A stretch of 64,000 nt of DNA from a bacterium (GTDB taxonomy: Bacteria; Actinomycetota; Acidimicrobiia; Spongiisociales; Spongiisociaceae), in contig JAPPHZ010000029.1 in assembly GCA_028820935.1 (NCBI GenBank), forward strand, positions 277,437 through 341,436, given 5' to 3'. Positions 1 to 64,000 of the stretch are shown piece after piece. A program made the translations under genes and the position numbers. The notes below the pieces were generated by a model. That model was not told the DNA's origin. It saw nothing but the letters and a program-made list of their open reading frames with translations, and did not search any database. Numbering within the stretch: position 1 is the first letter of the stretch; each line of letters begins with the position of its first letter.

Positions 1-1
1 C

Positions 2-292
2 CTGGGCCAGGTGGGAAGTTTCGACGTGGGCGTGGTCGGCGGCCGGGGCTTCATCGCCATAGCAGCCGTCTACTTCGGTGGCTGGACGCTTCGAGGCACG
101 CTGGTCGGGGCGCTCCTGTTCGGGATGGCGGACGCCTTCCGCCTGGCGGTGCCGGTGCTCGGTTACCAGGTGAACGCCCAACTCCTGGCAGCTCTGCCCT
201 ATCTCCTGACCCTGGTCGTCATGTACTTCATCACCAAGCGGTTCGTCCAGCCGGCCGCGCTGGCCAGACCGTTCGTGAGAGGCCTCCGCTAG
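2..292 (+). CDS. ABC transporter permease, sugar/nucleoside type (C-terminal part)
   Basis: Only the last 96 or so codons lie in the window; the frame is open to the left edge, so the start is outside. The visible part has the GRGFIAIA and FGGWTLRGTLVGALLFG segments followed by two hydrophobic helices and a short basic tail. This is the C-terminal pattern of the BPD_transp_2 family permeases that carry nucleosides or simple sugars with a BmpA-type binding protein. The protein would be an integral membrane subunit; its ATPase and binding protein must be upstream. The TAG stop is the first unit of a heptamer repeat array. Confidence 0.8.
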   Translation: MGQVGSFDVGVVGGRGFIAIAAVYFGGWTLRGTLVGALLFGMADAFRLAVPVLGYQVNAQLLAALPYLLTLVVMYFITKRFVQPAALARPFVRGLR

Positions 293-337
293 TTGCTAGT
301 TGCTAGTAGATGTATATGTTAGATGCCACTGACCACT
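289..337. repeat. TTGCTAG heptamer array (2 units) with conserved flank
   Basis: The stop codon of the permease gene (CTAG, 289-292) is followed at once by TTGCTAG at 293-299 and 300-306. After an AT-rich stretch containing TATGTTAGAT comes CCACTGACCACT at 326-337. The same order of parts (heptamers, TATGTT-GAT-like stretch, CCACTGACCACT) recurs at 24063-24119, so this is one composite repeat, not a chance heptamer. Confidence 0.75.
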
Positions 338-416
338 AACCGCTGGCCGGGCACCTTGGAACCACGGGTCCTTGAAGTCCACACGAGGCCCTGTCCGGTG
401 CCGTATCCTCGGCAGG

Positions 417-1127
417 ATGTTCTCGTACCACCACCAGGTGCTGGCCAGGTTCCCGACCATCCGGGCCGGGGTGGTCCATGCCGATGGGCTGGTCAACGGC
501 CCGAGTCCCGAGCCTCTCCGGAAGGCGTTTCAGGAGCAGCAATCCGTCTCGCTGGCCCGATTCCGTGGCACGCCCATGGCGGAGGTCCCTTCGGTCGTGG
601 CGTGGAGGAGGACCTTCTCGGCCTTCGGGGTACAGCCGACCCGCTACCGCAACGCCGCCGAGGCGCTGATCCGGCGGCTCACCAAGGCGGGTGACGTCCC
701 GTCGATCAATTGTCTGGTGGACATCGCCAACCTGGTATCGATCCGGTACGGGCTGCCGGTCGCGGCGATGGATCAGGCCCGGGTCGCGGGCGCGACCACC
801 GTTCGTTTTGCCGCCGGAGACGAACGTTTCAACGATCTGGGCAGTTCCAGGACCACCTCTCCCGAGGTCGGGGAGGTCGTATTCGTCGACCGGGTGGGCG
901 CGGTGTCGGCGCGCCGATGGTGCTGGCGGCAAAGTGCTCAGAGCGCCACCGGCCCGGACACGGTGGAAGCCCTGTTCACGGTGGAGGGCCATCACGAGGG
1001 TGCCGGGGAGGACGTCGCGTCCGCCACCAGGGTCCTGGTGGCGTTGCTGGAGGCCCATCAGCCGCAGGCCCGTATGGAATCGGCCTTGCTCTCGCCATCC
1101 CGGCCACGGTACGAGCCTGCCGGATGA
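417..1127 (+). CDS. B3/B4 tRNA-binding domain protein
   Basis: The protein has 236 residues from the ATG at 417, the start that fits the family better than the upstream ATG at 372. It reads as a stand-alone B3/B4 domain, the fold found in the beta subunit of phenylalanyl-tRNA synthetase, where it takes part in editing. Visible family features are a short N-terminal strand region, the RNAAEALIRRL segment near residue 80, SINCLVDIANLVSIRYGLPV near residue 98, and a C-terminal stretch with GPDTVEALFTVEGH. Free-standing members are thought to be tRNA-related editing or binding proteins, but the substrate here is unknown. It stands alone between the permease and ferritin genes. Confidence 0.75.
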   Translation: MFSYHHQVLARFPTIRAGVVHADGLVNGPSPEPLRKAFQEQQSVSLARFRGTPMAEVPSVVAWRRTFSAFGVQPTRYRNAAEALIRRLTKAGDVPSINCLVDIANLVSIRYGLPVAAMDQARVAGATTVRFAAGDERFNDLGSSRTTSPEVGEVVFVDRVGAVSARRWCWRQSAQSATGPDTVEALFTVEGHHEGAGEDVASATRVLVALLEAHQPQARMESALLSPSRPRYEPAG

Positions 1128-1132
1128 CCCTC

Positions 1133-1205
1133 TAGTGGTCTGTCTGTGTAATGGCGGTGTGGTATGGCCGCCAGAGCACCCGGTTGTTTCGCAGACAGAC
1201 CACTA
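1133..1205. mobile_element. Short palindromic element (MITE-like), 69 bp, TA target duplication
   Basis: A 69-bp unit (1135-1203) is bounded by perfect 12-bp inverted repeats GTGGTCTGTCTG / CAGACAGACCAC and flanked on both sides by TA, with C before and G after, so the target would have been CTAG. Its reverse complement matches both ends of the longer copy at 5521-5682. The missing middle begins and ends at a CCAT repeat, which points to an internal deletion derivative. It carries no coding capacity. Confidence 0.75.
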
Positions 1206-1299
1206 GGAACCGACGGCCGTCCCGGTCAAGTCGGCGCGTTCTCAGGCGCCGCTCCACTCGGTAGGATTCTCCGTACACGAGCATCGAACGGAGCGCACG

Positions 1300-1806
1300 A
1301 TGGCACTAGCCGAACGGATGGAGAGGGCACTCAACGATCAGATCACCCGCGAGATCAGCGCCTCTCTCGCCTACCTCCAGATGGCCGCCCATTTCGAGGC
1401 GGAGGAGCGCCCCGGCATGGCCTCCTGGATGGCCGCGCAGTCCGAGGAGGAGGCCGGCCACGCCCGGATGTTCATCGACTATGTCGTGGACCGGGACGGG
1501 CGGGTTGAGATCGGCGCCATCGACGCTCCTGTCTCCAAGTTCGACAGCCCTCTGCACGTGTTCGAGGAGGCCCTTCGCCACGAGCAATCCGTGACCGCGG
1601 AAATACGGAATCTCTACCGGCTGGCCACCGAGTTGGGCGACCTGGAGAGCCTGCCCTTCCTGCAGGGCTTCCTGGCCGAGCAGGTGGAGGAAGAGGCGTT
1701 GATCTCGGGGATACGCGAGCGTATCGGTCGCCTCGAGGGCAACGAGGTCGGCCTGGCCCTGATCGAGGCCGAGTTGGGCGGACGTCCCGGAGCCGGCGAG
1801 GAGTAA
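1300..1806 (+). CDS. ftn: Ferritin
   Basis: The protein has 168 residues, the usual length of a bacterial non-haem ferritin. It oxidises Fe(II) and stores Fe(III) inside a 24-subunit cytosolic shell. Ferroxidase ligands are visible as E18, E51 and H54 in the QSEEEAGHARMF segment, plus E and Q residues in FLAEQVEEE near 126-134. There is no methionine haem ligand pattern or long C-terminal tail, so it is a ferritin and not a bacterioferritin or Dps. It appears monocistronic, with a 178-bp gap before the next gene. I saw no convincing iron-box operator upstream. Confidence 0.93.
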   Translation: MALAERMERALNDQITREISASLAYLQMAAHFEAEERPGMASWMAAQSEEEAGHARMFIDYVVDRDGRVEIGAIDAPVSKFDSPLHVFEEALRHEQSVTAEIRNLYRLATELGDLESLPFLQGFLAEQVEEEALISGIRERIGRLEGNEVGLALIEAELGGRPGAGEE

Positions 1807-1984
1807 GGGGCCGGATAGCTCGAGCGCCGTACTACGCTCGCTCTCTGGTGGTCGCCGAAGGCCGTGCGGCTCCCTGTCCGTGCGGCCGGTGGTCTGTCCG
1901 TGCTGTCTCGTAGTAGTACCACCGAAAGTTAAGCGTCGGGCCTGATACCGCGCGGCTCGGCAGTAGTCGACAGGACGTTCATCC

Positions 1985-2983
1985 ATGAAAGAGATCATCC
2001 ACGCGACCGGACTGGTCAAGCGTTACGGGGAGGTGGTGGCCCTCGACGGCCTGGACCTGTCGGTGCGGGAGGGGACCATCGTCGCCCTGCTCGGGCCGAA
2101 CGGGGCCGGCAAGACCACCGCGGTATCGGTCCTCACCACCCTGATCGAGCCCGACGAGGGCGCCGCCACGGTGGCGGGTATCGACGTGCTGAGCGATCCG
2201 GCGGAGGTCCGCAAGCTGATCGGCCTTTCCGGCCAGTACGCCGCGGTCGACCAGGACCTGACCGGCTTCGAGAACCTGGACATGATCGGGTGTCTCTACC
2301 ACCTCGGCCGTAAGAAGGCCAGGGCCCGGGCCCGGGAGCTCCTGGACAGGTTCGATCTGGCCGACGCGGCCGACCGGCCCGTCAAGACCTATTCGGGAGG
2401 CATGAGGCGGCGACTCGACCTGGCCGGGGCGCTGGTGGCGGAGTCGCCGGTGCTGTTCCTGGACGAGCCCACAACCGGCCTGGACCTCATCAGCCGCAGG
2501 GAGCTGTGGGGGCTGATCCGCACCCTGGTCGATCAGGGAGCCACGCTGCTCCTCACCACCCAGTACCTGGAGGAAGCCGACCGGCTGGCCGATGACGTCC
2601 TGGTCATCGACAAGGGCAAGACCATCGCCCACGGAACGGTTGACGATCTGAAGGACATGGTGGGCGGTGAGCGGATCGCGATCAAGGTGACCGACCGGGA
2701 TGACCTGCCGGTGGCCCACGAGATACTGGGTCGGTCGGCGGTCGGAGAGCTACAGGGCGACGAGCGGTCCCGCACGGTGGTCGCCCCTGTATCGGGTGGC
2801 ACCCGTGAGCTGGCCGGGGTGCTGGAAGAATTCGAGAACCACCGGGTGCGGATCAGCGAGGTGGTACTCCGCCGGCCGACTCTCGACGACGTGTTCCTGG
2901 CGCTGACGGGTGCTTCCGCCGAGTCCGGTGAGGAGACGTCGGCGCCTGCCAAGCCGGGCCGGAGGGGAAGGGGATCGCGATGA
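1985..2983 (+). CDS. ABC exporter ATP-binding protein, DrrA type
   Basis: The protein has 332 residues. It is the cytosolic ATPase of an ABC-2 type exporter of the daunorubicin-resistance class. Walker A is GPNGAGKTT at 37-45, the signature is YSGGMRRRLDLAGAL near 135-149, and Walker B with the following D-loop is VLFLDEPTTGLD near 156-167. The roughly 100-residue C-terminal extension is typical of DrrA-like ATPases. The stop overlaps the start of the permease gene by 4 nt (ATGA), so the pair is translationally coupled. Exported substrate unknown; drug or lipid export is typical for the family. Confidence 0.9.
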   Translation: MKEIIHATGLVKRYGEVVALDGLDLSVREGTIVALLGPNGAGKTTAVSVLTTLIEPDEGAATVAGIDVLSDPAEVRKLIGLSGQYAAVDQDLTGFENLDMIGCLYHLGRKKARARARELLDRFDLADAADRPVKTYSGGMRRRLDLAGALVAESPVLFLDEPTTGLDLISRRELWGLIRTLVDQGATLLLTTQYLEEADRLADDVLVIDKGKTIAHGTVDDLKDMVGGERIAIKVTDRDDLPVAHEILGRSAVGELQGDERSRTVVAPVSGGTRELAGVLEEFENHRVRISEVVLRRPTLDDVFLALTGASAESGEETSAPAKPGRRGRGSR

Positions 2984-3783
2984 ACTTCCTGTCAGCCCTC
3001 GGCGACGGCCTGGTCATCGCCCGCCGCAACCTCATCAAGCTCAAGCGGGTGCCGGACGTGCTGGTGTTCGTGCTGCTCTCCCCGATCATGTTCGTCCTGC
3101 TTTTCGCCTACGTGTTCGGAAGCGCCATCGACATCCCGGGAGGGTCCTACCGGGAGTTCCTCATGGGTGGGATCTTCGGCCAGACCGTGGTGTTCGGCGC
3201 GACGTTCACCGGCGCGGGTCTCGCCGAGGACATGCAGAAGGGCATCATCGACCGGTTCCGTTCGCTGCCCATGTCGAGGGCGGCGGTGGTTTTCGGACGG
3301 ACCGCCAGCGATGTGGTCTACAACATCATCACGCTGACCGTGATGGCCATTACCGGACTCATCGTGGGATGGCGCATCAGGGGGAGCCTGCTCGACGCTC
3401 TGGCCGGCTTCCTGCTGCTCCTCCTGTTCGCCTACTCCGTCTCCTGGATAATGGCCCTGCTCGGCCTGTCGGTACCCAGCCCGGAGGTGCTCAACAACGC
3501 CTCCTTCATCGTCATCTTCCCGATGACGTTCATCGCCAACACGTTCGTGCCGGCCGAGAGCCTCCCGAGCGTGCTGAGGGTGTTCGCCGAGTGGAACCCG
3601 ATCTCGTCCCTGGTCCAAGCGGTCAGAGAGCTGTTCGGGAACATCCCGCCGGGAGCCCCCGAACCGGCGTCCTGGCCCCTGCAGAACCCGGTTATCTACA
3701 CCGTGTTCTGGGCCTGCCTGATCATCGCCGTCTTCGCCCCCCTGGCAGTACGCCGCTACATCCGGGTGGCCAAGAAGAGCTGA
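2980..3783 (+). CDS. ABC-2 type exporter permease, DrrB type
   Basis: The protein has 267 residues with about six hydrophobic segments, the usual topology of an ABC-2 permease working with the ATPase directly upstream (4-nt overlap). The N-terminus has the ARRNLIKLKRVPDVLVF connector followed by a first membrane helix. The family-typical stretch LPMSRAAVVFGRT lies near residue 97, and NNASFIVIFPMTFIANTFVPAESLP near 170-194 matches the conserved F-x-S-x-F-x-P loop region of DrrB-like permeases. It acts in the inner membrane; the transported compound cannot be read from sequence. Confidence 0.88.
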   Translation: MNFLSALGDGLVIARRNLIKLKRVPDVLVFVLLSPIMFVLLFAYVFGSAIDIPGGSYREFLMGGIFGQTVVFGATFTGAGLAEDMQKGIIDRFRSLPMSRAAVVFGRTASDVVYNIITLTVMAITGLIVGWRIRGSLLDALAGFLLLLLFAYSVSWIMALLGLSVPSPEVLNNASFIVIFPMTFIANTFVPAESLPSVLRVFAEWNPISSLVQAVRELFGNIPPGAPEPASWPLQNPVIYTVFWACLIIAVFAPLAVRRYIRVAKKS

Positions 3784-3883
3784 GGGATCCGTCCGGCCTC
3801 CGGTGGACCGTAAGCGCGCCGGGAGACCGATCCGGGCCGGATGGCGGGTTTGGTGCGATGCCGCCACCTGGTGATACTGGCCG

Positions 3884-5521
3884 ATGATGCGGGACTCGAC
3901 GCCTCTGGCGGCCATCGACGTGGGGACCAACTCCGTGCATATGGTGATTGCCCGGCCGGTGGATGGCGGGACTCCGGAGGTTCTGGCCCGGGAGAAGGTC
4001 TCGGTGCGTCTCGGGCAGGGCGCCACCGACATGAAGCACTTGCACCGTGACGCGATCGAGCGGGCGGTGGCGGCCCTCACCGAGTTCCGGCACATCGCCG
4101 ACGCTTACGGCGCCGAGGTGGTGGCAGTGGCCACCAGCGCCGTCCGGGAGGCCGAGAACCGGACCGACTTCCAACGACGGGTACGGGACGAGACCGGGGT
4201 GGCCGTCGAGGTGATCTCGGGGGTGGAGGAGGCGCGCCTCATCCATCTCGGGGCGCTGAGCGCGGTGCCGGCGGCCGGACGGCCCCACCTGGTCCTCGAC
4301 ATCGGCGGGGGATCGACCGAGCTGATCGTTTCCACCGGTACCGAGCCCCACCTGGTCCGTAGCGTCAAGCTGGGGCACATCCGGCTCACCGACCGGTTCT
4401 TCCCGGGCGGGATCATTCGCGCCGGGGCGGTGGAGGAGTGTCGCCGGCACATCCGGTCCTTCGTGGCGCCCGAGGCACGCCGGGCCAGGGCTGTCGGCTT
4501 CGAGCTTGCCATCGGATGCTCGGGGACAATCGCCGCACTGGCGTCCATGGCCGCATCGGACCGCGGCAAGCGGCGGACCCGCAGGGTTGCCAACACGTCG
4601 ATCGACCGCAAGGAACTCGACAGGACCGTGGCGGAGGTCCTGGCCCGTCCCCATCCGGACGACCGCAGGGACCTCACCGGTCTGGAACGCGCCCGCCGGG
4701 ATGTGATCGTGGGAGGGGCCGTCCTCCTGAGCCAACTGTTCGAGGACCTGGGAATCGAGTCTCTCGTGATCTCGTCGGGCGCCCTCCGCGAGGGGGTCCT
4801 CCTCGACAGGTTCAGCCGGCGGGAGGAGACACCCGCAGATGGGCTCCACCACCTCGGGGACCTGCGCAGGAGCAGCATCCTGGCCCTGGCCCGGAGTTAC
4901 CACGAGGACCTCATCCATGCCGAGCACGCCACGGAACTGGCCCTGCAGCTATTCGATGAGACCCAGCACGTTCACGGTCTGGGCGAGAGCGACAGCGAGG
5001 TGCTGGAGGCGGCCGGTTTGCTCCACAACATCGGGCGTTTCGTCGCCAGTTCGGCCCATCACCGCCACTCCTACTATCTGATCCGCAACAGCGAGCGCCT
5101 GTCCGGATTCACGGCAGGCGAGCTCGAGCTGATCGCCCTGGTAGCCCGCTATCACCGCAAGAGCGCTCCCCGCAAGAGGCACTCGAGCTTCCGCGCCTTG
5201 AGCCGGTCCGACCGGCTCAAGGTCCGGCTGCTGGCCGGGATGCTGCGGGTGGGGATCGCGCTGGACCGCACCTACAGGCGGGCGGTGGAGTGCGTCCATG
5301 CCCGGTTCACCGGCGAAGCCCTTACCATCGATGTCGAGGCGGCGGACGGCATGGATGTCGAGATCGAGGTGTTCAGCGCCCGGGCCCGTGCCAGCCTGCT
5401 GGCCGATGCTCTGGGCCGGCCGGTGGAGTTCAGGATGCGGGAGCCATGCGGAGCCCCGGGCGGCAGGGCGGGGGCCAGGCAACGCCATCCGTCGGCGCGC
5501 GTCGCCGGAGGAATGGGCTAG
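3884..5521 (+). CDS. ppx: Ppx/GppA exopolyphosphatase family protein with HD domain
   Basis: The protein has 545 residues: an N-terminal ASKHA-fold Ppx/GppA domain and a C-terminal HD-like domain. The phosphate-binding loops are AAIDVGTNSVHMVIA near 10-24 and LVLDIGGGSTELIV near 137-150. The HD part includes LLHNIGRFV near 377-385 and HHRHSYYLIRNS just after it. The family hydrolyses polyphosphate or pppGpp; which one cannot be told here, but the HD extension fits the long Ppx type. The TAG stop lies in the left target duplication of the palindromic element that separates it from convergent sthA. Confidence 0.88.
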   Translation: MMRDSTPLAAIDVGTNSVHMVIARPVDGGTPEVLAREKVSVRLGQGATDMKHLHRDAIERAVAALTEFRHIADAYGAEVVAVATSAVREAENRTDFQRRVRDETGVAVEVISGVEEARLIHLGALSAVPAAGRPHLVLDIGGGSTELIVSTGTEPHLVRSVKLGHIRLTDRFFPGGIIRAGAVEECRRHIRSFVAPEARRARAVGFELAIGCSGTIAALASMAASDRGKRRTRRVANTSIDRKELDRTVAEVLARPHPDDRRDLTGLERARRDVIVGGAVLLSQLFEDLGIESLVISSGALREGVLLDRFSRREETPADGLHHLGDLRRSSILALARSYHEDLIHAEHATELALQLFDETQHVHGLGESDSEVLEAAGLLHNIGRFVASSAHHRHSYYLIRNSERLSGFTAGELELIALVARYHRKSAPRKRHSSFRALSRSDRLKVRLLAGMLRVGIALDRTYRRAVECVHARFTGEALTIDVEAADGMDVEIEVFSARARASLLADALGRPVEFRMREPCGAPGGRAGARQRHPSARVAGGMG

Positions 5522-5684
5522 TGGTCTGTCTGCGAAACAACCGGGTGCTCTGGCGGCCATGGGCGTCCCGTCGCTGCGTTCCGCTTCCTCAACGTACCCT
5601 GCGGGTACGCCTTCGTCAGCGGGCCTTGCGAGGAACACCGCTGCCGACGCCATACCACACCGCTATTACACAGACAGACCACTA
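5519..5684. mobile_element. Palindromic element (MITE-like), 162 bp, full-length form
   Basis: The 162-bp unit 5521-5682 has the same 12-bp termini as the copy at 1135-1203 (GTGGTCTGTCTG / CAGACAGACCAC) and is flanked by TA on both sides within C..G, implying insertion at CTAG. Outer arms match the reverse complement of the short copy almost base for base. The middle, absent from the short copy, contains the perfect hairpin CGTACCCTGCGGGTACG. The left TA plus first G is the TAG stop of ppx; on the other strand the right TA plus G is the TAG stop of sthA. Confidence 0.8.
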
Positions 5685-7088
5685 GTAGCCCCCGAGCCGG
5701 TTGATCCCGTCTAGTGAGGCGGTCGTGTACGCCTCGGCAAGGGTGGGATAACCGATGACCGACTCCACGAAGTAATCGATGGTTCCTCCATAGGCGATGA
5801 CCGCCTGGCCGATGTGGATCAGTTCGGCGGCGTTCTCGCCCACGATGTGCACCCCGAGCAGTTCCCGGGTCTTCAGATGGAACAGCAGCTTGAGGAAGCC
5901 GACATCGTCACCCCGCATCAGGCTGCTCTCCGTCTCCTGGTATCGGGCCTTGCCGACCTCGTAGGGGACGCCTTCGTCGGTGAGTTGGTCCTCGGTCTTG
6001 CCCACCATGGCCACCTCGGGGATCGTCTTGATGGTGTAGGGGAGGAGGTCCTGGAAGTCGCTCCGCTCGATCCCGAACGCATGGCGGGCCGCCAGTCGGC
6101 CCTGCATCCGGGATGTAGATACCAGGTCCGGGAACCCGATCACGCCACCCACGGCGTAGACGCCCTCGACGCTGGTCTGGTAGTTCTCATCGACGCTGAG
6201 GCGGCCCCGTGCGTCCGCTTCCAGCCCGATCGCATCGAGGTTGAGCGACGCCGTGCATCCTGTCCGTCCCACGCAGTACATGACGGCGTCGCTGATGATC
6301 TGCTTGCCGCTCTCGAGCTGCACCCGCACCCGGTCGCCCACCTCGTCCCTCATGTAGTCGATGTCGAACACCACCTCGGTCAGGCGCAGGGTCACCCCGG
6401 TCTGGCGCATGTGGTAGGCGAGCGTGTCGGCGAGTTCCTCGTCGGCGAAGGTGAGCAGCCGATGGTTCCGGTCCACGAGGGTCACCCGCGTGCCCAGGGC
6501 GGCGAACGTGCTGGTGTACTCCAGGCCGATGGCGCCCGCTCCGACGATGGTCAGTGTCCTAGGCAGCTTCGGCAGGCTGAGCATGTGATCGCTCACGAAG
6601 ACCAGCCGCCCATCTGCGTAGACGACCGGTGGCTCGGTGGAGTAGGAACCTACCGCGATCACGACCTTGTCGGCGGTGATGGTGCGTTCGGTCCGGTCCT
6701 CCTCGGACCTCACCTTGAGGGTGTGGCGGTCGACGAAGGATCCCTCGCCGATGATCGTCTCCACCCGGTTGCGCCCGAGCTGGCTCTGGAGGATGTCCGA
6801 TTGCTGCTGGATGACGTAGCGGGTGCGCACCATCAGGTCGTTCATCGTGATGTTCTGCTTCACGGCGTAGGACTGGCCGTAGATGTTGCGTTCCCGGTAA
6901 CCCGTGAGGTAGAGGACCGCATCCCGCATCGTCTTGCTCACCGTGCCGGCGTAGATGTTGATGCCGCCGATACGGGGTTCCTTCTCGAGGATGACGGTGC
7001 GCTTCCCGAGCTTCGAGGCCTGGATGGCGGTCCGCTGACCGGCAGGCCCCGATCCGATGATCACTAGGTCGTAGTCATAGCCCGGCAT
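5682..7088 (-). CDS. sthA: Soluble pyridine nucleotide transhydrogenase
   Basis: The protein has 468 residues and is an FAD flavoprotein of the disulfide reductase fold that interconverts NADPH/NAD+ and NADH/NADP+ in the cytosol. The FAD loop VIIGSGPAGQRTA starts at residue 9 and the NAD(P) loop IVGAGAIGLEY is near 178. Where disulfide reductases have CxxxxC, this protein has GGINIYAGTVSKT, so the redox disulfide is absent; this is the diagnostic feature of SthA. The sequence after it (MRDAVLYLTGYRERNIYG) is also SthA-like. It ends in LDGINRLGGY, and the TAG stop is built from the end of the palindromic element. Downstream of mtr on the same strand. Confidence 0.9.
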   Translation of the reverse strand: MPGYDYDLVIIGSGPAGQRTAIQASKLGKRTVILEKEPRIGGINIYAGTVSKTMRDAVLYLTGYRERNIYGQSYAVKQNITMNDLMVRTRYVIQQQSDILQSQLGRNRVETIIGEGSFVDRHTLKVRSEEDRTERTITADKVVIAVGSYSTEPPVVYADGRLVFVSDHMLSLPKLPRTLTIVGAGAIGLEYTSTFAALGTRVTLVDRNHRLLTFADEELADTLAYHMRQTGVTLRLTEVVFDIDYMRDEVGDRVRVQLESGKQIISDAVMYCVGRTGCTASLNLDAIGLEADARGRLSVDENYQTSVEGVYAVGGVIGFPDLVSTSRMQGRLAARHAFGIERSDFQDLLPYTIKTIPEVAMVGKTEDQLTDEGVPYEVGKARYQETESSLMRGDDVGFLKLLFHLKTRELLGVHIVGENAAELIHIGQAVIAYGGTIDYFVESVIGYPTLAEAYTTASLDGINRLGGY

Positions 7089-7264
7089 TGCCGATCCTTT
7101 CGCTCACCCGTGGCCCGCGGGTTCGGGTTACGCCATCTGTCTGTGAGGTCCGAGGCTCCGAGCATCCATCAGCCTCGACCGTTGAGGGTAGCGCGCCGAC
7201 CTCGGGAGATGCCTGATCCGGCACCGGGCCTACTCGACGTGCAAGCGAGACCGCTGCCGAACTA

Positions 7265-8626
7265 CTAGAGCTCGAGGAGGGCCTGCTCCACGACCTCGGG
7301 GAGGGTCGGATGGATGTAGTACTGGCCACGGGCCATCTGGTCGACGGTCAGGTCGAAGTGCATCCCCTGGATCAGCTGCTGGATGAGGGTGGGCGCCTGG
7401 GGGCCGATGATGTGGGCCCCGAGCAGCCGGCGGCTGTCGCGGTGGGCGATGACCTTGGCGACGCTCTCGGTGTCCTCCATGGCCCATCCGTATCCGGCGG
7501 CCGAGTAGGGCTGGACATGGGACACGTAGGGGAGGCCCTGTGCTCGGCACTCGCGCTCGGTCAATCCCACTGCGGCGACCTGGGGCTGGCCGAACACGGC
7601 ATGGGGGATGTAACGGTGATCCACGGCGATCGGGGAGTCCGGATTGACCAGGTTGTGGCGCACCACCCGGGCTTCGTGGTTGGCGACGTGCTTGAGCTGG
7701 ATGGGGTTGGTGATGTCGCCCAGCGCCCAAACACCGTCCACGTTGGTCCGGAGGTGATCGTCCGTGATCACCTGGCCCCGATCTGCCACGGCGAGTCCAC
7801 CGGCGGCCGCGTCCACCAGGTCCGAATTGGGCTTCCGCCCCGTCGCGACCAGGAGCTCGTCACCCCGCAGGTCCGTGGCGACCCCATCCCGGTCCGCTAC
7901 CTGCAACACCACCTCGTCATCTTCCCGGCGGGCTCCGAGAATCCGGGTATGGGTACGCACATCGAAACGGCGCGTGTAGGAGTCGGTGAAGCGGCGGCTG
8001 ATCTCCTCATCCTCCCGCCGCAGGAACCTGTCTCCCCTCAGCAGGAACGTCACCCTCGACCCCAGCGCGCCCATGACACCGCCCATCTCTGCGGCGATGT
8101 AGCCGGCCCCGATCACCAGCAGGCGCTCGGGCAGCCGCTCCAGGCGCATGATCGTGTCGGAGGTGTGGTAGCCGACGCCTTCCAGGCCGGGTACGGGCGG
8201 AGCTACGGCCCGGGCGCCCGCCGCCAGCACGACCCGGTCGGCCGTGATCACCTCGTCCCCGACCGCCAACTGCTTGGGGGCCACGAAGCGTCCGGTGACC
8301 GGGTAGACGGTGACGTTGGGTAGTCCCTCCCGGTAGTCACGGCCGGCCTCGGCGATCGGGTCGATCCGCCCGAAGATGCGATCCCTCACGGCGGGCCAGT
8401 CCGCGCCGTTGAAGCTGGTGTGAACGCCCAGGCGCTCGCCGGCGGCTGCCAACTCGGCGACCTCGGCCGTGTAGACATACATCTTGGACGGGAGGCAGCC
8501 CACGTTCAGGCAGGTCCCGCCGAACGGGCCGTGCTCCACCATGGCGATCTCCCAGTCGTCGTGTTCGGGCCCGATCACCGAATTGCCCGAGCCTGCGCCG
8601 ATTACCAGCAGGTCGAAACTGCGCAC
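7265..8626 (-). CDS. mtr: Mycothione reductase
   Basis: The protein has 453 residues (GTG start, with GAGGA just upstream). It is an NADPH-dependent FAD enzyme that reduces mycothiol disulfide, the actinobacterial counterpart of glutathione reductase. The FAD loop IGAGSGN is at residues 9-15 and is followed by the redox-active disulfide in GGTCLNVGCLPSKM (C40 and C45 approximately). The NADPH loop is VIGAGYIAAEMGG. The C-terminal HPTLPEVVEQALLEL supplies the catalytic His-Glu pair. GSGN instead of the usual GxGxxG third glycine, and the short N-terminus, are typical of mycothione reductases as opposed to dihydrolipoamide dehydrogenases. About 180 bp separate it from sthA. Confidence 0.88.
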   Translation of the reverse strand: MRSFDLLVIGAGSGNSVIGPEHDDWEIAMVEHGPFGGTCLNVGCLPSKMYVYTAEVAELAAAGERLGVHTSFNGADWPAVRDRIFGRIDPIAEAGRDYREGLPNVTVYPVTGRFVAPKQLAVGDEVITADRVVLAAGARAVAPPVPGLEGVGYHTSDTIMRLERLPERLLVIGAGYIAAEMGGVMGALGSRVTFLLRGDRFLRREDEEISRRFTDSYTRRFDVRTHTRILGARREDDEVVLQVADRDGVATDLRGDELLVATGRKPNSDLVDAAAGGLAVADRGQVITDDHLRTNVDGVWALGDITNPIQLKHVANHEARVVRHNLVNPDSPIAVDHRYIPHAVFGQPQVAAVGLTERECRAQGLPYVSHVQPYSAAGYGWAMEDTESVAKVIAHRDSRRLLGAHIIGPQAPTLIQQLIQGMHFDLTVDQMARGQYYIHPTLPEVVEQALLEL

Positions 8627-8687
8627 GTGTCCTCATCTCTCCGGGTAGATGCCAATGTAGACGCGGTGGCGCGGCAGTACATCCGGA

Positions 8688-9134
8688 TCACTCGAACTCG
8701 GCCGGCGAGGCGCGGGCGGTCACGGTGACCGTTATCCCGCCGGCGGGAGCGAACATCCGCATGAGGGTCAGCGGGACCGTCTCGGTTATCTGCACCACTA
8801 TCTCCGACTCGCTCGATTCAGGGGAGAGGTTCATCGAGTCGTCCCAGTCCGGCTGGTCCTCGGCGAACCGGCGGGCAGCCTCCTCGGCGAGATCCGGATC
8901 CAGCACCACCCTGTTCCGGTACAGATCGGACTCGACCACCTGGGCGGCCCCCGCTACGGCCGACTTGTAGGCGATGCCGGCCAAGGTGCCGTGCCGGGAG
9001 AGCACCCGCCACAGGTCGAGGGCCAGCCCGCCCGCGAACAGCAGCATCAGCAGGAGTCCCAGGCTCCACAGCACGACAGCGCCTCGCTCACCGGCCGGTC
9101 CGGATCGGCCGGACGGCTGGACCCGCCACCTCAT
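8688..9134 (-). CDS. TadG-like pilus assembly protein (third of three overlapping genes)
   Basis: The protein has 148 residues from the ATG at 9134, which overlaps the stop of the preceding gene (ATGA). A prepilin-like N-terminus (ERGAVVLWSLGLLLMLLFAGGLALDLWRVL) provides one membrane helix near residues 15-40; the rest is a predicted extracytoplasmic domain with many charged residues. The ERGAV motif and single helix are typical of the TadE/TadG N-terminal families of Flp/Tad pilus systems. No Tad ATPase or secretin gene is visible in this window. The longer reading frame beginning further upstream overlaps the two other pilus genes and is not used. Confidence 0.65.
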   Translation of the reverse strand: MRWRVQPSGRSGPAGERGAVVLWSLGLLLMLLFAGGLALDLWRVLSRHGTLAGIAYKSAVAGAAQVVESDLYRNRVVLDPDLAEEAARRFAEDQPDWDDSMNLSPESSESEIVVQITETVPLTLMRMFAPAGGITVTVTARASPAEFE

Positions 9135-9580
9135 GGGCGCGGAATGCTCCGGTACGGCTCCATCTGCTCCCGGTAGCTGCTGGTGAAGGTCCACGAGCCC
9201 AGCGTCCAGGATCCCATCACGTTGATGGCCGGCGCATCGAGCGACACGCGGGCGCTCACCACCCCGCCCGGAGCCCAGGAGTCCCGGCAGTCGATCGTAA
9301 GGTCGGGCGTACCGGAAGCCAGGCTGCGCTCGGCCAGGATCCGGCGGGCCACGGCCTCGGCCCGGTCCTGTCCCGTGTCCGGGTCGAAGGCGGTGGCACA
9401 GGCTCGTACCGCTTCCCGGGCGGCGGCGTCCGTCATGGAGCGATATTCCATCCGGATGGGGAAGCTGAGCAGCAGCATGGCGAACGGGATCAGGATGAAG
9501 GCCGACACCAGCACCAGGTCGATGGCGCCCGCGCCGCGCTCGTCCGCTATGTGCGCGCGGAGGTAGGCGGGGCGCGTCAC
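9131..9580 (-). CDS. TadE-like pseudopilin
   Basis: The protein has 149 residues. The N-terminal half carries DERGAGAIDLVLVSAFILIPFAMLLLSF, a TadE-type prepilin segment: short basic leader, E-R-G motif and one long hydrophobic helix near 14-42. It continues with REAVRACA, common in TadE proteins. Two cysteines (C62 region and CRDSW) could form a disulfide in the exported part. It overlaps both neighbours by 4 nt, so the three genes form one tightly coupled operon. Role: minor pilin or assembly factor of a Flp-type pilus in the envelope; the exact partner set is unknown. Confidence 0.7.
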   Translation of the reverse strand: MTRPAYLRAHIADERGAGAIDLVLVSAFILIPFAMLLLSFPIRMEYRSMTDAAAREAVRACATAFDPDTGQDRAEAVARRILAERSLASGTPDLTIDCRDSWAPGGVVSARVSLDAPAINVMGSWTLGSWTFTSSYREQMEPYRSIPRP

Positions 9581-10029
9581 GGGACCGGCTCGGTGACGCT
9601 GGTGGCCCGCATCGTGAAGCTCCAGGAGGGTCCCAGGGAGGGGAAGACGGGCCGGAGCCGGGCGGCGATCTCTGCCGTGGTGAGCGCCTCCTGGCGGTCG
9701 CAGTCCACCTCGGCGGATTCCTGGTAGAGGTTGGCCAGGCCGGAGATGATCCGCTCGGCGGTGTCCTCGCAGATCGGTCCGGTCCCGCCGGAGAGGGCAC
9801 CGGCCCGGGCGCCCGAATCGGCCGCGTACTGGATCACCGAGCGCGTGTAGAGCATCAGCAGGCCGTTCATCAGGAAGGCGGCCGTGATCAAGGCCATGCC
9901 CATCGCCATGAGGGTCTCGATGACGGCGGCGCCGGACTCATCGCCGAGCGACCGGGCGCCCGAACGCTTCCGGCCCCGGCGGCCGGTGTCAAAGCAGCGG
10001 TAGTTACAATTCGGTATCCTGAACGACAT
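9577..10029 (-). CDS. TadE-like pseudopilin (first gene of the operon)
   Basis: The protein has 150 residues. A basic N-terminal stretch (TGRRGRKRSGARS) precedes DESGAAVIETLMAMGMALITAAFLMNGLLML, a prepilin-like helix with the conserved Glu five residues into the hydrophobic run. Downstream, QYAADSGARAGAL is a typical TadE segment. Two cysteines, in PICED and VDCDR, may be paired. It starts the three-gene overlapping pilus operon and is divergent from moaA across a 136-bp AT-richer gap (10030-10165) that should hold both promoters; I did not find clear boxes there. The start could be internal, since the first 15 residues are unusual. Confidence 0.65.
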   Translation of the reverse strand: MSFRIPNCNYRCFDTGRRGRKRSGARSLGDESGAAVIETLMAMGMALITAAFLMNGLLMLYTRSVIQYAADSGARAGALSGGTGPICEDTAERIISGLANLYQESAEVDCDRQEALTTAEIAARLRPVFPSLGPSWSFTMRATSVTEPVP

Positions 10030-10165
10030 GGATCGGCCGTCAACCTAGCGCAAAACAATGCTGAACTGCCGGAGTAACCCGAGACCTTTTTTCTCATTCT
10101 GAACCAAATAGGGCGGGCCGCCTGGAGATGTCCCGGAAGTCCGGGCCACCATTAGGCTGGTCGGG

Positions 10166-11173
10166 ATGACTCCAGTGGTGGTCGACACCAGACGGCGCCC
10201 CGTTCGTGATCTGCGGCTCTCGGTGACCGACAGGTGCAATTTCCGGTGCCGCTATTGCATGCCGGCCGAGATCTTCAACCGCGAATACGTGTTCCTGAAG
10301 CGAGACCTGCTGCTCAGCTTCGAGGAGATAGTCACCCTGGCCCGCGCCTTTGAGCGGCTGGGGGTGGAGAAGATACGGCTCACCGGCGGCGAGCCCCTCC
10401 TGCGCAGGGGCATCGAGCGGCTGATTGCCATGCTCACCGGCGCCACCGGATGCGAGGTGACCCTCACTACCAACGGCTCGCTGCTGGCCCGCAAGGCCGA
10501 GGCGCTGGTATCGGCCGGGTTGGCTCGGGTCACGGTCTCGCTCGACTCGGTCGACGAGGCCACCTTCATGGCGATGAACGACGTGGGCTTCCCGGTGGCG
10601 GCCGTACTGGACGGGATCGAGGCGGCATCGGCCGCGGGCCTGCCGGTCAAGGTGAATGCGGTGGTGAAGCGGGGAGTGAACGATGGAGGCGTGGTGGACA
10701 TGGCCCGCCATTTCCGGGGCACCGGCTACATCCTCCGCTTCATCGAGTACATGGACGTGGGCGTAACCAACGGCTGGAGGATGGACGACGTGGTGCCGGC
10801 CGCCGAGCTGATCCGCGCCATAGACGCCGCGTTCCCGATCGAGCCGGTGGCTCCCAACTACCGGGGTGAGGTGGCCAGGCGCTGGCGGTATGTAGACGGC
10901 GCCGGCGAGATCGGCTTCATCGCCTCGGTCACCCAGCCCTTCTGTGCAACGTGCACCAGGGCCCGGATCTCGGCAGAGGGAATGCTCTACACGTGCCTGT
11001 TCGCCGTCAAGGGCACCGACTTCCGCCGGGTCCTGCGATCCGGCGCGGATGAGGAGGAGATAGTCCGCACCATCCACCGGATCTGGGAGGCCCGGGACGA
11101 TCGCTACTCGGAGATCCGCTCCGAAGCCACCGTGGACCTACCAAAGATAGAAATGAGCTACATAGGCGGCTAG
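10166..11173 (+). CDS. moaA: GTP 3',8-cyclase
   Basis: The protein has 335 residues, normal for MoaA. It is a radical SAM enzyme that converts GTP to 3',8-cyclo-GTP, the first step of molybdenum cofactor synthesis, in the cytosol. The SAM cluster ligands are C24, C28 and C31 in CNFRCRYCM. The second, substrate-binding 4Fe-4S cluster is ligated by C260, C263 and C277 ([19 protein letters not shown]). The [11 protein letters not shown]-binding motif is near residue 75, and the protein ends in the conserved Gly-Gly. No other moa gene is adjacent. Confidence 0.95.
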
Positions 11174-11222
11174 GCATCTGATGGATCCATCTCGATGTCA
11201 CCAGCCCAAGGGTGTGCGCTCG

Positions 11223-12347
11223 ATGAAGACCTTCCGGGATCTCGGGGTCGCTCGGAAGACAGGGCGGTTTATGCACCAACGCATGCGAGAGCGGTTTGTG
11301 ATCAGTTGGTTGGTGGCTCTCAGCTCGGTAGCGCTTGTGGCATGTGGTGACAGGGGTGTCCGCGATGAGGCGCCTGGAGAGGTGGCCGGATCTGCCGGGA
11401 CCGTGGATGGGATCGCCCCGGACGCGCCTCCGTTCTTTGTGGCGGTGGGGTCTGGAGTCGTGACGAGTGGCGACGGCATTAAGTGGACGGAGCGGGAGAA
11501 CACCCTGGTTCTCACCAGCGTGGCCTACGGAGGTGGTAGGGCTGTCGCATTGGGACCCGAAGGTCACGCCGTTGTTACCACCGACGGCGCCGAATGGATG
11601 GTGGTCAATCCTGGCGACGGACTCCTCAAGGGTGCATATGACGTGGCGTACGGTGATGGTGTGTTTGTGGCTGTGGGGGAGGTATTTGATCCCGTTTCCG
11701 GCTTGGGGGCGGTAGTGGCGACGAGCCGCGATGGTGTGAAATGGTCTCCCGTAGACCGTAGGCCTCCGGGAGGATTACGAGCGATTACCTATGGCGATGG
11801 ACGGTTCGTCGTCGCGGGAACCAATCTGGTCGCCACGAGCCGGGACGGTATTGGCTGGGAGCGTGGCCCGTTTGAGGCACCAAGGCAGTTGTTCGGTATT
11901 GGCTACGGTGATGGCTTGTTTGTGATTACCGGAGGGATCAGCTCCATATTCTCTAGTTCCGATGGTATTGAATGGACGTCAGCAGTATCCAATGCTCCTC
12001 GGCCGACCTTCTTGAGGGGAGTAGCCCACGGCAGTGGAGTGTTTGTTGCCGTCGGTGATAGATACAGCGCTGCGGAGAAAAGGAATCAAAGTTCGATCAT
12101 CACGAGCCCGGATGGTGTCAACTGGACCCTTGCATACTCGGGTGAGGCTCAATCTCTGTCGGATGTCACGTATGGCAACGGGACCTTCGTCGTGGTCGGC
12201 CAGAGCGAGACATACCATGAGTACGGGGTGGATTACACGACAGCAATAGCCCTCACCAGCCAGGACGGGAACGAGTGGGAAATCATCGAGGTTGCCGGCG
12301 AAGGGAAGTGGCTCAGCGGTGTGACGTTCTGGCCGGCGACGGAGTAG
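11223..12347 (+). CDS. Lipoprotein with seven propeller-type repeats
   Basis: The protein has about 374 residues from the ATG at 11223; ATGs at 11271 and 11283 are also possible starts and give a cleaner signal sequence. A hydrophobic segment ends in the lipobox LVAC, so the mature protein should be lipid-anchored outside. The rest consists of seven copies of a motif of the form TS-x-DG-x-x-W followed by a YG-x-G-x-FV(A)VG strand, spaced roughly 45 residues apart; this predicts a seven-bladed beta-propeller related to BNR/Ycf48-like repeats. Ligand unknown. GC content and codon use are visibly lower than in neighbours (many GTT, TTT and GAT codons), suggesting recent acquisition. Confidence 0.75.
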   Translation: MKTFRDLGVARKTGRFMHQRMRERFVISWLVALSSVALVACGDRGVRDEAPGEVAGSAGTVDGIAPDAPPFFVAVGSGVVTSGDGIKWTERENTLVLTSVAYGGGRAVALGPEGHAVVTTDGAEWMVVNPGDGLLKGAYDVAYGDGVFVAVGEVFDPVSGLGAVVATSRDGVKWSPVDRRPPGGLRAITYGDGRFVVAGTNLVATSRDGIGWERGPFEAPRQLFGIGYGDGLFVITGGISSIFSSSDGIEWTSAVSNAPRPTFLRGVAHGSGVFVAVGDRYSAAEKRNQSSIITSPDGVNWTLAYSGEAQSLSDVTYGNGTFVVVGQSETYHEYGVDYTTAIALTSQDGNEWEIIEVAGEGKWLSGVTFWPATE

Positions 12348-12419
12348 AGCCACTGGTGACCGCTGTTTTCGCGACCCCGGCACGAGGTGGCCGATGAGGC
12401 TACGGGAGTTCGATCAGTA

Positions 12420-12785
12420 ATGACCCGAGGGGACCGTTGGGCGATCGCCGGGTTCGTCTGTTCGGTATCCGTCTTGCTGGTGGAACTCCTGTTGATCCTC
12501 ATCATGACGGTGCCGGCTCTGCTCAACACCGCCGGTGACATCGTCGTCCTCCTCCTGGTGGTCGGGGCGATACTCTGGGTCACGGGCCTGCTCCTGTCCA
12601 TTCGGGCCGGAAAGAACGCGCCGAGACACCACAAGTTGGCCAGGGTCGGCACCATCGTTTCGGTGATCACGGCAGTGTTGTTCGCCGTGGGAGTGGCCGT
12701 CTGGCTCGTATTGGTAATCGTATGGTTCGTGACCGATCCCTTCGCGGTCGGTATGGAGAGTTGGGGCGGGACTCCAGCTAATTGA
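12420..12785 (+). CDS. Small membrane protein, three helices
   Basis: The protein has 121 residues from the ATG at 12420; an in-frame GTG at 12387 would add 11 residues. Three hydrophobic segments are evident, near residues 9-32, 37-62 and 78-105, with a short basic loop (RAGKNAPRHHKLAR) between the second and third. This resembles the DUF4190-like or generic small actinobacterial membrane proteins, but I cannot assign a family. It lies 72 bp after the propeller lipoprotein on the same strand and may be transcribed with it. Confidence 0.6.
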   Translation: MTRGDRWAIAGFVCSVSVLLVELLLILIMTVPALLNTAGDIVVLLLVVGAILWVTGLLLSIRAGKNAPRHHKLARVGTIVSVITAVLFAVGVAVWLVLVIVWFVTDPFAVGMESWGGTPAN

Positions 12786-12932
12786 GGTAGTCCCCTTCGG
12801 TCGGTTTGCGAGCACCGGATCCGCCTGCTGGGCCGGCCATCTGTCGAACAACTGAGGTCGGTGCGTGGGTCCCGTCCGATCCATCTATCCTTGCCGGTCG
12901 GAATACCCCCGCCGAACCACCGGAGACTCCGC

Positions 12933-13778
12933 ATGCCCGGGCTGCTCGCCTTCCATGCCCATCCAGACGATGAGGCCACTTCGACGGGAGGCGTCCTGGC
13001 GCGGTATGCGGAGGCAGGCGAGCATGTCGTGGTGGTCACAGCCACCGACGGGGCCGAGGGCGAGGTCCACAACCACGACAACCCGGAAGAGATACGTCCC
13101 CGGCTGGCCGAGGTCCGGGCGGAGGAGATGGCGGACTCGGCTTCGATCCTCGGCATCTCGGAGCACCACTTCCTCGGCTACCGGGACTCGGGCATGATGG
13201 GATCCGATTGCAACGAGCACCCGGATTGTTTCTGGCAGGCGGACTTCTTCGAGGCGACCGCCCGCCTCCTGAGGCTCGTTCGCCGGCACCGGCCGGAGGT
13301 GATGACCATCTACGACCCGTTCGGCGGTTACGGGCATCCGGATCACCTCCAGGTCCACCGGATAGGGATGGCCGCCTACTTCGGGGCCGAGAACGTACGC
13401 TGGTTCCCGCTCCAGGACGGTGAGGAACTCTGGACTCCGGCCAAGCTCTACATCAGCACGTGGCCGCGCTCGCGGCTGCGGACGATGACCCAGGCACGGT
13501 ACGAGGCTGGCCTGATCACCGAGGAGGAGGCCAAGGAGTCCGAGGGTTGGGGCACCCCTGACGAGGACATCACCACCGTGGTGGACGTCAGGCCCTGGGT
13601 CGGCAAGAAGCTCGCCTCCCTGCGCGCCCACCGCACCCAGATTCCCGAGGACTGGTTCATGCTCCAAGTTCCGGACGAGGAAATTCCCGGCGTGCTCGGC
13701 GTGGAGACCTTTCAACGGGTCTTCTCGAGGGTGGAAGCACCGTTCCGGGAGACAGACCTCTTCGAAGGTCTCCGCTAA
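12933..13778 (+). CDS. PIG-L family deacetylase (MshB/Mca-like)
   Basis: The protein has 281 residues from the ATG at 12933. The zinc motif AHPDDE lies at residues 9-14 and the second ligand region GHPDH near 133-137. The family removes N-acetyl groups from GlcNAc-inositol (MshB, mycothiol synthesis) or cleaves mycothiol S-conjugates (Mca). The N-terminus LLAFHAHPDDEATSTGG and the CxxHPDCFW insert do not allow me to choose between these two. The presence of mycothione reductase in the same window supports a mycothiol-linked role. It is a cytosolic enzyme and stands alone. Confidence 0.82.
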   Translation: MPGLLAFHAHPDDEATSTGGVLARYAEAGEHVVVVTATDGAEGEVHNHDNPEEIRPRLAEVRAEEMADSASILGISEHHFLGYRDSGMMGSDCNEHPDCFWQADFFEATARLLRLVRRHRPEVMTIYDPFGGYGHPDHLQVHRIGMAAYFGAENVRWFPLQDGEELWTPAKLYISTWPRSRLRTMTQARYEAGLITEEEAKESEGWGTPDEDITTVVDVRPWVGKKLASLRAHRTQIPEDWFMLQVPDEEIPGVLGVETFQRVFSRVEAPFRETDLFEGLR

Positions 13779-13814
13779 GCGGAGGTCGGATGACGGCCGG
13801 TAGCCTGGCCTGGT

Positions 13815-14696
13815 ATGGCTTACCGGGCTGCCATGGTGGCTGCATTCGCCACCATCCTGATCTGGTCGTTCTCGTACCCGGTCGCCAGGGTGGGTCTACG
13901 CCACTTCGACCCGCTCCATCTTTCGGGGCTCCGCTTGGTGGCCGCCGCCTTGGCCCTGTCGGTCATCGCCCTGCCCCGCCGGGTCGGCCTTCCCGAGCGA
14001 CGGGACCGGCTGCGGGTCGTCACCGCCGGGTTGATCGGCATGACCTTCTATCTGGCCATCCTCTACACCGGCCTCCAGGTTGTGGAGGCGGCCTCCGCCG
14101 CCATCCTGATCGCCCTGACCCCGATATTAGTAGCGGTGCTGTCGGGCCCGATGATCGGGGAACGCGTGACCGTTTGGGGATGGTTGGGCCTCCTGCTGGC
14201 TTCGGCGGGGGCGGCGCTGGTGATCCTCGGTCAGGCCGGCGGGCTTCACCTCGGCATCTCCAGCCTCCTGCTGCTGGTCGCCGCCCTCGCCCACGCGCTG
14301 TACAACGTTCTCGCCAAATCCCTGGTCGCCCGGTACAGCCCGCTCCAGGTGGCCTCCTGGTCGATGTGGGTAGGCGCCGTCACCTCGCTCCCGCTGCTGC
14401 TCAGCGCTCCGGGCCAGGTTGCCGGCGCCCCATGGGATGCGTTGTTCTCCTTCATCTTCCTGGGGGTGTGCGGCTCCGCGCTGGGCTTCGTCCTGTGGGC
14501 GCGGGCGATGGTGGGCGCTCCCGCCGCCGTCGTGTCGTCGGCCCTTTACGCCACGCCGCCCCTCTCCGCGTTCATCGGCTGGCTCTTGCTGGACGAGCGA
14601 CCCACCATCTGGGTCGTGATCGGCGGGATGGTCGTCCTGGGCGCTGTGACGTTGGTGATCCGGCGCGGCGTGGTGCCGACCTCAGAGGGGTCGTGA
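13815..14696 (+). CDS. EamA-family (DMT) transporter
   Basis: The protein has 293 residues with about ten hydrophobic segments arranged as two EamA repeats of five. The first repeat contains ATILIWSFSYPVARVGLRHFDPL, the second GLHLGISSLLLLVAALAHALYNVLAKSLV. These are inner-membrane drug/metabolite exporters; the substrate cannot be predicted. It starts 36 bp after the deacetylase gene and could share its transcript. It is convergent with the aminotransferase gene that follows, with only a 43-bp gap. Confidence 0.85.
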   Translation: MAYRAAMVAAFATILIWSFSYPVARVGLRHFDPLHLSGLRLVAAALALSVIALPRRVGLPERRDRLRVVTAGLIGMTFYLAILYTGLQVVEAASAAILIALTPILVAVLSGPMIGERVTVWGWLGLLLASAGAALVILGQAGGLHLGISSLLLLVAALAHALYNVLAKSLVARYSPLQVASWSMWVGAVTSLPLLLSAPGQVAGAPWDALFSFIFLGVCGSALGFVLWARAMVGAPAAVVSSALYATPPLSAFIGWLLLDERPTIWVVIGGMVVLGAVTLVIRRGVVPTSEGS

Positions 14697-14739
14697 ACAA
14701 ATGGAGAGGCTCAGCCCGGCGCGCTCCAGCCTGCTGCGG

Positions 14740-15912
14740 TCAACGAGCCTTCAGTTCGGCGGCCACCGCCTCGACCAGCCGCTCGAGATCCTCGATCGAG
14801 TTGTACTGCTGGGTGGAGACGCGCAGCAGGCTGGCGGACGGATCGGGCCAGCTCATCACCATCACCTCGATGTCCCAGCGATCTCGTAGGGTCATCATCA
14901 GGGGGTTGAAGATGGTTCCGCCCTGCGGCAGGGTGCGAGGAAGCGGTAAAGAAGCGATCGCTCCGATCATTCCGTCGGGGGCGGGCGGCTCGATGCCCAG
15001 CAGGTCGGCCAGCATGTCCCGCGCCGTCAGGCAAAGGTCCCGGTTGGCGCTCCTCACTCCCTCCCAACCGTCCGGATGGAGCTCGGCCATCGCCTCCAGC
15101 GCCACCGGTGTGGCCAGCCAGGCGGTCGGATCGTCGGTGCCGGTCCAGTCGAACTGGGTGTGGAGATGCCCGCCCTCCGCGGGCCAGCCCCCGTTGTAAC
15201 CGTGGCTGATCACCGCCGGATAGATGCGGTCCCGGAGGTCCTCCCGCACGTACAGAATGGCGGAGCCCTTGGGGGCGCACATCCACTTGTGGCAGTTGCC
15301 GGTGACGTAGGAGGCGCCCAGCGCGGACACGTCGAAGTCGATCATGCCGGGCGCGTGCGCCGCATCCACCAATACCTGGACGTCCGGTTCGAGCGCCGCC
15401 ACTATCTCCTCCAGCGGGAACACCAGGGCGGTGGGAGAGGTCACCGCGTCGACCATCAGCAGGCGGGTCCGTTCGGTGACCATCGCGAGGATGCTGTCGG
15501 TCACCTCCCGGGCTGAACCGAGCGGGAAGGGGATGGCGGCGGGGACTACCCGGGACCCGGTGCGGGCCGCCGTCACCAGCGCTGCGTTACGGCAGGCGTT
15601 GTACTCGTGGTCGGTCACCACGATCTCGTCGCCGGGCTTCAGGTCGGCCTCGAGCGACCGGAGCACCGAGTTCACTCCTTCGGTCGCGTTGTTGACGAAC
15701 GCCAGCCCGGCCGGATCCGCTCCGACGAACTCGGCCACCTTCGATCGGGCTTCGTCCAGAGCAGGCTGGTAATCCGCCAGGAACCACCTGGTGGGATTGG
15801 ACTCCATGGCGTCCCGGAGGCGCTGTTGCTCCGCCAGGGCCGGCGCGGGGGTGGCCCCGAAGGACCCGTGATTGAGGTGGATCACATCGGGATCCAGACG
15901 CCAGAAACTCAT
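14740..15912 (-). CDS. Class V aminotransferase, isopenicillin-N-epimerase-like
   Basis: The protein has 390 residues from the ATG at 15912. It is a PLP enzyme of fold type I. The Schiff-base lysine is K209 in GNCHKWMCAPKG, and VDAAHAPGMIDFDV a few residues earlier carries the Asp that binds the PLP nitrogen. The N-terminus (HLNHGSFGATP) and the HGYNGGWP segment match the CefD-like branch, which contains epimerases and cysteine-lyase or desulfurase-type enzymes. The actual substrate is unknown. No beta-lactam genes are nearby. A longer frame extending to 15993 lacks family similarity at its N-terminus and was not used. Confidence 0.82.
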   Translation of the reverse strand: MSFWRLDPDVIHLNHGSFGATPAPALAEQQRLRDAMESNPTRWFLADYQPALDEARSKVAEFVGADPAGLAFVNNATEGVNSVLRSLEADLKPGDEIVVTDHEYNACRNAALVTAARTGSRVVPAAIPFPLGSAREVTDSILAMVTERTRLLMVDAVTSPTALVFPLEEIVAALEPDVQVLVDAAHAPGMIDFDVSALGASYVTGNCHKWMCAPKGSAILYVREDLRDRIYPAVISHGYNGGWPAEGGHLHTQFDWTGTDDPTAWLATPVALEAMAELHPDGWEGVRSANRDLCLTARDMLADLLGIEPPAPDGMIGAIASLPLPRTLPQGGTIFNPLMMTLRDRWDIEVMVMSWPDPSASLLRVSTQQYNSIEDLERLVEAVAAELKAR

Positions 15913-16049
15913 GATCGGCACGCTACCCGCCCCCTTGGGACGCCTCCAAGACGGCCACGTCCCGCACCGGAGCCCGGATACCGGTCCATACATCGCTCCG
16001 ACCCCGATAGAGTTGGAGGAGCCGTGGACGGTGAAGGGAGCGTGAACGT

Positions 16050-18749
16050 TTGAAGATCGACGGGTTCTTCCGACAGCTGCCCGACATAGATCCGGAGGAG
16101 ACCCAGGAGTGGATCGACTCCCTGGAAGCGGTGGTCGACTTCCGGGGCGAGGCCCGGGCCCGCTTCCTGGTTCGTGCCCTGCTCAGCCGTGCTCGGGCGA
16201 TGGGGGTCGCATACCCGCCAACCGTCTCCACGCCCTACGTCAACACCATCCCGGCCGAGGAGCAGGCCTGGTTCCCCGGCGACGAGTATCTCGAGAAACG
16301 GATCAGGCGCTTCATCCGCTGGAACGCGGCGGTGATGGTGGTCAAGGCCAACAAGGCTGTCGAGGGGATAGGTGGGCACCTGTCCACCTTTGCATCGTCG
16401 GCGGCGCAGTACGAGGTGGGCTTCAACCATTTCTTCCGGGGCAAGGCGGAAGGGCAGCCGGGTGACCACGTATACATCCAAGGCCATGCCGCACCCGGCA
16501 TCTACGCCCGCGCCTTCCTGGAGCGGCGTCTCGACGAGGAGCATCTGGACAACTTCCGCCGCGAGCTCGCGCCGAAAGGCCTGTCGTCCTATCCGCACCC
16601 CAGGCTCATGCCCGACTTCTGGGAGTACCCGACCGTCTCCATGGGTCTCGGACCGATCGCCTCCATCTACCAGGCCCGTTTCAACCGCTACCTCCACAAC
16701 CGGGATCTCGACGACACCTCCGAGTCAAGGGTGTGGTGCTTCCTCGGCGACGGGGAATGCGACGAGCCCGAGACCCTCGGTTCCATCTCGCTGGCGGCCC
16801 GGGAGCAGTTGGACAACCTGATCTGGGTGGTCAACTGCAACCTGCAACGTCTCGACGGTCCGGTGCGCGGTAACGGCAAGATCATCCAGGAACTCGAGGC
16901 GGTGTTCCGCGGCGCGGGCTGGAACGTGATCAAGGTGATCTGGGGGTGGGGCTGGGACGGGCTCGTGGCCAACGACGTGGACGGAGTGCTGGTCGCGAAG
17001 ATGAACGAGACCGTGGACGGCGCCTACCAGCGGCTGAAGTCGCTACCCGGCGCCAGCATCAGGGAGGAGTTCTTCGGGCCTGATCCCCGGTTGCGGCGCA
17101 TGGTGGAGCACCTGACCGATCGCCAGCTCGAGAAGCTTCCCCGAGGCGGCCACGACTACAAGAAGCTCTACGCCGCCTACAAGGCCGCCACCGAGCAGAC
17201 CGGCGCCCCCACCGTGATCCTCGCCAAGACCATCAAGGGTTGGACGCTGGGCCCGGACATCGAGGGGCGCAACGCCACCCATCAGATCAAGAAGATGTCC
17301 AACGAGCAGTTCCGCCGGCTCCGGGAGCGCATCAACCTCGAGGAGGACATCCCGGCGGAGCTGCTGGAGGACGGGCGAGACCTCCCGTACTGCCGGTTCG
17401 CCAAGGATGCTCCCGAGTACCAGTACATGATGGACCGGCGGAAGGCGCTCAACGGGATGCTGCCCTTCCGCACTGTGCGCGCCAGGCGGAAGATCGAACT
17501 GCCCGACCATTCCATCTACGACGAGTTCCATGCGGGCACGGGCGCCCACGAGGCTTCCACCACCATGGCCTTCGTGCGGTTGCTCAGGGGTCTCGCCAGG
17601 GACGAGGACTTCGGGGAGCGGGTGGTGCCCATCGTCCCCGACGAGGCCCGCACCTTCGGCATGGACGGGCTGTTCCGGGAGTTGAAGATCTACGCCTCGG
17701 GAGGCCAGAAGTACGAGCCGATCGACGCCGCGTTGCTCCTGTCCTACAAGGAGTCCCAGGACGGCCAGATCCTTGAGGAAGGCATCACCGAGGCGGGTTC
17801 GATGTGCAGCTTCATTGCTTCGGGCACGTCATACGCCGACCGCGGGGTGATGACCGTTCCCTTCTTCACCTTCTACTCGATGTTCGGCTTCCAGCGGGTG
17901 GGGGACCTCATCTGGCAGGCCGCCGATGCCCGGGCTCGAGGCTTCCTGATGGGCGGGACCGCCGGCCGGACCACCCTGGCGGGGGAGGGCCTCCAGCACC
18001 AGGACGGGCACAGCCTGATCCTTGCGTCCACCAACCCGGCTGTGGTCACCTACGACCCGGCGTTTGCCTACGAGCTAGCGGTCATCGTGGAGCATGGCCT
18101 CCACCGGATGTGCATCGATCAGGACGACGTCATCTTCTACCTCACCATCTACAACGAGAACTATGCCCAGCCGCCCATGCCCGACGGCGTGAAGGAGGGC
18201 ATCGTCAACGGGATGTACCGGTTTGCCGGAGTGCCCGAAGGCGTGGAGCACCGGGCGACGGTCCTGTTCTCCGGGCCGAGCCACAGCGCCGCACGGTGGG
18301 CCCGCAAGGAACTGGCGGAACGCTACGGGGTGGGGGCGGAGCTGTGGAGCGTGACCTCCTACGGCCGGCTACGGGACGACGCCATCGCGGTGGAGCGATG
18401 GAACCGTCTCCATCCCGACCGATCGCCCCGAACCCCGCTGGTGACCGAGCGTCTCGGCGCTGTCGACGGCCCGGTGGTGGCGGTGACGGACTACATGCGG
18501 GCGGTTCCCGATCAGGTCTCCCGCTGGATTCCCGGTCCGTACACATCGCTCGGCACGGACGGTTTCGGACGCTCGGATGCCCGCGAGGATCTCCGCCGGT
18601 TCTACGAGGTGAACGGCCCGAACGTGGTGGTAGCGGTCCTTTCGCAGCTGGCAGGGGAGGGCGGGGTCGATCCGGCGACGGTGGTGGAAGCGATCGAACG
18701 CTATGGCGTCGACCCGGATGCCGTCGAGCCCTGGCGCGCAGACCACTAG
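16050..18749 (+). CDS. aceE: Pyruvate dehydrogenase E1 component, homodimeric
   Basis: The protein has 899 residues, the length of actinobacterial AceE. It decarboxylates pyruvate with thiamine diphosphate and passes the acetyl group to the E2 lipoyl domain. A TTG start is preceded by GAAGGGAG. The N-terminus LPDIDPEETQEWIDSLE is diagnostic of AceE. The ThDP motif begins with GDGECDEPE near 233 and ends with the NCN of VVNCNLQRLDGPV near 262. GHASPGIYAR-type sequence (here QGHAAPGIYARAF) lies near 149. No E2 or E3 gene follows. The last codons plus stop (CAGACCACTAG, 18739-18749) match the end of the palindromic repeat family. Confidence 0.95.
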   Translation: MKIDGFFRQLPDIDPEETQEWIDSLEAVVDFRGEARARFLVRALLSRARAMGVAYPPTVSTPYVNTIPAEEQAWFPGDEYLEKRIRRFIRWNAAVMVVKANKAVEGIGGHLSTFASSAAQYEVGFNHFFRGKAEGQPGDHVYIQGHAAPGIYARAFLERRLDEEHLDNFRRELAPKGLSSYPHPRLMPDFWEYPTVSMGLGPIASIYQARFNRYLHNRDLDDTSESRVWCFLGDGECDEPETLGSISLAAREQLDNLIWVVNCNLQRLDGPVRGNGKIIQELEAVFRGAGWNVIKVIWGWGWDGLVANDVDGVLVAKMNETVDGAYQRLKSLPGASIREEFFGPDPRLRRMVEHLTDRQLEKLPRGGHDYKKLYAAYKAATEQTGAPTVILAKTIKGWTLGPDIEGRNATHQIKKMSNEQFRRLRERINLEEDIPAELLEDGRDLPYCRFAKDAPEYQYMMDRRKALNGMLPFRTVRARRKIELPDHSIYDEFHAGTGAHEASTTMAFVRLLRGLARDEDFGERVVPIVPDEARTFGMDGLFRELKIYASGGQKYEPIDAALLLSYKESQDGQILEEGITEAGSMCSFIASGTSYADRGVMTVPFFTFYSMFGFQRVGDLIWQAADARARGFLMGGTAGRTTLAGEGLQHQDGHSLILASTNPAVVTYDPAFAYELAVIVEHGLHRMCIDQDDVIFYLTIYNENYAQPPMPDGVKEGIVNGMYRFAGVPEGVEHRATVLFSGPSHSAARWARKELAERYGVGAELWSVTSYGRLRDDAIAVERWNRLHPDRSPRTPLVTERLGAVDGPVVAVTDYMRAVPDQVSRWIPGPYTSLGTDGFGRSDAREDLRRFYEVNGPNVVVAVLSQLAGEGGVDPATVVEAIERYGVDPDAVEPWRADH

Positions 18750-18761
18750 AGACCCGCGCCC

Positions 18762-19589
18762 GTGGATCGTAGAACGCTCGAGTGGCATGACGGCGCGGCC
18801 GATGGGCTACTCCTGCTGGCCCACGCCACCGGATTCTGCAAGGAGATCTGGCGACCGGTGGTGTCGAGCCTCCGGGATCTAGGCGTTCACGCTCCTGCGC
18901 TGGCATGGGATATCCGCGGCCACGGACGGGCGCCGGAGCTGGAGTTGCCGGCGTCCTGGTGGACGTTCGGGAGGGATCTGGTCGAGCTGGTCGGCGACCT
19001 CGACCGCGCCGGACGGCTGCCGGAATCCGTGGTCGGAGTGGGCCATTCGATGGGCGGGACCGCGCTGGTCCTGGCGGAGCTCCTACGCCCCGGCACCTTC
19101 GCCGGGCTGGTGCTGGTCGAACCGGTCCTCATCCCGCCGCCCTTCGTGCGCAGCCCGGAACTGTCGCTGGCGCAGGGAGCGGCCCGGAGGCGCTCGGTCT
19201 TCGGCTCCCGGGACGAACTGGTCGAGAGCTACCTGGCCAAGCCGTTGTTCCAGCGTTGGCACCCGGAGGCGTTCCGGGCCTACGTGGACCACGGCTTCCG
19301 TGAAGTACCGGAGGGGATGGCGCTGCGCTGCCGCCGAGAGGTCGAGGCGGACGTGTTCGCCGCCGGCGCCGAGTGCGGGGCGTTCGCCCGCCTCGGCGAG
19401 CTGACCACTCCGGTGCAGCTCGTCGTCACCGACCCGGCCGGCGAGTTGGGACCCGCCATGGCGCTGCTGCCCGAGGCGCTTCCCCACGTAACCACCACCT
19501 ACATGGCGGGCCAGAACCACCTCGGCCCGATGGAACGCCCCGACCTGGTCGCCTCCGAGATAGCAGACGCGCTCAAGGCCTTTGGATAG
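18762..19589 (+). CDS. Alpha/beta hydrolase
   Basis: The protein has 275 residues with a GTG start 12 bp after aceE, so it is probably co-transcribed. The nucleophile elbow is GHSMGG with Ser96, and the oxyanion region LLLAHATGFCKEIW lies near the N-terminus. The catalytic His should be in GQNHLGPMERP near 253-263, with the acid in VVTDPAGELG. The HATGFCK motif is typical of a hydrolase subgroup seen in actinobacteria and proteobacteria. No signal peptide, hence cytosolic. Substrate unknown; a link to the acetyl-CoA-producing complex upstream is speculation. Confidence 0.82.
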   Translation: MDRRTLEWHDGAADGLLLLAHATGFCKEIWRPVVSSLRDLGVHAPALAWDIRGHGRAPELELPASWWTFGRDLVELVGDLDRAGRLPESVVGVGHSMGGTALVLAELLRPGTFAGLVLVEPVLIPPPFVRSPELSLAQGAARRRSVFGSRDELVESYLAKPLFQRWHPEAFRAYVDHGFREVPEGMALRCRREVEADVFAAGAECGAFARLGELTTPVQLVVTDPAGELGPAMALLPEALPHVTTTYMAGQNHLGPMERPDLVASEIADALKAFG

Positions 19590-19636
19590 CCTCCGGGATC
19601 CAGTGTCGGTTGCTGGTGTGCTGAGAAGTTCGCGAT

Positions 19637-20047
19637 CTACGGGACGATCTCGAAGTGGCTCCCATCCAACGGGCGCACAACTCCGAAGTGCTTGCGGTCC
19701 AGGGTGAGGATCGTGCGCGTGCGATAGCGATCGGCAAGTACCACCAGAGAAGCATCGGTGATCCCGATACCCAGGTTGCGGTAACGCTCCACGACCTGGC
19801 ATGCCAGGGCCAAATCATCGGGGTTCATCATCGGCAACTCGTAGGCGCCGCCGGCCAGTTCCCGGATGACGGCCAACTCGGCTTCCACGCCCTTTCGCGT
19901 CGCGACCAGGTAGTCGATCTCGGCTATCACGAACGGTGAAACCACTATGACCGGATCGTTTGTCTCCAACCAGTCGACCACAGCCTCGTGATACCGGCCC
20001 GACTCGCTGAAAAAGGCGAGGAGGCCGCTGGTGTCAGCGATGATCAC
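19637..20047 (-). CDS. vapC: PIN-domain toxin, VapC family
   Basis: The protein has 136 residues. Acidic residues of the PIN nuclease site are visible as D5 (MIIADTS), E43 (FVIAEIDYL), D98 (GITDASL) and D117 (TLDRKHF). The family cleaves RNA, often tRNA or rRNA, and is held inactive by the partner VapB. It overlaps the antitoxin gene by 4 nt. All four acidic positions are kept, so the toxin should be active. Confidence 0.9.
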   Translation of the reverse strand: MIIADTSGLLAFFSESGRYHEAVVDWLETNDPVIVVSPFVIAEIDYLVATRKGVEAELAVIRELAGGAYELPMMNPDDLALACQVVERYRNLGIGITDASLVVLADRYRTRTILTLDRKHFGVVRPLDGSHFEIVP

Positions 20048-20253
20048 CGTTCGCCGAAACCAACCAGGTAGTCGTCGACCCGTTCAGCCCATGAGTCATC
20101 GCCGGGGATTATCCCTGGCTTCGGCACAGGACGCCCGACTGCATCCCGAATTGCTTGCCGGATTACTTCGGCTTCAGAGCAGGAGCGCTGCCTGGCGCGG
20201 CGTTCCACCTCGCGCTTGAGCGAGTCCGGTAGGTAGACAGTCGTTTTCCTCAT
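20044..20253 (-). CDS. vapB: Ribbon-helix-helix antitoxin, VapB family
   Basis: The protein has 69 residues. The N-terminal 45 residues (MRKTTVYLPDSLKREVERRARQ onward, with EAEVIRQAIRDAV) form a MetJ/Arc/CopG ribbon-helix-helix DNA-binding fold; the C-terminal tail (PGDDSWAERVDDYLVGFGER) is the likely VapC-binding arm. It binds its partner toxin and normally represses its own promoter. Direct repeats of CCATACATG just upstream are the likely operator. The start lies back-to-back with the carbonic anhydrase leader. Confidence 0.88.
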   Translation of the reverse strand: MRKTTVYLPDSLKREVERRARQRSCSEAEVIRQAIRDAVGRPVPKPGIIPGDDSWAERVDDYLVGFGER

Positions 20254-20269
20254 GGCAGGTCTCCGTAGT

Positions 20270-20309
20270 GCCCATACATGCTACCACCCACGATGCCATA
20301 CATGGTACC
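20270..20309 (-). promoter_or_regulatory. Likely vapBC operator
   Basis: Two direct repeats, CCATACATG at 20272-20280 and 20296-20304 (24 bp apart), each extended to GCCCATACATGCTACC and GCCATACATGGTACC, lie 19-56 bp upstream of vapB. Direct repeats at about two helical turns are what a ribbon-helix-helix VapBC complex binds. The site also sits at the head of the divergent carbonic anhydrase-SulP transcript. Confidence 0.5.
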
Positions 20310-20344
20310 TGTCTCGGTCCGGTGAGGTGCTCGGAGACGTTCAG

Positions 20345-21076
20345 TTGCTTGACGGACCGGCAGCCGAGAATCAGCCTTATGGTTGTCGACAAAGCGCCTC
20401 GGTCGGATGGTGTGGCCGTGTTGGTTACCATTCCGGGTCGGCTGGGGAGGTCGTCCTCATCGACATCGATTACATACTCGAGCGCAACCGCGCCTGGGCG
20501 GAACGGCGGATCCAGGCAGACCCGGAGCTGTTCCGCCGCCTTGCCCGGGGGCAGCAACCGGAGATGCTGTGGATCGGGTGTTCGGACAGCCGGGTGTCCC
20601 CCAACCTGATCATGGACCTCTCGCCGGGGGACATGCTCGTTCACCGCAATGTCGCCAACCTGGTCATCCCTGCAGACCAGAGCCTTCTGTCCGTGCTGCA
20701 GTTCGCGGTGGAGGTCCTCAGCGTGCGACGCGTGGTGGTCTGTGGACACTACGGTTGCGCCGGAGTGGACGCTTATTTGAACGGGCATCCCGGTGGCCCT
20801 GCCGGGGATTGGCTCGATAATCTCTACCCGGTGACGCGTGCATACCGATCAGACCTGGCTGGCCTGCAGGGTGAGCCACTGGCACAGCGGTTGTGCGAGT
20901 TGAGCGTGATCGATCAGGTGCGCAAGGTCGCCGGCATCGACATCGTGCGCGCCGCCTGGCGCGCCGGTGCGGACCTGGAGATCCATGGCTTGGTCTACCG
21001 CATCGACAATGGTCGGCTGAGGCCGCTATGCCACCAGACCGCCGGCGGCCCCTTGCGACTCGACAGCGGGCAATGA
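20345..21076 (+). CDS. can: Beta-carbonic anhydrase
   Basis: The enzyme hydrates CO2 to bicarbonate. Zinc ligands are in MLWIGCSDSRVSP (Cys, with the Asp-Arg dyad) and VVVCGHYGCAGV (His and Cys). Family homology begins at IDIDYILERNRAWAERR, encoded from 20459. No ATG, GTG or TTG lies close to that point; the nearest upstream ones are TTG 20345 (used here) and GTG 20327. A strong Shine-Dalgarno, GGGGAGG at 20444-20450, sits 8 nt before an ATC codon at 20459, so a non-standard ATC start giving about 205 residues (the usual length) is possible. The stop overlaps the transporter start (ATGA). Confidence 0.88.
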   Translation: MLDGPAAENQPYGCRQSASVGWCGRVGYHSGSAGEVVLIDIDYILERNRAWAERRIQADPELFRRLARGQQPEMLWIGCSDSRVSPNLIMDLSPGDMLVHRNVANLVIPADQSLLSVLQFAVEVLSVRRVVVCGHYGCAGVDAYLNGHPGGPAGDWLDNLYPVTRAYRSDLAGLQGEPLAQRLCELSVIDQVRKVAGIDIVRAAWRAGADLEIHGLVYRIDNGRLRPLCHQTAGGPLRLDSGQ

Positions 21077-22698
21077 CAGTGAAGTACGACCTCGATACCC
21101 TCCGGGGGGACTTCTTCGGCGGTCTCACCTCTATGGTGGTGGCCCTGCCGGTTTCGCTGGGTTTCGGCATCGCCTCGGGCATGGGCGCTGCCGCCGGGCT
21201 CTACGGCGCCATTGCGGTGGGCTTCTTCGCCGCGGTCTTCGGGGGGACACCGTCCCAGATCTCCGGCCCGACCGCGCCCATGGCGGTGGCGATGGCGGTG
21301 GTGCTCACCACCCATGCCGACACCCTGCCTGAAGCGCTGACGGTGGTCCTGATGGCGGGCCTTTTCCAGATACTGCTGGGCCTGTCGAGGATCGGCCGGT
21401 TCGTCGCCTACACGCCCCATGTGGTGGTGTCGGGCTTCATGTCGGGCATCGGCATCATCGTCATCATCCTGCAGTTGATGCCGTTTCTCGGGGCGGACTC
21501 GGCTTCGGGCGGCGCCATCGGGGCGGTCCGGGCCCTTCCGGATGCACTTAGCAACGTCAACCCCAGCGCGGTGGTCATCGCGGTCGTGACTCTCGCGGTC
21601 GGGTTCCTCTGGCCAGGACGGCTGTCCCGGTACGCTCCCGGCCCCCTCGTTGCGCTGATCGTCGGCACCCTCATCGGCGTCCTGTGGCTCTCGGACGCGC
21701 CCGTGATAGGGGAGATCCCCACCGGACTGCCGGGTCTGGCGTGGGAGATGCCGGCGGCCGCATTCCTGGTGACCGCCCTCCAGCCGGCGCTGATCCTGGC
21801 CCTGCTGGGCTCGGTGGACAGCCTGCTGACATCGCTGGTGGCGGATTCCCTCACCGGCCGGAAGCACAACCCCGACCGGGAGATGATCGGCCAGGGGATC
21901 GGCAACATGGTGGCGGGGCTGTTCGGAGCGCTGCCCGGCGCCGGGGCCACCATGGGCACGGTCATCAACATCCGCTCCGGCGGGTCGACCCGGGTGTCCG
22001 GCGCGCTGAGGGCACTGCTCGTGCTGGCCGTGGTTCTCGGGCTGGGGCGGTTCGCCGAGCCCATCCCGCTGGCCGCCCTCGCGGGCGTGCTGGCAAAGGT
22101 CGGCTGGGACATCATGGACCGGCGGCTGCTGCTCCGGGTCCATCGCCTCCGTTCCCAGCACCTGGTGGTAATGCTGGTGACCCTGGTCCTCACGGTCTCG
22201 GTGGATCTGATCACGGCGGTGGCGATCGGATTGATCGCCGGCGGCCTGGCGCACGCCCGCCAACTGGAACGCCTGGAACTGGACAGCGTCATCTCGGTTC
22301 CGCTGCTCGACCGGACCTTCTTCGGAGAGGACAGCGATGTGGCGCGAACCTCCGATCGGTTCGAGGCTCGGGTCGGGATGGTGGCCCTAAGGGGCAGCTT
22401 CACCGTCTCCTCTGCCAACAAGCTGGTGAGCGTGATCGGATCCGAGATCGGGGACCATGAGGTGGTGATCTTCGACTTCTCGGAGACGACCTACATCGAC
22501 GACAGTGCCGCCATGATGATCGCGCAGCTCATCGATGTTGCCTCCAGGTCCGACACTTCGTGCGTGATCATGGCGCAGCCCGACTCGGTGGCCAAGACGT
22601 TGGAGGCGCTGGACGTGTTGCGGGAAGTACCTGCCGATCGGATAGTCGCAACCCTGGACGAGGCGCGTAGCGTGGCCCGGGAGTGCCTGCTCGCCTGA
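21073..22698 (+). CDS. SulP-family anion transporter with STAS domain
   Basis: The protein has 541 residues from the ATG at 21073, which overlaps the carbonic anhydrase stop. The N-terminal 400 residues are a multi-helix SulP membrane domain (DFFGGLTSMVVALPVSLGFGIASG at the start, LLGSVDSLLTSLVADS near 250, GNMVAGLFGALPGAGATMGTVINI near 275). The C-terminus is a STAS domain with FDFSETTYIDDSAAMMI. SulP proteins carry sulfate, bicarbonate or other anions. Translational coupling to a carbonic anhydrase makes bicarbonate the likely substrate, as in BicA-type systems and natural SulP-anhydrase fusions; this is inferred from context. Confidence 0.88.
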   Translation: MTVKYDLDTLRGDFFGGLTSMVVALPVSLGFGIASGMGAAAGLYGAIAVGFFAAVFGGTPSQISGPTAPMAVAMAVVLTTHADTLPEALTVVLMAGLFQILLGLSRIGRFVAYTPHVVVSGFMSGIGIIVIILQLMPFLGADSASGGAIGAVRALPDALSNVNPSAVVIAVVTLAVGFLWPGRLSRYAPGPLVALIVGTLIGVLWLSDAPVIGEIPTGLPGLAWEMPAAAFLVTALQPALILALLGSVDSLLTSLVADSLTGRKHNPDREMIGQGIGNMVAGLFGALPGAGATMGTVINIRSGGSTRVSGALRALLVLAVVLGLGRFAEPIPLAALAGVLAKVGWDIMDRRLLLRVHRLRSQHLVVMLVTLVLTVSVDLITAVAIGLIAGGLAHARQLERLELDSVISVPLLDRTFFGEDSDVARTSDRFEARVGMVALRGSFTVSSANKLVSVIGSEIGDHEVVIFDFSETTYIDDSAAMMIAQLIDVASRSDTSCVIMAQPDSVAKTLEALDVLREVPADRIVATLDEARSVARECLLA

Positions 22699-22718
22699 AT
22701 CCGGGTGCGCCGGGTCGA

Positions 22719-23606
22719 TCAGCCGATCGCGGCGCCGGCGGCTAGACCGACTCCCAAGAAGAGATGGAGCCGGGCGGTCCCTTCGAGTACCCGGATGAGG
22801 GCGGGGCCGTCAGAGGCGGACCGGATGGTGCGGATCAACGGCACGGCCAGGGGAGCGGCCAGCAGCGCCAGGGCGGTCCACCGGGGGGTGAGCCCGAGTA
22901 GGGCCCCGACGGCTGCCACGGCGAAGGCGCCGGCCACCAGCGCCACGTAGAACGCCCGGGCGCGGCGCCGGCCCAGGATCACTGCCATGGTCCGCTTGCC
23001 GACCATCGAGTCGGTCTCGATGTCCCGGATGTTGTTGGCCACCAGGATGGCGGAACATGTGAAGCCGACTGGGACGGCCAGCCACCACGCCTCGGCGGGC
23101 AAGGTAGCGTCGTGTGCGTAACGGCTTCCTACCGTGGCGACCAGCCCGAAGAACACGAATACGGACACCTCCCCCATGCCCCGGTATCCGTAGGGGGAGG
23201 GACCACCCGTGTAGGTCACGGTGGCAACGAGGGCGACGACGCCCACCACTATTACCCCCCAACTGGTGATGGCGGCGATGTAGAGGCCGCACAGCGCGGC
23301 GATACCGAACATGACCGCCACGCCGGCCCAGACCCTGCGGACCGGGAGCAGTCCCGCACTCACCACCCGGGTCGGCCCGATCCGCGTCTCCGGATCCGCG
23401 CCCCGGCGGGCGTCGGAGGCGTCGTTCGCGAAGTTGGCGGCGATCTGGAGGGCGAGAGCACAGACGATGGTGGCCGCCAGGGCATCCGGGCGGAAGACCC
23501 GGTCTCCTAGGGCCAGCCCGCTACCCACCATCACCGGGGCCACGGCGGCCCAGAGGGTGCGGGGCCGGGCGGCCATCACCCAAGGTTTGGCAGGTAGGGC
23601 GTCCAT
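22719..23606 (-). CDS. menA: 1,4-dihydroxy-2-naphthoate polyprenyltransferase
   Basis: The protein has 295 residues from the ATG at 23606; an in-frame ATG at 23627 is also possible and would touch the start of the divergent arfB gene. It is a UbiA-fold membrane prenyltransferase of menaquinone synthesis. The first Asp-rich motif is NFANDASDARRGAD and the second is NNIRDIETDSMVGKRT, both matching MenA. About eight hydrophobic segments. MenA makes demethylmenaquinone in the membrane. No other men gene is adjacent. Confidence 0.9.
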   Translation of the reverse strand: MDALPAKPWVMAARPRTLWAAVAPVMVGSGLALGDRVFRPDALAATIVCALALQIAANFANDASDARRGADPETRIGPTRVVSAGLLPVRRVWAGVAVMFGIAALCGLYIAAITSWGVIVVGVVALVATVTYTGGPSPYGYRGMGEVSVFVFFGLVATVGSRYAHDATLPAEAWWLAVPVGFTCSAILVANNIRDIETDSMVGKRTMAVILGRRRARAFYVALVAGAFAVAAVGALLGLTPRWTALALLAAPLAVPLIRTIRSASDGPALIRVLEGTARLHLFLGVGLAAGAAIG

Positions 23607-23625
23607 GCGGTTAGTTTCGTTCAGC

Positions 23626-24066
23626 ATGGCGGCTGAATCCAAACGTGACCTCCGGCTCCGGCGCGGTCCGGTCGTGCCGGCGCGCGAGCTGCGATGGGAC
23701 TTCGGGCCCGCTTCGGGTCCGGGCGGCCAGCACGCCAACCGCTCGAATACCAGGGTCGGTCTCACCCTGTCCGTTACCGGATCCCCCTCCTTCACCGATG
23801 CGGAGAAACGGCGGATCGAGGGTCGGCTGGGGGCGAGGATGGTGTCGGGAACGCTCCGGGTCGTGGCGGATGACCACCGCTCGCAGTGGCGGAACCGCCA
23901 GGAGGCGCTGCGCCGGATGGCTGCGTTGCTCGACAGCGCCCTGGCGCCCGAGCCACCCGTCCGGCGAGCTACGAAGCCCGGCCGTTCAGCCCAACGAAAG
24001 CGCCTCGAGGCCAAGCGGCGCCGGTCCGCGACCAAACGGCTCAGACGTCCTCCTCGCGACGAGTAG
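23626..24066 (+). CDS. arfB: Peptidyl-tRNA hydrolase ArfB, ribosome rescue
   Basis: The protein has 146 residues. The GGQ motif is at 33-35 in SGPGGQHANRSNTRV, with the basic C-terminal tail (RSAQRKRLEAKRRRSATKRLRR) that in ArfB/YaeJ enters the mRNA channel of stalled ribosomes. It hydrolyses peptidyl-tRNA on non-stop complexes. It is too short to be RF1 or RF2 and lacks their codon-recognition domain. The ATG overlaps the possible start of menA on the other strand. The TAG stop is followed directly by three TTGCTAG heptamers. Confidence 0.9.
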   Translation: MAAESKRDLRLRRGPVVPARELRWDFGPASGPGGQHANRSNTRVGLTLSVTGSPSFTDAEKRRIEGRLGARMVSGTLRVVADDHRSQWRNRQEALRRMAALLDSALAPEPPVRRATKPGRSAQRKRLEAKRRRSATKRLRRPPRDE

Positions 24067-24119
24067 TTGCTAGTTGCTAGTTGCTAGTTTATGTTGGATT
24101 ACACTGCCCACTGACCACT
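24063..24119. repeat. TTGCTAG heptamer array (3 units) with conserved flank
   Basis: Following the TAG stop of arfB (24064-24066) are TTGCTAG units at 24067-24073, 24074-24080 and 24081-24087. Then come TTTATGTTGGATT and CCACTGACCACT (24108-24119), the same flank as at the repeat near position 300. Array length differs between loci. Confidence 0.75.
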
Positions 24120-24180
24120 TCTGGAACCCCTTGGGCAAGACCATCCAGACGGCAGCAGTTCCGGCCTACCCGGTAATTGG

Positions 24181-25098
24181 CTAGGGGGCCGGCTCGGCGG
24201 GTGGGCCGGGAACGGAGCCGGCGTCGAGCAACCTCCGGCCCGACGAGGTGAGAAGAGCGGCCGCCACCCCGACCACGGTGACGCCGCCGCCGAGCAGGTG
24301 GCTCAGGGTCATCATCTCTGCCAGGAACACCCACGCGATCGCACCGGCGAAGAACGGGATCGGCAGGTGGATGAGGGGAGGGATGTTGGCGGGGAGCCAG
24401 CGGAGGGACCAGGTCAGGAGCAAGGCGCTCGTGGTGCTTGGCAGGGCCACCACGCCGAGCACGCAAAGGAAGTCGGTACGGGTCATCTCACCGAAGTCGT
24501 GACCGGTGACCAGACCGAACATGGTCACGAAGACCGCGCCGGAGAAGACCGTGGCAACGTGCAGGGGGACGGTGTCGAGCGTCCTCCGGCCCACCTTGGT
24601 CACCACGAACTGCGTGGAGAGAAGCAGCACGGAGAGTACAGCCAGTGCCACGCCCACCGGGTGTCCGCTCGGTCCTGACGAGCCGCCCAGAACGACCACG
24701 GAGGCTCCGATCACGGCCACCAGCGTCCAGAGGCGGAACCGGATCCCGGGCCGCTCACCGAACAGGGGGATCGCCCAGAGCGCGATGAGCACCGGATTGA
24801 GCAGGAGGATGAGCGATGTGCCGGCCACCGATGTCAACTTGACGGCCTGGATGAAGGCCATCGTCGATGCGCCGTTCAGGCAGCCCGCCACCACGGGTGG
24901 CCACCACTCCCGCCCCTTGGGCCAGCGGAAGCTGAAACGCCGCAGCGCAGCCGACCCGGCCACGATGGCCAGGATCGTGAGCCAGCCCCGCCAGAACGCG
25001 AAGACCGGCGCAGCCGCGCCGGAAACCTGGACCAGCACGGGGCCGATGCTGTATCCCACGATGGATGCCGTGGCGGCGTAGAGCGGGCGACGGTCCAC
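24181..25098 (-). CDS. EamA-family (DMT) transporter
   Basis: The protein has 305 residues from the GTG at 25098, 7 bp after the stop of the methyltransferase gene. About ten hydrophobic segments in two EamA repeats: the first from LYAATASIVGYSIGPVLVQVSG, the second from VGVALAVLSVLLLSTQFVVTKVG. It is an inner-membrane exporter of unknown substrate. Little similarity in sequence to the EamA protein at 13.8 kb, so the two are not a recent duplication. Probably co-transcribed with the DNA methyltransferase. Confidence 0.8.
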   Translation of the reverse strand: MDRRPLYAATASIVGYSIGPVLVQVSGAAAPVFAFWRGWLTILAIVAGSAALRRFSFRWPKGREWWPPVVAGCLNGASTMAFIQAVKLTSVAGTSLILLLNPVLIALWAIPLFGERPGIRFRLWTLVAVIGASVVVLGGSSGPSGHPVGVALAVLSVLLLSTQFVVTKVGRRTLDTVPLHVATVFSGAVFVTMFGLVTGHDFGEMTRTDFLCVLGVVALPSTTSALLLTWSLRWLPANIPPLIHLPIPFFAGAIAWVFLAEMMTLSHLLGGGVTVVGVAAALLTSSGRRLLDAGSVPGPPAEPAP

Positions 25099-25105
25099 GG
25101 ACCGT

Positions 25106-26068
25106 TCAGCCGGAGGTCGGGATCGGTGGGGAAGTCGGCTGCTCGAGGTCGGCGAGGCGCGTCCTGGCCAACTCCACATAGGCCGGATCGTTGTCGTAGC
25201 CGACACCGCGGCGGTTGGAGGCGGCTGCGGCCACCAGGGTGGTTCCCGAACCCATGAACGGGTCCAGTACCAGATCGTCCTCGTAGGTGTACAGCCGGAT
25301 GAGGCGCGACGGGAGTTCCTCCGGGAACGGCGCCGGGTGGCCGACGCGGGTGGCGGACGCGGGCCGTATCTGCCAGACGTCCAGCGTCGCCTCCATGAAC
25401 TGCTCGGGGGTGATCGTGGGTCGGTGGGGAAGGCCGGCGGCTTGCCGCCGGGCGAGGGATAGGGCACGGTCGAACCGGCCCTTGCTGGCCACCACCACCC
25501 GCTCGGTCAGATCCCGGAGTACCGGATTGGCGGGGCTGCACCACGAACCCCAAGCGCAGGATCCGCCCGCGCCCCTGGCCTTGGTCCAGATGATCTCGCC
25601 TCTCAGCAGGAGGCCCAGATCGTCCTGGAGGATGCCGGTCACGTCGGCGCTGAGGCTCCGGTAGGGCTTTCGTCCCAGGTTCGCCACGTTCACAGCGATC
25701 CGTCCCCCGGGTTCCAGGACCCGCACGCACTCGGTAAACACCTCCCTAAGGAGGCTCAGGTATTCCATGTACGACTCGGGTACCCGGCGACCGGCGACTG
25801 CCTGCTCGTACTCCTTCCCCACGAAGTAGGGAGGTGAGGTGACCACCAGGGCCACGCAGTTCTCGGGAAGGTGGTGCATGTCGCGGCTGTCGCCCAGGAT
25901 GGCGCGGGGCTGGTCGAAGCCCGGCGCCGGCACCACCCGGTCGTCATCGGAGATGTCGGGCGCCGGGAAGCGATCGTAGAAAGCCGAGGAGTCGTGACCC
26001 TCGCGCCGACCCGAGCCGAAGGCCGAGGTCGCCGTGCCTCTTCGCGGTCGCTCCATCCTGCCTGACAT
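25106..26068 (-). CDS. Site-specific DNA methyltransferase, beta-class amino-MTase
   Basis: The protein has 320 residues from the ATG at 26068; an earlier ATG at 26167 would overlap the divergent doxX gene. Catalytic motif IV is TSPPYFVG near residue 76 and the SAM motif I is DPFMGSGTTLVAAAAS near 268. Motif IV before motif I defines the beta class; TSPPY is common in N4-cytosine enzymes but also occurs in N6-adenine ones. No restriction endonuclease gene is adjacent, so it looks like an orphan enzyme acting on chromosomal sites. Target sequence unknown. The first 30 residues are a low-complexity basic leader. Confidence 0.85.
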   Translation of the reverse strand: MSGRMERPRRGTATSAFGSGRREGHDSSAFYDRFPAPDISDDDRVVPAPGFDQPRAILGDSRDMHHLPENCVALVVTSPPYFVGKEYEQAVAGRRVPESYMEYLSLLREVFTECVRVLEPGGRIAVNVANLGRKPYRSLSADVTGILQDDLGLLLRGEIIWTKARGAGGSCAWGSWCSPANPVLRDLTERVVVASKGRFDRALSLARRQAAGLPHRPTITPEQFMEATLDVWQIRPASATRVGHPAPFPEELPSRLIRLYTYEDDLVLDPFMGSGTTLVAAAASNRRGVGYDNDPAYVELARTRLADLEQPTSPPIPTSG

Positions 26069-26157
26069 TCCCCGGTTCCGTCCCCGGCGAGTGTACCGCT
26101 CGGCCTCTATCGTGCTTACCGGCATCGAAGCGCGGGATTCCGGACAAGGAGGTCCAG

Positions 26158-26568
26158 ATGGAAGCATTGATACTGATCGGTCGGATCCTCTTCTCGCTGA
26201 TCTTCATCGGGGCCGGCATCGGGCACCTGGCCGACGCGGAGGGTTCCTCCAGGTATGCGGAGTCGAGGGACGCACCCTCCAGCGGAATAGTCATCCGGCT
26301 CTCGGGTGTGCTGATCGCCGCGGGTGGGCTGGGCGTTATGTTCGGCGTCTGGATGGACCTGGCCGCGCTCGGGTTGGCCGTCTACTGCCTGCTCACCGCG
26401 TTGCTGGTCCACCACTTCTGGACGGACGAGGCGCGTGACCTGCAGCTCGAGATGTCCATGTTCATGAAGAACGTCTCGATGGCCGGCGCCGGCCTGATGA
26501 TCTTCGCGCTGTCCGCGGGTGGCGTAGAAATGGGTTGGCAGCTCGGGCCATCCCTCTTCAGCCTGTAG
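26158..26568 (+). CDS. DoxX family membrane protein
   Basis: The protein has 136 residues with four hydrophobic helices (near 3-22, 45-68, 70-90 and 108-126), the usual DoxX/DoxD topology. The start ILIGRILFSLIFIGAGIGHLAD is the conserved DoxX N-terminus. Functions of DoxX proteins are varied and mostly unassigned; some take part in redox or oxidative-stress membrane complexes. An AAGGAGG Shine-Dalgarno lies just before the ATG. Divergent from the methyltransferase. Confidence 0.82.
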   Translation: MEALILIGRILFSLIFIGAGIGHLADAEGSSRYAESRDAPSSGIVIRLSGVLIAAGGLGVMFGVWMDLAALGLAVYCLLTALLVHHFWTDEARDLQLEMSMFMKNVSMAGAGLMIFALSAGGVEMGWQLGPSLFSL

Positions 26569-26647
26569 AACGGTCCTCAGGCCGGATGGGAGCAACCGCG
26601 ACGGAGACGATCTCGTCCTGACCCGCCTCGGCGGAGAGTAGGTGACG

Positions 26648-27451
26648 TCAGTCGTCGGGAGGCGGATGCTGGACTGCTGTGCATCCGATCACGATCTGGC
26701 CGAAGTCGACGGCCGCTCCGGTCATCATGCCCGACTCGTCGGACGCCAGGAACGCCACCGCCCTGGCCACCTCAGAGGTCTTTAGAAGCCTCCCGAAGGG
26801 CTGGTCGGCCTCGGCCTTCTCGAGCCATCGTTGGTCGTCGCCGTGGAAGCTGGTCCTGACGGCGTGCTCGCCGGGGGTGTCCGTCCAACCGATGTTGAGG
26901 ACGTTGACCCGGATCCGATCCCAGAGCACCGAGTTGGCCACGTTCTTGGTGAGGGTCACCAGGGCGCCCTTGGTGGTGGAGTAGATGGTCAGTTGGGGAC
27001 CACCGCCGTGGGCCGCCACCGAGGCGATGTTGACGATCGAGCCTTCGATGCCCTCGCGGCGCATGAGGCGGATGGCGCCCTGCATGAGCAGGAAGGGGGC
27101 CCGGACGTTGACCGCCATGAGGTGATCGAACAGCTCGACGGTGGTGTCCTCGACCGTGGCGCGTTGCGTGTCGCCGGCCGCGTTGACCAGAACGTCGATC
27201 CGCCCGAACTCCCGGTCGGTTATGTCGATCAGGTTGCCGACCGCGCCCGGATCGCCTAGGTCGGCGGGCGCGAACACCGTCCGGCACGCGGCATCGTTCA
27301 AGCGGGCGGCAACCGCATCGCCTCTCTCCTCGTTCCGCCCGGTCACCACCAGCCCGGACAGGCCCTCGTCCACCAGCCGGACGGCGATAGCCTCGCCCAG
27401 GCCCTGGGTACTGCCGGTTATCAGCGCGACCTTGCCGTCGAATCGTCCCAT
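26648..27451 (-). CDS. Short-chain dehydrogenase/reductase
   Basis: The protein has 267 residues, classical SDR length. The cofactor loop is TGSTQGLGEAIA at residues 12-23, with DLGDPG for adenine contact and NAAGDT at the strand-4 motif. The catalytic Tyr normally in YxxxK appears as YSTTKGAL, preceded by Ser in NIASVAAHGG. Arg after the third strand (TGRNEERGD) favours NADP(H). Substrate unknown. It lies 20 bp after the stop of the downstream-oriented D-hydroxyacid dehydrogenase gene on the same strand, so the two probably share a transcript. Confidence 0.88.
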   Translation of the reverse strand: MGRFDGKVALITGSTQGLGEAIAVRLVDEGLSGLVVTGRNEERGDAVAARLNDAACRTVFAPADLGDPGAVGNLIDITDREFGRIDVLVNAAGDTQRATVEDTTVELFDHLMAVNVRAPFLLMQGAIRLMRREGIEGSIVNIASVAAHGGGPQLTIYSTTKGALVTLTKNVANSVLWDRIRVNVLNIGWTDTPGEHAVRTSFHGDDQRWLEKAEADQPFGRLLKTSEVARAVAFLASDESGMMTGAAVDFGQIVIGCTAVQHPPPDD

Positions 27452-27471
27452 GACCCCTTCCTATCGTCGCT

Positions 27472-28452
27472 TCATCGGGCGCCGTCCAGGCGGGCGAGCA
27501 CGCCGGGCCAGGCGTCCGGATTGAGGAGATGGGGCGGTTGCTGCCCGTCCAGCACCATGAGAGCCTGGCGGACGGCCGTACTGAACATGCGCTCCCGGGC
27601 CTCCGGCGTGGAGGAGGCCACATGGGGCGTCACAATCACGTCAGTGTGGTGGAGCAACGGATGATCGGGGCGGAGGGGCTCGGGATCGGTGACGTCCAGC
27701 CCGGCAGCCGACAGTTGCCCGCTGTCCAGGGCATCGATCAGGGCATCGTGGTCGACCAGGCCTCCCCGGGCGGCGTTCACGAGCAACGCCCCCTTCTTCA
27801 TGGCGGCGAAGGCACCGGCGTTGAACATCCTGTAGTTGCCGGCGCTCATCGGGACATGGACCGAGACTGCATCGCTCCGGCCCAGTAGTTCCTCCAGCGT
27901 CCGGGCGCGCTCAACACCAGGCGGGAACGCCTCGTCAGGCAAGTAGGGGTCGTGGGCCAGGACCTCCATACCCAGAGCCGCTCCTACCGCGCCGACCCTC
28001 CGGGCGATCCGTCCGTATCCCACCAGGCCCAGGGTCTTGCCGTCCAGTTCTGTCGCTTCGTGCCTCAAGTAGTAGTTGCCCATACCCTCCCGAAGCCGCT
28101 CGCTCGACCGGACGAGTTGCTTGGCGGCGGCCAGGAGGAGGGCTACGGAGTGCTCGGCAGTGGGAACGGTCGGACCTTGAGGGACGTTGCACGCCGCGAT
28201 CCCGCGGCGCGTGGCGGCTTCGAGATCGACGGTGTCGTAGCCGATACCGGTGCGGAACACGCCCAGCAGGTCGGGGGCGCGATCGAAGAGGGTGTCGTTG
28301 TAATCGAGCCGCGCCGCGATGGCGGCCTGGGCGGTCGAGATTCCGGCAGGAGGGTCGTCGTCCCGTCCCGGACCAAGCATGTCGACGGATGGGGGCACGA
28401 ACGGCATGAGCTCGGGCGTCACCCTCCGCTCGAACCAGATCCGGTAACCCAA
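27472..28452 (-). CDS. D-isomer-specific 2-hydroxyacid dehydrogenase
   Basis: The protein has 326 residues with a TTG start at 28452. The NAD loop GLVGYGRIARRVG lies near residue 140, followed by HDPYLP. Active-site residues are R in NAARGGLVD, E in DPEPLRPDHPL and H in VTPHVASST. The family oxidises D-2-hydroxyacids or phosphoglycerate; lacking a regulatory ACT domain and any ser genes nearby, it is not clearly SerA. It is in an apparent operon with the SDR gene. Confidence 0.87.
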   Translation of the reverse strand: MGYRIWFERRVTPELMPFVPPSVDMLGPGRDDDPPAGISTAQAAIAARLDYNDTLFDRAPDLLGVFRTGIGYDTVDLEAATRRGIAACNVPQGPTVPTAEHSVALLLAAAKQLVRSSERLREGMGNYYLRHEATELDGKTLGLVGYGRIARRVGAVGAALGMEVLAHDPYLPDEAFPPGVERARTLEELLGRSDAVSVHVPMSAGNYRMFNAGAFAAMKKGALLVNAARGGLVDHDALIDALDSGQLSAAGLDVTDPEPLRPDHPLLHHTDVIVTPHVASSTPEARERMFSTAVRQALMVLDGQQPPHLLNPDAWPGVLARLDGAR

Positions 28453-28526
28453 GTCCTCCTCCTAGACGTGCAGACACTTGTCTCGGATAGGAGCGGGGAG
28501 GATACCGCACCGCGTGCGCCCGGTTA

Positions 28527-29687
28527 TCAGAAGGCGTTCCTCCACTTGGGCCGGCGCAGGAACACCACCAGCGGGGTGAGCGCCACCGCAGCCGCGGTTA
28601 TCACGAAGAGAGATCTCGGTCCGGCGGCTTCGTAGATGGGCGCGGCGGCAAAGGCGCCGATCGCAGCCAGCACGAACCCGTACGCCTCCACGAGGCCCTG
28701 CGCTTCGGCCGCCTGGCTGGCAGGCGCGGCCCTGGCCACGGCGGCCTGACCGGGCAGGGTCACGAAGGCCCAGCAGCCGGCGTGCAGGGCGCCTACAACC
28801 AGGAGGGGAAGCACCGCCGACACCAACCCGTAGCCGGCCAGGAGGGGGAGCCCGATCACCGCCGCCACCAGGCCCAGCCGGATCGGGTTCACACGGTCCG
28901 ACAACCGGCCGCTGACCGGCGTGAGCACGATGGCGGGCAGGGCTATCACCAGAAATCCGACGCCGGTCAGCCACGGGCGGGCCCCGAGATCGGTCATGTA
29001 CCGGGACCAGATCGCATCGATGACGCCGACGTAGAGCCAGTTGGAGGCGGCCAGCAGCAGTCCGGACATGAAGCCCGGCAGGGCGGAGAGGCGGCGGCGG
29101 CTGAGCCTGATGGTCGGCCGCTCGTACTCTCCGGGCCGGACCGCCGGCAGGGCCAGCAGCACTACCACTCCGGCCGCGGCGGTTACCAGGAACGGGATGG
29201 CCAGGCCGAACTCGTTTAGCACCCCTCCGAGCACGGGCCCGACCAGGATCCCGCCGAGCATCGCCACCATCAGCGAGCTCAGAGCCTGTCCATGGCGGTC
29301 CGGGGACCAGCTCAGCATCACCCGGCGCGCCGCTCCCACCGAGACCCCCTCGGCGATGCCCATGAGCGCCCGGGCCGCAACCCACTGCCAGAGCTCCACC
29401 GCGAAGACCATCCAGAGCAGCGACATCACCAGCAGGACGCACCCTAGGGTGATCAGGCGCAGCTCCCAGCCCCGGTCGGCCAGCGGGGTCAGCCAGATGT
29501 TGCCGAACAAGGTCATCGCGAACGGTATGCCGGCGAGCAGGCCCAGGGACCAGGTGGGAAACCCGAACCGGTCCTGGATCACGGCCAGGAGCGAGAAGAT
29601 GACGCCGATGCCCGTGGCCAGTGTGGCGATATAGGAGAGGAGGATTAACCGGGGGAGCCGGTAGGCGGAGGGGATGCGGGTGGACAC
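28527..29687 (-). CDS. Major facilitator superfamily transporter
   Basis: The protein has 386 residues with a GTG start and about 12 hydrophobic segments. The loop between helices 2 and 3 contains NIWLTPLADRGWELR, the MFS motif-A region. RVMLSWSPDRHGQALS near 110 and PVSGRLSDRVNPIRLG in the second half repeat the A motif. Likely a proton-driven exporter in the inner membrane; the substrate is unknown. Upstream of the hydroxyacid dehydrogenase on the same strand by 74 bp. Confidence 0.87.
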   Translation of the reverse strand: MSTRIPSAYRLPRLILLSYIATLATGIGVIFSLLAVIQDRFGFPTWSLGLLAGIPFAMTLFGNIWLTPLADRGWELRLITLGCVLLVMSLLWMVFAVELWQWVAARALMGIAEGVSVGAARRVMLSWSPDRHGQALSSLMVAMLGGILVGPVLGGVLNEFGLAIPFLVTAAAGVVVLLALPAVRPGEYERPTIRLSRRRLSALPGFMSGLLLAASNWLYVGVIDAIWSRYMTDLGARPWLTGVGFLVIALPAIVLTPVSGRLSDRVNPIRLGLVAAVIGLPLLAGYGLVSAVLPLLVVGALHAGCWAFVTLPGQAAVARAAPASQAAEAQGLVEAYGFVLAAIGAFAAAPIYEAAGPRSLFVITAAAVALTPLVVFLRRPKWRNAF

Positions 29688-29699
29688 GCGCCGACCATC

Positions 29700-30398
29700 C
29701 TAACGGTCGGCCCCCGGACCGGCCCGCGGGCAGCGACCCGACGGGGACTCGGTGGTGGAGTCGATCGCCTCGAGGAAGATGTCGATCTCGTGCGCTGCGG
29801 TGGCGTAGGTGATCTCATCGATCCGGTCGGTGGCGTAGACCACTCCGATCATCTCGTCGTGATGGTTGAGCAGCGGCCCACCCGAGTAGCCGGCCGCTGC
29901 GGGAGCGCGAACCCGGACGTTGTCCCGGCGTACGGAGGTCTCCTCGTCGTAGATGTTGCGACCCACGGCGACGATCAGATCGGCGTCGGCGAACGGAACC
30001 TCGGCCCGATCCTGGCCGCCGCGGAGCCGGATCAGGCGTCCACTTTCTCCGGCCACGGCTCGGGCCACGGTGAGGATGGGTCGGTCCACGGAGGGAGCTC
30101 GCAGCAGGGCCAGGTCTCGATCGAAGTCGATGCCGACCAGCGTGGCGGCATGCTCCGAGCCGTCCTCGAAGGTGACGGTCAGGCCGCCCTCCGAGCCGGC
30201 CACGTTGTGCGCCACCGTCACTAGGTAGTGCCGGTCGATGGAGACCGCCGAGCCGACCATGTCCTGACCGCAGACCCGACCCCGCAGCTGGGCGATCGCA
30301 TCGAACGGATCGGTGGCGATGGCCGGTTCCGGCGATCCGCACGCGGCTACCAAGAGCGCCAGACCGAGCGCGAGCCGGCTCACGACCAGGAGGAGCAC
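29700..30398 (-). CDS. Trypsin-like serine protease, lipoprotein
   Basis: The protein has 232 residues with a GTG start. The signal sequence ends in the lipobox LVAAC, so the protein is predicted to be lipid-anchored outside the membrane. The chymotrypsin-fold triad is readable: His in LVTVAHN, Asp in DFDRDLALLR, Ser in GYSGGPLLN. It resembles the DegP/HtrA protease domain but lacks a PDZ domain. Two cysteines (VCGQD and the C-terminal GRCPR) may be paired. Located 12 bp before the MFS gene on the same strand. Confidence 0.85.
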   Translation of the reverse strand: MLLLVVSRLALGLALLVAACGSPEPAIATDPFDAIAQLRGRVCGQDMVGSAVSIDRHYLVTVAHNVAGSEGGLTVTFEDGSEHAATLVGIDFDRDLALLRAPSVDRPILTVARAVAGESGRLIRLRGGQDRAEVPFADADLIVAVGRNIYDEETSVRRDNVRVRAPAAAGYSGGPLLNHHDEMIGVVYATDRIDEITYATAAHEIDIFLEAIDSTTESPSGRCPRAGPGADR

Positions 30399-30521
30399 TC
30401 CGGTCGGAACCGGGCCGGCAGGGCGTGAAGGGGGCTGGGCGTTCGCTCGAGAAACTCCGAGCTGCGGTGCCGCGTGATGGTGCTGTCGGACCGGGTGGCG
30501 AATGGACGCTCTGGTACGGAC

Positions 30522-30540
30522 CTTTCCAGCACCCTCCTAG
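30522..30540. other. Possible single end of a palindromic element
   Basis: CTTTCCAGCACCCTCC at 30522-30537 followed by TAG resembles the right end of the element at 40903-41004 (CTTTTTCAGCACCCTCC). No matching left end was found in the 120 bp upstream, so it is at best a remnant. Confidence 0.3.
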
Positions 30541-30551
30541 AGTAGGAGGCG

Positions 30552-31022
30552 ATGGATTCCTTGGAGGCGTCGCTCGATCCCAAGCCGAGTGTCGAGTACG
30601 CCATGTTGGCCGACGCTGTCCAGGCGGTGGGCGGCAAGCTCTACATCCTGGGCGGGGGCTGGGAGCTGCTCTACGTCGAGTCCTTCCCGGCTCGCCATCC
30701 CTCCATAGGCGTCGGAATCCGGCTGCGCGTCCCCTGGCCCTTCGCGGACTCCTTCAGGCTGTCGGTGGACCTGATGAATGAGGACGGCCGGAGCCTCCTC
30801 GGCAACACCCGGTTCACCCGGACGGTCCAGGTACGGCCACCGGTCAGGCGTCTCCCCGGAGCAGAAATGGGGATGACCCGGGCCTTCACCTTCAACAACC
30901 TGGTGTTCCCCGGGCCGGGCGGCTACTCCTTTGCGATCTACGTCGAGAATGACGAGGTGTTCCGGATTCCCTTCCGGGTCCTGGAGCGGGCCCGCCGGGC
31001 GCCCCGGGCCGGCGGCGGCTGA
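30552..31022 (+). CDS. DUF6941-like protein
   Basis: The protein has 156 residues. The stretch YAMLADAVQAVGGKLYILGGGWELL near residues 16-40 and the later FTFNNLVFPGPGGYSFAIYVEN resemble an actinobacterial family of unknown function (DUF6941), seemingly an all-beta cytosolic protein. AGGAGG sits only 2 nt before the ATG, unusually close, so a slightly later start is possible. No signal peptide. It stands alone between divergent protease and convergent aconitase X genes. Confidence 0.7.
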   Translation: MDSLEASLDPKPSVEYAMLADAVQAVGGKLYILGGGWELLYVESFPARHPSIGVGIRLRVPWPFADSFRLSVDLMNEDGRSLLGNTRFTRTVQVRPPVRRLPGAEMGMTRAFTFNNLVFPGPGGYSFAIYVENDEVFRIPFRVLERARRAPRAGGG

Positions 31023-31042
31023 GATCCATCAGCGCCACAGGG

Positions 31043-31453
31043 TCAGAACTGCTCGATCCTGCCGGCGGTCCGGATTCGAGTGGTCCGGCCCGAGACCAGC
31101 AGCTCGTAGCCTTCACCGGCCACCACCAGCGGGCAACCCCGGTCCGGGTAGAGCTCCGATGCCACGATCAGCCCCACCACCAGGATCGGGTCGACCTGCT
31201 GTAGCACCAGCGCGGCGGGCGCGGTCCTGAGGCGCACCGACTCGGCCAGAACCGCGGAACCACCCGATGATCCCCTACCGCCCGGGAGGATGAGAACACG
31301 ACCGGCGGTCGGCTGCCCGTGCTGGGGATGGTGGGCGTCGATGATGGTTCCGTCCAGGGGATCGATCCCTCCCCACCAGCTCAGAGGTTGGTCGAGAACC
31401 AGGCTCGGACCCTCGGCGATGCCCGGAACGATGGCGGTGGCGCCGATGCTCAC
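31043..31453 (-). CDS. Aconitase X swivel domain subunit (DUF126)
   Basis: The protein has 136 residues from the GTG at 31453, which overlaps the stop of the large subunit gene by 4 nt. The typical swivel-domain features are LSWWGGIDPLDGTIID near residues 18-33 and the Ser-bearing loop LPGGRGSSGGSAVLAE near 52-67. With the large subunit it forms a two-chain aconitase X, a dehydratase acting on cis-3-hydroxy-L-proline, phosphomevalonate or a related acid. The substrate cannot be fixed here. Confidence 0.88.
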   Translation of the reverse strand: MSIGATAIVPGIAEGPSLVLDQPLSWWGGIDPLDGTIIDAHHPQHGQPTAGRVLILPGGRGSSGGSAVLAESVRLRTAPAALVLQQVDPILVVGLIVASELYPDRGCPLVVAGEGYELLVSGRTTRIRTAGRIEQF

Positions 31454-32697
31454 CACGGCCGCCGCTCCCTGATCACCCGACCCCCTACCGCCGACTCCAC
31501 GCAGTCGGAGGCTGAACCGAACACCACGTCGATACCGAGGTTGCCGGGTGCGTAGTAGGCCCACTTGGCGGAGTCGGTCATCGCTGCTCCGGAGCCGGCG
31601 GGAAGGATCGAGGTCACGTAGGTGCAGGTGTCCACCACGAACACCACCCCGGCCTCCTCCAGGCGCCTCACGACCTCGGAGGACGAAGCCAGGACGTCCC
31701 TTCCCGTGTTCACGTAGAGCGTCACGTCCGGGTGGATCGGGCGACCTGCCAGAAGGTCCTGGAGCCGGGCGATCTGGCGGGCCGAGTAGTGGGGCGTTCC
31801 CAGGTTCACCGTGCGCAGGTTCCCCGCGCCGGCATTCGACAGGTCCCGGTAGGCGCGCGTGATAGCGTCCGTGGTAACCCTCACCAGGCGCGGCTGGATA
31901 CCTCCGGTGGCGCTCGCCAGGGTGGGGGCCTCGGGCGTGATCCCGACCACATGCATCATGCCGACCGCTCCCGACGTGGCCGCTCCCGCACCCAGGATCT
32001 TGAGCTGATCCTCCGTCGCCGATTCGATGCCGGTGATGGCGGGAACCTCGGATCCGGCCTCGCGTCCCACCAGGATTCCCAGCACGGCGAAGAACTCGTC
32101 GGTGAGCCGCGCCCTCTCCGCTATCCCCGAGACATCGATCCTGACACGGGCGCGGCGGTGCCCGTCCAGGTAGAGGCCGAACTCCGGCGCTCGGCCGGTG
32201 AGGGCGGCGGCCATGTCGGCGAAGTCGCCGAACCGGGGTGTCCGGGCGCCGAGCACCGAGTTGGCGAACACGATGGCGTTCGACTCCCCCCAGGCGACGC
32301 GATCGCCGAAGCCGGGACGCTCCTCCAACTGGTAGGGAGCGCAGGTCCAGGTCGGGGAGGCGCCCATGTCGAGGTAGGCCCGCGTCATGGCCAGGGCGGC
32401 ATCCCGGGTCGCGTCGTCCCCGCGGAAGAGATCGGGATGGAGCAGATCCAGCGAGGAGACGTTGAGGGTGGTGGGCACGGCCACTCTGCCACCCTCGTCA
32501 CGCAGCCGGGTGGCGAAGTCCAGGCTGGCCCGGCCGAGATACAGCGTGCCGTCGATGTGGGCGCCCGAGATGTCGATCATCCGGCGGGCGCCGGTGGCGC
32601 GCGCCATGCCCACCAGGATGCGCATGGCGAGGGCCTGTGCCTCGCTGCCCTCGCCGCGCAGCATGGCCTGATCCTCGTCGGCCAGGAAGGGGTTCAT
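31450..32697 (-). CDS. Aconitase X catalytic subunit (DUF521)
   Basis: The protein has 415 residues, about the normal length of the large AcnX subunit. Family features are the N-terminal LADEDQAMLRGEGSEAQALAMRILVGMA, the GESNAIVFANSVLGARTPRFGD stretch near 137-158, and VDTCTYVTSILP near 357 whose Cys is a candidate Fe-S or metal ligand. Together with the swivel subunit it should dehydrate a hydroxy acid. Known relatives are cis-3-hydroxyproline dehydratase and the archaeal phosphomevalonate dehydratase. No proline or mevalonate genes lie near, so the pathway is open. Confidence 0.88.
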   Translation of the reverse strand: MNPFLADEDQAMLRGEGSEAQALAMRILVGMARATGARRMIDISGAHIDGTLYLGRASLDFATRLRDEGGRVAVPTTLNVSSLDLLHPDLFRGDDATRDAALAMTRAYLDMGASPTWTCAPYQLEERPGFGDRVAWGESNAIVFANSVLGARTPRFGDFADMAAALTGRAPEFGLYLDGHRRARVRIDVSGIAERARLTDEFFAVLGILVGREAGSEVPAITGIESATEDQLKILGAGAATSGAVGMMHVVGITPEAPTLASATGGIQPRLVRVTTDAITRAYRDLSNAGAGNLRTVNLGTPHYSARQIARLQDLLAGRPIHPDVTLYVNTGRDVLASSSEVVRRLEEAGVVFVVDTCTYVTSILPAGSGAAMTDSAKWAYYAPGNLGIDVVFGSASDCVESAVGGRVIRERRPW

Positions 32698-32802
32698 TCA
32701 CGTCCTGTGTGGTCGGCGCCGGTCGCGGATTGTATTGGTCGGGTCGGCTCGGACTCGCCGGGCGTAGCTGGAGGCTCCGATCGCCACTACTCTCGGCGGT
32801 CA

Positions 32803-33912
32803 ATGGCGCTTGCGCAGTCTTTTCTCGATCAGTTCGACGAGCCCTTCGGTTACATGGACTTCGCCTCGATCGGCGCCATGTCGATCCCTGCCCGCGCCGG
32901 CCTCCAGGAGATGGCCGACACCATGTCGGGCAGCCCCGGACGGCTGGTGCCGATCGTGATGGACCGGGTCGAGACGGCCCGCCGCCGGGGCGCCCGCTTG
33001 GTGGGTGTCCCTCCCGGGCAGGTGACCGTGGTGCCCAGCACATCCGCGGGCCTGTTCGCGGTCGCATTCGGCCTGGCCGGCGGGTCGGTGGTGGTGCCCG
33101 AGACCGAGTTCCCGGCCAACCTCTACCCCTGGGTGCGGGCCGCCGAGGCGGGACGCATCGACCTGAGGACGTTCCCGGTTCCGGGGGGCCGGCTGACGGC
33201 TGATCTGGTGGCGCGCGCGGTTGACGACGGCACCACGGCGGTGGCGCTCAGCCATGTCGATTACCGCACCGGCTTCCGGTGCGACCTGCCCGCCATCCGG
33301 GAGGCGGCCGGACGGGCGCTCCTGGTGGTCGACGCAGTCCAGGGCCTGGGCGCGCTCCGGTTCAGCATGGAGGGCGTGGATGTGATGGTGGCGGGCGGTC
33401 ACAAGTGGCTCCGGGCCGGGGGAGGGGCCGGGCTGATCGCAGTATCCGAGCGGGCCCTGGAACGGCTCCGGCCTGCCATGACCGGGTGGCTCGGCGTCGT
33501 CGATCCGTTCGATACCGCCGCCCCGCTCCCGCATCCGCCCCTCGACGGCGCCGACCGGTTCGTCATGGGAAGCGCGGGCTTCCCCGCGGTCGCAGCCCTC
33601 GCCGAGTCGCTGCGGGTCCTGCAAACCGTCTCGATGGAAGACGTGGAGGCGGCGGTCATCGCCCGATCCACGGCCGTGGAAGAGGAAGCTCGCAAGGCAG
33701 GCGCCCGGGTACTGAGTCCGTGGCGCGGGGACGGCGAGCGCAGCGGCATCGTCAGCTTCACCCTCGCCCGGGATTCGTCCGCGGATGTGCACGCCCGTCT
33801 CACCGCGGAGGGTTTCACCCTGACCGAACGAAACGGAATGCTGCGGGTTGCCCCGCATGCCAGCACCCACCCCGACGCTCCGGCAGCCATGGGCGAAGTA
33901 CTCGCCAAATAG
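32803..33912 (+). CDS. Class V aminotransferase family protein
   Basis: The protein has 369 residues from the ATG at 32803. The PLP lysine is in VAGGHKWLRAGGGAGL near residue 200 and the PLP-nitrogen Asp in LLVVDAVQGLG near 175. DYRTGFRCDLPAI is typical of the cysteine desulfurase/kynureninase-like branch. It has no IscS-type active-site cysteine loop that I can identify. Divergent from the aconitase X pair across 105 bp. Substrate unknown. It is only distantly similar to the class V protein at 14.7 kb. Confidence 0.82.
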   Translation: MALAQSFLDQFDEPFGYMDFASIGAMSIPARAGLQEMADTMSGSPGRLVPIVMDRVETARRRGARLVGVPPGQVTVVPSTSAGLFAVAFGLAGGSVVVPETEFPANLYPWVRAAEAGRIDLRTFPVPGGRLTADLVARAVDDGTTAVALSHVDYRTGFRCDLPAIREAAGRALLVVDAVQGLGALRFSMEGVDVMVAGGHKWLRAGGGAGLIAVSERALERLRPAMTGWLGVVDPFDTAAPLPHPPLDGADRFVMGSAGFPAVAALAESLRVLQTVSMEDVEAAVIARSTAVEEEARKAGARVLSPWRGDGERSGIVSFTLARDSSADVHARLTAEGFTLTERNGMLRVAPHASTHPDAPAAMGEVLAK

Positions 33913-34122
33913 TGCCCGTGGTTGTTGTTGCCGTTTGATCGTAGATGTTGGGCTGGGCTAATCATTGGATTCATGACTAGAGTAGGGATTGACTCGGTTA
34001 GGTCGCCGGCGGCGGTCGTGACAGAGTCAAGCAAGAGTGGCGGCACGCTGGTTCGGCAGAGCATCCCTCGGGTAGCTCACCAGCAGTGCCGCCGTTCTAC
34101 ATCCCATACGATATGTGATCAA

Positions 34123-34150
34123 CAACTAGCAACTAACAACTAGCAACTAG
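34123..34150. repeat. TTGCTAG heptamer array (4 units, read on minus strand)
   Basis: On the plus strand this reads CAACTAG (34123-34129), CAACTAA, CAACTAG, CAACTAG (to 34150). Read on the minus strand it begins with the TAG stop of the gene that follows and continues TTGCTAG, TTGTTAG, TTGCTAG. The CCACTGACCACT flank seen at two other loci is absent here. The rest of the stretch 33913-34122 shows no gene or clear signal. Confidence 0.75.
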
Positions 34151-34599
34151 ATACTTCCGGCTTCCTCGAGTTCGCCCACGGCTCGGGCGGCATCCTCCAG
34201 ATCGCCTTCGACGACCACGGTGGCCACCTCGCCGACGGACTCCGGATACGGGTCGTTCCGGGGTTCCGCCCCCACCCAGATCACCCGCCGTACCCCGGCG
34301 TTGCGGGCTGCCTCGGCCCATCCGTCCAGGACGTCATCCGGGTGTTCGGCGAAGGCTCGGTCGCGGTCGTCATAGGCCGCTTCGGTCACCAGAACCGCGC
34401 AGAAGCAATAGAGCGCCGCCGCTTCCACGTGCGAGCTGTCGGAAACGTCCCCTAGGGCGACCTTCACACCCCGTTCCTTGAGACGGTCGGCGGCCGTGTC
34501 ACGGGTGATGAAGGCCCGGACCTCGGCCGCCGAACGGCAGACTGTCGAGATGATGGCATCGCCGATCGGTGTGTCGGCGCCCACGACTATCACTGGCAT
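34147..34599 (-). CDS. Short NAD(P)-binding Rossmann-fold protein
   Basis: The protein has 150 residues. The N-terminus MPVIVVGADTPIGDAII and the second strand with RAFITRDTAADRLKERGVKVALGDVSDSSHV look like the NmrA/NAD-dependent epimerase fold, but the protein is about half the usual length, with no catalytic YxxxK. It may be a nucleotide-binding sensor or a degenerate enzyme. The TAG stop is the first unit of a heptamer array. Divergent from gltB across 255 bp (34600-34854), a stretch with no other gene that I can see. Confidence 0.65.
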   Translation of the reverse strand: MPVIVVGADTPIGDAIISTVCRSAAEVRAFITRDTAADRLKERGVKVALGDVSDSSHVEAAALYCFCAVLVTEAAYDDRDRAFAEHPDDVLDGWAEAARNAGVRRVIWVGAEPRNDPYPESVGEVATVVVEGDLEDAARAVGELEEAGSI

Positions 34600-34854
34600 A
34601 CCAACAAACTATCAGTTCGGGGGATTTTGGGCCGGGCCCGCACGGGTGTGTAGGCGGATGCCGGAAAGACGGGATGGGTCGGTCCGGCCCCTCTACTCTG
34701 GGGCTCGTTGCCGGCTTGCGGACCAACTGGACATTTCTCAGTACCCGCCTACCATGACGGATTCGGCCGCCCGCCCGAGGAGGCCGTCCCGGTTGGATTC
34801 GTGACCGACCAACACCCCTCCCGACGCTGCCGGAGGATTCGTAATAGGGATGCG

Positions 34855-37800
34855 ATGGGGGAGAAGAAGTTGATGCCCGGTTTGTACCGGAGCCAATTCG
34901 AGCATGAGGCTTGCGGAGTCAACTTCGTCGCGGACCTGAAGGGGAAGCGCAGCCACCATCTCGTCATGCTGGCGATGGGGGCGGCGGAGAGCATGACGCA
35001 TCGTGGTGCGACGGGGTCCGACCCCGAAACCGGAGACGGGGCCGGCATCCTGCTGCAGGTTCCCGATCGTTTCCTGAGGGCCGCCGTTCCTTTCGAGCTG
35101 CCGCCGATAGGTCGCTACGCCACGGGTATCGCCTTCTTCCCCGACCGCCATGATCTGACTGCGGAGGGAATCCGGAGGGTCGAGGAGATCGTGGCCGACG
35201 AGGGCCTCGAGGTGCTCGGCTGGCGGGAGGTGCAGACCGATCCGTCCGTGATAGGGAGCGATGCCCACAAGACGATGCCGGCCATGCGGCAGGTGTTCAT
35301 CGACGGGAGGGGCGCTTCCGGGATGGCGCTGGAGCGACGAGCCTACGTGGTACGGAAGCGGATCGAGCACGAGGTGCGCCTGGGGACGGGCGACGGGGGT
35401 CCGCAAGAGGCGATCGGCGGGGCGCCCACGATGCACGAGGATGTCTACTTCGCGAGCCTGTCGGGCAGGACCCTCATCTACAAGGGCATGCTCACCGGGT
35501 TGCAGCTGCCCGACTTCTTCATCGACCTGCACGACGACCGGGTCGAGAGCGCGATCGCTCTCGTCCACGCCCGATTCTCCACCAACACCTTCCCGATGTG
35601 GCCGCTGGCCCATCCCTACCGGATGATCGCCCACAACGGCGAGATCAACACCATCCAGGGCAACCGTAACTTCATGAGATCCCGCGAGAGCCTCCTGGCC
35701 ACCGACCTGATACCGGATCTCGAACAGGTATTCCCGGTCTGCACTCCCGGTGTTTCCGATACGGCCGGTTTCGACGAGGTGCTGGAACTGCTCTACATGG
35801 GCGGGTACTCGCTGCCCGAGGCGGTCCTGATGATGATCCCCGAGCCGTGGGAGAAGCACGAGAGCATGGACCCGGCGGTGCGGGACTTCTACCGCTATCA
35901 CGCCTCCCTGATGGAGCCATGGGACGGTCCGGCGTCGATCGCCTTCACCGATGGGCGGCAGATCGGCGCGGTGCTCGATCGCAACGGGCTGCGTCCCTCC
36001 CGCTACTGGGTCAGCGATGACGACCTGGTGGTCATGGCCTCGGAGGTGGGCGTCACCGACGTTCCCCAGTCCCGCATCGTCGAGAAGGGCCGGCTCCGCC
36101 CCGGGAGGATGTTCCTGGTGGACACCGCCAGGGGCCGCATCGTTCGGGACGTGGAGATTAAGAGCGAGTTGGCGACGGCTCGGCCCTACACCGCCTGGCT
36201 GGGGGAGGGCCTGGTCCGGCTCGGGGAGCTTCCCGAGGTGACCGCGGATGAGCGAGGCGACCTTCCGGTGCAGGAGCGGCTCCGAGCCTTCGGCTACACC
36301 CACGAAGACCTGAAGATGCTGATCGCGCCCATGGCCGGCGGGGGCGAGGAAGCGCTCGGATCGATGGGCACCGACACGCCGCCGGCGGTGCTGTCCGAGC
36401 GCAGCCGGCTCCTCTTCGACTATTTCAAGCAGCTGTTCGCCCAGGTGACCAACCCGCCGCTGGACGCCATCCGGGAGGAGTTGGTTACCTCGATGCGGAC
36501 CACCATCGGGCCGGAGTCCAACCTGTTCCGTCCGGGGCCCCGCTCCTGCAACATGATCGAGCTCGACAGTCCCGTGATCGACAACGGGCAACTCGCTTCC
36601 CTGCTCCGCATGGACGAGGTCCCCGCGGTGGGGGGTAAGGCCGCCGTGGTGAGCTGCCACTTCAGCCCCGACGGTGGGGGCGACTCCCTGCGCCGAGCCC
36701 TCGAACGGGTGTGCGCCGAGGTCGACGGGCTGATCGAGTCCGGGGCGTGGGCGATAGTGCTGTCCGACCGGGACGTGGGCCCGGACCGGGTTCCGATTCC
36801 CTCACTCCTCGCGACGGCCGCCGTTCACCACCACCTGATCCGCACCAGGAACCGCACCCGGATCGGCCTGATCGTCGAGACCGGGGACGCCCGGGAGGTC
36901 CATCACCTGTGCCTACTGCTGGGGTACGGCGCCACGGCCGTCAACCCCTACATGGCCTTCGCCGCCATCGACCACATGATCGAGAACGGCAGTCACGGGC
37001 TGGCCGGGATGGACCCCGCCAAGGCCCATGCCAACTACGCGAAAGCGGCCGGCAAGGGAATCCTGAAGGTGATGTCGAAGATGGGCATCTCGACCATCGC
37101 CTCCTACATCGGGGCACAGATCTTCGAGGCGGTGGGGATCGGCGCCGAGGTGATCGACCCCTACTTCACCGGGACCGTGAGCCGCATCGGGGGTGTCGGC
37201 CTCGACGTGATCGCGGCCGAGGCGGTCCACCGGCACCGCAGCGCGTTCGCGGACAACCCAGGCGAGACGGCCCACCGCGACCTGGACGGAGGGGGCGAGT
37301 ACCAGTGGCGGCGGGAGGGGGAGTACCACCTGTTCAACCCGGAGGTGGTGTACAGGCTCCAGCACTCGACGCGGGCGGGCCGCTACGACCTGTTCAACGA
37401 GTATGCCCGTCTCGTGGACGAGCAGGCGGAACGGCTGGGCACCCTGCGGGGTCTCTTCCGGTTCAAGACAGGGGAACGCACCCCTGTGCCCATCGAAGAG
37501 GTGGAGCCGGCGTCGGAGATCATGAAGCGGTTCACCACCGGCGCCATGTCCTACGGGTCCATCTCGAAGGAGGCGCACGAGACTCTCGCCATCGCCATGA
37601 ACAGGATCGGCGGCAAGTCCAACACCGGTGAGGGCGGTGAGGACCCGGTCCGCAACATCCCGGACCCCAACGGTGACCTGCGGCGCAGCGCGGTCAAGCA
37701 GGTGGCTTCCGGCCGGTTCGGCGTCACCTCCGAGTACCTGGTGAACGCCGACGATCTCCAGATCAAGATGGCCCAGGGCGCCAAGCCGGGGGAGGGAGGC

Positions 37801-39447
37801 CAGCTTCCCGGCTACAAGGTCTACCCCTGGATCGCCGAGACCCGGATGTCCACCCCGGGTGTGGGCCTGATATCCCCCCCGCCCCACCACGACATCTACT
37901 CGATCGAGGACATCAAGCAGCTCATCCACGACCTGAAGAACTCCAACCCGGAGGCGAGGATCCACGTCAAGCTGGTGGCCCAGATGGGTGTCGGAACCGT
38001 GGCGGCCGGGGTTGCCAAGGCGAAGGCCGACGTGGTTCTCATCTCCGGGCACGACGGTGGGACCGGGGCCTCGCCGCTGACGTCCATCAAGCATGCCGGC
38101 GGGCCTTGGGAGATCGGTCTGGCCGAGACGCAGCAGACGCTGCTGCTGAACGGTTTGAGGGATCGGATCGTGGTGCAGGCGGACGGGCAGCTGAAGACCG
38201 GCCGGGACGTGATGATCGCCGCGCTGCTGGGCGCCGACGAGTACGGGTTCGCCACCGCGCCGCTGGTGGTCTCGGGCTGCATCATGATGAGGGTCTGCCA
38301 CCTCGACACGTGCCCGGTGGGGGTGGCGACCCAGAACCCGGACTTGCGCAAACGTTTCAACGGTAGGGCGCGCTTCATCGTCAACTTCATGCGTTTTGTC
38401 GCCGAGCAGGTGAGGGAACTGCTCGCCGAGCTGGGCTTCCGCAGCCTGGACGAGGCGATCGGCCATGCCGAGTTGCTCGACGTGCGCGACGCCGTGGACC
38501 ACTGGAAGGGCGACGGTCTCGACCTCTCCCCGATCTTCCACGTGCCCGAACTGGCCCCCGGCCAGGCAAGGAGGCAGACCACCGAGCAGGACCACGGCCT
38601 CGCCCAGGCCCTCGACCAGACGCTCATCCAGCTCGCGGAAGGGGCCCTGGCCGGCGGTCCTCCCGTGACCCTGGACCTCCCGGTCCGTAACGTGAACCGC
38701 TCGGTGGGAACCCTGCTCGGTTACTACGTCACCAGCCGTCACGGAGCGGCCGGGCTCCCGGATGACTCCATCTCGGTGAACTTCACCGGCATGGGCGGCA
38801 TGAGCTTCGGGGCTTTCCTACCCAGGGGCGTCACCCTGCGGCTTGTCGGGAGCGCCAACGACTATGTCGGCAAGGGCCTGTCGGGAGGTCGGATCGTGGT
38901 CACGCCCCCGCCGGAGGCCCCCTTGGTGGCCGAGGAGAACATCATCGCCGGGAACGTGATCCTCTACGGCGCCACCTCGGGAGAGATGTTCCTGAGGGGC
39001 GTGGTGGGGGAGCGCTTCTGCGTCCGCAACTCGGGCGCGGTGGCCGTGGTGGAAGGGGTCGGAGACCACGGTTGCGAGTACATGACCGGTGGGCGAGCGG
39101 TGATCCTGGGCCGTACAGGCCGCAACTTCGCCGCCGGAATGTCCGGCGGGATCGCATACGTCTACGACCGGGATGGCTCCTTCCCCGGCCAGGTCAACAC
39201 CGAGATGGTGTCGCTCGACCCCCTCGACAAGGACGATCTCGCCTTCCTTCGTACCACGCTGGGCGCCCACCTCGCGGAGACGGGTTCAGCCGTGGCCGCC
39301 CGGATACTGGATCGATGGGACCGGGAGGTGCGCCGCTTCGTCAAGGTGATGCCGGACGACTACAAGCGGGTGCGTGAAGCGGTGCGGCAGGCCGAGGAGG
39401 CCGGCGAGCCGGTGCTCGACGCGATCATGGCGGCGGCCCATGGGTGA
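34855..39447 (+). CDS. gltB: Glutamate synthase large subunit
   Basis: The protein has 1530 residues, standard for GltB. It transfers the amide of glutamine to 2-oxoglutarate. The glutaminase nucleophile is C20 ([11 protein letters not shown]), exposed after removal of a short propeptide; an ATG at 34873 is also possible and would give a shorter leader. The FMN-binding synthase domain contains ANTGEGGED-like sequence ([10 protein letters not shown] near 922), and the 3Fe-4S cluster ligands are in [13 protein letters not shown] near 1152. The GXGXG repeat domain fills the C-terminus ([20 protein letters not shown]). It overlaps gltD by 8 nt. Confidence 0.96.
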
Positions 39448-40903
39448 TGTCCGGGGCTTCCTCACGCACGGGCGCCGGACCCCGGTGCGCCGCCCGGTGG
39501 GGCTCCGGGTGCTCGACTGGAGGGAGGTCTACGAGGACTTTCCGGTCACGCAGGTCCGGGATCAGGCCTCCCGGTGCATGGACTGCGGGATCCCCTTCTG
39601 CAGCGGGGGCTGCCCGCTCGGCAATCTGATTCCCGACTGGAACGACCTGGTGTACCGCGACAGCTGGCGCCAGGCCATGGATCGGCTGCATGCCACCAAC
39701 AACTTCCCCGAGTTCACCGGACGGTTGTGCCCGGCGCCCTGCGAGGCGGCCTGCGTGCTCGGCATCAACTCCGACCCGGTGACCATCGAGCAGATCGAGC
39801 TGGAGATCGTCGAGAAGGCCTGGGCCGAGGGGTGGGTCACTCCGGTGATGCCCACCACGGTGACCGGCCGAAGCGTGGCGGTGGTCGGATCCGGACCGGC
39901 GGGGTTGGCGGCGGCGCAGCAGCTCACCCGGGCCGGCCACGCCGTCACTGTTTTCGAGCGGGATGACCGCATCGGCGGGCTGCTGCGCTACGGCATTCCC
40001 GACTTCAAGATGGAGAAGCAGTTCCTGGATCGACGCCTGGACCAGATGGAGGCCGAGGGCACCCGGTTCCGGGTTAACGCCGACGTCGGGGTCGACCCGC
40101 CCGCCGATCGGCTCCGGGACGAGTTCGACGCCGTGATACTGGCCGGCGGCGCCACCTTGGCTCGTGACCTGCCGATCCCCGGCCGGGACCTGGACGGCAT
40201 CCACCAGGCGATGGAGTACCTGACGCCGTCCAACCGTTTGCAGGCGGGCGACCTGTCCACAACCCCGATCTCCGCCCGCGGCAAGCGCGTCATCATCATC
40301 GGCGGCGGCGACACCGGCGCGGACTGCCTCGGAACCGCCCACCGCCAGGACGCGGCATCGGTGCACCAGTTCGAGATCATGCCCCGGCCTCCGGATCAGC
40401 GGGCCGATTCGACGCCGTGGCCGGTCTGGCCCCTCATGTACCGCGTGTCGGCCGCCCACGAGGAGGGCGGGCAGCGCGAGTTCGCCATCAATACGGAGGA
40501 GTTCGTGGGCGACTCCGGCGGACATGTCACCGCGCTCCGGACCCACCGGGTCGACATGACCTTCCGTGACGGCCGGCCTGCCTTCGAGCGACTGGACGAT
40601 TCCACCGAGGAGTATCCCGCCGACCTGGTGCTCCTGGCGCTGGGCTTCGCCGGCCCGGATCGATCACCCATGCTGGAGCAGCTGGGCGTGGTCATGACCG
40701 ACCGGGGGAACGTGGCCCGCGACCATCGATGGGCCACGAACATAGAGGGTGTCTTCGTGGCAGGTGACATGGGCCGAGGCCAGTCGCTGATCGTATGGGC
40801 CATCGCCGAGGGCAGGAGCTGCGCGGCTGCGGCGGACCGCTATCTCATGGGCGACACCATGCTTCCGGACCCGGTCACCCCGACCGACACCCCCTGGCGC
40901 TAG
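39440..40903 (+). CDS. gltD: Glutamate synthase small subunit
   Basis: The protein has 487 residues from the ATG at 39440. It brings electrons from NADPH through FAD and 4Fe-4S clusters to GltB. The cluster cysteines are in [20 protein letters not shown] and [12 protein letters not shown] within the first 110 residues. The FAD loop is [15 protein letters not shown] near 152 and the NADPH loop [14 protein letters not shown] near 285. The terminal [18 protein letters not shown] is conserved. The TAG stop is formed by the target duplication of the palindromic element next to it. Confidence 0.95.
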
Positions 40904-41006
40904 GAGGGTACTGAAAAAGTGTCCAGTCGGCTCGTCATCCCGCAATGAAACCCCAGGTCAAGGCATCACGGGCCAACCTATCCCCGTCTTTTTCAGCACC
41001 CTCCTC
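40901..41006. mobile_element. Palindromic element (MITE-like), 102 bp, second family
   Basis: The unit 40903-41004 has 17-bp inverted ends, GGAGGGTACTGAAAAAG and CTTTTTCAGCACCCTCC, with one mismatch. The left flank is C-TA, so TA plus the first G makes the gltD stop; the right flank is TC, consistent with a once-TA duplication changed by one base. No coding capacity. Because the right arm ends in a T-run when read from gltD, the hairpin could also act as a terminator. Confidence 0.65.
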
Positions 41007-41053
41007 ACCCTGATCACCTTCCACTTCGACACACCGGGCCTATTTCAGGCGCT

Positions 41054-42256
41054 TCAGCCTCGTGCGTCGTGGGCCGGATCGGATTCCTCACCTCTGAGCC
41101 GGGCGGGCTCGACGGCGTGGCGACCGAAACGGACTCTCAGGTCGTCCACGGTCTCCGCCAGGTTCTCCCAGCGCTCCTCGTGGCCGGCCATCATCTGCCG
41201 GGGCGCGTCGCCGGGTTGCAGACCGCTGACCGCGACGCCGAGAAGCCGGACGGGCCGGTCGCCCACGCCCGTACGGTCCAGCAGGCGGCAACAGGACCGG
41301 TAAAGCACCGTGGACACATCGGTCGCGGACGGCAGGGTCTCGGCGCGGGTGATGGTCCTGAAGTCGGGAAACCGGAGTTTGAGAGACACCGTGCGTCCCG
41401 AAAGTCCCGCCCGACGTAGCCTCCACGCGACCTGATCGGCCTGTCGCAACAGTTGGGAACGCAGCGCCTCCGCACCCGAGATGTCATGCTCGAAGGTCTG
41501 CTCGACCGAGATCGACTTGGCGTCGCTGCGGGGTTCCACAACCCTCTCGTCGATCCCGTTGGCCAGGCGGTGGAGGTGAGACCCGGTCGCCTCTCCCAGG
41601 TGGCGGCGGAGGAGGGGAAGGGGCACGCCGGCCAGCTGACCTATCGTGCCTATTCCCATCGAGGCGAGCTTGCTCCCCGTGGACTTGCCGACCCCCCACA
41701 ACTCGCGCACGTCCAGGTGTTCCAGGAACGCCTTCTCGCTTCCCTCGGTGACGATAAGGACGCCGTCCGGCTTCGCGTATCCGGATGCCATCTTGGCCAG
41801 GTACAGGGAGGTGGCCGCGCCCACCGAGGCCGGAAGGATCAGTTCGTCTCTGATCCGAGCCCGGATGGCCTCGGCCACCGCGCGGCTGTCCGGGTAATGG
41901 CGGCGCAGGCCGCGTACATCGAGGAAAGCCTCATCGACGGACAGCCCCTGCACGAGGGGAGTGAAGTCCCGGAATATCGAGAAGACCCGCTCCGAGATCT
42001 CTCCGTAACGTCGGTGGCGGGGTGGCACGATCACCAGTCCCGGGCTTGTCCGCCGGGCGGTGCTCATCGGCATAGCCGAGTGGACACCGGTAGCTCGGGC
42101 CTCGTAGGAAGCGGACGCGACCACTCCTCTCGGTCCCTCGCCACCGACGACCACAGGCTGTCCCACGAGCCCGGGGTTGTCGAGTCTCTCCACTTCCACG
42201 TAGAACGCATCCATGTCCACATGGAGAATGGGCTCGGCGATGCGCGGCTCGTCCAT
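41054..42256 (-). CDS. dinB: DNA polymerase IV
   Basis: The protein has 400 residues. It is a Y-family polymerase for translesion synthesis. Metal-binding residues are D14 and neighbours in ILHVDMDAFYVEVE and the Asp-Glu pair in LSVDEAFLDV near 108. The helix-hairpin-helix ELWGVGKSTGSKLASMGIGTIGQL near 193 and the little-finger domain complete the fold. The C-terminus lacks a clear beta-clamp motif of the QLxLF type, so clamp binding may use another segment. No LexA box was identified by eye upstream. Confidence 0.93.
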   Translation of the reverse strand: MDEPRIAEPILHVDMDAFYVEVERLDNPGLVGQPVVVGGEGPRGVVASASYEARATGVHSAMPMSTARRTSPGLVIVPPRHRRYGEISERVFSIFRDFTPLVQGLSVDEAFLDVRGLRRHYPDSRAVAEAIRARIRDELILPASVGAATSLYLAKMASGYAKPDGVLIVTEGSEKAFLEHLDVRELWGVGKSTGSKLASMGIGTIGQLAGVPLPLLRRHLGEATGSHLHRLANGIDERVVEPRSDAKSISVEQTFEHDISGAEALRSQLLRQADQVAWRLRRAGLSGRTVSLKLRFPDFRTITRAETLPSATDVSTVLYRSCCRLLDRTGVGDRPVRLLGVAVSGLQPGDAPRQMMAGHEERWENLAETVDDLRVRFGRHAVEPARLRGEESDPAHDARG

Positions 42257-42280
42257 GTGCGGCCAACACTAGGTGATGAG

Positions 42281-42308
42281 TTGCTAGTCGCTAGTTGCTA
42301 GTCATTAG
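42281..42308. repeat. Degenerate TTGCTAG heptamer array (4 units)
   Basis: Units TTGCTAG (42281-42287), TCGCTAG, TTGCTAG and TCATTAG (to 42308) lie between the divergent dinB and sufB genes. Unlike the other four arrays this one does not start at a stop codon. It is 24 bp upstream of the dinB start. Confidence 0.7.
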
Positions 42309-42389
42309 TTGTCTACGACAGCTTGTCTTAGATGAGATCGTTCTAGTGTTCGTAGGCTGTTCGAGTTACCCATCGCGCCCAGCCAAAAG

Positions 42390-42413
42390 CCGAGAGCTCG
42401 CGCTCTTGGTTTT
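42390..42413 (+). terminator. Intrinsic terminator-like hairpin in the sufB leader
   Basis: An 8-bp stem CCGAGAGC / GCTCTTGG with a TCGC loop (one G-U pair) is followed by TTTT at 42410-42413. It lies about 90 nt before the sufB ATG, in a divergent intergenic region where no plus-strand gene ends, so it could be an attenuator or end a short leader RNA. The reverse orientation also has a T-run. Confidence 0.45.
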
Positions 42414-42502
42414 CGTGCTCTGGTTCCGGCCTGGGCTTGGTATCATCAGGGCATATCCATCTGAACGACCGGGCCTTGTTTACCGGTGGCGGAGGCCTCA
42501 CC

Positions 42503-43918
42503 ATGACGACCACAGTTGATATCGACCTCGGCGCCTACAAGCTGGGCTGGAGCGACCCCGAGGACGAATACGTCTTCAAGCCCGAGAAGGGCCTCTCCGA
42601 GGACATCATCCGCGAGATGTCGTTCATCAAGGGCGAGCCGGACTGGATGCTCAACTTCCGCCTCAAGGCCTACCGCCGGTTCCAGGCGCGACCCATGCCC
42701 ACGTGGGGCGGCGGCGGTCTGCTGGAGGAGATCGACTTCGACGACATCTACTACTACGTCAAGCCGGCCGAGGAGCAGGCCAAGGATTGGGACATGGTGC
42801 CCGAGTCCATCAAGGACACCTACGAGAAGTTGGGCATTCCCGAGGCGGAACGCAAGTTCCTGGCCGGTGTTACCGCCCAGTACGAGTCGGAGGTCGTCTA
42901 CCACCGCAACCGGGAGGACCTGGAGGAGATGGGGGTCCTGTTCATGGACATGGACTCCGCGGTCCGGGACCATCCCGACATCGTCAAGGAACACTTCGGG
43001 ACGGTGATCCCGCCCAACGACAACAAGTTCGCCGCCCTCAACTCGGCGGTCTGGTCGGGGGGCTCGTTCATCTACGTGCCTCCGGGAGTCCACGTGGACC
43101 AGCCTCTCCAGGCCTATTTCAGGATCAACTCGGAGAACATGGGCCAGTTCGAGCGGACGCTGATCATCGTGGACGAGGGCGCCTTCTGCCACTATGTCGA
43201 GGGGTGCTCGGCGCCGGTCTACACCACCGACTCCCTCCACTCGGCAGTGGTCGAGATCGTCGTCAAGCGGGGCGGGCGCTGCCGTTACACGACCATCCAG
43301 AACTGGTCGAACAACGTCTACAACCTGGTGACCAAGCGGGCGACCGCCTATGCCGACGCCACCATGGAATGGGTGGACGGAAACATCGGGTCCAAGCTGA
43401 CGATGAAGTACCCGGCGGTGTGGCTCATGGAGCCCGGTGCCCATGGCGAGGTGCTGTCGATCGCCTTCGCCGGCGAGGACCAGCACCAGGACACCGGCGC
43501 CAAGATGGTCCATGTCGCTCCGAACACCACCTCCACCATCCTGTCCAAGTCCATCACCAGGGAGGGGGGCCGGGCCGGCTACCGGGGTCTGGTGAGGGTG
43601 GAACCCGGCGCCGAGAACGCCAAGTCGTTCGTCCGCTGCGACGCCTTGATCCTGGATGACGACAGCCGCTCCGACACCTACCCCTACATGGAGATCGAGG
43701 AGGCCGACACCGAGATCGGTCACGAGGCGACGGTGTCCAAGGTCGGTGAGGAGCAGCTCTTCTACCTGATGAGCCGGGGCCTGACCGAGGACGAAGCCAC
43801 GTCGATGGTGGTGGCCGGATTCATCGAGCCGATCGTGAAGGAGCTCCCCATGGAGTACGCGGTGGAGATGAACCGGCTCATCGAGTTGAACATGGCCGCT
43901 GCCGGAGCCGTAGGCTAG
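42503..43918 (+). CDS. sufB: Fe-S cluster assembly protein SufB
   Basis: The protein has 471 residues from the ATG at 42503, with GGAGG 7 nt upstream. SufB is the scaffold subunit of the SufBCD complex that builds iron-sulfur clusters in the cytosol. Conserved features include [19 protein letters not shown] near 30, [17 protein letters not shown] near 175, [20 protein letters not shown] (Cys candidate for sulfur acceptance) and [21 protein letters not shown] near 413. Usually sufB, sufD and sufC are adjacent; here sufD lies 3.8 kb further on, beyond a sigma factor, a DUF4015 gene and a glycosylase. Confidence 0.96.
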
Positions 43919-43932
43919 ATAGTGGTTTACAG

Positions 43933-43995
43933 TTACTAGCAACTAGCAACTAGCAACTAGCAACTAGCAACTAGCAACTAGCAACTAGCAACTAA
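43933..43995. repeat. TTGCTAG heptamer array (about 8 units)
   Basis: Seven perfect CAACTAG units (43940-43988) plus a variant at each end lie between the convergent sufB and sigma factor genes. Read on the minus strand the array starts at the TAG stop of the sigma factor gene (43992-43994) and runs TTGCTAG seven times. It is the longest array in the window. The flank ATAGTGGTTTACAG next to sufB has no match to the other copies. Confidence 0.8.
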
Positions 43996-44930
43996 AGATC
44001 TATCAGGCTCTTCAGCTCGTATCCGTTGCTGGGGTGCCGGAGCTTCGACAGGGCCCTGCGCTCGATCTGGCGGATGTGCTCCCGGGTGACGCCCAGCCTG
44101 GCGCCGATGTCGGTCAGGGTGAGCATCTGGTTTCCCGCCAACCCGTAGCGATTGACCACCACAGTGCGCTCTTCGGGGGTGAGCATGCGCAAAGCCTCTT
44201 CGATCTGGGTTCGCCTCACGGCTGCGGCGGCATGGGCGAACGGATCGGTGGCGGTCTTGTCCGGGACGAAATCCCCCAGCACCGCATCCCCGTCCTCGCC
44301 GACCGGACGATCTATCGAGATGGTGCTGGTGGGGGTGGCCAGCGCGGTTGTCACCCGGTCGATGTCGAGACCGCTGGCGGCGGCGATCTCCTCGCGGGTC
44401 GGCCGGCGCCGGAGCTCCTCGGTCAGCGTGTAGACCGTCTCGTTGACCGTTCTCACGATGTCGACCATGTGGACCGGGAGGCGGATGGTGCGAGCCTGGT
44501 TGCCGAGCCCCCGGGTGATGGCCTGGCGGATCCACCAGGTGGCGTAGGTGGAGAACTTGAAGCCCTTGCGCCAGTCGAACTTCTCCACAGCCCGAATCAG
44601 CCCGAGGTTGCCCTCTTGTATCATGTCGATCAGGTCCATGCCTCGGCCCGAATAGCGCTTGGCGATCGAGATCACGAGGCGGAGGTTCGACTGGATGAAG
44701 ATCGCTTTGGCTCTCTCTCCCTCCCTGACCAGCCGGCGTAGCTTGAGGCGGGCGGGGGGTTCGAGGTCGGGCGCGGTGTCGAGCTGTTCGCAGGCCTGGC
44801 GACCCAGTTCGATCTGGAGGGCCAGGTCAACCTCGTCCTGCGCGGTCAGGAGGGGGTGCGCCGATACCTCGTCGAGGTACAGGTCAACTGCGTCGGTCGA
44901 TAGCGGTGTCTCCCTCGCTGTCAAGACCAC
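43992..44930 (-). CDS. RNA polymerase sigma factor, group 2 (SigB/HrdB-like)
   Basis: The protein has 312 residues with a GTG start. Regions 1.2 to 4.2 are complete and region 1.1 is absent. Region 2 is FIQSNLRLVISIAKRYSGRGMDLIDMIQEGNLGLIRAVEKFDWRKG (near 78-123, described here in two overlapping stretches), with the -10 recognition helix FSTYATWWIRQAI. Region 4.2 is LGVTREHIRQIERRALSKL near 280. It therefore recognises housekeeping-type promoters and is probably a stationary-phase or stress paralogue of the RpoD at 59 kb. The TAG stop adjoins the heptamer array. Confidence 0.9.
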   Translation of the reverse strand: MVLTARETPLSTDAVDLYLDEVSAHPLLTAQDEVDLALQIELGRQACEQLDTAPDLEPPARLKLRRLVREGERAKAIFIQSNLRLVISIAKRYSGRGMDLIDMIQEGNLGLIRAVEKFDWRKGFKFSTYATWWIRQAITRGLGNQARTIRLPVHMVDIVRTVNETVYTLTEELRRRPTREEIAAASGLDIDRVTTALATPTSTISIDRPVGEDGDAVLGDFVPDKTATDPFAHAAAAVRRTQIEEALRMLTPEERTVVVNRYGLAGNQMLTLTDIGARLGVTREHIRQIERRALSKLRHPSNGYELKSLIDL

Positions 44931-45020
44931 GCCTACTTACCCCCTCTCCACGGACACGACAAGGCAACGTATCACCCTGGCAGCGATTTGGCAATGTGTT
45001 CCTTTGATTGTGCGGTCCGC

Positions 45021-46562
45021 ATGAGACAGATTCAACCCTCCGGACGGCCCGCGACGTCCTTCTGGCGGGTCGCGGCGGTGTCGCTGTTGCCCGTCCTGGG
45101 ATCGGTCCTCCTGACCGCCTGCCTGGCGCAGTCGCCGGTTGTGGTGGGGGAAGCGCCGATCCCGCCGCCCTCGGAGGTCCCCACTGTGGCCATCCTGGTC
45201 AAGGACGATGCCGGGGCGCCGATCGCCGGGGCGACTGCCGACACGGAGTACGGCCAGGAGGTGACGGACGGAAACGGTGTATTCCGGGTGCGATGGGAGG
45301 GCGAGCCCACCTCGGCCTCCGTGCAAGCGCAGGGATTCTTCCCGGGCGCGGTGTTAGTCGACTCGTTCCAGGACGAACCCGTGGAGTTGGCCCTGCGGCC
45401 CGTTGTGCTGCGCGGCACGGTGGTGGACAGCCAGGGATTCGGGTTGCCGATCGCCTCGGTCTCGCTGGGCGACGTAAACGTGATGACCGACGATCAGGGT
45501 GGCTTCGAGATATCACGCGCCTCGCCCGGCACCATCACCGTCGAACGCCCCGGATGGGTGGCGGCCGAGTTCGACTGGGACGGGGAGGTGCTGGTCCGCG
45601 AGATCATCCTGGAGCCGTATCTGATCAGGGCGCTACATGTCGGCCATACCGTGTTCGTAGCCGAGGGCCAGTGGTCGGAGCTTCTCTCGATTGCAGAGGA
45701 CACGGTGGTCAACGCCCTCGTGATCGATGTCAAGGATGAGTCGGGCCGGGTCCTATTCGACACGGACGTGAGCCTGGCCCGTGAGATCGGTGCGGTGGAC
45801 GTCCTGTTCAACATCGACCGGGTGGTCAACCAGATGGACGTCAGGGGCCTGTACAAGATCGCGCGTCTCGTGACCTTCCAGGACCCCATCGCGGCCCGGG
45901 CCATCGTCGACATGGCGGTCTTCGACACCGCCACCGGAACCTCCTTCCGCAAACGCAACCAGTACTTCCTCGATCCCACCGATCAGCAAGCTCGGGAATA
46001 CGCCTTGCGGCTGGCCGAGGAGGTCTGTGCTGCCGGGTTCGACGAGATCCAGTTCGACTACGTCCGGTTCCCGGACGGCTATCCCGACACGGCCGTCTTC
46101 GACCTGGGCGACTCGGAGGACATCCGCATAGGGACGATCACCACCTTCCTGGACCAGGCTGCCGAGCGCCTCCACCCGCTCGGCTGCGTGGTCGGGGCCG
46201 ACATCTTCGGGTTCATCACCACCGTGATCGGGGATGGGGGGATCGGCCAGGAGTTCACCGCCCTCTCCACCACGGCCGACGTGCTGTCGCCGATGGTCTA
46301 CCCGAGCCACTACTCGACCGGGTGGTTCGGCTTCGACACGCCCAACGACCACCCGGGCGAGGTGGTGGCCGGAGCGCTCGACGCGGGTCTGAAGCGGCTG
46401 GAGGGCCAGTCCATCATCCGCCCCTGGCTCCAGGACTTCTACTACACATCCGACCAGGTGAGGGAGCAGATCGATGCTGCCGAGGCGCGCTCGCTGGGTT
46501 GGATGTTGTGGAATGCGGCCAGCATCTTCAACGTGGAAGCCCTCGACCCGGAGACCCCGTGA
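45021..46562 (+). CDS. Lipoprotein with DUF4015 glycoside-hydrolase-like domain
   Basis: The protein has 513 residues from the ATG at 45021. A signal sequence ends in the lipobox LLTAC. Next come two carboxypeptidase-regulatory-like beta domains (near 45-115 and 118-190), then a TIM-barrel DUF4015 domain beginning at NALVIDVKDESGRVLFDTDV, with DEIQFDYVRFPDG near 335 and VLSPMVYPSHYSTGWFG near 415, where the acidic residues may be catalytic. DUF4015 proteins are putative glycoside hydrolases that act outside the cell, perhaps on an exopolysaccharide. The stop overlaps the glycosylase start by 4 nt. Confidence 0.82.
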   Translation: MRQIQPSGRPATSFWRVAAVSLLPVLGSVLLTACLAQSPVVVGEAPIPPPSEVPTVAILVKDDAGAPIAGATADTEYGQEVTDGNGVFRVRWEGEPTSASVQAQGFFPGAVLVDSFQDEPVELALRPVVLRGTVVDSQGFGLPIASVSLGDVNVMTDDQGGFEISRASPGTITVERPGWVAAEFDWDGEVLVREIILEPYLIRALHVGHTVFVAEGQWSELLSIAEDTVVNALVIDVKDESGRVLFDTDVSLAREIGAVDVLFNIDRVVNQMDVRGLYKIARLVTFQDPIAARAIVDMAVFDTATGTSFRKRNQYFLDPTDQQAREYALRLAEEVCAAGFDEIQFDYVRFPDGYPDTAVFDLGDSEDIRIGTITTFLDQAAERLHPLGCVVGADIFGFITTVIGDGGIGQEFTALSTTADVLSPMVYPSHYSTGWFGFDTPNDHPGEVVAGALDAGLKRLEGQSIIRPWLQDFYYTSDQVREQIDAAEARSLGWMLWNAASIFNVEALDPETP

Positions 46563-47293
46563 TCCGGACTCCCGACAACGGGGTGGAGAGCCGGCCTGCC
46601 GCTCCCACGCTTGCGTTCGACCGGCTCCAGGCCGAGTTGGTCGAGTGCCGGTTGTGCGCCCGTCTGGTGGCCTGGAGGGAGGAGTTGGCGGTGGTGAAGC
46701 GGGCCGCCTACGCCGACCATGACTACTGGGCGCGGCCGGTGCCGATGCTGGGTGGTCCCGAGGCCCGGTTGCTGATCATCGGCTTGGCCCCCGGCGCCCA
46801 TGGATCGAACCGCACCGGGCAGATGTTCACCGGGGACCGATCCGGGGCGTGGCTGTTCCGGACCCTTCACCGGGCCGGCTTCGCCAACCGTCCGGTGGCC
46901 GACCACCGGGATGACGGCTTCCGCCTGATCGACGCCGCCATTACCGCGATCGTCAGGTGCGTCCCGCCCCAGAACCGGCCCACCGCGGCCGAGCGGGATG
47001 CCTGCGCCCCCTGGATCGAGCAGGAACTCGACCTGTGCCGGCGCGTGCGGGTGGTGGTGGCGCTGGGCGGCATGGCCTTCGACCAGACGCTGCGCATCGG
47101 CCGCCGCCGTGGCTGGGAGATCCCGATCCCTAAGCCGCGTTTCTCCCACGGCGTCGAGGTCCACCCCGGTGGGGGAGCCCCCTCGATCATCGGCTGCTAC
47201 CACCCCTCCCAGCAGAACACCTTCACCGGGAAGCTGACCGAGGCCATGCTGGACGCGGTGTTCACTCGAGCGGCCCACCTGATCGATGGGTAG
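46559..47293 (+). CDS. udgB: Uracil-DNA glycosylase, type 5
   Basis: The protein has 244 residues from the GTG at 46559, which overlaps the previous stop (GTGA). Family-5 motifs are GLAPGAHGSNRTGQMFTGDRSG near residues 78-99 (here cut into parts: GLAPGAHG and MFTGDRSG) and CYHPSQQNTF near 218-227. Four cysteines, in CRLCARL near the N-terminus, in RCVPP and in GCYHPS, should bind a 4Fe-4S cluster. The enzyme removes uracil and some other deaminated bases. Placement between Suf genes could be linked to its cluster need, but this is speculation. Confidence 0.9.
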   Translation: MIRTPDNGVESRPAAPTLAFDRLQAELVECRLCARLVAWREELAVVKRAAYADHDYWARPVPMLGGPEARLLIIGLAPGAHGSNRTGQMFTGDRSGAWLFRTLHRAGFANRPVADHRDDGFRLIDAAITAIVRCVPPQNRPTAAERDACAPWIEQELDLCRRVRVVVALGGMAFDQTLRIGRRRGWEIPIPKPRFSHGVEVHPGGGAPSIIGCYHPSQQNTFTGKLTEAMLDAVFTRAAHLIDG

Positions 47294-47323
47294 TTGTGTT
47301 GTTCAGATCGGGAGAAGAACGCG

Positions 47324-47484
47324 AAAATCGCGGCACGCGTGCGCCGCCCGCCGGGCCCTCCCCCTCCGCCACCACCTTGGTCGAGACGCGTTCCGTTAGG
47401 CCCCTTGACGGGTGGTCTCGAACGATATGATCCCTCGGCGCGGCCTGGTCGACGTCGGAGCCGGACCGCTGGTAATTACGGTTA
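47324..47484 (-). ncRNA. Putative small RNA, copy B
   Basis: On the minus strand there is a promoter (47491-47519), about 160 nt with no convincing gene, and an intrinsic terminator: an 18-nt hairpin at 47330-47347 followed by four T at 47324-47327. The unit is alignable with copy A upstream of glyS, including GGTGGTGGCGG and GAGGGCCCGG near the 3' end and the promoter region. The transcript points at the 3' end of udgB, and no minus-strand gene lies downstream, so it is not a leader. Family unknown; a 6S-like RNA is possible but not shown. Confidence 0.45.
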
Positions 47485-47490
47485 TCCAAC

Positions 47491-47519
47491 AACATATAGC
47501 GGGGTTGTGACAGGTTCAA
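47491..47519 (-). promoter_or_regulatory. Promoter of putative small RNA B
   Basis: Read on the minus strand: -35 TTGAAC (47514-47519), 17-nt spacer containing TGTCACA, -10 TATGTT (47491-47496), matching the TAnnnT actinobacterial pattern. The same arrangement occurs before copy A. Confidence 0.5.
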
Positions 47520-47765
47520 CCCCCTTGTTCGGCTGGAAACAGCCATACCCGGAAGCCACGACCGGTCCGGATCGGGGCGATACGCCGTTATAGAGGTCAT
47601 AAACCCGACCAACCGACGACTTGAGACACCAGGCGCTCTCTGAGGATCGCCATTGTCGCCGGTATCTTGGCGGTGCGTCCGCCTTGGCCGGTAGAGACCG
47701 GATAGATAGCATCGGTTGACCCGTTACCATCCGCCCGCCGGATTCCGGAAGAAGGACCTGTCTCC

Positions 47766-49025
47766 TTGCCCTCACCCCCGACAACCATGTCCATCGGCGA
47801 CGAGCCTGCCTGGCTCGCCGGCCTGCGCGACCGTGGTCGCCAGGCCCTGGCGTCCGCCGCCATGCCCGGCCCCAAGGACGAGGACTGGAAGTACGTCGAC
47901 ATCGACTTCGTCCTCGACGACTTCCGTCCGGCCACCGCACCGTCCGGCGGACTGGGTCCCGACGAGTACCTCGAGGCGCTGGGAGAGGCGAGCGGACGCC
48001 TGACGATGGTGGACGGCACCGTGGTGGATGTCGAGCCCGGCGAGATCGAGGTTCATCGGACGGTTGACGTGCCGAACGGCCGGCCGGCAAGCCTCTACGG
48101 ATCGATGGCATCCCCCGAGGTTGACGTGTTCGCGGCCGCCAACCACGCCATGGCGCCGCCCGGAGCGGTGCTGACGATCCCGGCAGGCAGGACGCTGGCG
48201 GCGCCGGTGGTCGTGGACGTGCAGGCCGTGACCGCGGGGGCGGTCAGTTTCCCGCACCTGACAGTGGTAGGGGAGCCCGACTCGGAGGCCTCGGTAGTGG
48301 TGCTGTACCGCTCGGCGCCGGGTGCCGAACTGCTGGTCTGCCCCATAGTGGAGGCGCTGGCGGATCGCGGCGCCCGCCTGTCCGTCTCGGTCGTCCAGAA
48401 CCTGTCCGACCCGGCCCGCATGGTGGCGCATCATCAGTACGCAGCCGAACGGGACTCCACCCTGCGGATCGGGGAGGTGGGTCTCGGAGGGGTGTACGCC
48501 CGGCAGCGGCTGGGGATCTCCCTGGCCGGGGCGGGATCGTCGGTCCAGATGGGGGGCATCTACTTCGGCGACGGCTCGCAGGTCCTCGACTACCGCATCT
48601 ACGTCACCCACCGGGGTCCCCGTACCACGTCCGACATCTTCCTCAAGGGCGCTGTCGCCGACAACGCCCGCGCCGTCTGGACCGGACTCATGAGAATCGA
48701 GAAAGGGGCCAGGGGAACTTCCGCCTTCGAGACCAACCGCAACCTGGTGCTCTCGGACGGCGCGAAGGTCAACTCGGTCCCGAACCTGGAGATACTCACC
48801 GACGACCTCCAGTGCGGCCACGGGTCCTCCTCGGGCCCGCTGGACGAGCAGCAACTCTACTACCTGATGAGCCGCGGGCTTCCCAGGAACCCGGCCGAGC
48901 GCCTGCTGGTGAGAGGCTTCTTCAACGAGATACTGTCGGGCTTCGCCGTGCCCGAGCTGGCCGCGCCGTCGCGGCGGGCGGTGGCCGCCAAGTTCGCCGG
49001 TGCCCAGCAGCGGGTTGCGTCCTGA
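47766..49025 (+). CDS. sufD: Fe-S cluster assembly protein SufD
   Basis: The protein has 419 residues with a TTG start preceded by AAGGA; an ATG at 47787 is also possible. SufD partners SufB and SufC in the cluster scaffold complex and shares the beta-helix fold. Typical features are the N-terminal GPKDEDWKYVDI, the ARGTSAFETNRNLVLSDGAKVNSVPNLEI stretch near 316 and CGHGSSSGPLDEQQLYYLMSRGL near 355 with the conserved Cys-Gly-His. It overlaps the Rieske gene by 1 nt. sufS and sufU are not in the window. Confidence 0.94.
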   Translation: MPSPPTTMSIGDEPAWLAGLRDRGRQALASAAMPGPKDEDWKYVDIDFVLDDFRPATAPSGGLGPDEYLEALGEASGRLTMVDGTVVDVEPGEIEVHRTVDVPNGRPASLYGSMASPEVDVFAAANHAMAPPGAVLTIPAGRTLAAPVVVDVQAVTAGAVSFPHLTVVGEPDSEASVVVLYRSAPGAELLVCPIVEALADRGARLSVSVVQNLSDPARMVAHHQYAAERDSTLRIGEVGLGGVYARQRLGISLAGAGSSVQMGGIYFGDGSQVLDYRIYVTHRGPRTTSDIFLKGAVADNARAVWTGLMRIEKGARGTSAFETNRNLVLSDGAKVNSVPNLEILTDDLQCGHGSSSGPLDEQQLYYLMSRGLPRNPAERLLVRGFFNEILSGFAVPELAAPSRRAVAAKFAGAQQRVAS

Positions 49026-49351
49026 TGGCCTGGTTGGACGCCGGCGCCGCGGATGCGTTCCCCGAGGGCGGGTCCCGGGTGGACCTGGCCGGTCACGCCC
49101 TGGCCCTGTTCCGCATCGGGGACGACTTCTACGTGATCGGAGACATCTGTAGCCACGCCTTCGCATCCCTGTCCGAGGGTGAGCTCTGGGACTACGACGT
49201 GGAGTGCCCGCTCCACGGGGCGGAGTTCGACGTCCGGACCGGGATACCCCAGAGCCTGCCGGCCACCCGGCCGGTACCGACCTACGAGGTGAAGCTCGAG
49301 CAGGGCCGCGTGATGGTGAAGGTGGATGCGGGCGGGGTCACCGATGGGTAG
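49025..49351 (+). CDS. Rieske 2Fe-2S ferredoxin of the Suf cluster
   Basis: The protein has 108 residues. The 2Fe-2S ligands are C42 and H44 (ICSHAFASLS) and C61 and H64 (ECPLHGAEFDVRTG). It is a small soluble Rieske protein of the kind often placed between sufD and sufC in actinobacteria, probably an electron carrier for cluster assembly. Start ATG overlaps the sufD stop; end overlaps sufC by 8 nt. Confidence 0.92.
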   Translation: MAWLDAGAADAFPEGGSRVDLAGHALALFRIGDDFYVIGDICSHAFASLSEGELWDYDVECPLHGAEFDVRTGIPQSLPATRPVPTYEVKLEQGRVMVKVDAGGVTDG

Positions 49352-50150
49352 GACGGCGCTCCGGGTGCGGGAGCTCCGTGCCTCCATCAGCGGGCTCGCC
49401 ATCCTCAAGGGAGTCGATCTGGACGTTCCGTTCGGTGAGGTTCACGCCATCATGGGTCCCAACGGGTCGGGCAAGTCGACCCTCTGCCACGTCCTGGCCG
49501 GTAAGCCCGGCTACGAGGTGTCGGGGGCCGTTGCCGTGGATGGGACCTCGATCGCGGACCTCGACGTTCACGAACGGGCTCAGGCCGGTCTGTTCCAGGC
49601 CCTCCAGTATCCGGTGGGGATTCCCGGTCTCGACCTGGCCGTGCTGCTCGAAGAGGCGGCGGTGGCGTTGGGCACCGGTCCGGAGGAGGCCAGGGAGCGG
49701 ATCGCCACCCAGGCCCGGCGTCTCCGGATGGAACGGTTCCTCGACCGGTCCGTGAACGGGGATCTGTCCGGAGGCGAGAAGAAGCGCTCCGAGGTCTTCC
49801 AGCTGGCCGTCCTGGAGCCGCGGGTGATGGTGCTGGACGAGATCGACTCCGGGCTGGACATCGACTCGGTCCGGGAGGTCGCCGCCGCTGTGGAGGAGAT
49901 GCGGAGCGACGACGTGGCCATCCTGATGATCACCCACTACAGCCGGATCCTCAACTACGTCCGGCCCGACCGGGTGCACATCATGATGGACGGCGCCATC
50001 GTCGACTCCGGAGGGCCGGAGCTCGCGGACGAGCTGGAGGCCGGCGGCTACAGGGCGGTGCGGTCCCGCCTGGGCATCGCCGCTCCCAAGACCCCGAGCA
50101 GTACCCCCAAGGTGAGCGACTTCTTCACGGACACGCCATTTGATCTCTAG
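49344..50150 (+). CDS. sufC: Fe-S cluster assembly ATPase SufC
   Basis: The protein has 268 residues from the ATG at 49344; a GTG at 49326 would add six residues and overlap the Rieske gene further. SufC is the ABC-type ATPase of the SufBCD scaffold. Walker A is GPNGSGKST at 38-46; the signature is LSGGEKKRSEVFQL near 144; Walker B is VMVLDEIDSGLDID near 164. The SGGEKKR and DEIDSGLD motifs are characteristic of SufC as opposed to transport ATPases. The gene closes the sufD-Rieske-sufC operon. Confidence 0.95.
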   Translation: MGRTALRVRELRASISGLAILKGVDLDVPFGEVHAIMGPNGSGKSTLCHVLAGKPGYEVSGAVAVDGTSIADLDVHERAQAGLFQALQYPVGIPGLDLAVLLEEAAVALGTGPEEARERIATQARRLRMERFLDRSVNGDLSGGEKKRSEVFQLAVLEPRVMVLDEIDSGLDIDSVREVAAAVEEMRSDDVAILMITHYSRILNYVRPDRVHIMMDGAIVDSGGPELADELEAGGYRAVRSRLGIAAPKTPSSTPKVSDFFTDTPFDL

Positions 50151-50223
50151 TTCCTGATTACTTGGGATAACACCGACATCCGACCTCCGACGGTCGAGGC
50201 GAAAATCCGCCGGCGCGCACCGA

Positions 50224-50279
50224 TTCTCAGGATTCTCTAAGGCTCCTCTCAGGGAAGTCACAGGCCGGGCTTCCATATT
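50224..50279 (+). promoter_or_regulatory. Repeated response-regulator box and -10 upstream of the small exported peptide gene
   Basis: Three similar blocks in about 10-11-bp phase, TTCTCAGG (50224), TTCTCTAAGG (50233) and CTCCTCTCAGGG (50243-50254), lie 20 bp before CATATT (50274-50279), a possible -10. No -35 is obvious, so activation by a factor bound at the blocks is likely. The next gene region on the minus strand encodes an MprAB-like two-component system, and OmpR-family regulators bind such direct repeats. Confidence 0.45.
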
Positions 50280-50311
50280 TGCACCAGCAGATACGACAGG
50301 AAGGAGCCGGA

Positions 50312-50479
50312 ATGCGATTAGCGGTACTCATAGGAGCGGCGGCGCTGGTGGTCGGCGCCGCCGCCGTAGCCCTGGCCCGGGCCGACCCGGCGCCGGCCGG
50401 GGAGCCCGGTGAGGACGGCAAGGACAGAACCGGGGAAGGGGCGCCGCCGGACTCCCTGCGACCCCTTCCCCGACAGTGA
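50312..50479 (+). CDS. Small exported or membrane peptide, 55 residues
   Basis: A strong Shine-Dalgarno (AGGAAGGAG) precedes the ATG at 50312. The product has a hydrophobic N-terminus, MRLAVLIGAAALVVGAAAVALA, long enough for a signal peptide or single helix, and then a hydrophilic tail rich in Gly, Glu, Asp and Pro. No family recognised. It is convergent with the histidine kinase gene, 28 bp away, and has repeated boxes upstream (50224-50254) that suggest control by that two-component system. Confidence 0.6.
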   Translation: MRLAVLIGAAALVVGAAAVALARADPAPAGEPGEDGKDRTGEGAPPDSLRPLPRQ

Positions 50480-50506
50480 CATCAAGCCGCCGAACCAGGG
50501 CAAACC

Positions 50507-51895
50507 TCAGTTCACCCTGCCTCCGGGCTCGCCTCCTCCCTCCGCCGGGGGCAGGGTGAACCCCACCTCAGCACCGCCATCGGCTGAGTTCCTTGCGAAC
50601 ACCTCTCCTCCGTGGGCGCCGATCAGATGGTCCACTATCGCCAGCCCCAGGCCGGATCCTGGCATCGAACGGGCCTCGACCGACCGGTAGAACCGCCGGA
50701 ACACGTGGGGCAGATCGTCCTCGGGAATGCCGGGGCCGTCGTCCCGCACGGTGACCGTTCCGTTGTCGAGCACGATCTCCACCCGGCGCGCCGCCCATTT
50801 GACACCGTTGTCGACCAGGTTGCTCATGGCCCGCTCCAGCTGGGTCCGGCGTCCGGCCACCACCAGGCTCCCACCCGAGACGGTGACCTCCTTGCCGGGG
50901 AGCCGCGCGTAGCGGGAGCGGAGCTCGCGGGCCAGCGCTCCCAGGTCGACCTCCTGGATCGGTTCCGCGGCATGACGCACATCGGAGGTCAGGTCCACCA
51001 TTTCGGCGGCCAGCTGGGCCAGCTCGTTGGACTCCCGGAGGGCCGCCTCGATCAACTCGTCCCGCTCCTCCTCCTCGAGCCGGTCGTCCTGTCGCCGGAG
51101 GACCTCCAGGTTGGTCTTAAGGGCGGTGATCGGCGTCCGGAATTCGTGCCCGGCGTCGGAGACCAGCCGTTGCTGTTCCTGGCGCGACACCCGCAGCGAG
51201 TTGAGCATCGACCGGAAGGCGGTCGCCAGGCGCCCGATCTCGGCCGGGGCCGAGATGTCGAGGCGCTCCGCGGCGTACAGGTCCTCGGTGGAGGCGACGT
51301 GCTCGGCTGCGTGGGTCAGATCGCTGATCGGGCGCACCGCTCTCGAGGCCATGATCCACCCGGTGATAGCCACCAGCAGGACCCCGATGGCGCCGATGGA
51401 GAGGAGTTGTCCGGTCAGGGCCGCCAGGTTGCTCTCCAGCTGGGACTGGTCGGACAGTATCTGGAACGCGACCACCGTGCCCGGATTGTTCTCCCGCAGC
51501 AGCACCCGGACCGTGATCATCCGGTACAGGGTGTCGCCGATGCGGATATCCCGGAGGAGCGCGGGCCTGGTGCCGGCGACCACCTCCAGGTCGGCGGCGT
51601 CGACAGGCGGACTGACGCCGGCCGGCCCCAACCGGAGCAGGACGGCGCCGGTCTCGTCGAAGGCCTGGACAGAGGCGTCGTTGACGATCCGGGGCAGTAT
51701 TTCCTCGCGGCGCTCCTCGCCTTCCTCGAAGCCTCCGGTCAGCTCGTGGACCTGGGTGGCCCGCTCCCTCAGGTCCTCGTCCATGGCGCCGCGCAGCCGG
51801 CGCTCCACCGAGAGGATGGCCGCCAGGGTGAGGAGGCCGATGGCGAGGGCCGCCACCAGGCCCAGCCCCACCGCCCATCGCCAGCGCAGGCTCAT
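50507..51895 (-). CDS. Sensor histidine kinase, MprB-like
   Basis: The protein has 462 residues. Order: first helix near 8-30, an extracytoplasmic domain of about 125 residues, second helix near 160-180, HAMP, then HisKA and HATPase domains. The phospho-acceptor is H250 in [21 protein letters not shown] (quoted as [11 protein letters not shown]). The N box is [10 protein letters not shown], with G boxes [10 protein letters not shown] and GSGLGLAIV. The H-box sequence, followed by ALKTNLEVL, resembles MprB and related envelope-stress kinases of actinobacteria. It overlaps the regulator gene by 4 nt. Confidence 0.9.
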
Positions 51896-52575
51896 GGCTC
51901 CCTTGCCACGTAGCCGACCCCGCGCACGGTGTGGATGAGGCGAGGCTCCCCATCGGCCTCGAGCTTGCGCCTCACGTAGCCGACATAGACCTCCAGGGGG
52001 TTCGAGGAGGTCTCGAAGGAGTAGCCCCAGATGCGGTCCATGATCACGTCCCGGGTCAGCACGATCCTGCGGTTGGCGAGGAGGAGTTCCAGCAGGTCGA
52101 ACTCGGTCTTGGTCAGATGGACCTCGCGGTCCCCTCTGTGGACCTGCCGGGTGGCGGGATCGAGAGTGAGGTCTGCGAGTTGGAGGGCGTGGTCGCCGTC
52201 GGAAGCCCCGCTGCGGCGGAGCAGAGCCCTGATCCTGGCCAGCAACTCGTCCAGGGCGAACGGTTTGACCAGGTAGTCGTCGGCGCCGGCGTCCAGGCCT
52301 TCCACCCGGTTCGAGACGTCGTGGCGGGCGGTGAGCATCAGGATGGGTGTCCTGTCGCCGAGGGCCCGGAGGTGCCGAGCCATTCCCAGCCCGTCCAGGC
52401 GGGGCATCATGACGTCGAGAATGATGGCGTCGACGGGGTGGATGGCCAGTTGTTCGAGCCCCGCCATGCCGTCCCCGGCCGTGACGACCTCGTATCCCTC
52501 CAACCTGAGGGCCCGGCGCAGCGACCGGCGGACCTCCTGGTCGTCCTCGACTACGAGAAGCCTTCCACTGCTCAC
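51892..52575 (-). CDS. Response regulator, OmpR/MprA family
   Basis: The protein has 227 residues. Receiver domain residues are D11, D12, the phospho-acceptor D54 (AIILDVMMP), T82 and K104. The C-terminal half is a winged helix ([48 protein letters not shown]; each shown in part). OmpR-family regulators bind direct repeats and act with the kinase encoded downstream. The likely target nearby is the triple box at 50224-50254. Confidence 0.92.
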
Positions 52576-52618
52576 GAGTTCAGGTTAAACGCGCCCTGTG
52601 GCATGGCAGGGGTTCGTT

Positions 52619-52900
52619 TCAGGTGGCGAGCCGGTCGATCCGGGCGGCCAGATCGGTGTCCTTGCGGGTGAGGCCGCCCTCGTCATGGGTGGTCAGCGAG
52701 ATGGTGACCCGCCGGTAGCGGATGTCGATGTCGGGATGGTGGAAGGCCCGCTCGGCCACCACCCCCACCGAGGCCACGAACCCGATAGCCGAGGCGAAGT
52801 CGGCGAGGACGAAGGTCCTGGAGATCGTCTCATCCTGTATCTCCCAGCCAGGATGGGACTCGAGGAAGGCCTGTCTCTCAGATCCGTCCAGAAGCGCCAT
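52619..52900 (-). CDS. Pterin-4a-carbinolamine dehydratase
   Basis: The protein has 93 residues from the ATG at 52900, the usual size of the PCD/DCoH family. The active-site histidine pair is in AFHHPDIDIRYRRV, followed by LTTHDEGGLT with the third histidine. The enzyme dehydrates 4a-hydroxytetrahydropterin in cofactor recycling, though many bacterial members have no known hydroxylase partner. The reading frame extends upstream to 52954 without added similarity. Confidence 0.9.
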   Translation of the reverse strand: MALLDGSERQAFLESHPGWEIQDETISRTFVLADFASAIGFVASVGVVAERAFHHPDIDIRYRRVTISLTTHDEGGLTRKDTDLAARIDRLAT

Positions 52901-52982
52901 GCACTCACCATAACCCCATATCCGGTGACGGGCGGGGTACCCTCGCCAGGGCACGCGCCCAGGCTGCGATCCGGGGAGAGGA

Positions 52983-53714
52983 ATGTCGATCCGCCACGAT
53001 CAGGGAATCGTCCTGCGCGGCTACCCGTTCGGCGAAGCCGACCGCGTAGTGGTCATCATCAGCCCCAATCGTGGCCAGGTGCGGGCGGTCGCCAAGGGGG
53101 TCCGGAGGACCAGGAGCCGGTTCGGGGGCCGGCTCGAGCCCCTCACCCACGTCGACCTGGTGCTGTACCAGGGTCGGAACCTGGCGACGATTACCCAGGC
53201 GGCGGTGATCGAGGCCTTTCCCAGGCTGCGCCAGGACCTCGACGCGGTGATGGTGGCAGGCACCATGGCGGAGGCGGTGGGCAAGGTGGTGGTCGAGGAG
53301 GAGCCCTCCCACCGGATCTTCCTGCTCCTCCTGCGGGGGCTGCGCGCCCTGGAGATGGGCGCCGGCGGCATGGACCTGCTGGCATCCTTCCTGCTCAAGC
53401 TGTCGGAGGCCATCGGCCAGGCTCCGGCCCTCGAGCACTGCGCGGCCTGCGGCGCCGCGAACCGCCTCGGCCGGTTCAGCATGGCGGGCGGGGGATTGAT
53501 CTGCGAACGCTGCGACGCCGGGGGAACCTTCCGGTTGAGGGAAGGCCTGACCGAGCACCTGGCCCGTCTCTCGGCGGCCGACCTGTCCGGCTTCACCACC
53601 CCCGACAGCGACCTCGCTCCCGACGCGGTGGGTCTGGTGCGGAGGTTCGTGGAGTACCACATCGAGTCGGGGTTGGGCGGCCTCGCCTTCAGCGTCGGTC
53701 GGGGGCCCCGGTGA
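52983..53714 (+). CDS. recO: DNA repair protein RecO
   Basis: The protein has 243 residues. It starts with the typical OB-fold segment HDQGIVLRGYPFGEADRVVVII and has the zinc cysteines in CAACGAANR and CERCDAGG near 150-180. RecO works with RecR to load RecA on SSB-coated single strands in gap repair. AGAGGA lies just before the ATG. It overlaps uppS by 4 nt (GTGA), a common pairing in actinobacteria. Confidence 0.92.
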   Translation: MSIRHDQGIVLRGYPFGEADRVVVIISPNRGQVRAVAKGVRRTRSRFGGRLEPLTHVDLVLYQGRNLATITQAAVIEAFPRLRQDLDAVMVAGTMAEAVGKVVVEEEPSHRIFLLLLRGLRALEMGAGGMDLLASFLLKLSEAIGQAPALEHCAACGAANRLGRFSMAGGGLICERCDAGGTFRLREGLTEHLARLSAADLSGFTTPDSDLAPDAVGLVRRFVEYHIESGLGGLAFSVGRGPR

Positions 53715-54490
53715 GCGGGGGATCGGCGGCGGGTTCGGTCGGCCTCGACCTGAGCGGTCTCGACCGGAGCCGGATCCCCGCCCACGTCGGCATCATCATG
53801 GATGGAAACGGACGCTGGGCGCTGGCCCGCAACCTGCCACGCACCGGCGGTCACGCAGCCGGCGAGACCGTGCTGTTCGAATGCGTGGAAGGGGCGCTGG
53901 AGATCGGCCTGAGCTGGCTCTCCGCCTACACGTTCTCCACCGAGAACTGGACCCGCCACCCGGACGAGGTCTCGTTCCTCATGTGGTTCAACGAGGACAT
54001 CCTGCTGCGCCGGCTGGACTCCCTGGCGGACCTGGGGGTTCGGATCTGCTTCGCCGGTGACCTGGCCGATCCACGCATTCCCGATCGCAACCGGACGCTG
54101 ATGCAGGATGCGGAGCAACGCACCGCCTCCAACCGTCGCCTGAGCCTCGTGCTGGCCTTCAACTACGGCGGACGGGCCGAGATCGCCCGAGCGGTCCGGG
54201 CGCTGGCGACCGAGGTGTCGGACGGGGAGCGGGAACCCGGCGAGATCACCGAGGACGACATCGCCGAGCGCCTTTACGTTCCCGGGATGCCCGATCCGGA
54301 CCTGATAGTCCGCACCTCCGGCGAGATGCGGATGTCCAACTTCCTGCTCTGGGGCAGCGCCTATTCCGAGCTGGTCTTCACCGAAACGCTGTGGCCGGAG
54401 TTCGGCGCCCAGCACCTGGTGGATGCCGTGGTCGAGTATCAGCGCCGCCGCAGGCGCTTTGGCGGCGCCCTCCCGAACCAGTCTCCCTAG
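53711..54490 (+). CDS. uppS: Isoprenyl transferase (undecaprenyl diphosphate synthase type)
   Basis: The protein has 259 residues from the GTG at 53711. Catalytic Asp is D31 in GIIMDGNGRWA. LSAYTFSTENWTRHPDEV near 77 and the later DLIVRTSGEMRMSNFLLW with the conserved RTSGE are further cis-prenyltransferase motifs. It extends isoprenyl diphosphate with IPP to make the lipid carrier for cell wall synthesis. Chain length (decaprenyl or undecaprenyl) cannot be told from the sequence. It is translationally coupled to recO. Confidence 0.93.
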   Translation: MSGGSAAGSVGLDLSGLDRSRIPAHVGIIMDGNGRWALARNLPRTGGHAAGETVLFECVEGALEIGLSWLSAYTFSTENWTRHPDEVSFLMWFNEDILLRRLDSLADLGVRICFAGDLADPRIPDRNRTLMQDAEQRTASNRRLSLVLAFNYGGRAEIARAVRALATEVSDGEREPGEITEDDIAERLYVPGMPDPDLIVRTSGEMRMSNFLLWGSAYSELVFTETLWPEFGAQHLVDAVVEYQRRRRRFGGALPNQSP

Positions 54491-54569
54491 CCTGCCGAGC
54501 CGGGGTCTGTCCTCCGGTCCGTACCGCATTCGTCCCTCCCACCCGAGAGGCCCGTTCGGAACGAAGGTC

Positions 54570-54598
54570 TTGAAAGTGTCACACCTCCGATATACGTT
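54570..54598 (+). promoter_or_regulatory. Promoter of putative small RNA A
   Basis: -35 TTGAAA (54570-54575), 17-nt spacer with TGTCACA, -10 TACGTT (54593-54598). Both boxes and the TGTCACA are shared with the minus-strand promoter at 47491-47519. Confidence 0.5.
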
Positions 54599-54604
54599 GT
54601 CTAT

Positions 54605-54784
54605 CGCCAAGCACCAATACCGGCTGATACGTCTACCGATCGGAACGGCCGGCCGGAGGGAATACGAAGAGGCTCCAATGGGGCGAACCCGCCGTAACCC
54701 GGCCCCGACCCGGGTATGGCGCAACACGCCCCAAGCCAAGGACAGGTGGTGGCGGGGGAGGGCCCGGTGCGGAGCACCGCTTTT
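54605..54784 (+). ncRNA. Putative small RNA, copy A
   Basis: About 180 nt run from just after the promoter to an intrinsic terminator (CGGTGC-GGA-GCACCG, 54765-54779, then CTTTT to 54784). No gene with convincing start or codon pattern fits. It aligns with copy B at 47324-47484 over promoter, parts of the 5' half and the 3' block GGTGGTGGCGG...GAGGGCCCGG. It lies between uppS and glyS; because it has its own terminator about 270 nt before glyS it is more likely a separate RNA than a glyS leader. Family unknown. Confidence 0.45.
54765..54784 (+). terminator. Intrinsic terminator of putative small RNA A
   Basis: A 6-bp GC stem CGGTGC / GCACCG with a GGA loop is followed by C and four T. The minus-strand copy B ends with a comparable hairpin at 47330-47347 and TTTT. 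Confidence 0.55.
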
Positions 54785-54810
54785 CGCGAGTTTCGGAACT
54801 TGAGGCAGAG

Positions 54811-54942
54811 GACGCCATATATGACGCCCTGAGCCTCAAGTTCAGCGCCTGCACCATTCTCGATGCACAGGACGTCATCGGCGGTGCCCTGTTCCTCAGG
54901 CTCAGAGCGTCATGGGTGGTGCGGTGTTCCTCAGGTTCAGGG
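54811..54942. repeat. Degenerate 36-bp direct repeats upstream of glyS
   Basis: Three related 36-bp units lie at 54811-54846, 54871-54906 and 54907-54942, the last two adjacent and sharing GTTCCTCAGG(C/T)TCAG. Each contains (G/A)CGTCAT or GACGCCAT near its start and a CCTCA(A/G)G(C/T)TCAG block at its end; a partial fourth unit may follow to 54970. Between this block and glyS (54971-55055) I see only the glyS promoter/leader region without a clear signal. Confidence 0.55.
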
Positions 54943-55055
54943 CACCGTGTGTGGCGTTCTGATCCTGATGTACGTCCGATGGCCGGAGCTGCCGGGTATG
55001 GAGCCGGGGCCGGGTACCATCGTCCCGGTCCCGTACCCTCCCCGGTTGAGTCCTG

Positions 55056-56369
55056 ATGACCGCTCCCAGCTTCGAGACGATCGTGAACCTCGCCACCAAG
55101 CGCGGCTTCGTCTTCAGAGCATCGGAGATCTACGGCGGTCTCCGGTCGGCCTACGACTACGGGCCTCTCGGCGTGGCGCTGCTCCGCAACGTGAAGGAGG
55201 CGTGGTGGCGGTCGATGGTGCAGCTGCGCGACGACGTGGTCGGGCTCGATTCGGCGATCATCCAGTCGCCCCAGGTCTGGGAGGCCTCCGGGCACGTGGG
55301 CCAGTTCAACGACCCTCTCGTGGAGTGTGTCTCCTGCCATGCCCGCCACCGGTTCGACCGGCTGGAGAGCCCGGACCGGTGTCCCACCTGCGGCGCCCGC
55401 GACACCTTCACGGATGCCCGCGACTTCAACCTGATGTTCAGGACCCATATGGGCCCGGTCGCTTCCGACTCCAACCTCGTATACCTGCGTCCCGAGACCG
55501 CCCAGGGCATCTTCACCAACTTCGAGAACGTGCGGCGGGTATCCCGGCTCAAGCTCCCGTTCGGGATCGCCCAGGTCGGCAAGTCGTTTCGCAACGAGAT
55601 CACGCCAGGACAGTTCGTCTTCCGCACCCGGGAGTTCGAGCAGATGGAGATGGAGTTCTTCACCCATCCCGATCACGCCGACGGCTGGTTCGAATACTGG
55701 GTGGAGGAGAGGCATCAGTGGTACCTGGACCTGGGCATGAAACCCGACAACATCAAGCTGCGCAGCCACACCGAGGACGAGTTGGCCCACTACGCGGTCG
55801 CCACCTACGACGTGGATTACCGGTTCCCATGGGGATGGGACGAGCTGGAGGGTATCGCCAACCGGACCGATTTCGATCTGCGCCAGCATACGAAGGCCTC
55901 GGGTAAGGACCTGCGCTACTTCGACCAGGCGGCCGGTGAGCGCTTCTTCCCGTACGTGATCGAGCCGGCGGCCGGCGCCACCCGCGCGGCCTTCGCCTTC
56001 CTGATCGACGCCTACCACCAGGAGACGGTGCGCGATGCCCCCCGCACGGTGCTGAGGCTCGACGCCCGCCTCGCTCCGATCAAGGTGGCGGTGCTGCCGC
56101 TCTCGAAGAAGCCCGACCTGGTGGAGGTGACGGAGCAGGTGGCCGGCGTTCTACGTCGCTCCTGGGATATCGAGGTCGATGTCACCCAGGCGATCGGGAG
56201 GCGCTACCGCCGCCAGGACGAGATCGGGACGCCCTACTGCGTTACGGTCGACTTCGACACGCTGGATGACGGAGCGGTTACGGTCCGGGACCGGGACACG
56301 ATGGCACAGGACCGGGTCGGGATTGGGCAGCTCCACGGCTACCTGGACGAGCGCCTCGGCGCCGGATAG
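55056..56369 (+). CDS. glyS: Glycyl-tRNA synthetase, dimeric class
   Basis: The protein has 437 residues, the compact alpha-2 type. It charges tRNA-Gly. Class II motif 1 region is [20 protein letters not shown] near 28-47; motif 2 is [28 protein letters not shown] near 180 (in parts); motif 3 is [14 protein letters not shown] near 309. A zinc-ribbon insert with CVSCHARH and CPTCGARD lies near 90-115. The C-terminal anticodon-binding domain starts at [12 protein letters not shown] further ATG-free extension upstream is not supported. Confidence 0.95.
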
Positions 56370-56377
56370 GAGGGGCA

Positions 56378-57196
56378 ATGCGGATGGCTCGGCGGATCGG
56401 TCTCGCGCTGGCGGCGATAGTGGTGTTGGTTCTGGGCGCCGCGGCCTACGTGTGGTTCTCGGGCGGCAGCGGCGAGCCCAGCACCGAGGTGACGGCTCCC
56501 CCCATCACCTCTCCGCCTACGACCGCCCCCGCTACCACCGCCCCCTCCACCACAACGGCGACATCCGTCCCGGCGACCACCACCGTGGCCACTACGGCGG
56601 CCCCGGCGGATGCCGAGACCACCGAGCCGGCTGACGCCGCGGGCGCACCCGCCGTCCTCTACCGGATCGACAAGGCGGAGTCCTCGGTCAGCTTCGAGAT
56701 CGACGAGATCCTCAACGGCAACCCGTTCCGGGTGGTGGGGGTCACCACCGAAGTGGCGGGCGAGGTCCTGATCGACTTCGACGAGCCGGCTGCCTCGCAG
56801 CTGGGGACGATCGTGATCAACGTCCGCACCCTGGCCACCGACTCCGGCTTCCGGGACAGGGCCATCCGGGGGCCAATCCTCGGATCCTCCCGCGACGAGA
56901 ACGAGTTCGCCACGTTCGAGCCGACAGACATCGAGGGGCTCCCGGACAGCGTGACGGTGGGCGATCAGGTGCCGCTCCGCATCACGGGCACGTTCACCCT
57001 GAGCGGCGAGGCCCGGCCCGTGACCTTCGACACAGAAGTGACGGTGGTATCCGATGAAAGGGTCGAGGTGACCGGTACCGCCACGGTAATGCGATCCGAC
57101 TTCGGCCTGACCATCCCGGACATTCCCAGCGTGAGCGACGTGGCGGACGAGATACTGCTCGTGATCGATCTGGTGGCCGTCGCGGCAGGCGTCTGA
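56378..57196 (+). CDS. YceI family protein, secreted or membrane-anchored
   Basis: The protein has 272 residues. An N-terminal hydrophobic segment (IGLALAAIVVLVLGAAAYVWF, near 7-27, given in part) is followed by a Thr/Ala/Pro-rich linker of about 60 residues and then a YceI beta-barrel domain from YRIDKAESSVSFEIDEIL to the C-terminus. YceI domains bind long-chain isoprenoids such as polyprenyl quinones. RDRAIRGPIL and GTFTLSGEARPVTFD are domain landmarks. It starts 8 bp after glyS. Confidence 0.87.
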   Translation: MRMARRIGLALAAIVVLVLGAAAYVWFSGGSGEPSTEVTAPPITSPPTTAPATTAPSTTTATSVPATTTVATTAAPADAETTEPADAAGAPAVLYRIDKAESSVSFEIDEILNGNPFRVVGVTTEVAGEVLIDFDEPAASQLGTIVINVRTLATDSGFRDRAIRGPILGSSRDENEFATFEPTDIEGLPDSVTVGDQVPLRITGTFTLSGEARPVTFDTEVTVVSDERVEVTGTATVMRSDFGLTIPDIPSVSDVADEILLVIDLVAVAAGV

Positions 57197-57234
57197 GCCC
57201 CGGGCGCCGGCTCGGAGACGTACACTCGCAACGT

Positions 57235-58995
57235 ATGGCATCCGATCGCGACGACCTGGAGCGCATCCGCCAAGCGGTCAACCTGGTCGAGCTGTTCGAG
57301 GGAGTGACCACTGTCAGGAAGGTCCGGGGCAGCTTCAAGGCCCTGTGTCCCTTCCATTCGGAGAAGACCCCCTCATTGTCGATCGACCCGGCCCGCGGCC
57401 TCTACCACTGCTTCGGCTGCGGTGTGGGCGGAGACATCTTCACCTTCATCCAGGAGACCCAGGGGCTGTCGTTCGTGGAGGCGATGGAGATGCTGGCGGA
57501 TCGGGCCGGCATCGTCATCCGGCGCGACCCCCGGGCGGTGGAGCGCCGCGAGAGCCGCTCCCGGCTGGTAGAAGCGGTGGCCGAGGCGGGCCGTTACTAC
57601 CGGGACCGCCTCAGGTCCGCCCCAGATGCCGGGCACGCCCGGTCCTACGTGAGGGGACGCAACTACGGGATCGACGTGGTGGATCAGTTCGAGCTCGGCT
57701 ACGCGCCCGACCAACCCGACGCCCTGATCTCCCACCTGCGCGGCCAGGGGCACAAGGACACCGACATCCTGGCGGCCGGCCTGGCGAGAAGGGTGGCGAG
57801 GGGCCGGCTCGTGGACCAGATGAGGGGCCGGCTGTTGTTCCCGATCCACAACGTGCGCGGGGAGATGGTCGGGTTCGGAGCCCGCCTCCTGCGCGGCGAG
57901 GGGCCCAAGTACCTGAACACCCCGGAAACCCCGCTCTACAAGAAGAGCGAGCTCCTGTACGGCCTGGACAAGGCCCGGTCGGCGATCAGCAGGGAGGACT
58001 TGGGGGTGGTGGTCGAGGGGTACACGGATGTCATCGCCTTCCACCTGGCCGATCTGCCCCTGGCGGTGGCGACCTGCGGGACGGCGCTCGGTGAGGCCCA
58101 CTTCGACCTGCTCCGCCGCTTCTCGAGCCGCATCGTGCTGGCCTTCGACGCCGACGCGGCGGGCGCCGGCGCCGCCGTGCGCGGGGACGATCTGCGCATC
58201 ACCTCCGAGCTGGGTCTCGACCTGCGGGTGGCAATGATGCCCGAGGGCCGGGACCCAGCCGACCTGGTGTTCGAGGACAAGGGGGACCTGCTCCGGGAAG
58301 CGGTCGACGGATCGGCGCCGATCACCGAGTTCCGGCTCAACCGGCTGCTCGCGCAGTACAACCTGGGGGAGAGAGAGGCGCGCACCCGGGCGATGAGGGA
58401 GGCGGCGGAGCTGATCGCCCGCCATCCTGACGAGGCGGCCCGCTACCAGCACGCCCTGTACGTGGCCGGGCGCACCCACATGAGCATCGATCTCGTCCAG
58501 GCGGAGATCCAGAGGAATGCCGCCACCGGCAGGGGAGGCCGGGCGCAGGGCCGTCCTAGAGCGGCCGGACGGCCCGCTGCGCCCCGGCCCGCCGCATCCC
58601 GTGCGATGGATCGGTCGGAGCGGGACCTGCTCCGCCACCTCATGGCGGGGACTGCGGAGCGCGACCGGGTCAGCCCCGACCTGTTTGAGCACGATCAGGC
58701 CGCCGTCCTGGCTCGCTGGTTGCTCGAGGAGGGAAGGCACCTTGACATGGGGGTTCCGGTGCCGCTGGACGGCCTCAAGGATCAGGCCATGTCGGCGATG
58801 GCCCGCCGGCTGGCGGTCATGGGCACGCCGCTGCTCCCGTTCCAGGATGTCATGTCACATCTCGAAGGACGGGCGGTGGGGCACCGTAAGGACGAGCTTC
58901 TGGTGATATTGGAAGGAATCGATCAAACAAGAGACCCGGAAGCCTATTCACAAGCCCTTGCAGAACTGATAGCGTTACAGGAAAGGGGATCCTGA
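57235..58995 (+). CDS. dnaG: DNA primase
   Basis: The protein has 586 residues. It makes RNA primers for replication. The CHC2 zinc finger is C38, H41, C59 and C62 (CPFHSEKTPSLSIDPARG then YHCFGCGVGG). The TOPRIM domain has the catalytic Glu in VVVEGYTDVIAFH near 260 and the Asp pair in VLAFDADAAG near 305. The C-terminal 150 residues are the DnaB-interacting helical domain, preceded by an Ala/Arg/Pro-rich linker. It lies 19 bp before rpoD, the classic macromolecular synthesis pairing. Confidence 0.95.
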   Translation: MASDRDDLERIRQAVNLVELFEGVTTVRKVRGSFKALCPFHSEKTPSLSIDPARGLYHCFGCGVGGDIFTFIQETQGLSFVEAMEMLADRAGIVIRRDPRAVERRESRSRLVEAVAEAGRYYRDRLRSAPDAGHARSYVRGRNYGIDVVDQFELGYAPDQPDALISHLRGQGHKDTDILAAGLARRVARGRLVDQMRGRLLFPIHNVRGEMVGFGARLLRGEGPKYLNTPETPLYKKSELLYGLDKARSAISREDLGVVVEGYTDVIAFHLADLPLAVATCGTALGEAHFDLLRRFSSRIVLAFDADAAGAGAAVRGDDLRITSELGLDLRVAMMPEGRDPADLVFEDKGDLLREAVDGSAPITEFRLNRLLAQYNLGEREARTRAMREAAELIARHPDEAARYQHALYVAGRTHMSIDLVQAEIQRNAATGRGGRAQGRPRAAGRPAAPRPAASRAMDRSERDLLRHLMAGTAERDRVSPDLFEHDQAAVLARWLLEEGRHLDMGVPVPLDGLKDQAMSAMARRLAVMGTPLLPFQDVMSHLEGRAVGHRKDELLVILEGIDQTRDPEAYSQALAELIALQERGS

Positions 58996-59014
58996 CGCGG
59001 CTTAAGGAGTAGGT

Positions 59015-60163
59015 TTGGGCTCGGACACGCAGCGGGCGATCGAGGAACTGCTGAAGCGGGGGAGGCGCAGGGGGTTCGTCACCTCCGCCGAGATACAGCG
59101 GGAACTCGAGGCGGCGGGGGCTCCCGCAGCTGCACTCGACCGGGCGCTGGCGGCCGTGCGCACGACCGGGATAGAGCTGGTCGACGATGATCCCGATCGC
59201 CTCCGGGACGATCCGGAGCCCGGAGATGCCGAGTTCCTGTCCGACCCGGTCGACCAGTACCTCAGGGAGATCGGTCGGGTCCCGCTCCTCACCCCCCGCC
59301 AGGAGGTCGAGCTGGGCATGGCGAAGGACGCCGGGCTCGAGGCCAGAGCCAAGCTGGCCGAACTGGAGGCCGCCGGAATGTCCCGCTCGGATGCCGAGTA
59401 TCGCCGGCTGGCCGCCATAGCGCGTCGCGGAGAGCGGGCCGAGGAGCGGCTGGTGAGGGCCAACCTCCGGCTGGTCGTATCGGTGGCGAAGCGCTACGTC
59501 ATTCCGGGTGTCTCGATCCTCGACCTCGTCCAGGAAGGCAACGTGGGCCTGATGAAAGCGGCCGCCAAGTTCGACTACCGCAAGGGCTACAAGTTCTCGA
59601 CCTACGCGGTCTGGTGGATCCGCCAGACGGTCAGCCGGGCCCTGAACGAGCAGAAGAGGATCATCCGGGTCCCGGAGAACCTGGCGCAGCAGTTGGTACT
59701 GCTGGACAAGACGCGCAGGCGCCTCCACCAGGAGTCAGGCCGCGAGCCCACCACCGAGGAGCTGGCCGCCGAGATGGACCTTCCCGATGATCGGGTCCTG
59801 AAGCTGGCCGAGCTCTCCACCGGGATGCTGTCGCTGGACGCCAAGGTGGCCGACTCCGACGACCTGACCCTCGGACACTTCGTCCGGGATGAGGACGCCG
59901 AGGCGGCGCCGGCGGACGGGGCGACCCTCATGCTCATGCAGGAGAGCGTTGCCCTGGCAATGGAAGGCCTGGACGATCGGGAACGGAAGGTCATCACGAT
60001 GAGGTTCGGGCTGGCCGACGGCCGGATCAGGACCCTCCAGGAGGTCAGCGACAGGATGGGAGTGACCAAGGAGCGGATCCGCCAGCTGGAGGTCCGAGCC
60101 CTACGCAAGATGCGCAGCCAGCCAGGTGGCCGCCGCATGGAGAGCTACCTCAGCGGCGCCTAA
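59015..60163 (+). CDS. rpoD: Primary RNA polymerase sigma factor
   Basis: The protein has 382 residues with a TTG start and AAGGAG 6 nt upstream. A short region 1.1-like domain (residues 1-65) is followed by region 1.2 (DPVDQYLREIGRVPLLT), region 2 (LVRANLRLVVSVAKRYV, DLVQEGNVGLMKAAAKFDYRKG, FSTYAVWWIRQTV), region 3 and region 4.2 (MGVTKERIRQLEVRALRKM). The complete set and the link to dnaG point to the housekeeping sigma, as compared with the shorter paralogue at 44 kb. It is followed at 49 bp by the tRNA-Asn gene. Confidence 0.92.
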   Translation: MGSDTQRAIEELLKRGRRRGFVTSAEIQRELEAAGAPAAALDRALAAVRTTGIELVDDDPDRLRDDPEPGDAEFLSDPVDQYLREIGRVPLLTPRQEVELGMAKDAGLEARAKLAELEAAGMSRSDAEYRRLAAIARRGERAEERLVRANLRLVVSVAKRYVIPGVSILDLVQEGNVGLMKAAAKFDYRKGYKFSTYAVWWIRQTVSRALNEQKRIIRVPENLAQQLVLLDKTRRRLHQESGREPTTEELAAEMDLPDDRVLKLAELSTGMLSLDAKVADSDDLTLGHFVRDEDAEAAPADGATLMLMQESVALAMEGLDDRERKVITMRFGLADGRIRTLQEVSDRMGVTKERIRQLEVRALRKMRSQPGGRRMESYLSGA

Positions 60164-60211
60164 GCGGCCCAGGATTCCACCCACCTGCTGGTACCATGAC
60201 GGGCCGATCCT

Positions 60212-60288
60212 TCCGGGGTAGCTCAATTCGGCAGAGCAGCGGACTGTTAATCCGTTGGTTGTGGGTTCAAGTCCCACCCCCGGAGCCA
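60212..60288 (+). tRNA. tRNA-Asn (anticodon GTT)
   Basis: A cloverleaf fits 60212-60288. The acceptor stem TCCGGGG pairs with CCCCGGA, followed by discriminator G and an encoded CCA. The D-loop is GCTCAATTCGGCAGAGC, the anticodon loop CTGTTAA with GTT at 60246-60248, and the T arm GTGGGTTCAAGTCCCAC. The gene lies just before a tyrosine integrase and so is the likely attachment site. Confidence 0.95.
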
Positions 60289-60293
60289 TCTCA

Positions 60294-60322
60294 CAGTGTT
60301 TCTCTCTGTTTCCCAGTGTTTC
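60294..60322. promoter_or_regulatory. Possible integrase arm-type sites
   Basis: CAGTGTTTC occurs at 60294-60302 and 60314-60322, with CTGTTTC between them at 60306-60312. Short direct repeats between a tRNA end and its integrase gene are typical arm-site positions. No binding data exist; the call rests on position and repetition. Confidence 0.3.
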
Positions 60323-60510
60323 ATGCTGTCACTAAAACCCCTGGTCAAGAGGTTGTATTACTCCTGTTGAGTGCTGCTATCCCCTCCGCTCGTTTCTTGA
60401 CGTTCAAGCCCGTACCCTGTAGCATCATGTTGTTAGGGTACTAACTGAGGGACAAATCCAGTTGGGAGGCAAGCCTGTCGAAGGTCCGCCAGGGCCTCAC
60501 GGCCCAATTC

Positions 60511-61716
60511 GTGAACTCAGTGAAGCAGCCGGGGAAATACTACGACGGCCGCGGCGACGGGCTCATCCTCCGGGTGGCTCCCGGTGGATCGAAGCAGTGG
60601 CTATGGAGGGGCATGGTGCAGGGCCGGAGACGTGACTACGGCCTCGGACCCGTCCGCTATACCCCCTTGGCTGAGGCACGAAGGATTGCGTTCGAGTATC
60701 GCCGGATCGCCTACCTAGGTGGTGATCCCAAGGGAACGCACCGAGCCATGATGAATCCGGCGCACTCGCGGCTGGCAGTGGTGGAGCACCTGGTTCCTCA
60801 GCCGGTCATGCCGCCAGTTACTCCTTCGGTCCCTACGTTCTCGGATGCCGCCGAGGTTGTGATTGGTCTGTACGCTGCTAAGTGGAAGCCCGGTAGCCGC
60901 TCGCCGGACCAGTGGCGGCAGTCACTCGGTGACTACGCTTTTCCGATAATCGGATCGAAACGGTTAGACCAGATCACCACCGCCGACGTGATGGCCGTCC
61001 TTACTCCGATCTGGTCAACGAAACCCACGACCGCGAAGCGAGTCCGGCAACGGATCGGCTCGATCATGGCCTGGGCTGTGGCCCAGGGCTACCGGACAGA
61101 TGATCCGGCAGGGACCGCGATCACCAAGGCTCTACCGAAGAACAACGGCCCGAAGAAGCACTTGGCCGCGGTTTCTCACCGTGAGGTCGCTGCGGCGGTC
61201 CGCAAGGTCAGGGCATCCGGTGGGTATCACCCGGTCCGCTTGGCGGCCGAGTTCGCCGTCCTTACCGCGGCCCGGTCCAGTGAAGTGAGAGGAACTCAGT
61301 GGTCCGAGATCGACCGTGAGGCTGCCCTGTGGACCATTCCCGCGAGCCGAATGAAGGCAGGCCGTGAGCACCGGGTTCCCCTTGCCGCCGAGGCCCTCAG
61401 CGTCCTTGTCGAAGCCGCCGGTTACAGTGAGCCCTGGGACCCGTCAGCGTTCGTGTTCCCAAATAAGAAGGGCCGGGAACTCGGATCGTGGCAGTTGTCG
61501 AAGCTGGTCGCAGGTCTTGACATGGGTGGTACGTTGCACGGGTTCCGTAGCACGTTCAGGGACTGGTGCTCGTACCAGTCGGTTCCGCGGGAGATCGCAG
61601 AACTCTGCTTGGCTCATCGGGTCGGTTCCGCGGCCGAGCAAGCCTACGCTCGGTCTGACATCCTGGAACGGCGTCGTGAAGTGATGGAGGTATGGGGTAA
61701 ACACATAGGAAGGTAG
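60511..61716 (+). CDS. int: Tyrosine recombinase / integrase
   Basis: The protein has 401 residues from GTG 60511, but similarity to the family N-terminus starts earlier: LSKVRQGLTAQF is encoded from a CTG at 60475 that has GGGAGG 5 nt upstream, so the true start may be that CTG. Domains: N-terminal DUF4102-like arm-binding domain (YYDGRGDGLILRV), core-binding domain, catalytic domain with R255, H343, R346, H369 and nucleophile Y379. It catalyses integration at the adjacent tRNA-Asn. GC content is a little lower than in the core genes. Confidence 0.9.
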   Translation: MNSVKQPGKYYDGRGDGLILRVAPGGSKQWLWRGMVQGRRRDYGLGPVRYTPLAEARRIAFEYRRIAYLGGDPKGTHRAMMNPAHSRLAVVEHLVPQPVMPPVTPSVPTFSDAAEVVIGLYAAKWKPGSRSPDQWRQSLGDYAFPIIGSKRLDQITTADVMAVLTPIWSTKPTTAKRVRQRIGSIMAWAVAQGYRTDDPAGTAITKALPKNNGPKKHLAAVSHREVAAAVRKVRASGGYHPVRLAAEFAVLTAARSSEVRGTQWSEIDREAALWTIPASRMKAGREHRVPLAAEALSVLVEAAGYSEPWDPSAFVFPNKKGRELGSWQLSKLVAGLDMGGTLHGFRSTFRDWCSYQSVPREIAELCLAHRVGSAAEQAYARSDILERRREVMEVWGKHIGR

Positions 61717-62013
61717 CATCCGGGCTCGAGGCGGGCGGAACGAGCCGACGGGGGCGGGTCTCTGCCCGAGACGCCACGGCCTGCTATGACTGTGATGAGA
61801 ATGGTGGGGTCGTTGGGTCGGGTCTGACTCTTGTTACGACCGGCCACAGAGTGCCTTTGCGTTGATCTGTCGGCCCGGCTCAGCGGCTTGTTGAAGCTAG
61901 CCAGCCGTCCGGGAGGGCAGTGACCCAATAGGGGCCTGGTATTCGAAAACCGACTCGTCACAGTCTTGTCCGCCCACCCGGCCAGCTGGTGTTCCGCCAC
62001 AGGGAGGAAACTC
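61717..62013. other. Non-coding stretch, probable left end of an IS110-family element
   Basis: About 300 bp between the integrase and the transposase start show no gene. An AGGGAGGAA ribosome-binding site precedes the transposase ATG. In IS110-group elements this position encodes the bridge RNA that guides insertion. I could not fold it or find its ends by eye, so this is an expectation from family knowledge, not an observation. Confidence 0.35.
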
Positions 62014-63096
62014 ATGGCCAGTATCGTGTCCGACGGTTCTTTGAGCAAGGTGATTGTCGGGGTCGACACTCACAAGCACATCCATGTCGCGGTGGCGATC
62101 AACCAGCACGGAACCCGTCTGGGAGACCGCGCGGTGAGCGCTGACAGCGGCGGCTACGCCCAGCCGGGTGGCATGGGCGCAGGACCTGGGCCGGGTTGAC
62201 CGGTTCGGGATCGAGGGAACCGGCAGCTACGGCGCTGGGCTCACCAGCTACCTGAGACGCTGCGGGCATCGGGTGGTTGAGCCGATTCCGGGGCGATCGC
62301 CGCTCGCGGCGCAGCAACAGCAGAACCTGACACTATCGACGCTGAAGCCGCCGCACGGTCGGTCCTGGCGGGGACCTCGACCGCGGTTCCGAAGACAGCG
62401 GATGGGCTGGTGGAGATGATCCGCCAGGTCAAGGTGGCCAGAGACACCGCTCGCAAGGGTCGAACTTCGGCGACTATCACCCTCAAGACACTGATCGTCA
62501 ACGCTCCCGCCGAGCTGCGCGAATCCCTCGATGGGCTTGCTAATCGGGCGCTCATCAACCGCTGCGCACGCTTCCGCGTGTCAGCCATGAACAGTCCCAC
62601 AGCCGCGGCGAAGCACTCACTGAAAGCGTTAGCACGCCGCTGGCTGGCTCTCGACACCGAGGTGCGCTCACACGACGCCGTGCTCGACGACCTCACCACC
62701 CAGGCGTCGCCGACACTACGAGATGCATATGGCATCGGAGCCGACCTCGGCGGCGGAGTTCCTCATCGTGTTCGGCGACAACCCCGAACGGATCCGCTCC
62801 GAGGCCGCGTTCGCGAAACTCTGCGGCGCCTGTCCCATCCCGGCCTCGTCAGGACAGACCAGCCGGCACCGTCTTTTACGGAGGCGGGCACCGACAAGCC
62901 AACGCGGCGCTCTACCGAATAGCCATCGTACGAATGCGCCACCAGCCCACCATCGACTACGTCGCTCGCCGCACCACAGAAGGCCTCACCAAAAAAGGAC
63001 ATCATCCGCTGCCTCAAACGTTTCTTGGCCCGCGAGGTCTACCAACGCGTCATGACCGATCACCGAACCCGGCAACGCCCTACCCCCACCCCCTAA
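62014..63096 (+). pseudogene. IS110-family transposase, disrupted by several frameshifts
   Basis: The start (IVGVDTHKHIHVAVAINQHGTRLGD) matches the DEDD RuvC-like domain of IS110 transposases. The rest is readable only by changing frame about five times: near 62165 (to WAQDLGRVDRFGIEGTGSYG), 62330 (to DTIDAEAAARSVLAGTS), 62750 (to EFLIVFGDNPERIRSEA), 62885 (to GGGHRQANAALYRIAIVRM) and 62995 (at an A-run, to IIRCLKRFLAREVYQRV). The last segment stops at TAA 63094-63096. The catalytic Ser region PASSGQTSRHRL is still present, but the protein cannot be made whole. Confidence 0.88.
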
Positions 63097-63106
63097 GCCA
63101 ATATTT

Positions 63107-63345
63107 GACTATAGGGGCATCAACGCCGCCGCCGAGTCGTTCCTCAGCACCCTCAAGAAGGAGCTCGTCCACCGCACCGACTACCACAGCCGACCCCAAG
63201 CCCGCCTGTCGATCCGCTGGTGGATCGAAGCCTGGTACAACCCCGCCGGCTTCACTCCACCATCGGACAGCAGCCGCCAAACGAATGGGAGGACAACTAC
63301 TACCATCACACAGCCGCAAAAGCCGAGTGTCCAGCACACGGGGGA
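63107..63345 (+). pseudogene. IS3-family transposase remnant (C-terminal end)
   Basis: The stretch reads DYRGINAAAESFLSTLKKELVHRTDY (shown in part: NAAAESFLSTLKKELVHR) and RPQARLSIRWWIEAWYNP in one frame, then RRLHSTIGQQPPNEWEDNYYHH in another, with a frameshift near 63245. This is the last part of the rve integrase domain of an IS3-family OrfB; the conserved DDE glutamate is in AAAESF. Nothing of the N-terminal part or the inverted repeats remains, so it is a fragment joined to the IS110 pseudogene. Confidence 0.82.
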
Positions 63346-63352
63346 CTCCAGT

Positions 63353-64000
63353 ATGACAACCGACGACCATCCTGCGCATCCATGGAGGGTGTGCGCAGCC
63401 GTGGGGGATTTGTCGTTGACCGATGCGCGATGTTCGGGTTCGGTTAGTCGCCGCCGTTTCTTGGCGCTGGCGGGAGTGGGAGCAGCAGCAGGGATACTTC
63501 TACCCGGAGCGGTCCTCGCGCCCGCCGTTGCTCATGGCGATGGCCGACCTATTGGTGAGGATCATCGGATCCTGCCTCGGGACGTCTGGGGTGCTGACCT
63601 GCTGCCAAGGGGGGACATGTTGGAGGAAGCGCAGACGGATGTGCGGTTCTTGGTCGTGCACCACAGCGCTTCGCCCAATAACTACCAACCGGACGAGTCC
63701 ATCGGGTACCTGCGTAGCTTCTACCGATACCACACGTCCCCCGAGAAGGGTTGGCCTGACATCGCCTACAACTTCTTGGTAGATCGTTACGGCCAGATAT
63801 TCGAAGGAAGGCAGGGGAGCATCGCCTCGCCGGTGCGCGGTGACGCTACCGGCGGGAGTCAGGGGTTTGCCTTGCTGACGTGCTTTATCGGCGACCACAG
63901 CGATGTCGCACCCACCGAGGACGCACAGCTGGCGATGGTCGCGCTCCTCGCATGGTTGGCCGGCACTTACAAGATCGAAACCCGTCCCGGCGCGACTGCT
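63353..64000 (+). CDS. Tat-exported PGRP/N-acetylmuramoyl-alanine amidase-like protein (partial)
   Basis: The frame is open from the ATG at 63353 to the window edge (216 codons, no stop), so the 3' end is missing. A twin-arginine signal, SRRRFLALAGVGAAAGILL, begins at residue 32. The amidase_2/PGRP fold starts with LPRDVWGADLLP and has the first zinc ligand in VVHHSASPN (H103 or H104), followed by FYRYHTS and IAYNFLVDRYGQIFEGR. The usual GAHA-type segment after EGR is altered (GSIASPVRGDATGGSQGFALL), so activity is uncertain. It would act on peptidoglycan outside the cell. It lies in the tRNA-Asn island. Confidence 0.8.
   Translation, partial: MTTDDHPAHPWRVCAAVGDLSLTDARCSGSVSRRRFLALAGVGAAAGILLPGAVLAPAVAHGDGRPIGEDHRILPRDVWGADLLPRGDMLEEAQTDVRFLVVHHSASPNNYQPDESIGYLRSFYRYHTSPEKGWPDIAYNFLVDRYGQIFEGRQGSIASPVRGDATGGSQGFALLTCFIGDHSDVAPTEDAQLAMVALLAWLAGTYKIETRPGATA

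Follow-up and report, generated by a model that had tools for sequence, protein, structure and literature searches.

A large, dispersed family of putative small RNA genes with a conserved G-run block in Acidimicrobiia

Bacterial small RNAs that exist in multiple copies normally come in handfuls. The LhrC, Qrr and csRNA families, for instance, consist of about 4-10 near-identical, stand-alone small RNA genes. Repetition in the spaces between genes is also familiar from the Correia, BOX, ERIC and REP elements, which are dispersed, structured intergenic repeats or MITEs. A further point of comparison is the pilE locus of Neisseria gonorrhoeae, where a promoter-driven small RNA is reported to be tied to a G-quadruplex that promotes recombination (PMC3547852).

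The two units described here can be compared with each of these systems. Like LhrC, Qrr and csRNA they are stand-alone genes with common promoter signals and terminators, but the number of copies reaches about 60, and the copies are dispersed, undergo turnover and carry an invariant G-run block. With the Correia, BOX, ERIC and REP sequences they share copy numbers in the tens, a length of about 200 bp, a structured and strictly intergenic nature and empty sites in relatives; unlike those repeats, they show no inverted repeats at their edges, and what is conserved, in two families of bacteria, is a promoter-RNA-terminator unit with compensatory changes. The likeness to 6S RNA extends to a stand-alone gene and a length below 200 nt, whereas no model match, a different fold and a very different copy number set the two apart. 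In pilE, too, transcription from a promoter is linked to a G-run block, but pilE is a single locus with a known role in recombination, in contrast to the many copies and the conserved RNA fold seen in the present family (PMC3547852).

Both units lie within the window, a stretch of 64,000 nucleotides, and their parts are collected in the table. Copy A as a complete unit spans 47316-47519 on the minus strand and copy B 54570-54784 on the plus strand, each with a 17-nt promoter spacer. The neighbouring genes belong by Pfam to the families of uracil-DNA glycosylase, SufB/D protein, undecaprenyl diphosphate synthase and class II tRNA synthetase, and the names udgB, sufD, uppS and glyS used here rest on those families and on position. 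Copy A sits in the udgB-sufD gap and is directed towards the 3' end of udgB. The gap that holds copy B is the one between uppS and glyS, with copy B upstream of glyS and on the same strand. Palindromic repeats resembling REP sequences (CTTGAGGCAGAGGACGCC-ATATATGACGCCCTGAGCCTCAAG and variants) occupy 54796-54961, between copy B and glyS; sister species conserve this stretch at 89-94%, and many B-type units are followed by repeats of a similar kind.

Table. Coordinates of the predicted features of copies A and B within the window; G000 is the genome to which the window belongs
Feature	Position	Strand	Details
Copy A promoter	47491..47519	-	-35 TTGAAC 47519-47514, TGTCACA 47512-47506, -10 TATGTT 47496-47491; signals shared by almost every full-length copy
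Copy A, putative A-type small RNA	47316..47484	-	predicted start near 47484, inferred from the -10 box; terminator tail TTTTCGCGTTCT at end
Copy A hairpin P2	47440..47469	-	loop palindrome GACGTC 47456-47451
Copy A stem P3	47381..47422	-	TTCGAGAC 47422-47415 with GTCTCGA 47387-47381
Copy A G-run block GGTGGTGGCGGAGGGGGAGGGCCC	47353..47376	-	
Copy A terminator	47316..47349	-	GC hairpin, TTTT 47327-47324, conserved tail CGCGTTCT
Segment in G000, missing from the matching site in 7/7 sister genomes	47297..47677		edges approximate
Copy B promoter	54570..54598	+	-35 TTGAAA 54570-54575, TGTCACA 54577-54583, -10 TACGTT 54593-54598
Copy B, putative B-type small RNA with terminator	54602..54784	+	
Copy B 5' strand CGCCAAGCACC, can pair with G-run block (P1)	54605..54615	+	
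Copy B hairpin P2	54620..54652	+	CCGGCTG 54620-54626 with CGGCCGG 54646-54652; palindrome CCGATCGG 54636-54643
Copy B stem P3 and inner stem	54679..54733	+	TGGGGCG 54679-54685 with CGCCCCA 54727-54733
Copy B G-run block GGTGGTGGCGGGGGAGGGCCC	54745..54765	+	
Copy B terminator	54765..54784	+	CGGTGC-GGA-GCACCG, then C and TTTT 54781-54784

A preliminary description had proposed that the window holds two paralogous small RNA genes with a common promoter, TGTCACA in its spacer, a G-rich block in the 3' part and a terminal hairpin followed by TTTT, and all of these elements are indeed present in both units, the hairpin being made of GC pairs. Its remark that copy B points at udgB with no minus-strand gene downstream holds for the minus-strand unit, which is copy A; only the label was wrong. 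The two copies are too divergent to find one another directly, and in a genome-wide blastn search neither appeared among the matches of the other. Their kinship is proven through the family, since each copy is found by a model built from types other than its own: a model from B-type copies recovers copy A (E 7e-5) and a model from the other types recovers copy B (E 2.6e-8). The proposed paralogy thus stands, while the number two does not, for the genome holds about 60 copies. Models R1 and R2, run over the window, detected copies A and B above noise and no other.

All told, the 3.3-Mb genome G000 has about 60 such units scattered through its intergenic regions, A and B among them. A search with copy B gave about 30 full-length matches in this genome, and copy A retrieved a second set. 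Iterated profile searches of the fetched loci resulted in 68 non-redundant matches in three subtypes, with B the nearest subtype for 39, A for 18 and C for 11; a score of at least 60 bits and genes on both sides were found for 59 of the 68, and three further C-type copies were identified beyond them. Because the 68 include fragments, "about 60" is a working number. The B-type covariance model alone recognises 32 strong copies in G000. A partial tandem unit that directly follows a full one, and a cluster of three units on contig C28, were also seen (L033:3254-3323, L235).

In every full unit, a promoter with the conserved TGTCACA in its spacer precedes a structured RNA core of about 130-165 nt, which is followed by an intrinsic terminator. 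From 5' to 3' the promoter is composed of GGTTGAA, TGTCACA and TAYRTTG, after which come the 5' strand CCAAGCACC, hairpin P2, either GAGGGAACA or GAGGGATCA, P3 with inner stems, GGTGGTGGYGGGGGAGGGCCC and the terminator. The elements kept across genera are the promoter, AAGCACC, P2, GGGAWCA, P3, the G block and the terminator. Units often terminate in TTTTCGCGTTCT, which has 60 exact sites in the genome as compared with 0 for the reversed control. The same sequence stands at the ends of some ordinary genes, as well as just upstream of some units, and is therefore a feature of terminators and not an element end. A peptide-coding role was considered and ruled out: loop length changes break the frame, and together with the compensatory changes these indels exclude a coding frame as the source of conservation, the explanation that the preliminary description had named as one that would refute its proposal.

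The fold of the core was examined in several ways. RNAalifold applied to an alignment of mixed types gave four pairs only, so P2 and P3 were tested sequence by sequence. In a structure written by hand for the B type, 95.3% of cells were paired, as against 26-50% with slid partners and 94.4% in column shuffles, and changes on both sides of a pair amounted to 18 cells versus 3.4 in shuffles, with the support located in P2 and P3. P1 hardly varies, and covariation neither supports nor refutes it. Between subtypes the sequence of P2 is almost wholly different and yet its pairing is kept, as in CCGGCCG/CGGCCGG, CGGTCGAG/CTCGACCG, CCGGTTTCTT/AGGAAACCGG and GGATCG/CGATCC. Measured singly against shuffled sequences, copy B folds better (z -2.39), whereas copy A does not (z +1.21). 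Conserved structure with compensatory changes, the lack of a coding frame, an own promoter and an intrinsic terminator are what was looked for in a stand-alone RNA gene, and each was found. On these grounds the units probably form a functional family of RNA genes, and the preliminary proposal of small RNA genes is borne out at the level of covariation and conserved control signals.

A palindrome of six bases (CGATCG, GACGTC, CAATTG or GGCGCC) sits in the P2 loop. Palindromic loops were counted in 132 of 139 distinct domains, compared with 66 in shuffles that keep base composition only. Such a loop could let two RNAs of the family dimerise by loop-loop contact, a suggestion that we put forward tentatively and regard as somewhat doubtful.

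The G-run block follows the pattern GG-N-GG-N-GG-N-GGGGG-N-GGG, and almost every one of 157 copies keeps the run lengths 2-2-2-5-3. Its single linkers vary while the G runs are fixed, as expected of a G-quadruplex. When quadruplexes were allowed in ViennaRNA, the minimum-energy fold had one in this block for 60/60 of the copies sampled and for 2/60 shuffled ones, the shuffles keeping composition only; from these modelled folds we would give a quadruplex in the RNA itself an even chance. It is possible that the block pairs with CCAAGCACC instead, forming P1, and so makes up a two-state switch. P1 and the quadruplex are indistinguishable by covariation because the G strand is nearly invariant.

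Copies also occur in relatives of G000. At least among the matches listed, comparable sets occur in eight of the nine sister species, and the ninth, G009, has a subtype of its own; copy counts in sister genomes are lower bounds, as short-read contigs end inside units (G003:C23, G004:C112, G008:C43). A model of the other subtypes has 39 matches in G010, 38 in G281, 19 in G271 and two in G011, and other genera of Acidimicrobiia have up to 40 copies per genome. Among 296 sampled Acidimicrobiia, 16 genomes from three genera contain a match at E 1e-5, while a phylum-wide sample of 396 genomes searched with strict filters yielded G000 as the sole match and none outside the class. The matches that bear names are Acidimicrobiia MAGs, many of which we take to be sponge-associated. 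The architecture is common to two families of the class, the second belonging to the same order. Two viral contigs match the G-block pattern, and neither has a match to the unit model. The neighbourhoods in the low-copy genome G011 were searched for a partner gene and have no shared neighbour. The second G011 copy (L309:5048-5223) is cut at its 3' end beside a gene that reads, by eye, like an IS110-like transposase.

The units show both constraint and turnover. The site of copy B is also filled in G003, G004, G006, G007 and G008 (the G004 contig stops before glyS), and TGTCACA, ATACGTT and CGCCAAGCACC, along with the G block, do not vary among the six orthologues, while the spacer just upstream has 53-76% identity in those sisters. 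Identity is 84-88% over the whole of copy B and 85-90% over the RNA core, as compared with 80-88% at third codon positions; since the core is close to that level and the motifs are invariant, constraint is concentrated in the motifs. The segment bearing copy A is absent from all seven sister genomes in which the udgB-sufD gap was found, and the simplest reading is that copy A was gained in the G000 lineage. At a different locus G000, G001 and G008 have the unit, G002 retains a remnant of it, and G003, G005 and G007 lack it, from which it follows that copies are also lost and that no single copy is essential.

In the strongest rival explanation the units are non-autonomous, MITE-like mobile repeats without function for the host, moved by a transposase or other enzyme in trans and merely carrying their signals along. 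Empty sites in relatives agree with it, as do an insertion bias away from divergent gaps and bursts confined to single lineages: median identity among the C-type copies of G000 is 92%, and the recent copies of G009 share a near-identical unit with short edges amid unrelated flanks. Such bursts point to repeated copying. At the empty sites the edges are ragged because intergenic sequence has diverged, and no clear target duplication stands out there. Against the rival, the copy A segment has no terminal inverted repeats at its edges, and the ends of the alignment are not complementary. Compensatory changes also occur inside one genome, the orthologues of copy B keep all signals invariant, and the architecture is maintained in another family of the order, as it would not be in a decaying repeat. 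On balance a purely mobile repeat seems unlikely. A recombination or R-loop element acting at the DNA level, with a secondary role for the RNA, is improbable. Under such a scheme transcription would open the G-rich non-template strand into a G-quadruplex and so promote recombination, and the predicted promoter would indeed drive transcription through the invariant block, homologous copies are dispersed and pilE offers an analogous system (PMC3547852), but the covarying P2 and P3, the palindromic loop and the conserved terminator would be left unexplained.

The positions of the units bear on two further alternatives. Overlap with predicted coding sequence is 20 nt at most for every unit (gene calls from our own script). 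Of the units, 30 lie in tandem gaps, 22 in convergent and 7 in divergent ones; among the remaining gaps of those loci divergent ones are common, and their rarity here fits tolerance away from promoters. A terminator at the end of each unit and the placement of copy B upstream of the co-oriented glyS would suit a leader, riboswitch, attenuator or insulator acting in cis on the next gene. That said, the tandem units are split evenly, 15 with and 15 against the neighbouring genes, copy A points at the 3' end of udgB, and neighbours vary from copy to copy. An even split and few divergent gaps exclude a general leader role, in agreement with the preliminary description, and we consider any cis-acting function very improbable. 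Least credible is the 6S-like decoy of RNA polymerase that had been offered as one option. Similar length, a stand-alone gene and a possible long-range closing helix, P1, speak for it, but Rfam gives no 6S-type match even at E 5, and a multi-branched fold with a G-run block in about 60 copies per genome is at odds with it.

We favour, with moderate confidence, the view that the units make up a large family with birth-and-death evolution, whose members are stand-alone small RNA genes acting in trans and spread by copying. The preliminary interpretation as a whole is partly supported. The TGTCACA-containing promoter would be used to transcribe an RNA of about 160-180 nt, which would fold into hairpins P2 and P3 plus the 3' G-run block, the latter alternating between P1, formed with CCAAGCACC, and a G-quadruplex. 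Two such RNAs might then dimerise through their palindromic P2 loops, and a protein or RNA partner would recognise the G-run block together with AGGGAWCA. High gene dosage would be useful, or at least tolerated; a trans-acting role that depends on dosage is, judged from sequence, an evenly balanced proposal. New copies would arise by duplication at the DNA level, with promoter and terminator carried along. A bolder version is a bacterial counterpart of SINEs, a quadruplex-forming, self-dimerising RNA gene that multiplies as a promoter-to-terminator module by its own copying route while its copies still function; we hold this to be rather unlikely.

The family is apparently undescribed. Rfam 15, applied to the window at gathering thresholds, reports only a tRNA at 60212, and lenient searches of the units up to E 5 return only sub-threshold chance matches to microRNAs; a search of the open-access literature likewise found no description of the family. 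The Rfam search that the preliminary description had recommended leaves the family without a name, as that description did. Multicopy small RNAs are a known kind, and it is the scale, dispersal and architecture that appear new. What makes the family unusual is that a conserved, structured RNA gene seems to disperse much as mobile repeats do. Two questions arise from it: by what means bacteria copy an entire transcription unit, and what advantage there is for an organism in having one quadruplex-capable RNA in so many copies. In more practical terms, it explains one class of intergenic repeats that interrupt the assembly of these genomes.

Some units have themselves received additional DNA. At L041:3090-4806 an A-type unit is split by an insert of about 1.4 kb that resembles a methyltransferase gene and is flanked on both sides by CCCCCACCAGG. 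Three units from different genomes (L098:6423-6755, L127:7320-7653 and L260) have one and the same hairpin of about 130 nt (AGGAGGGTACTGAAAAA...TTTTTCAGCACCCTCCT) inserted close to where transcription is predicted to start.
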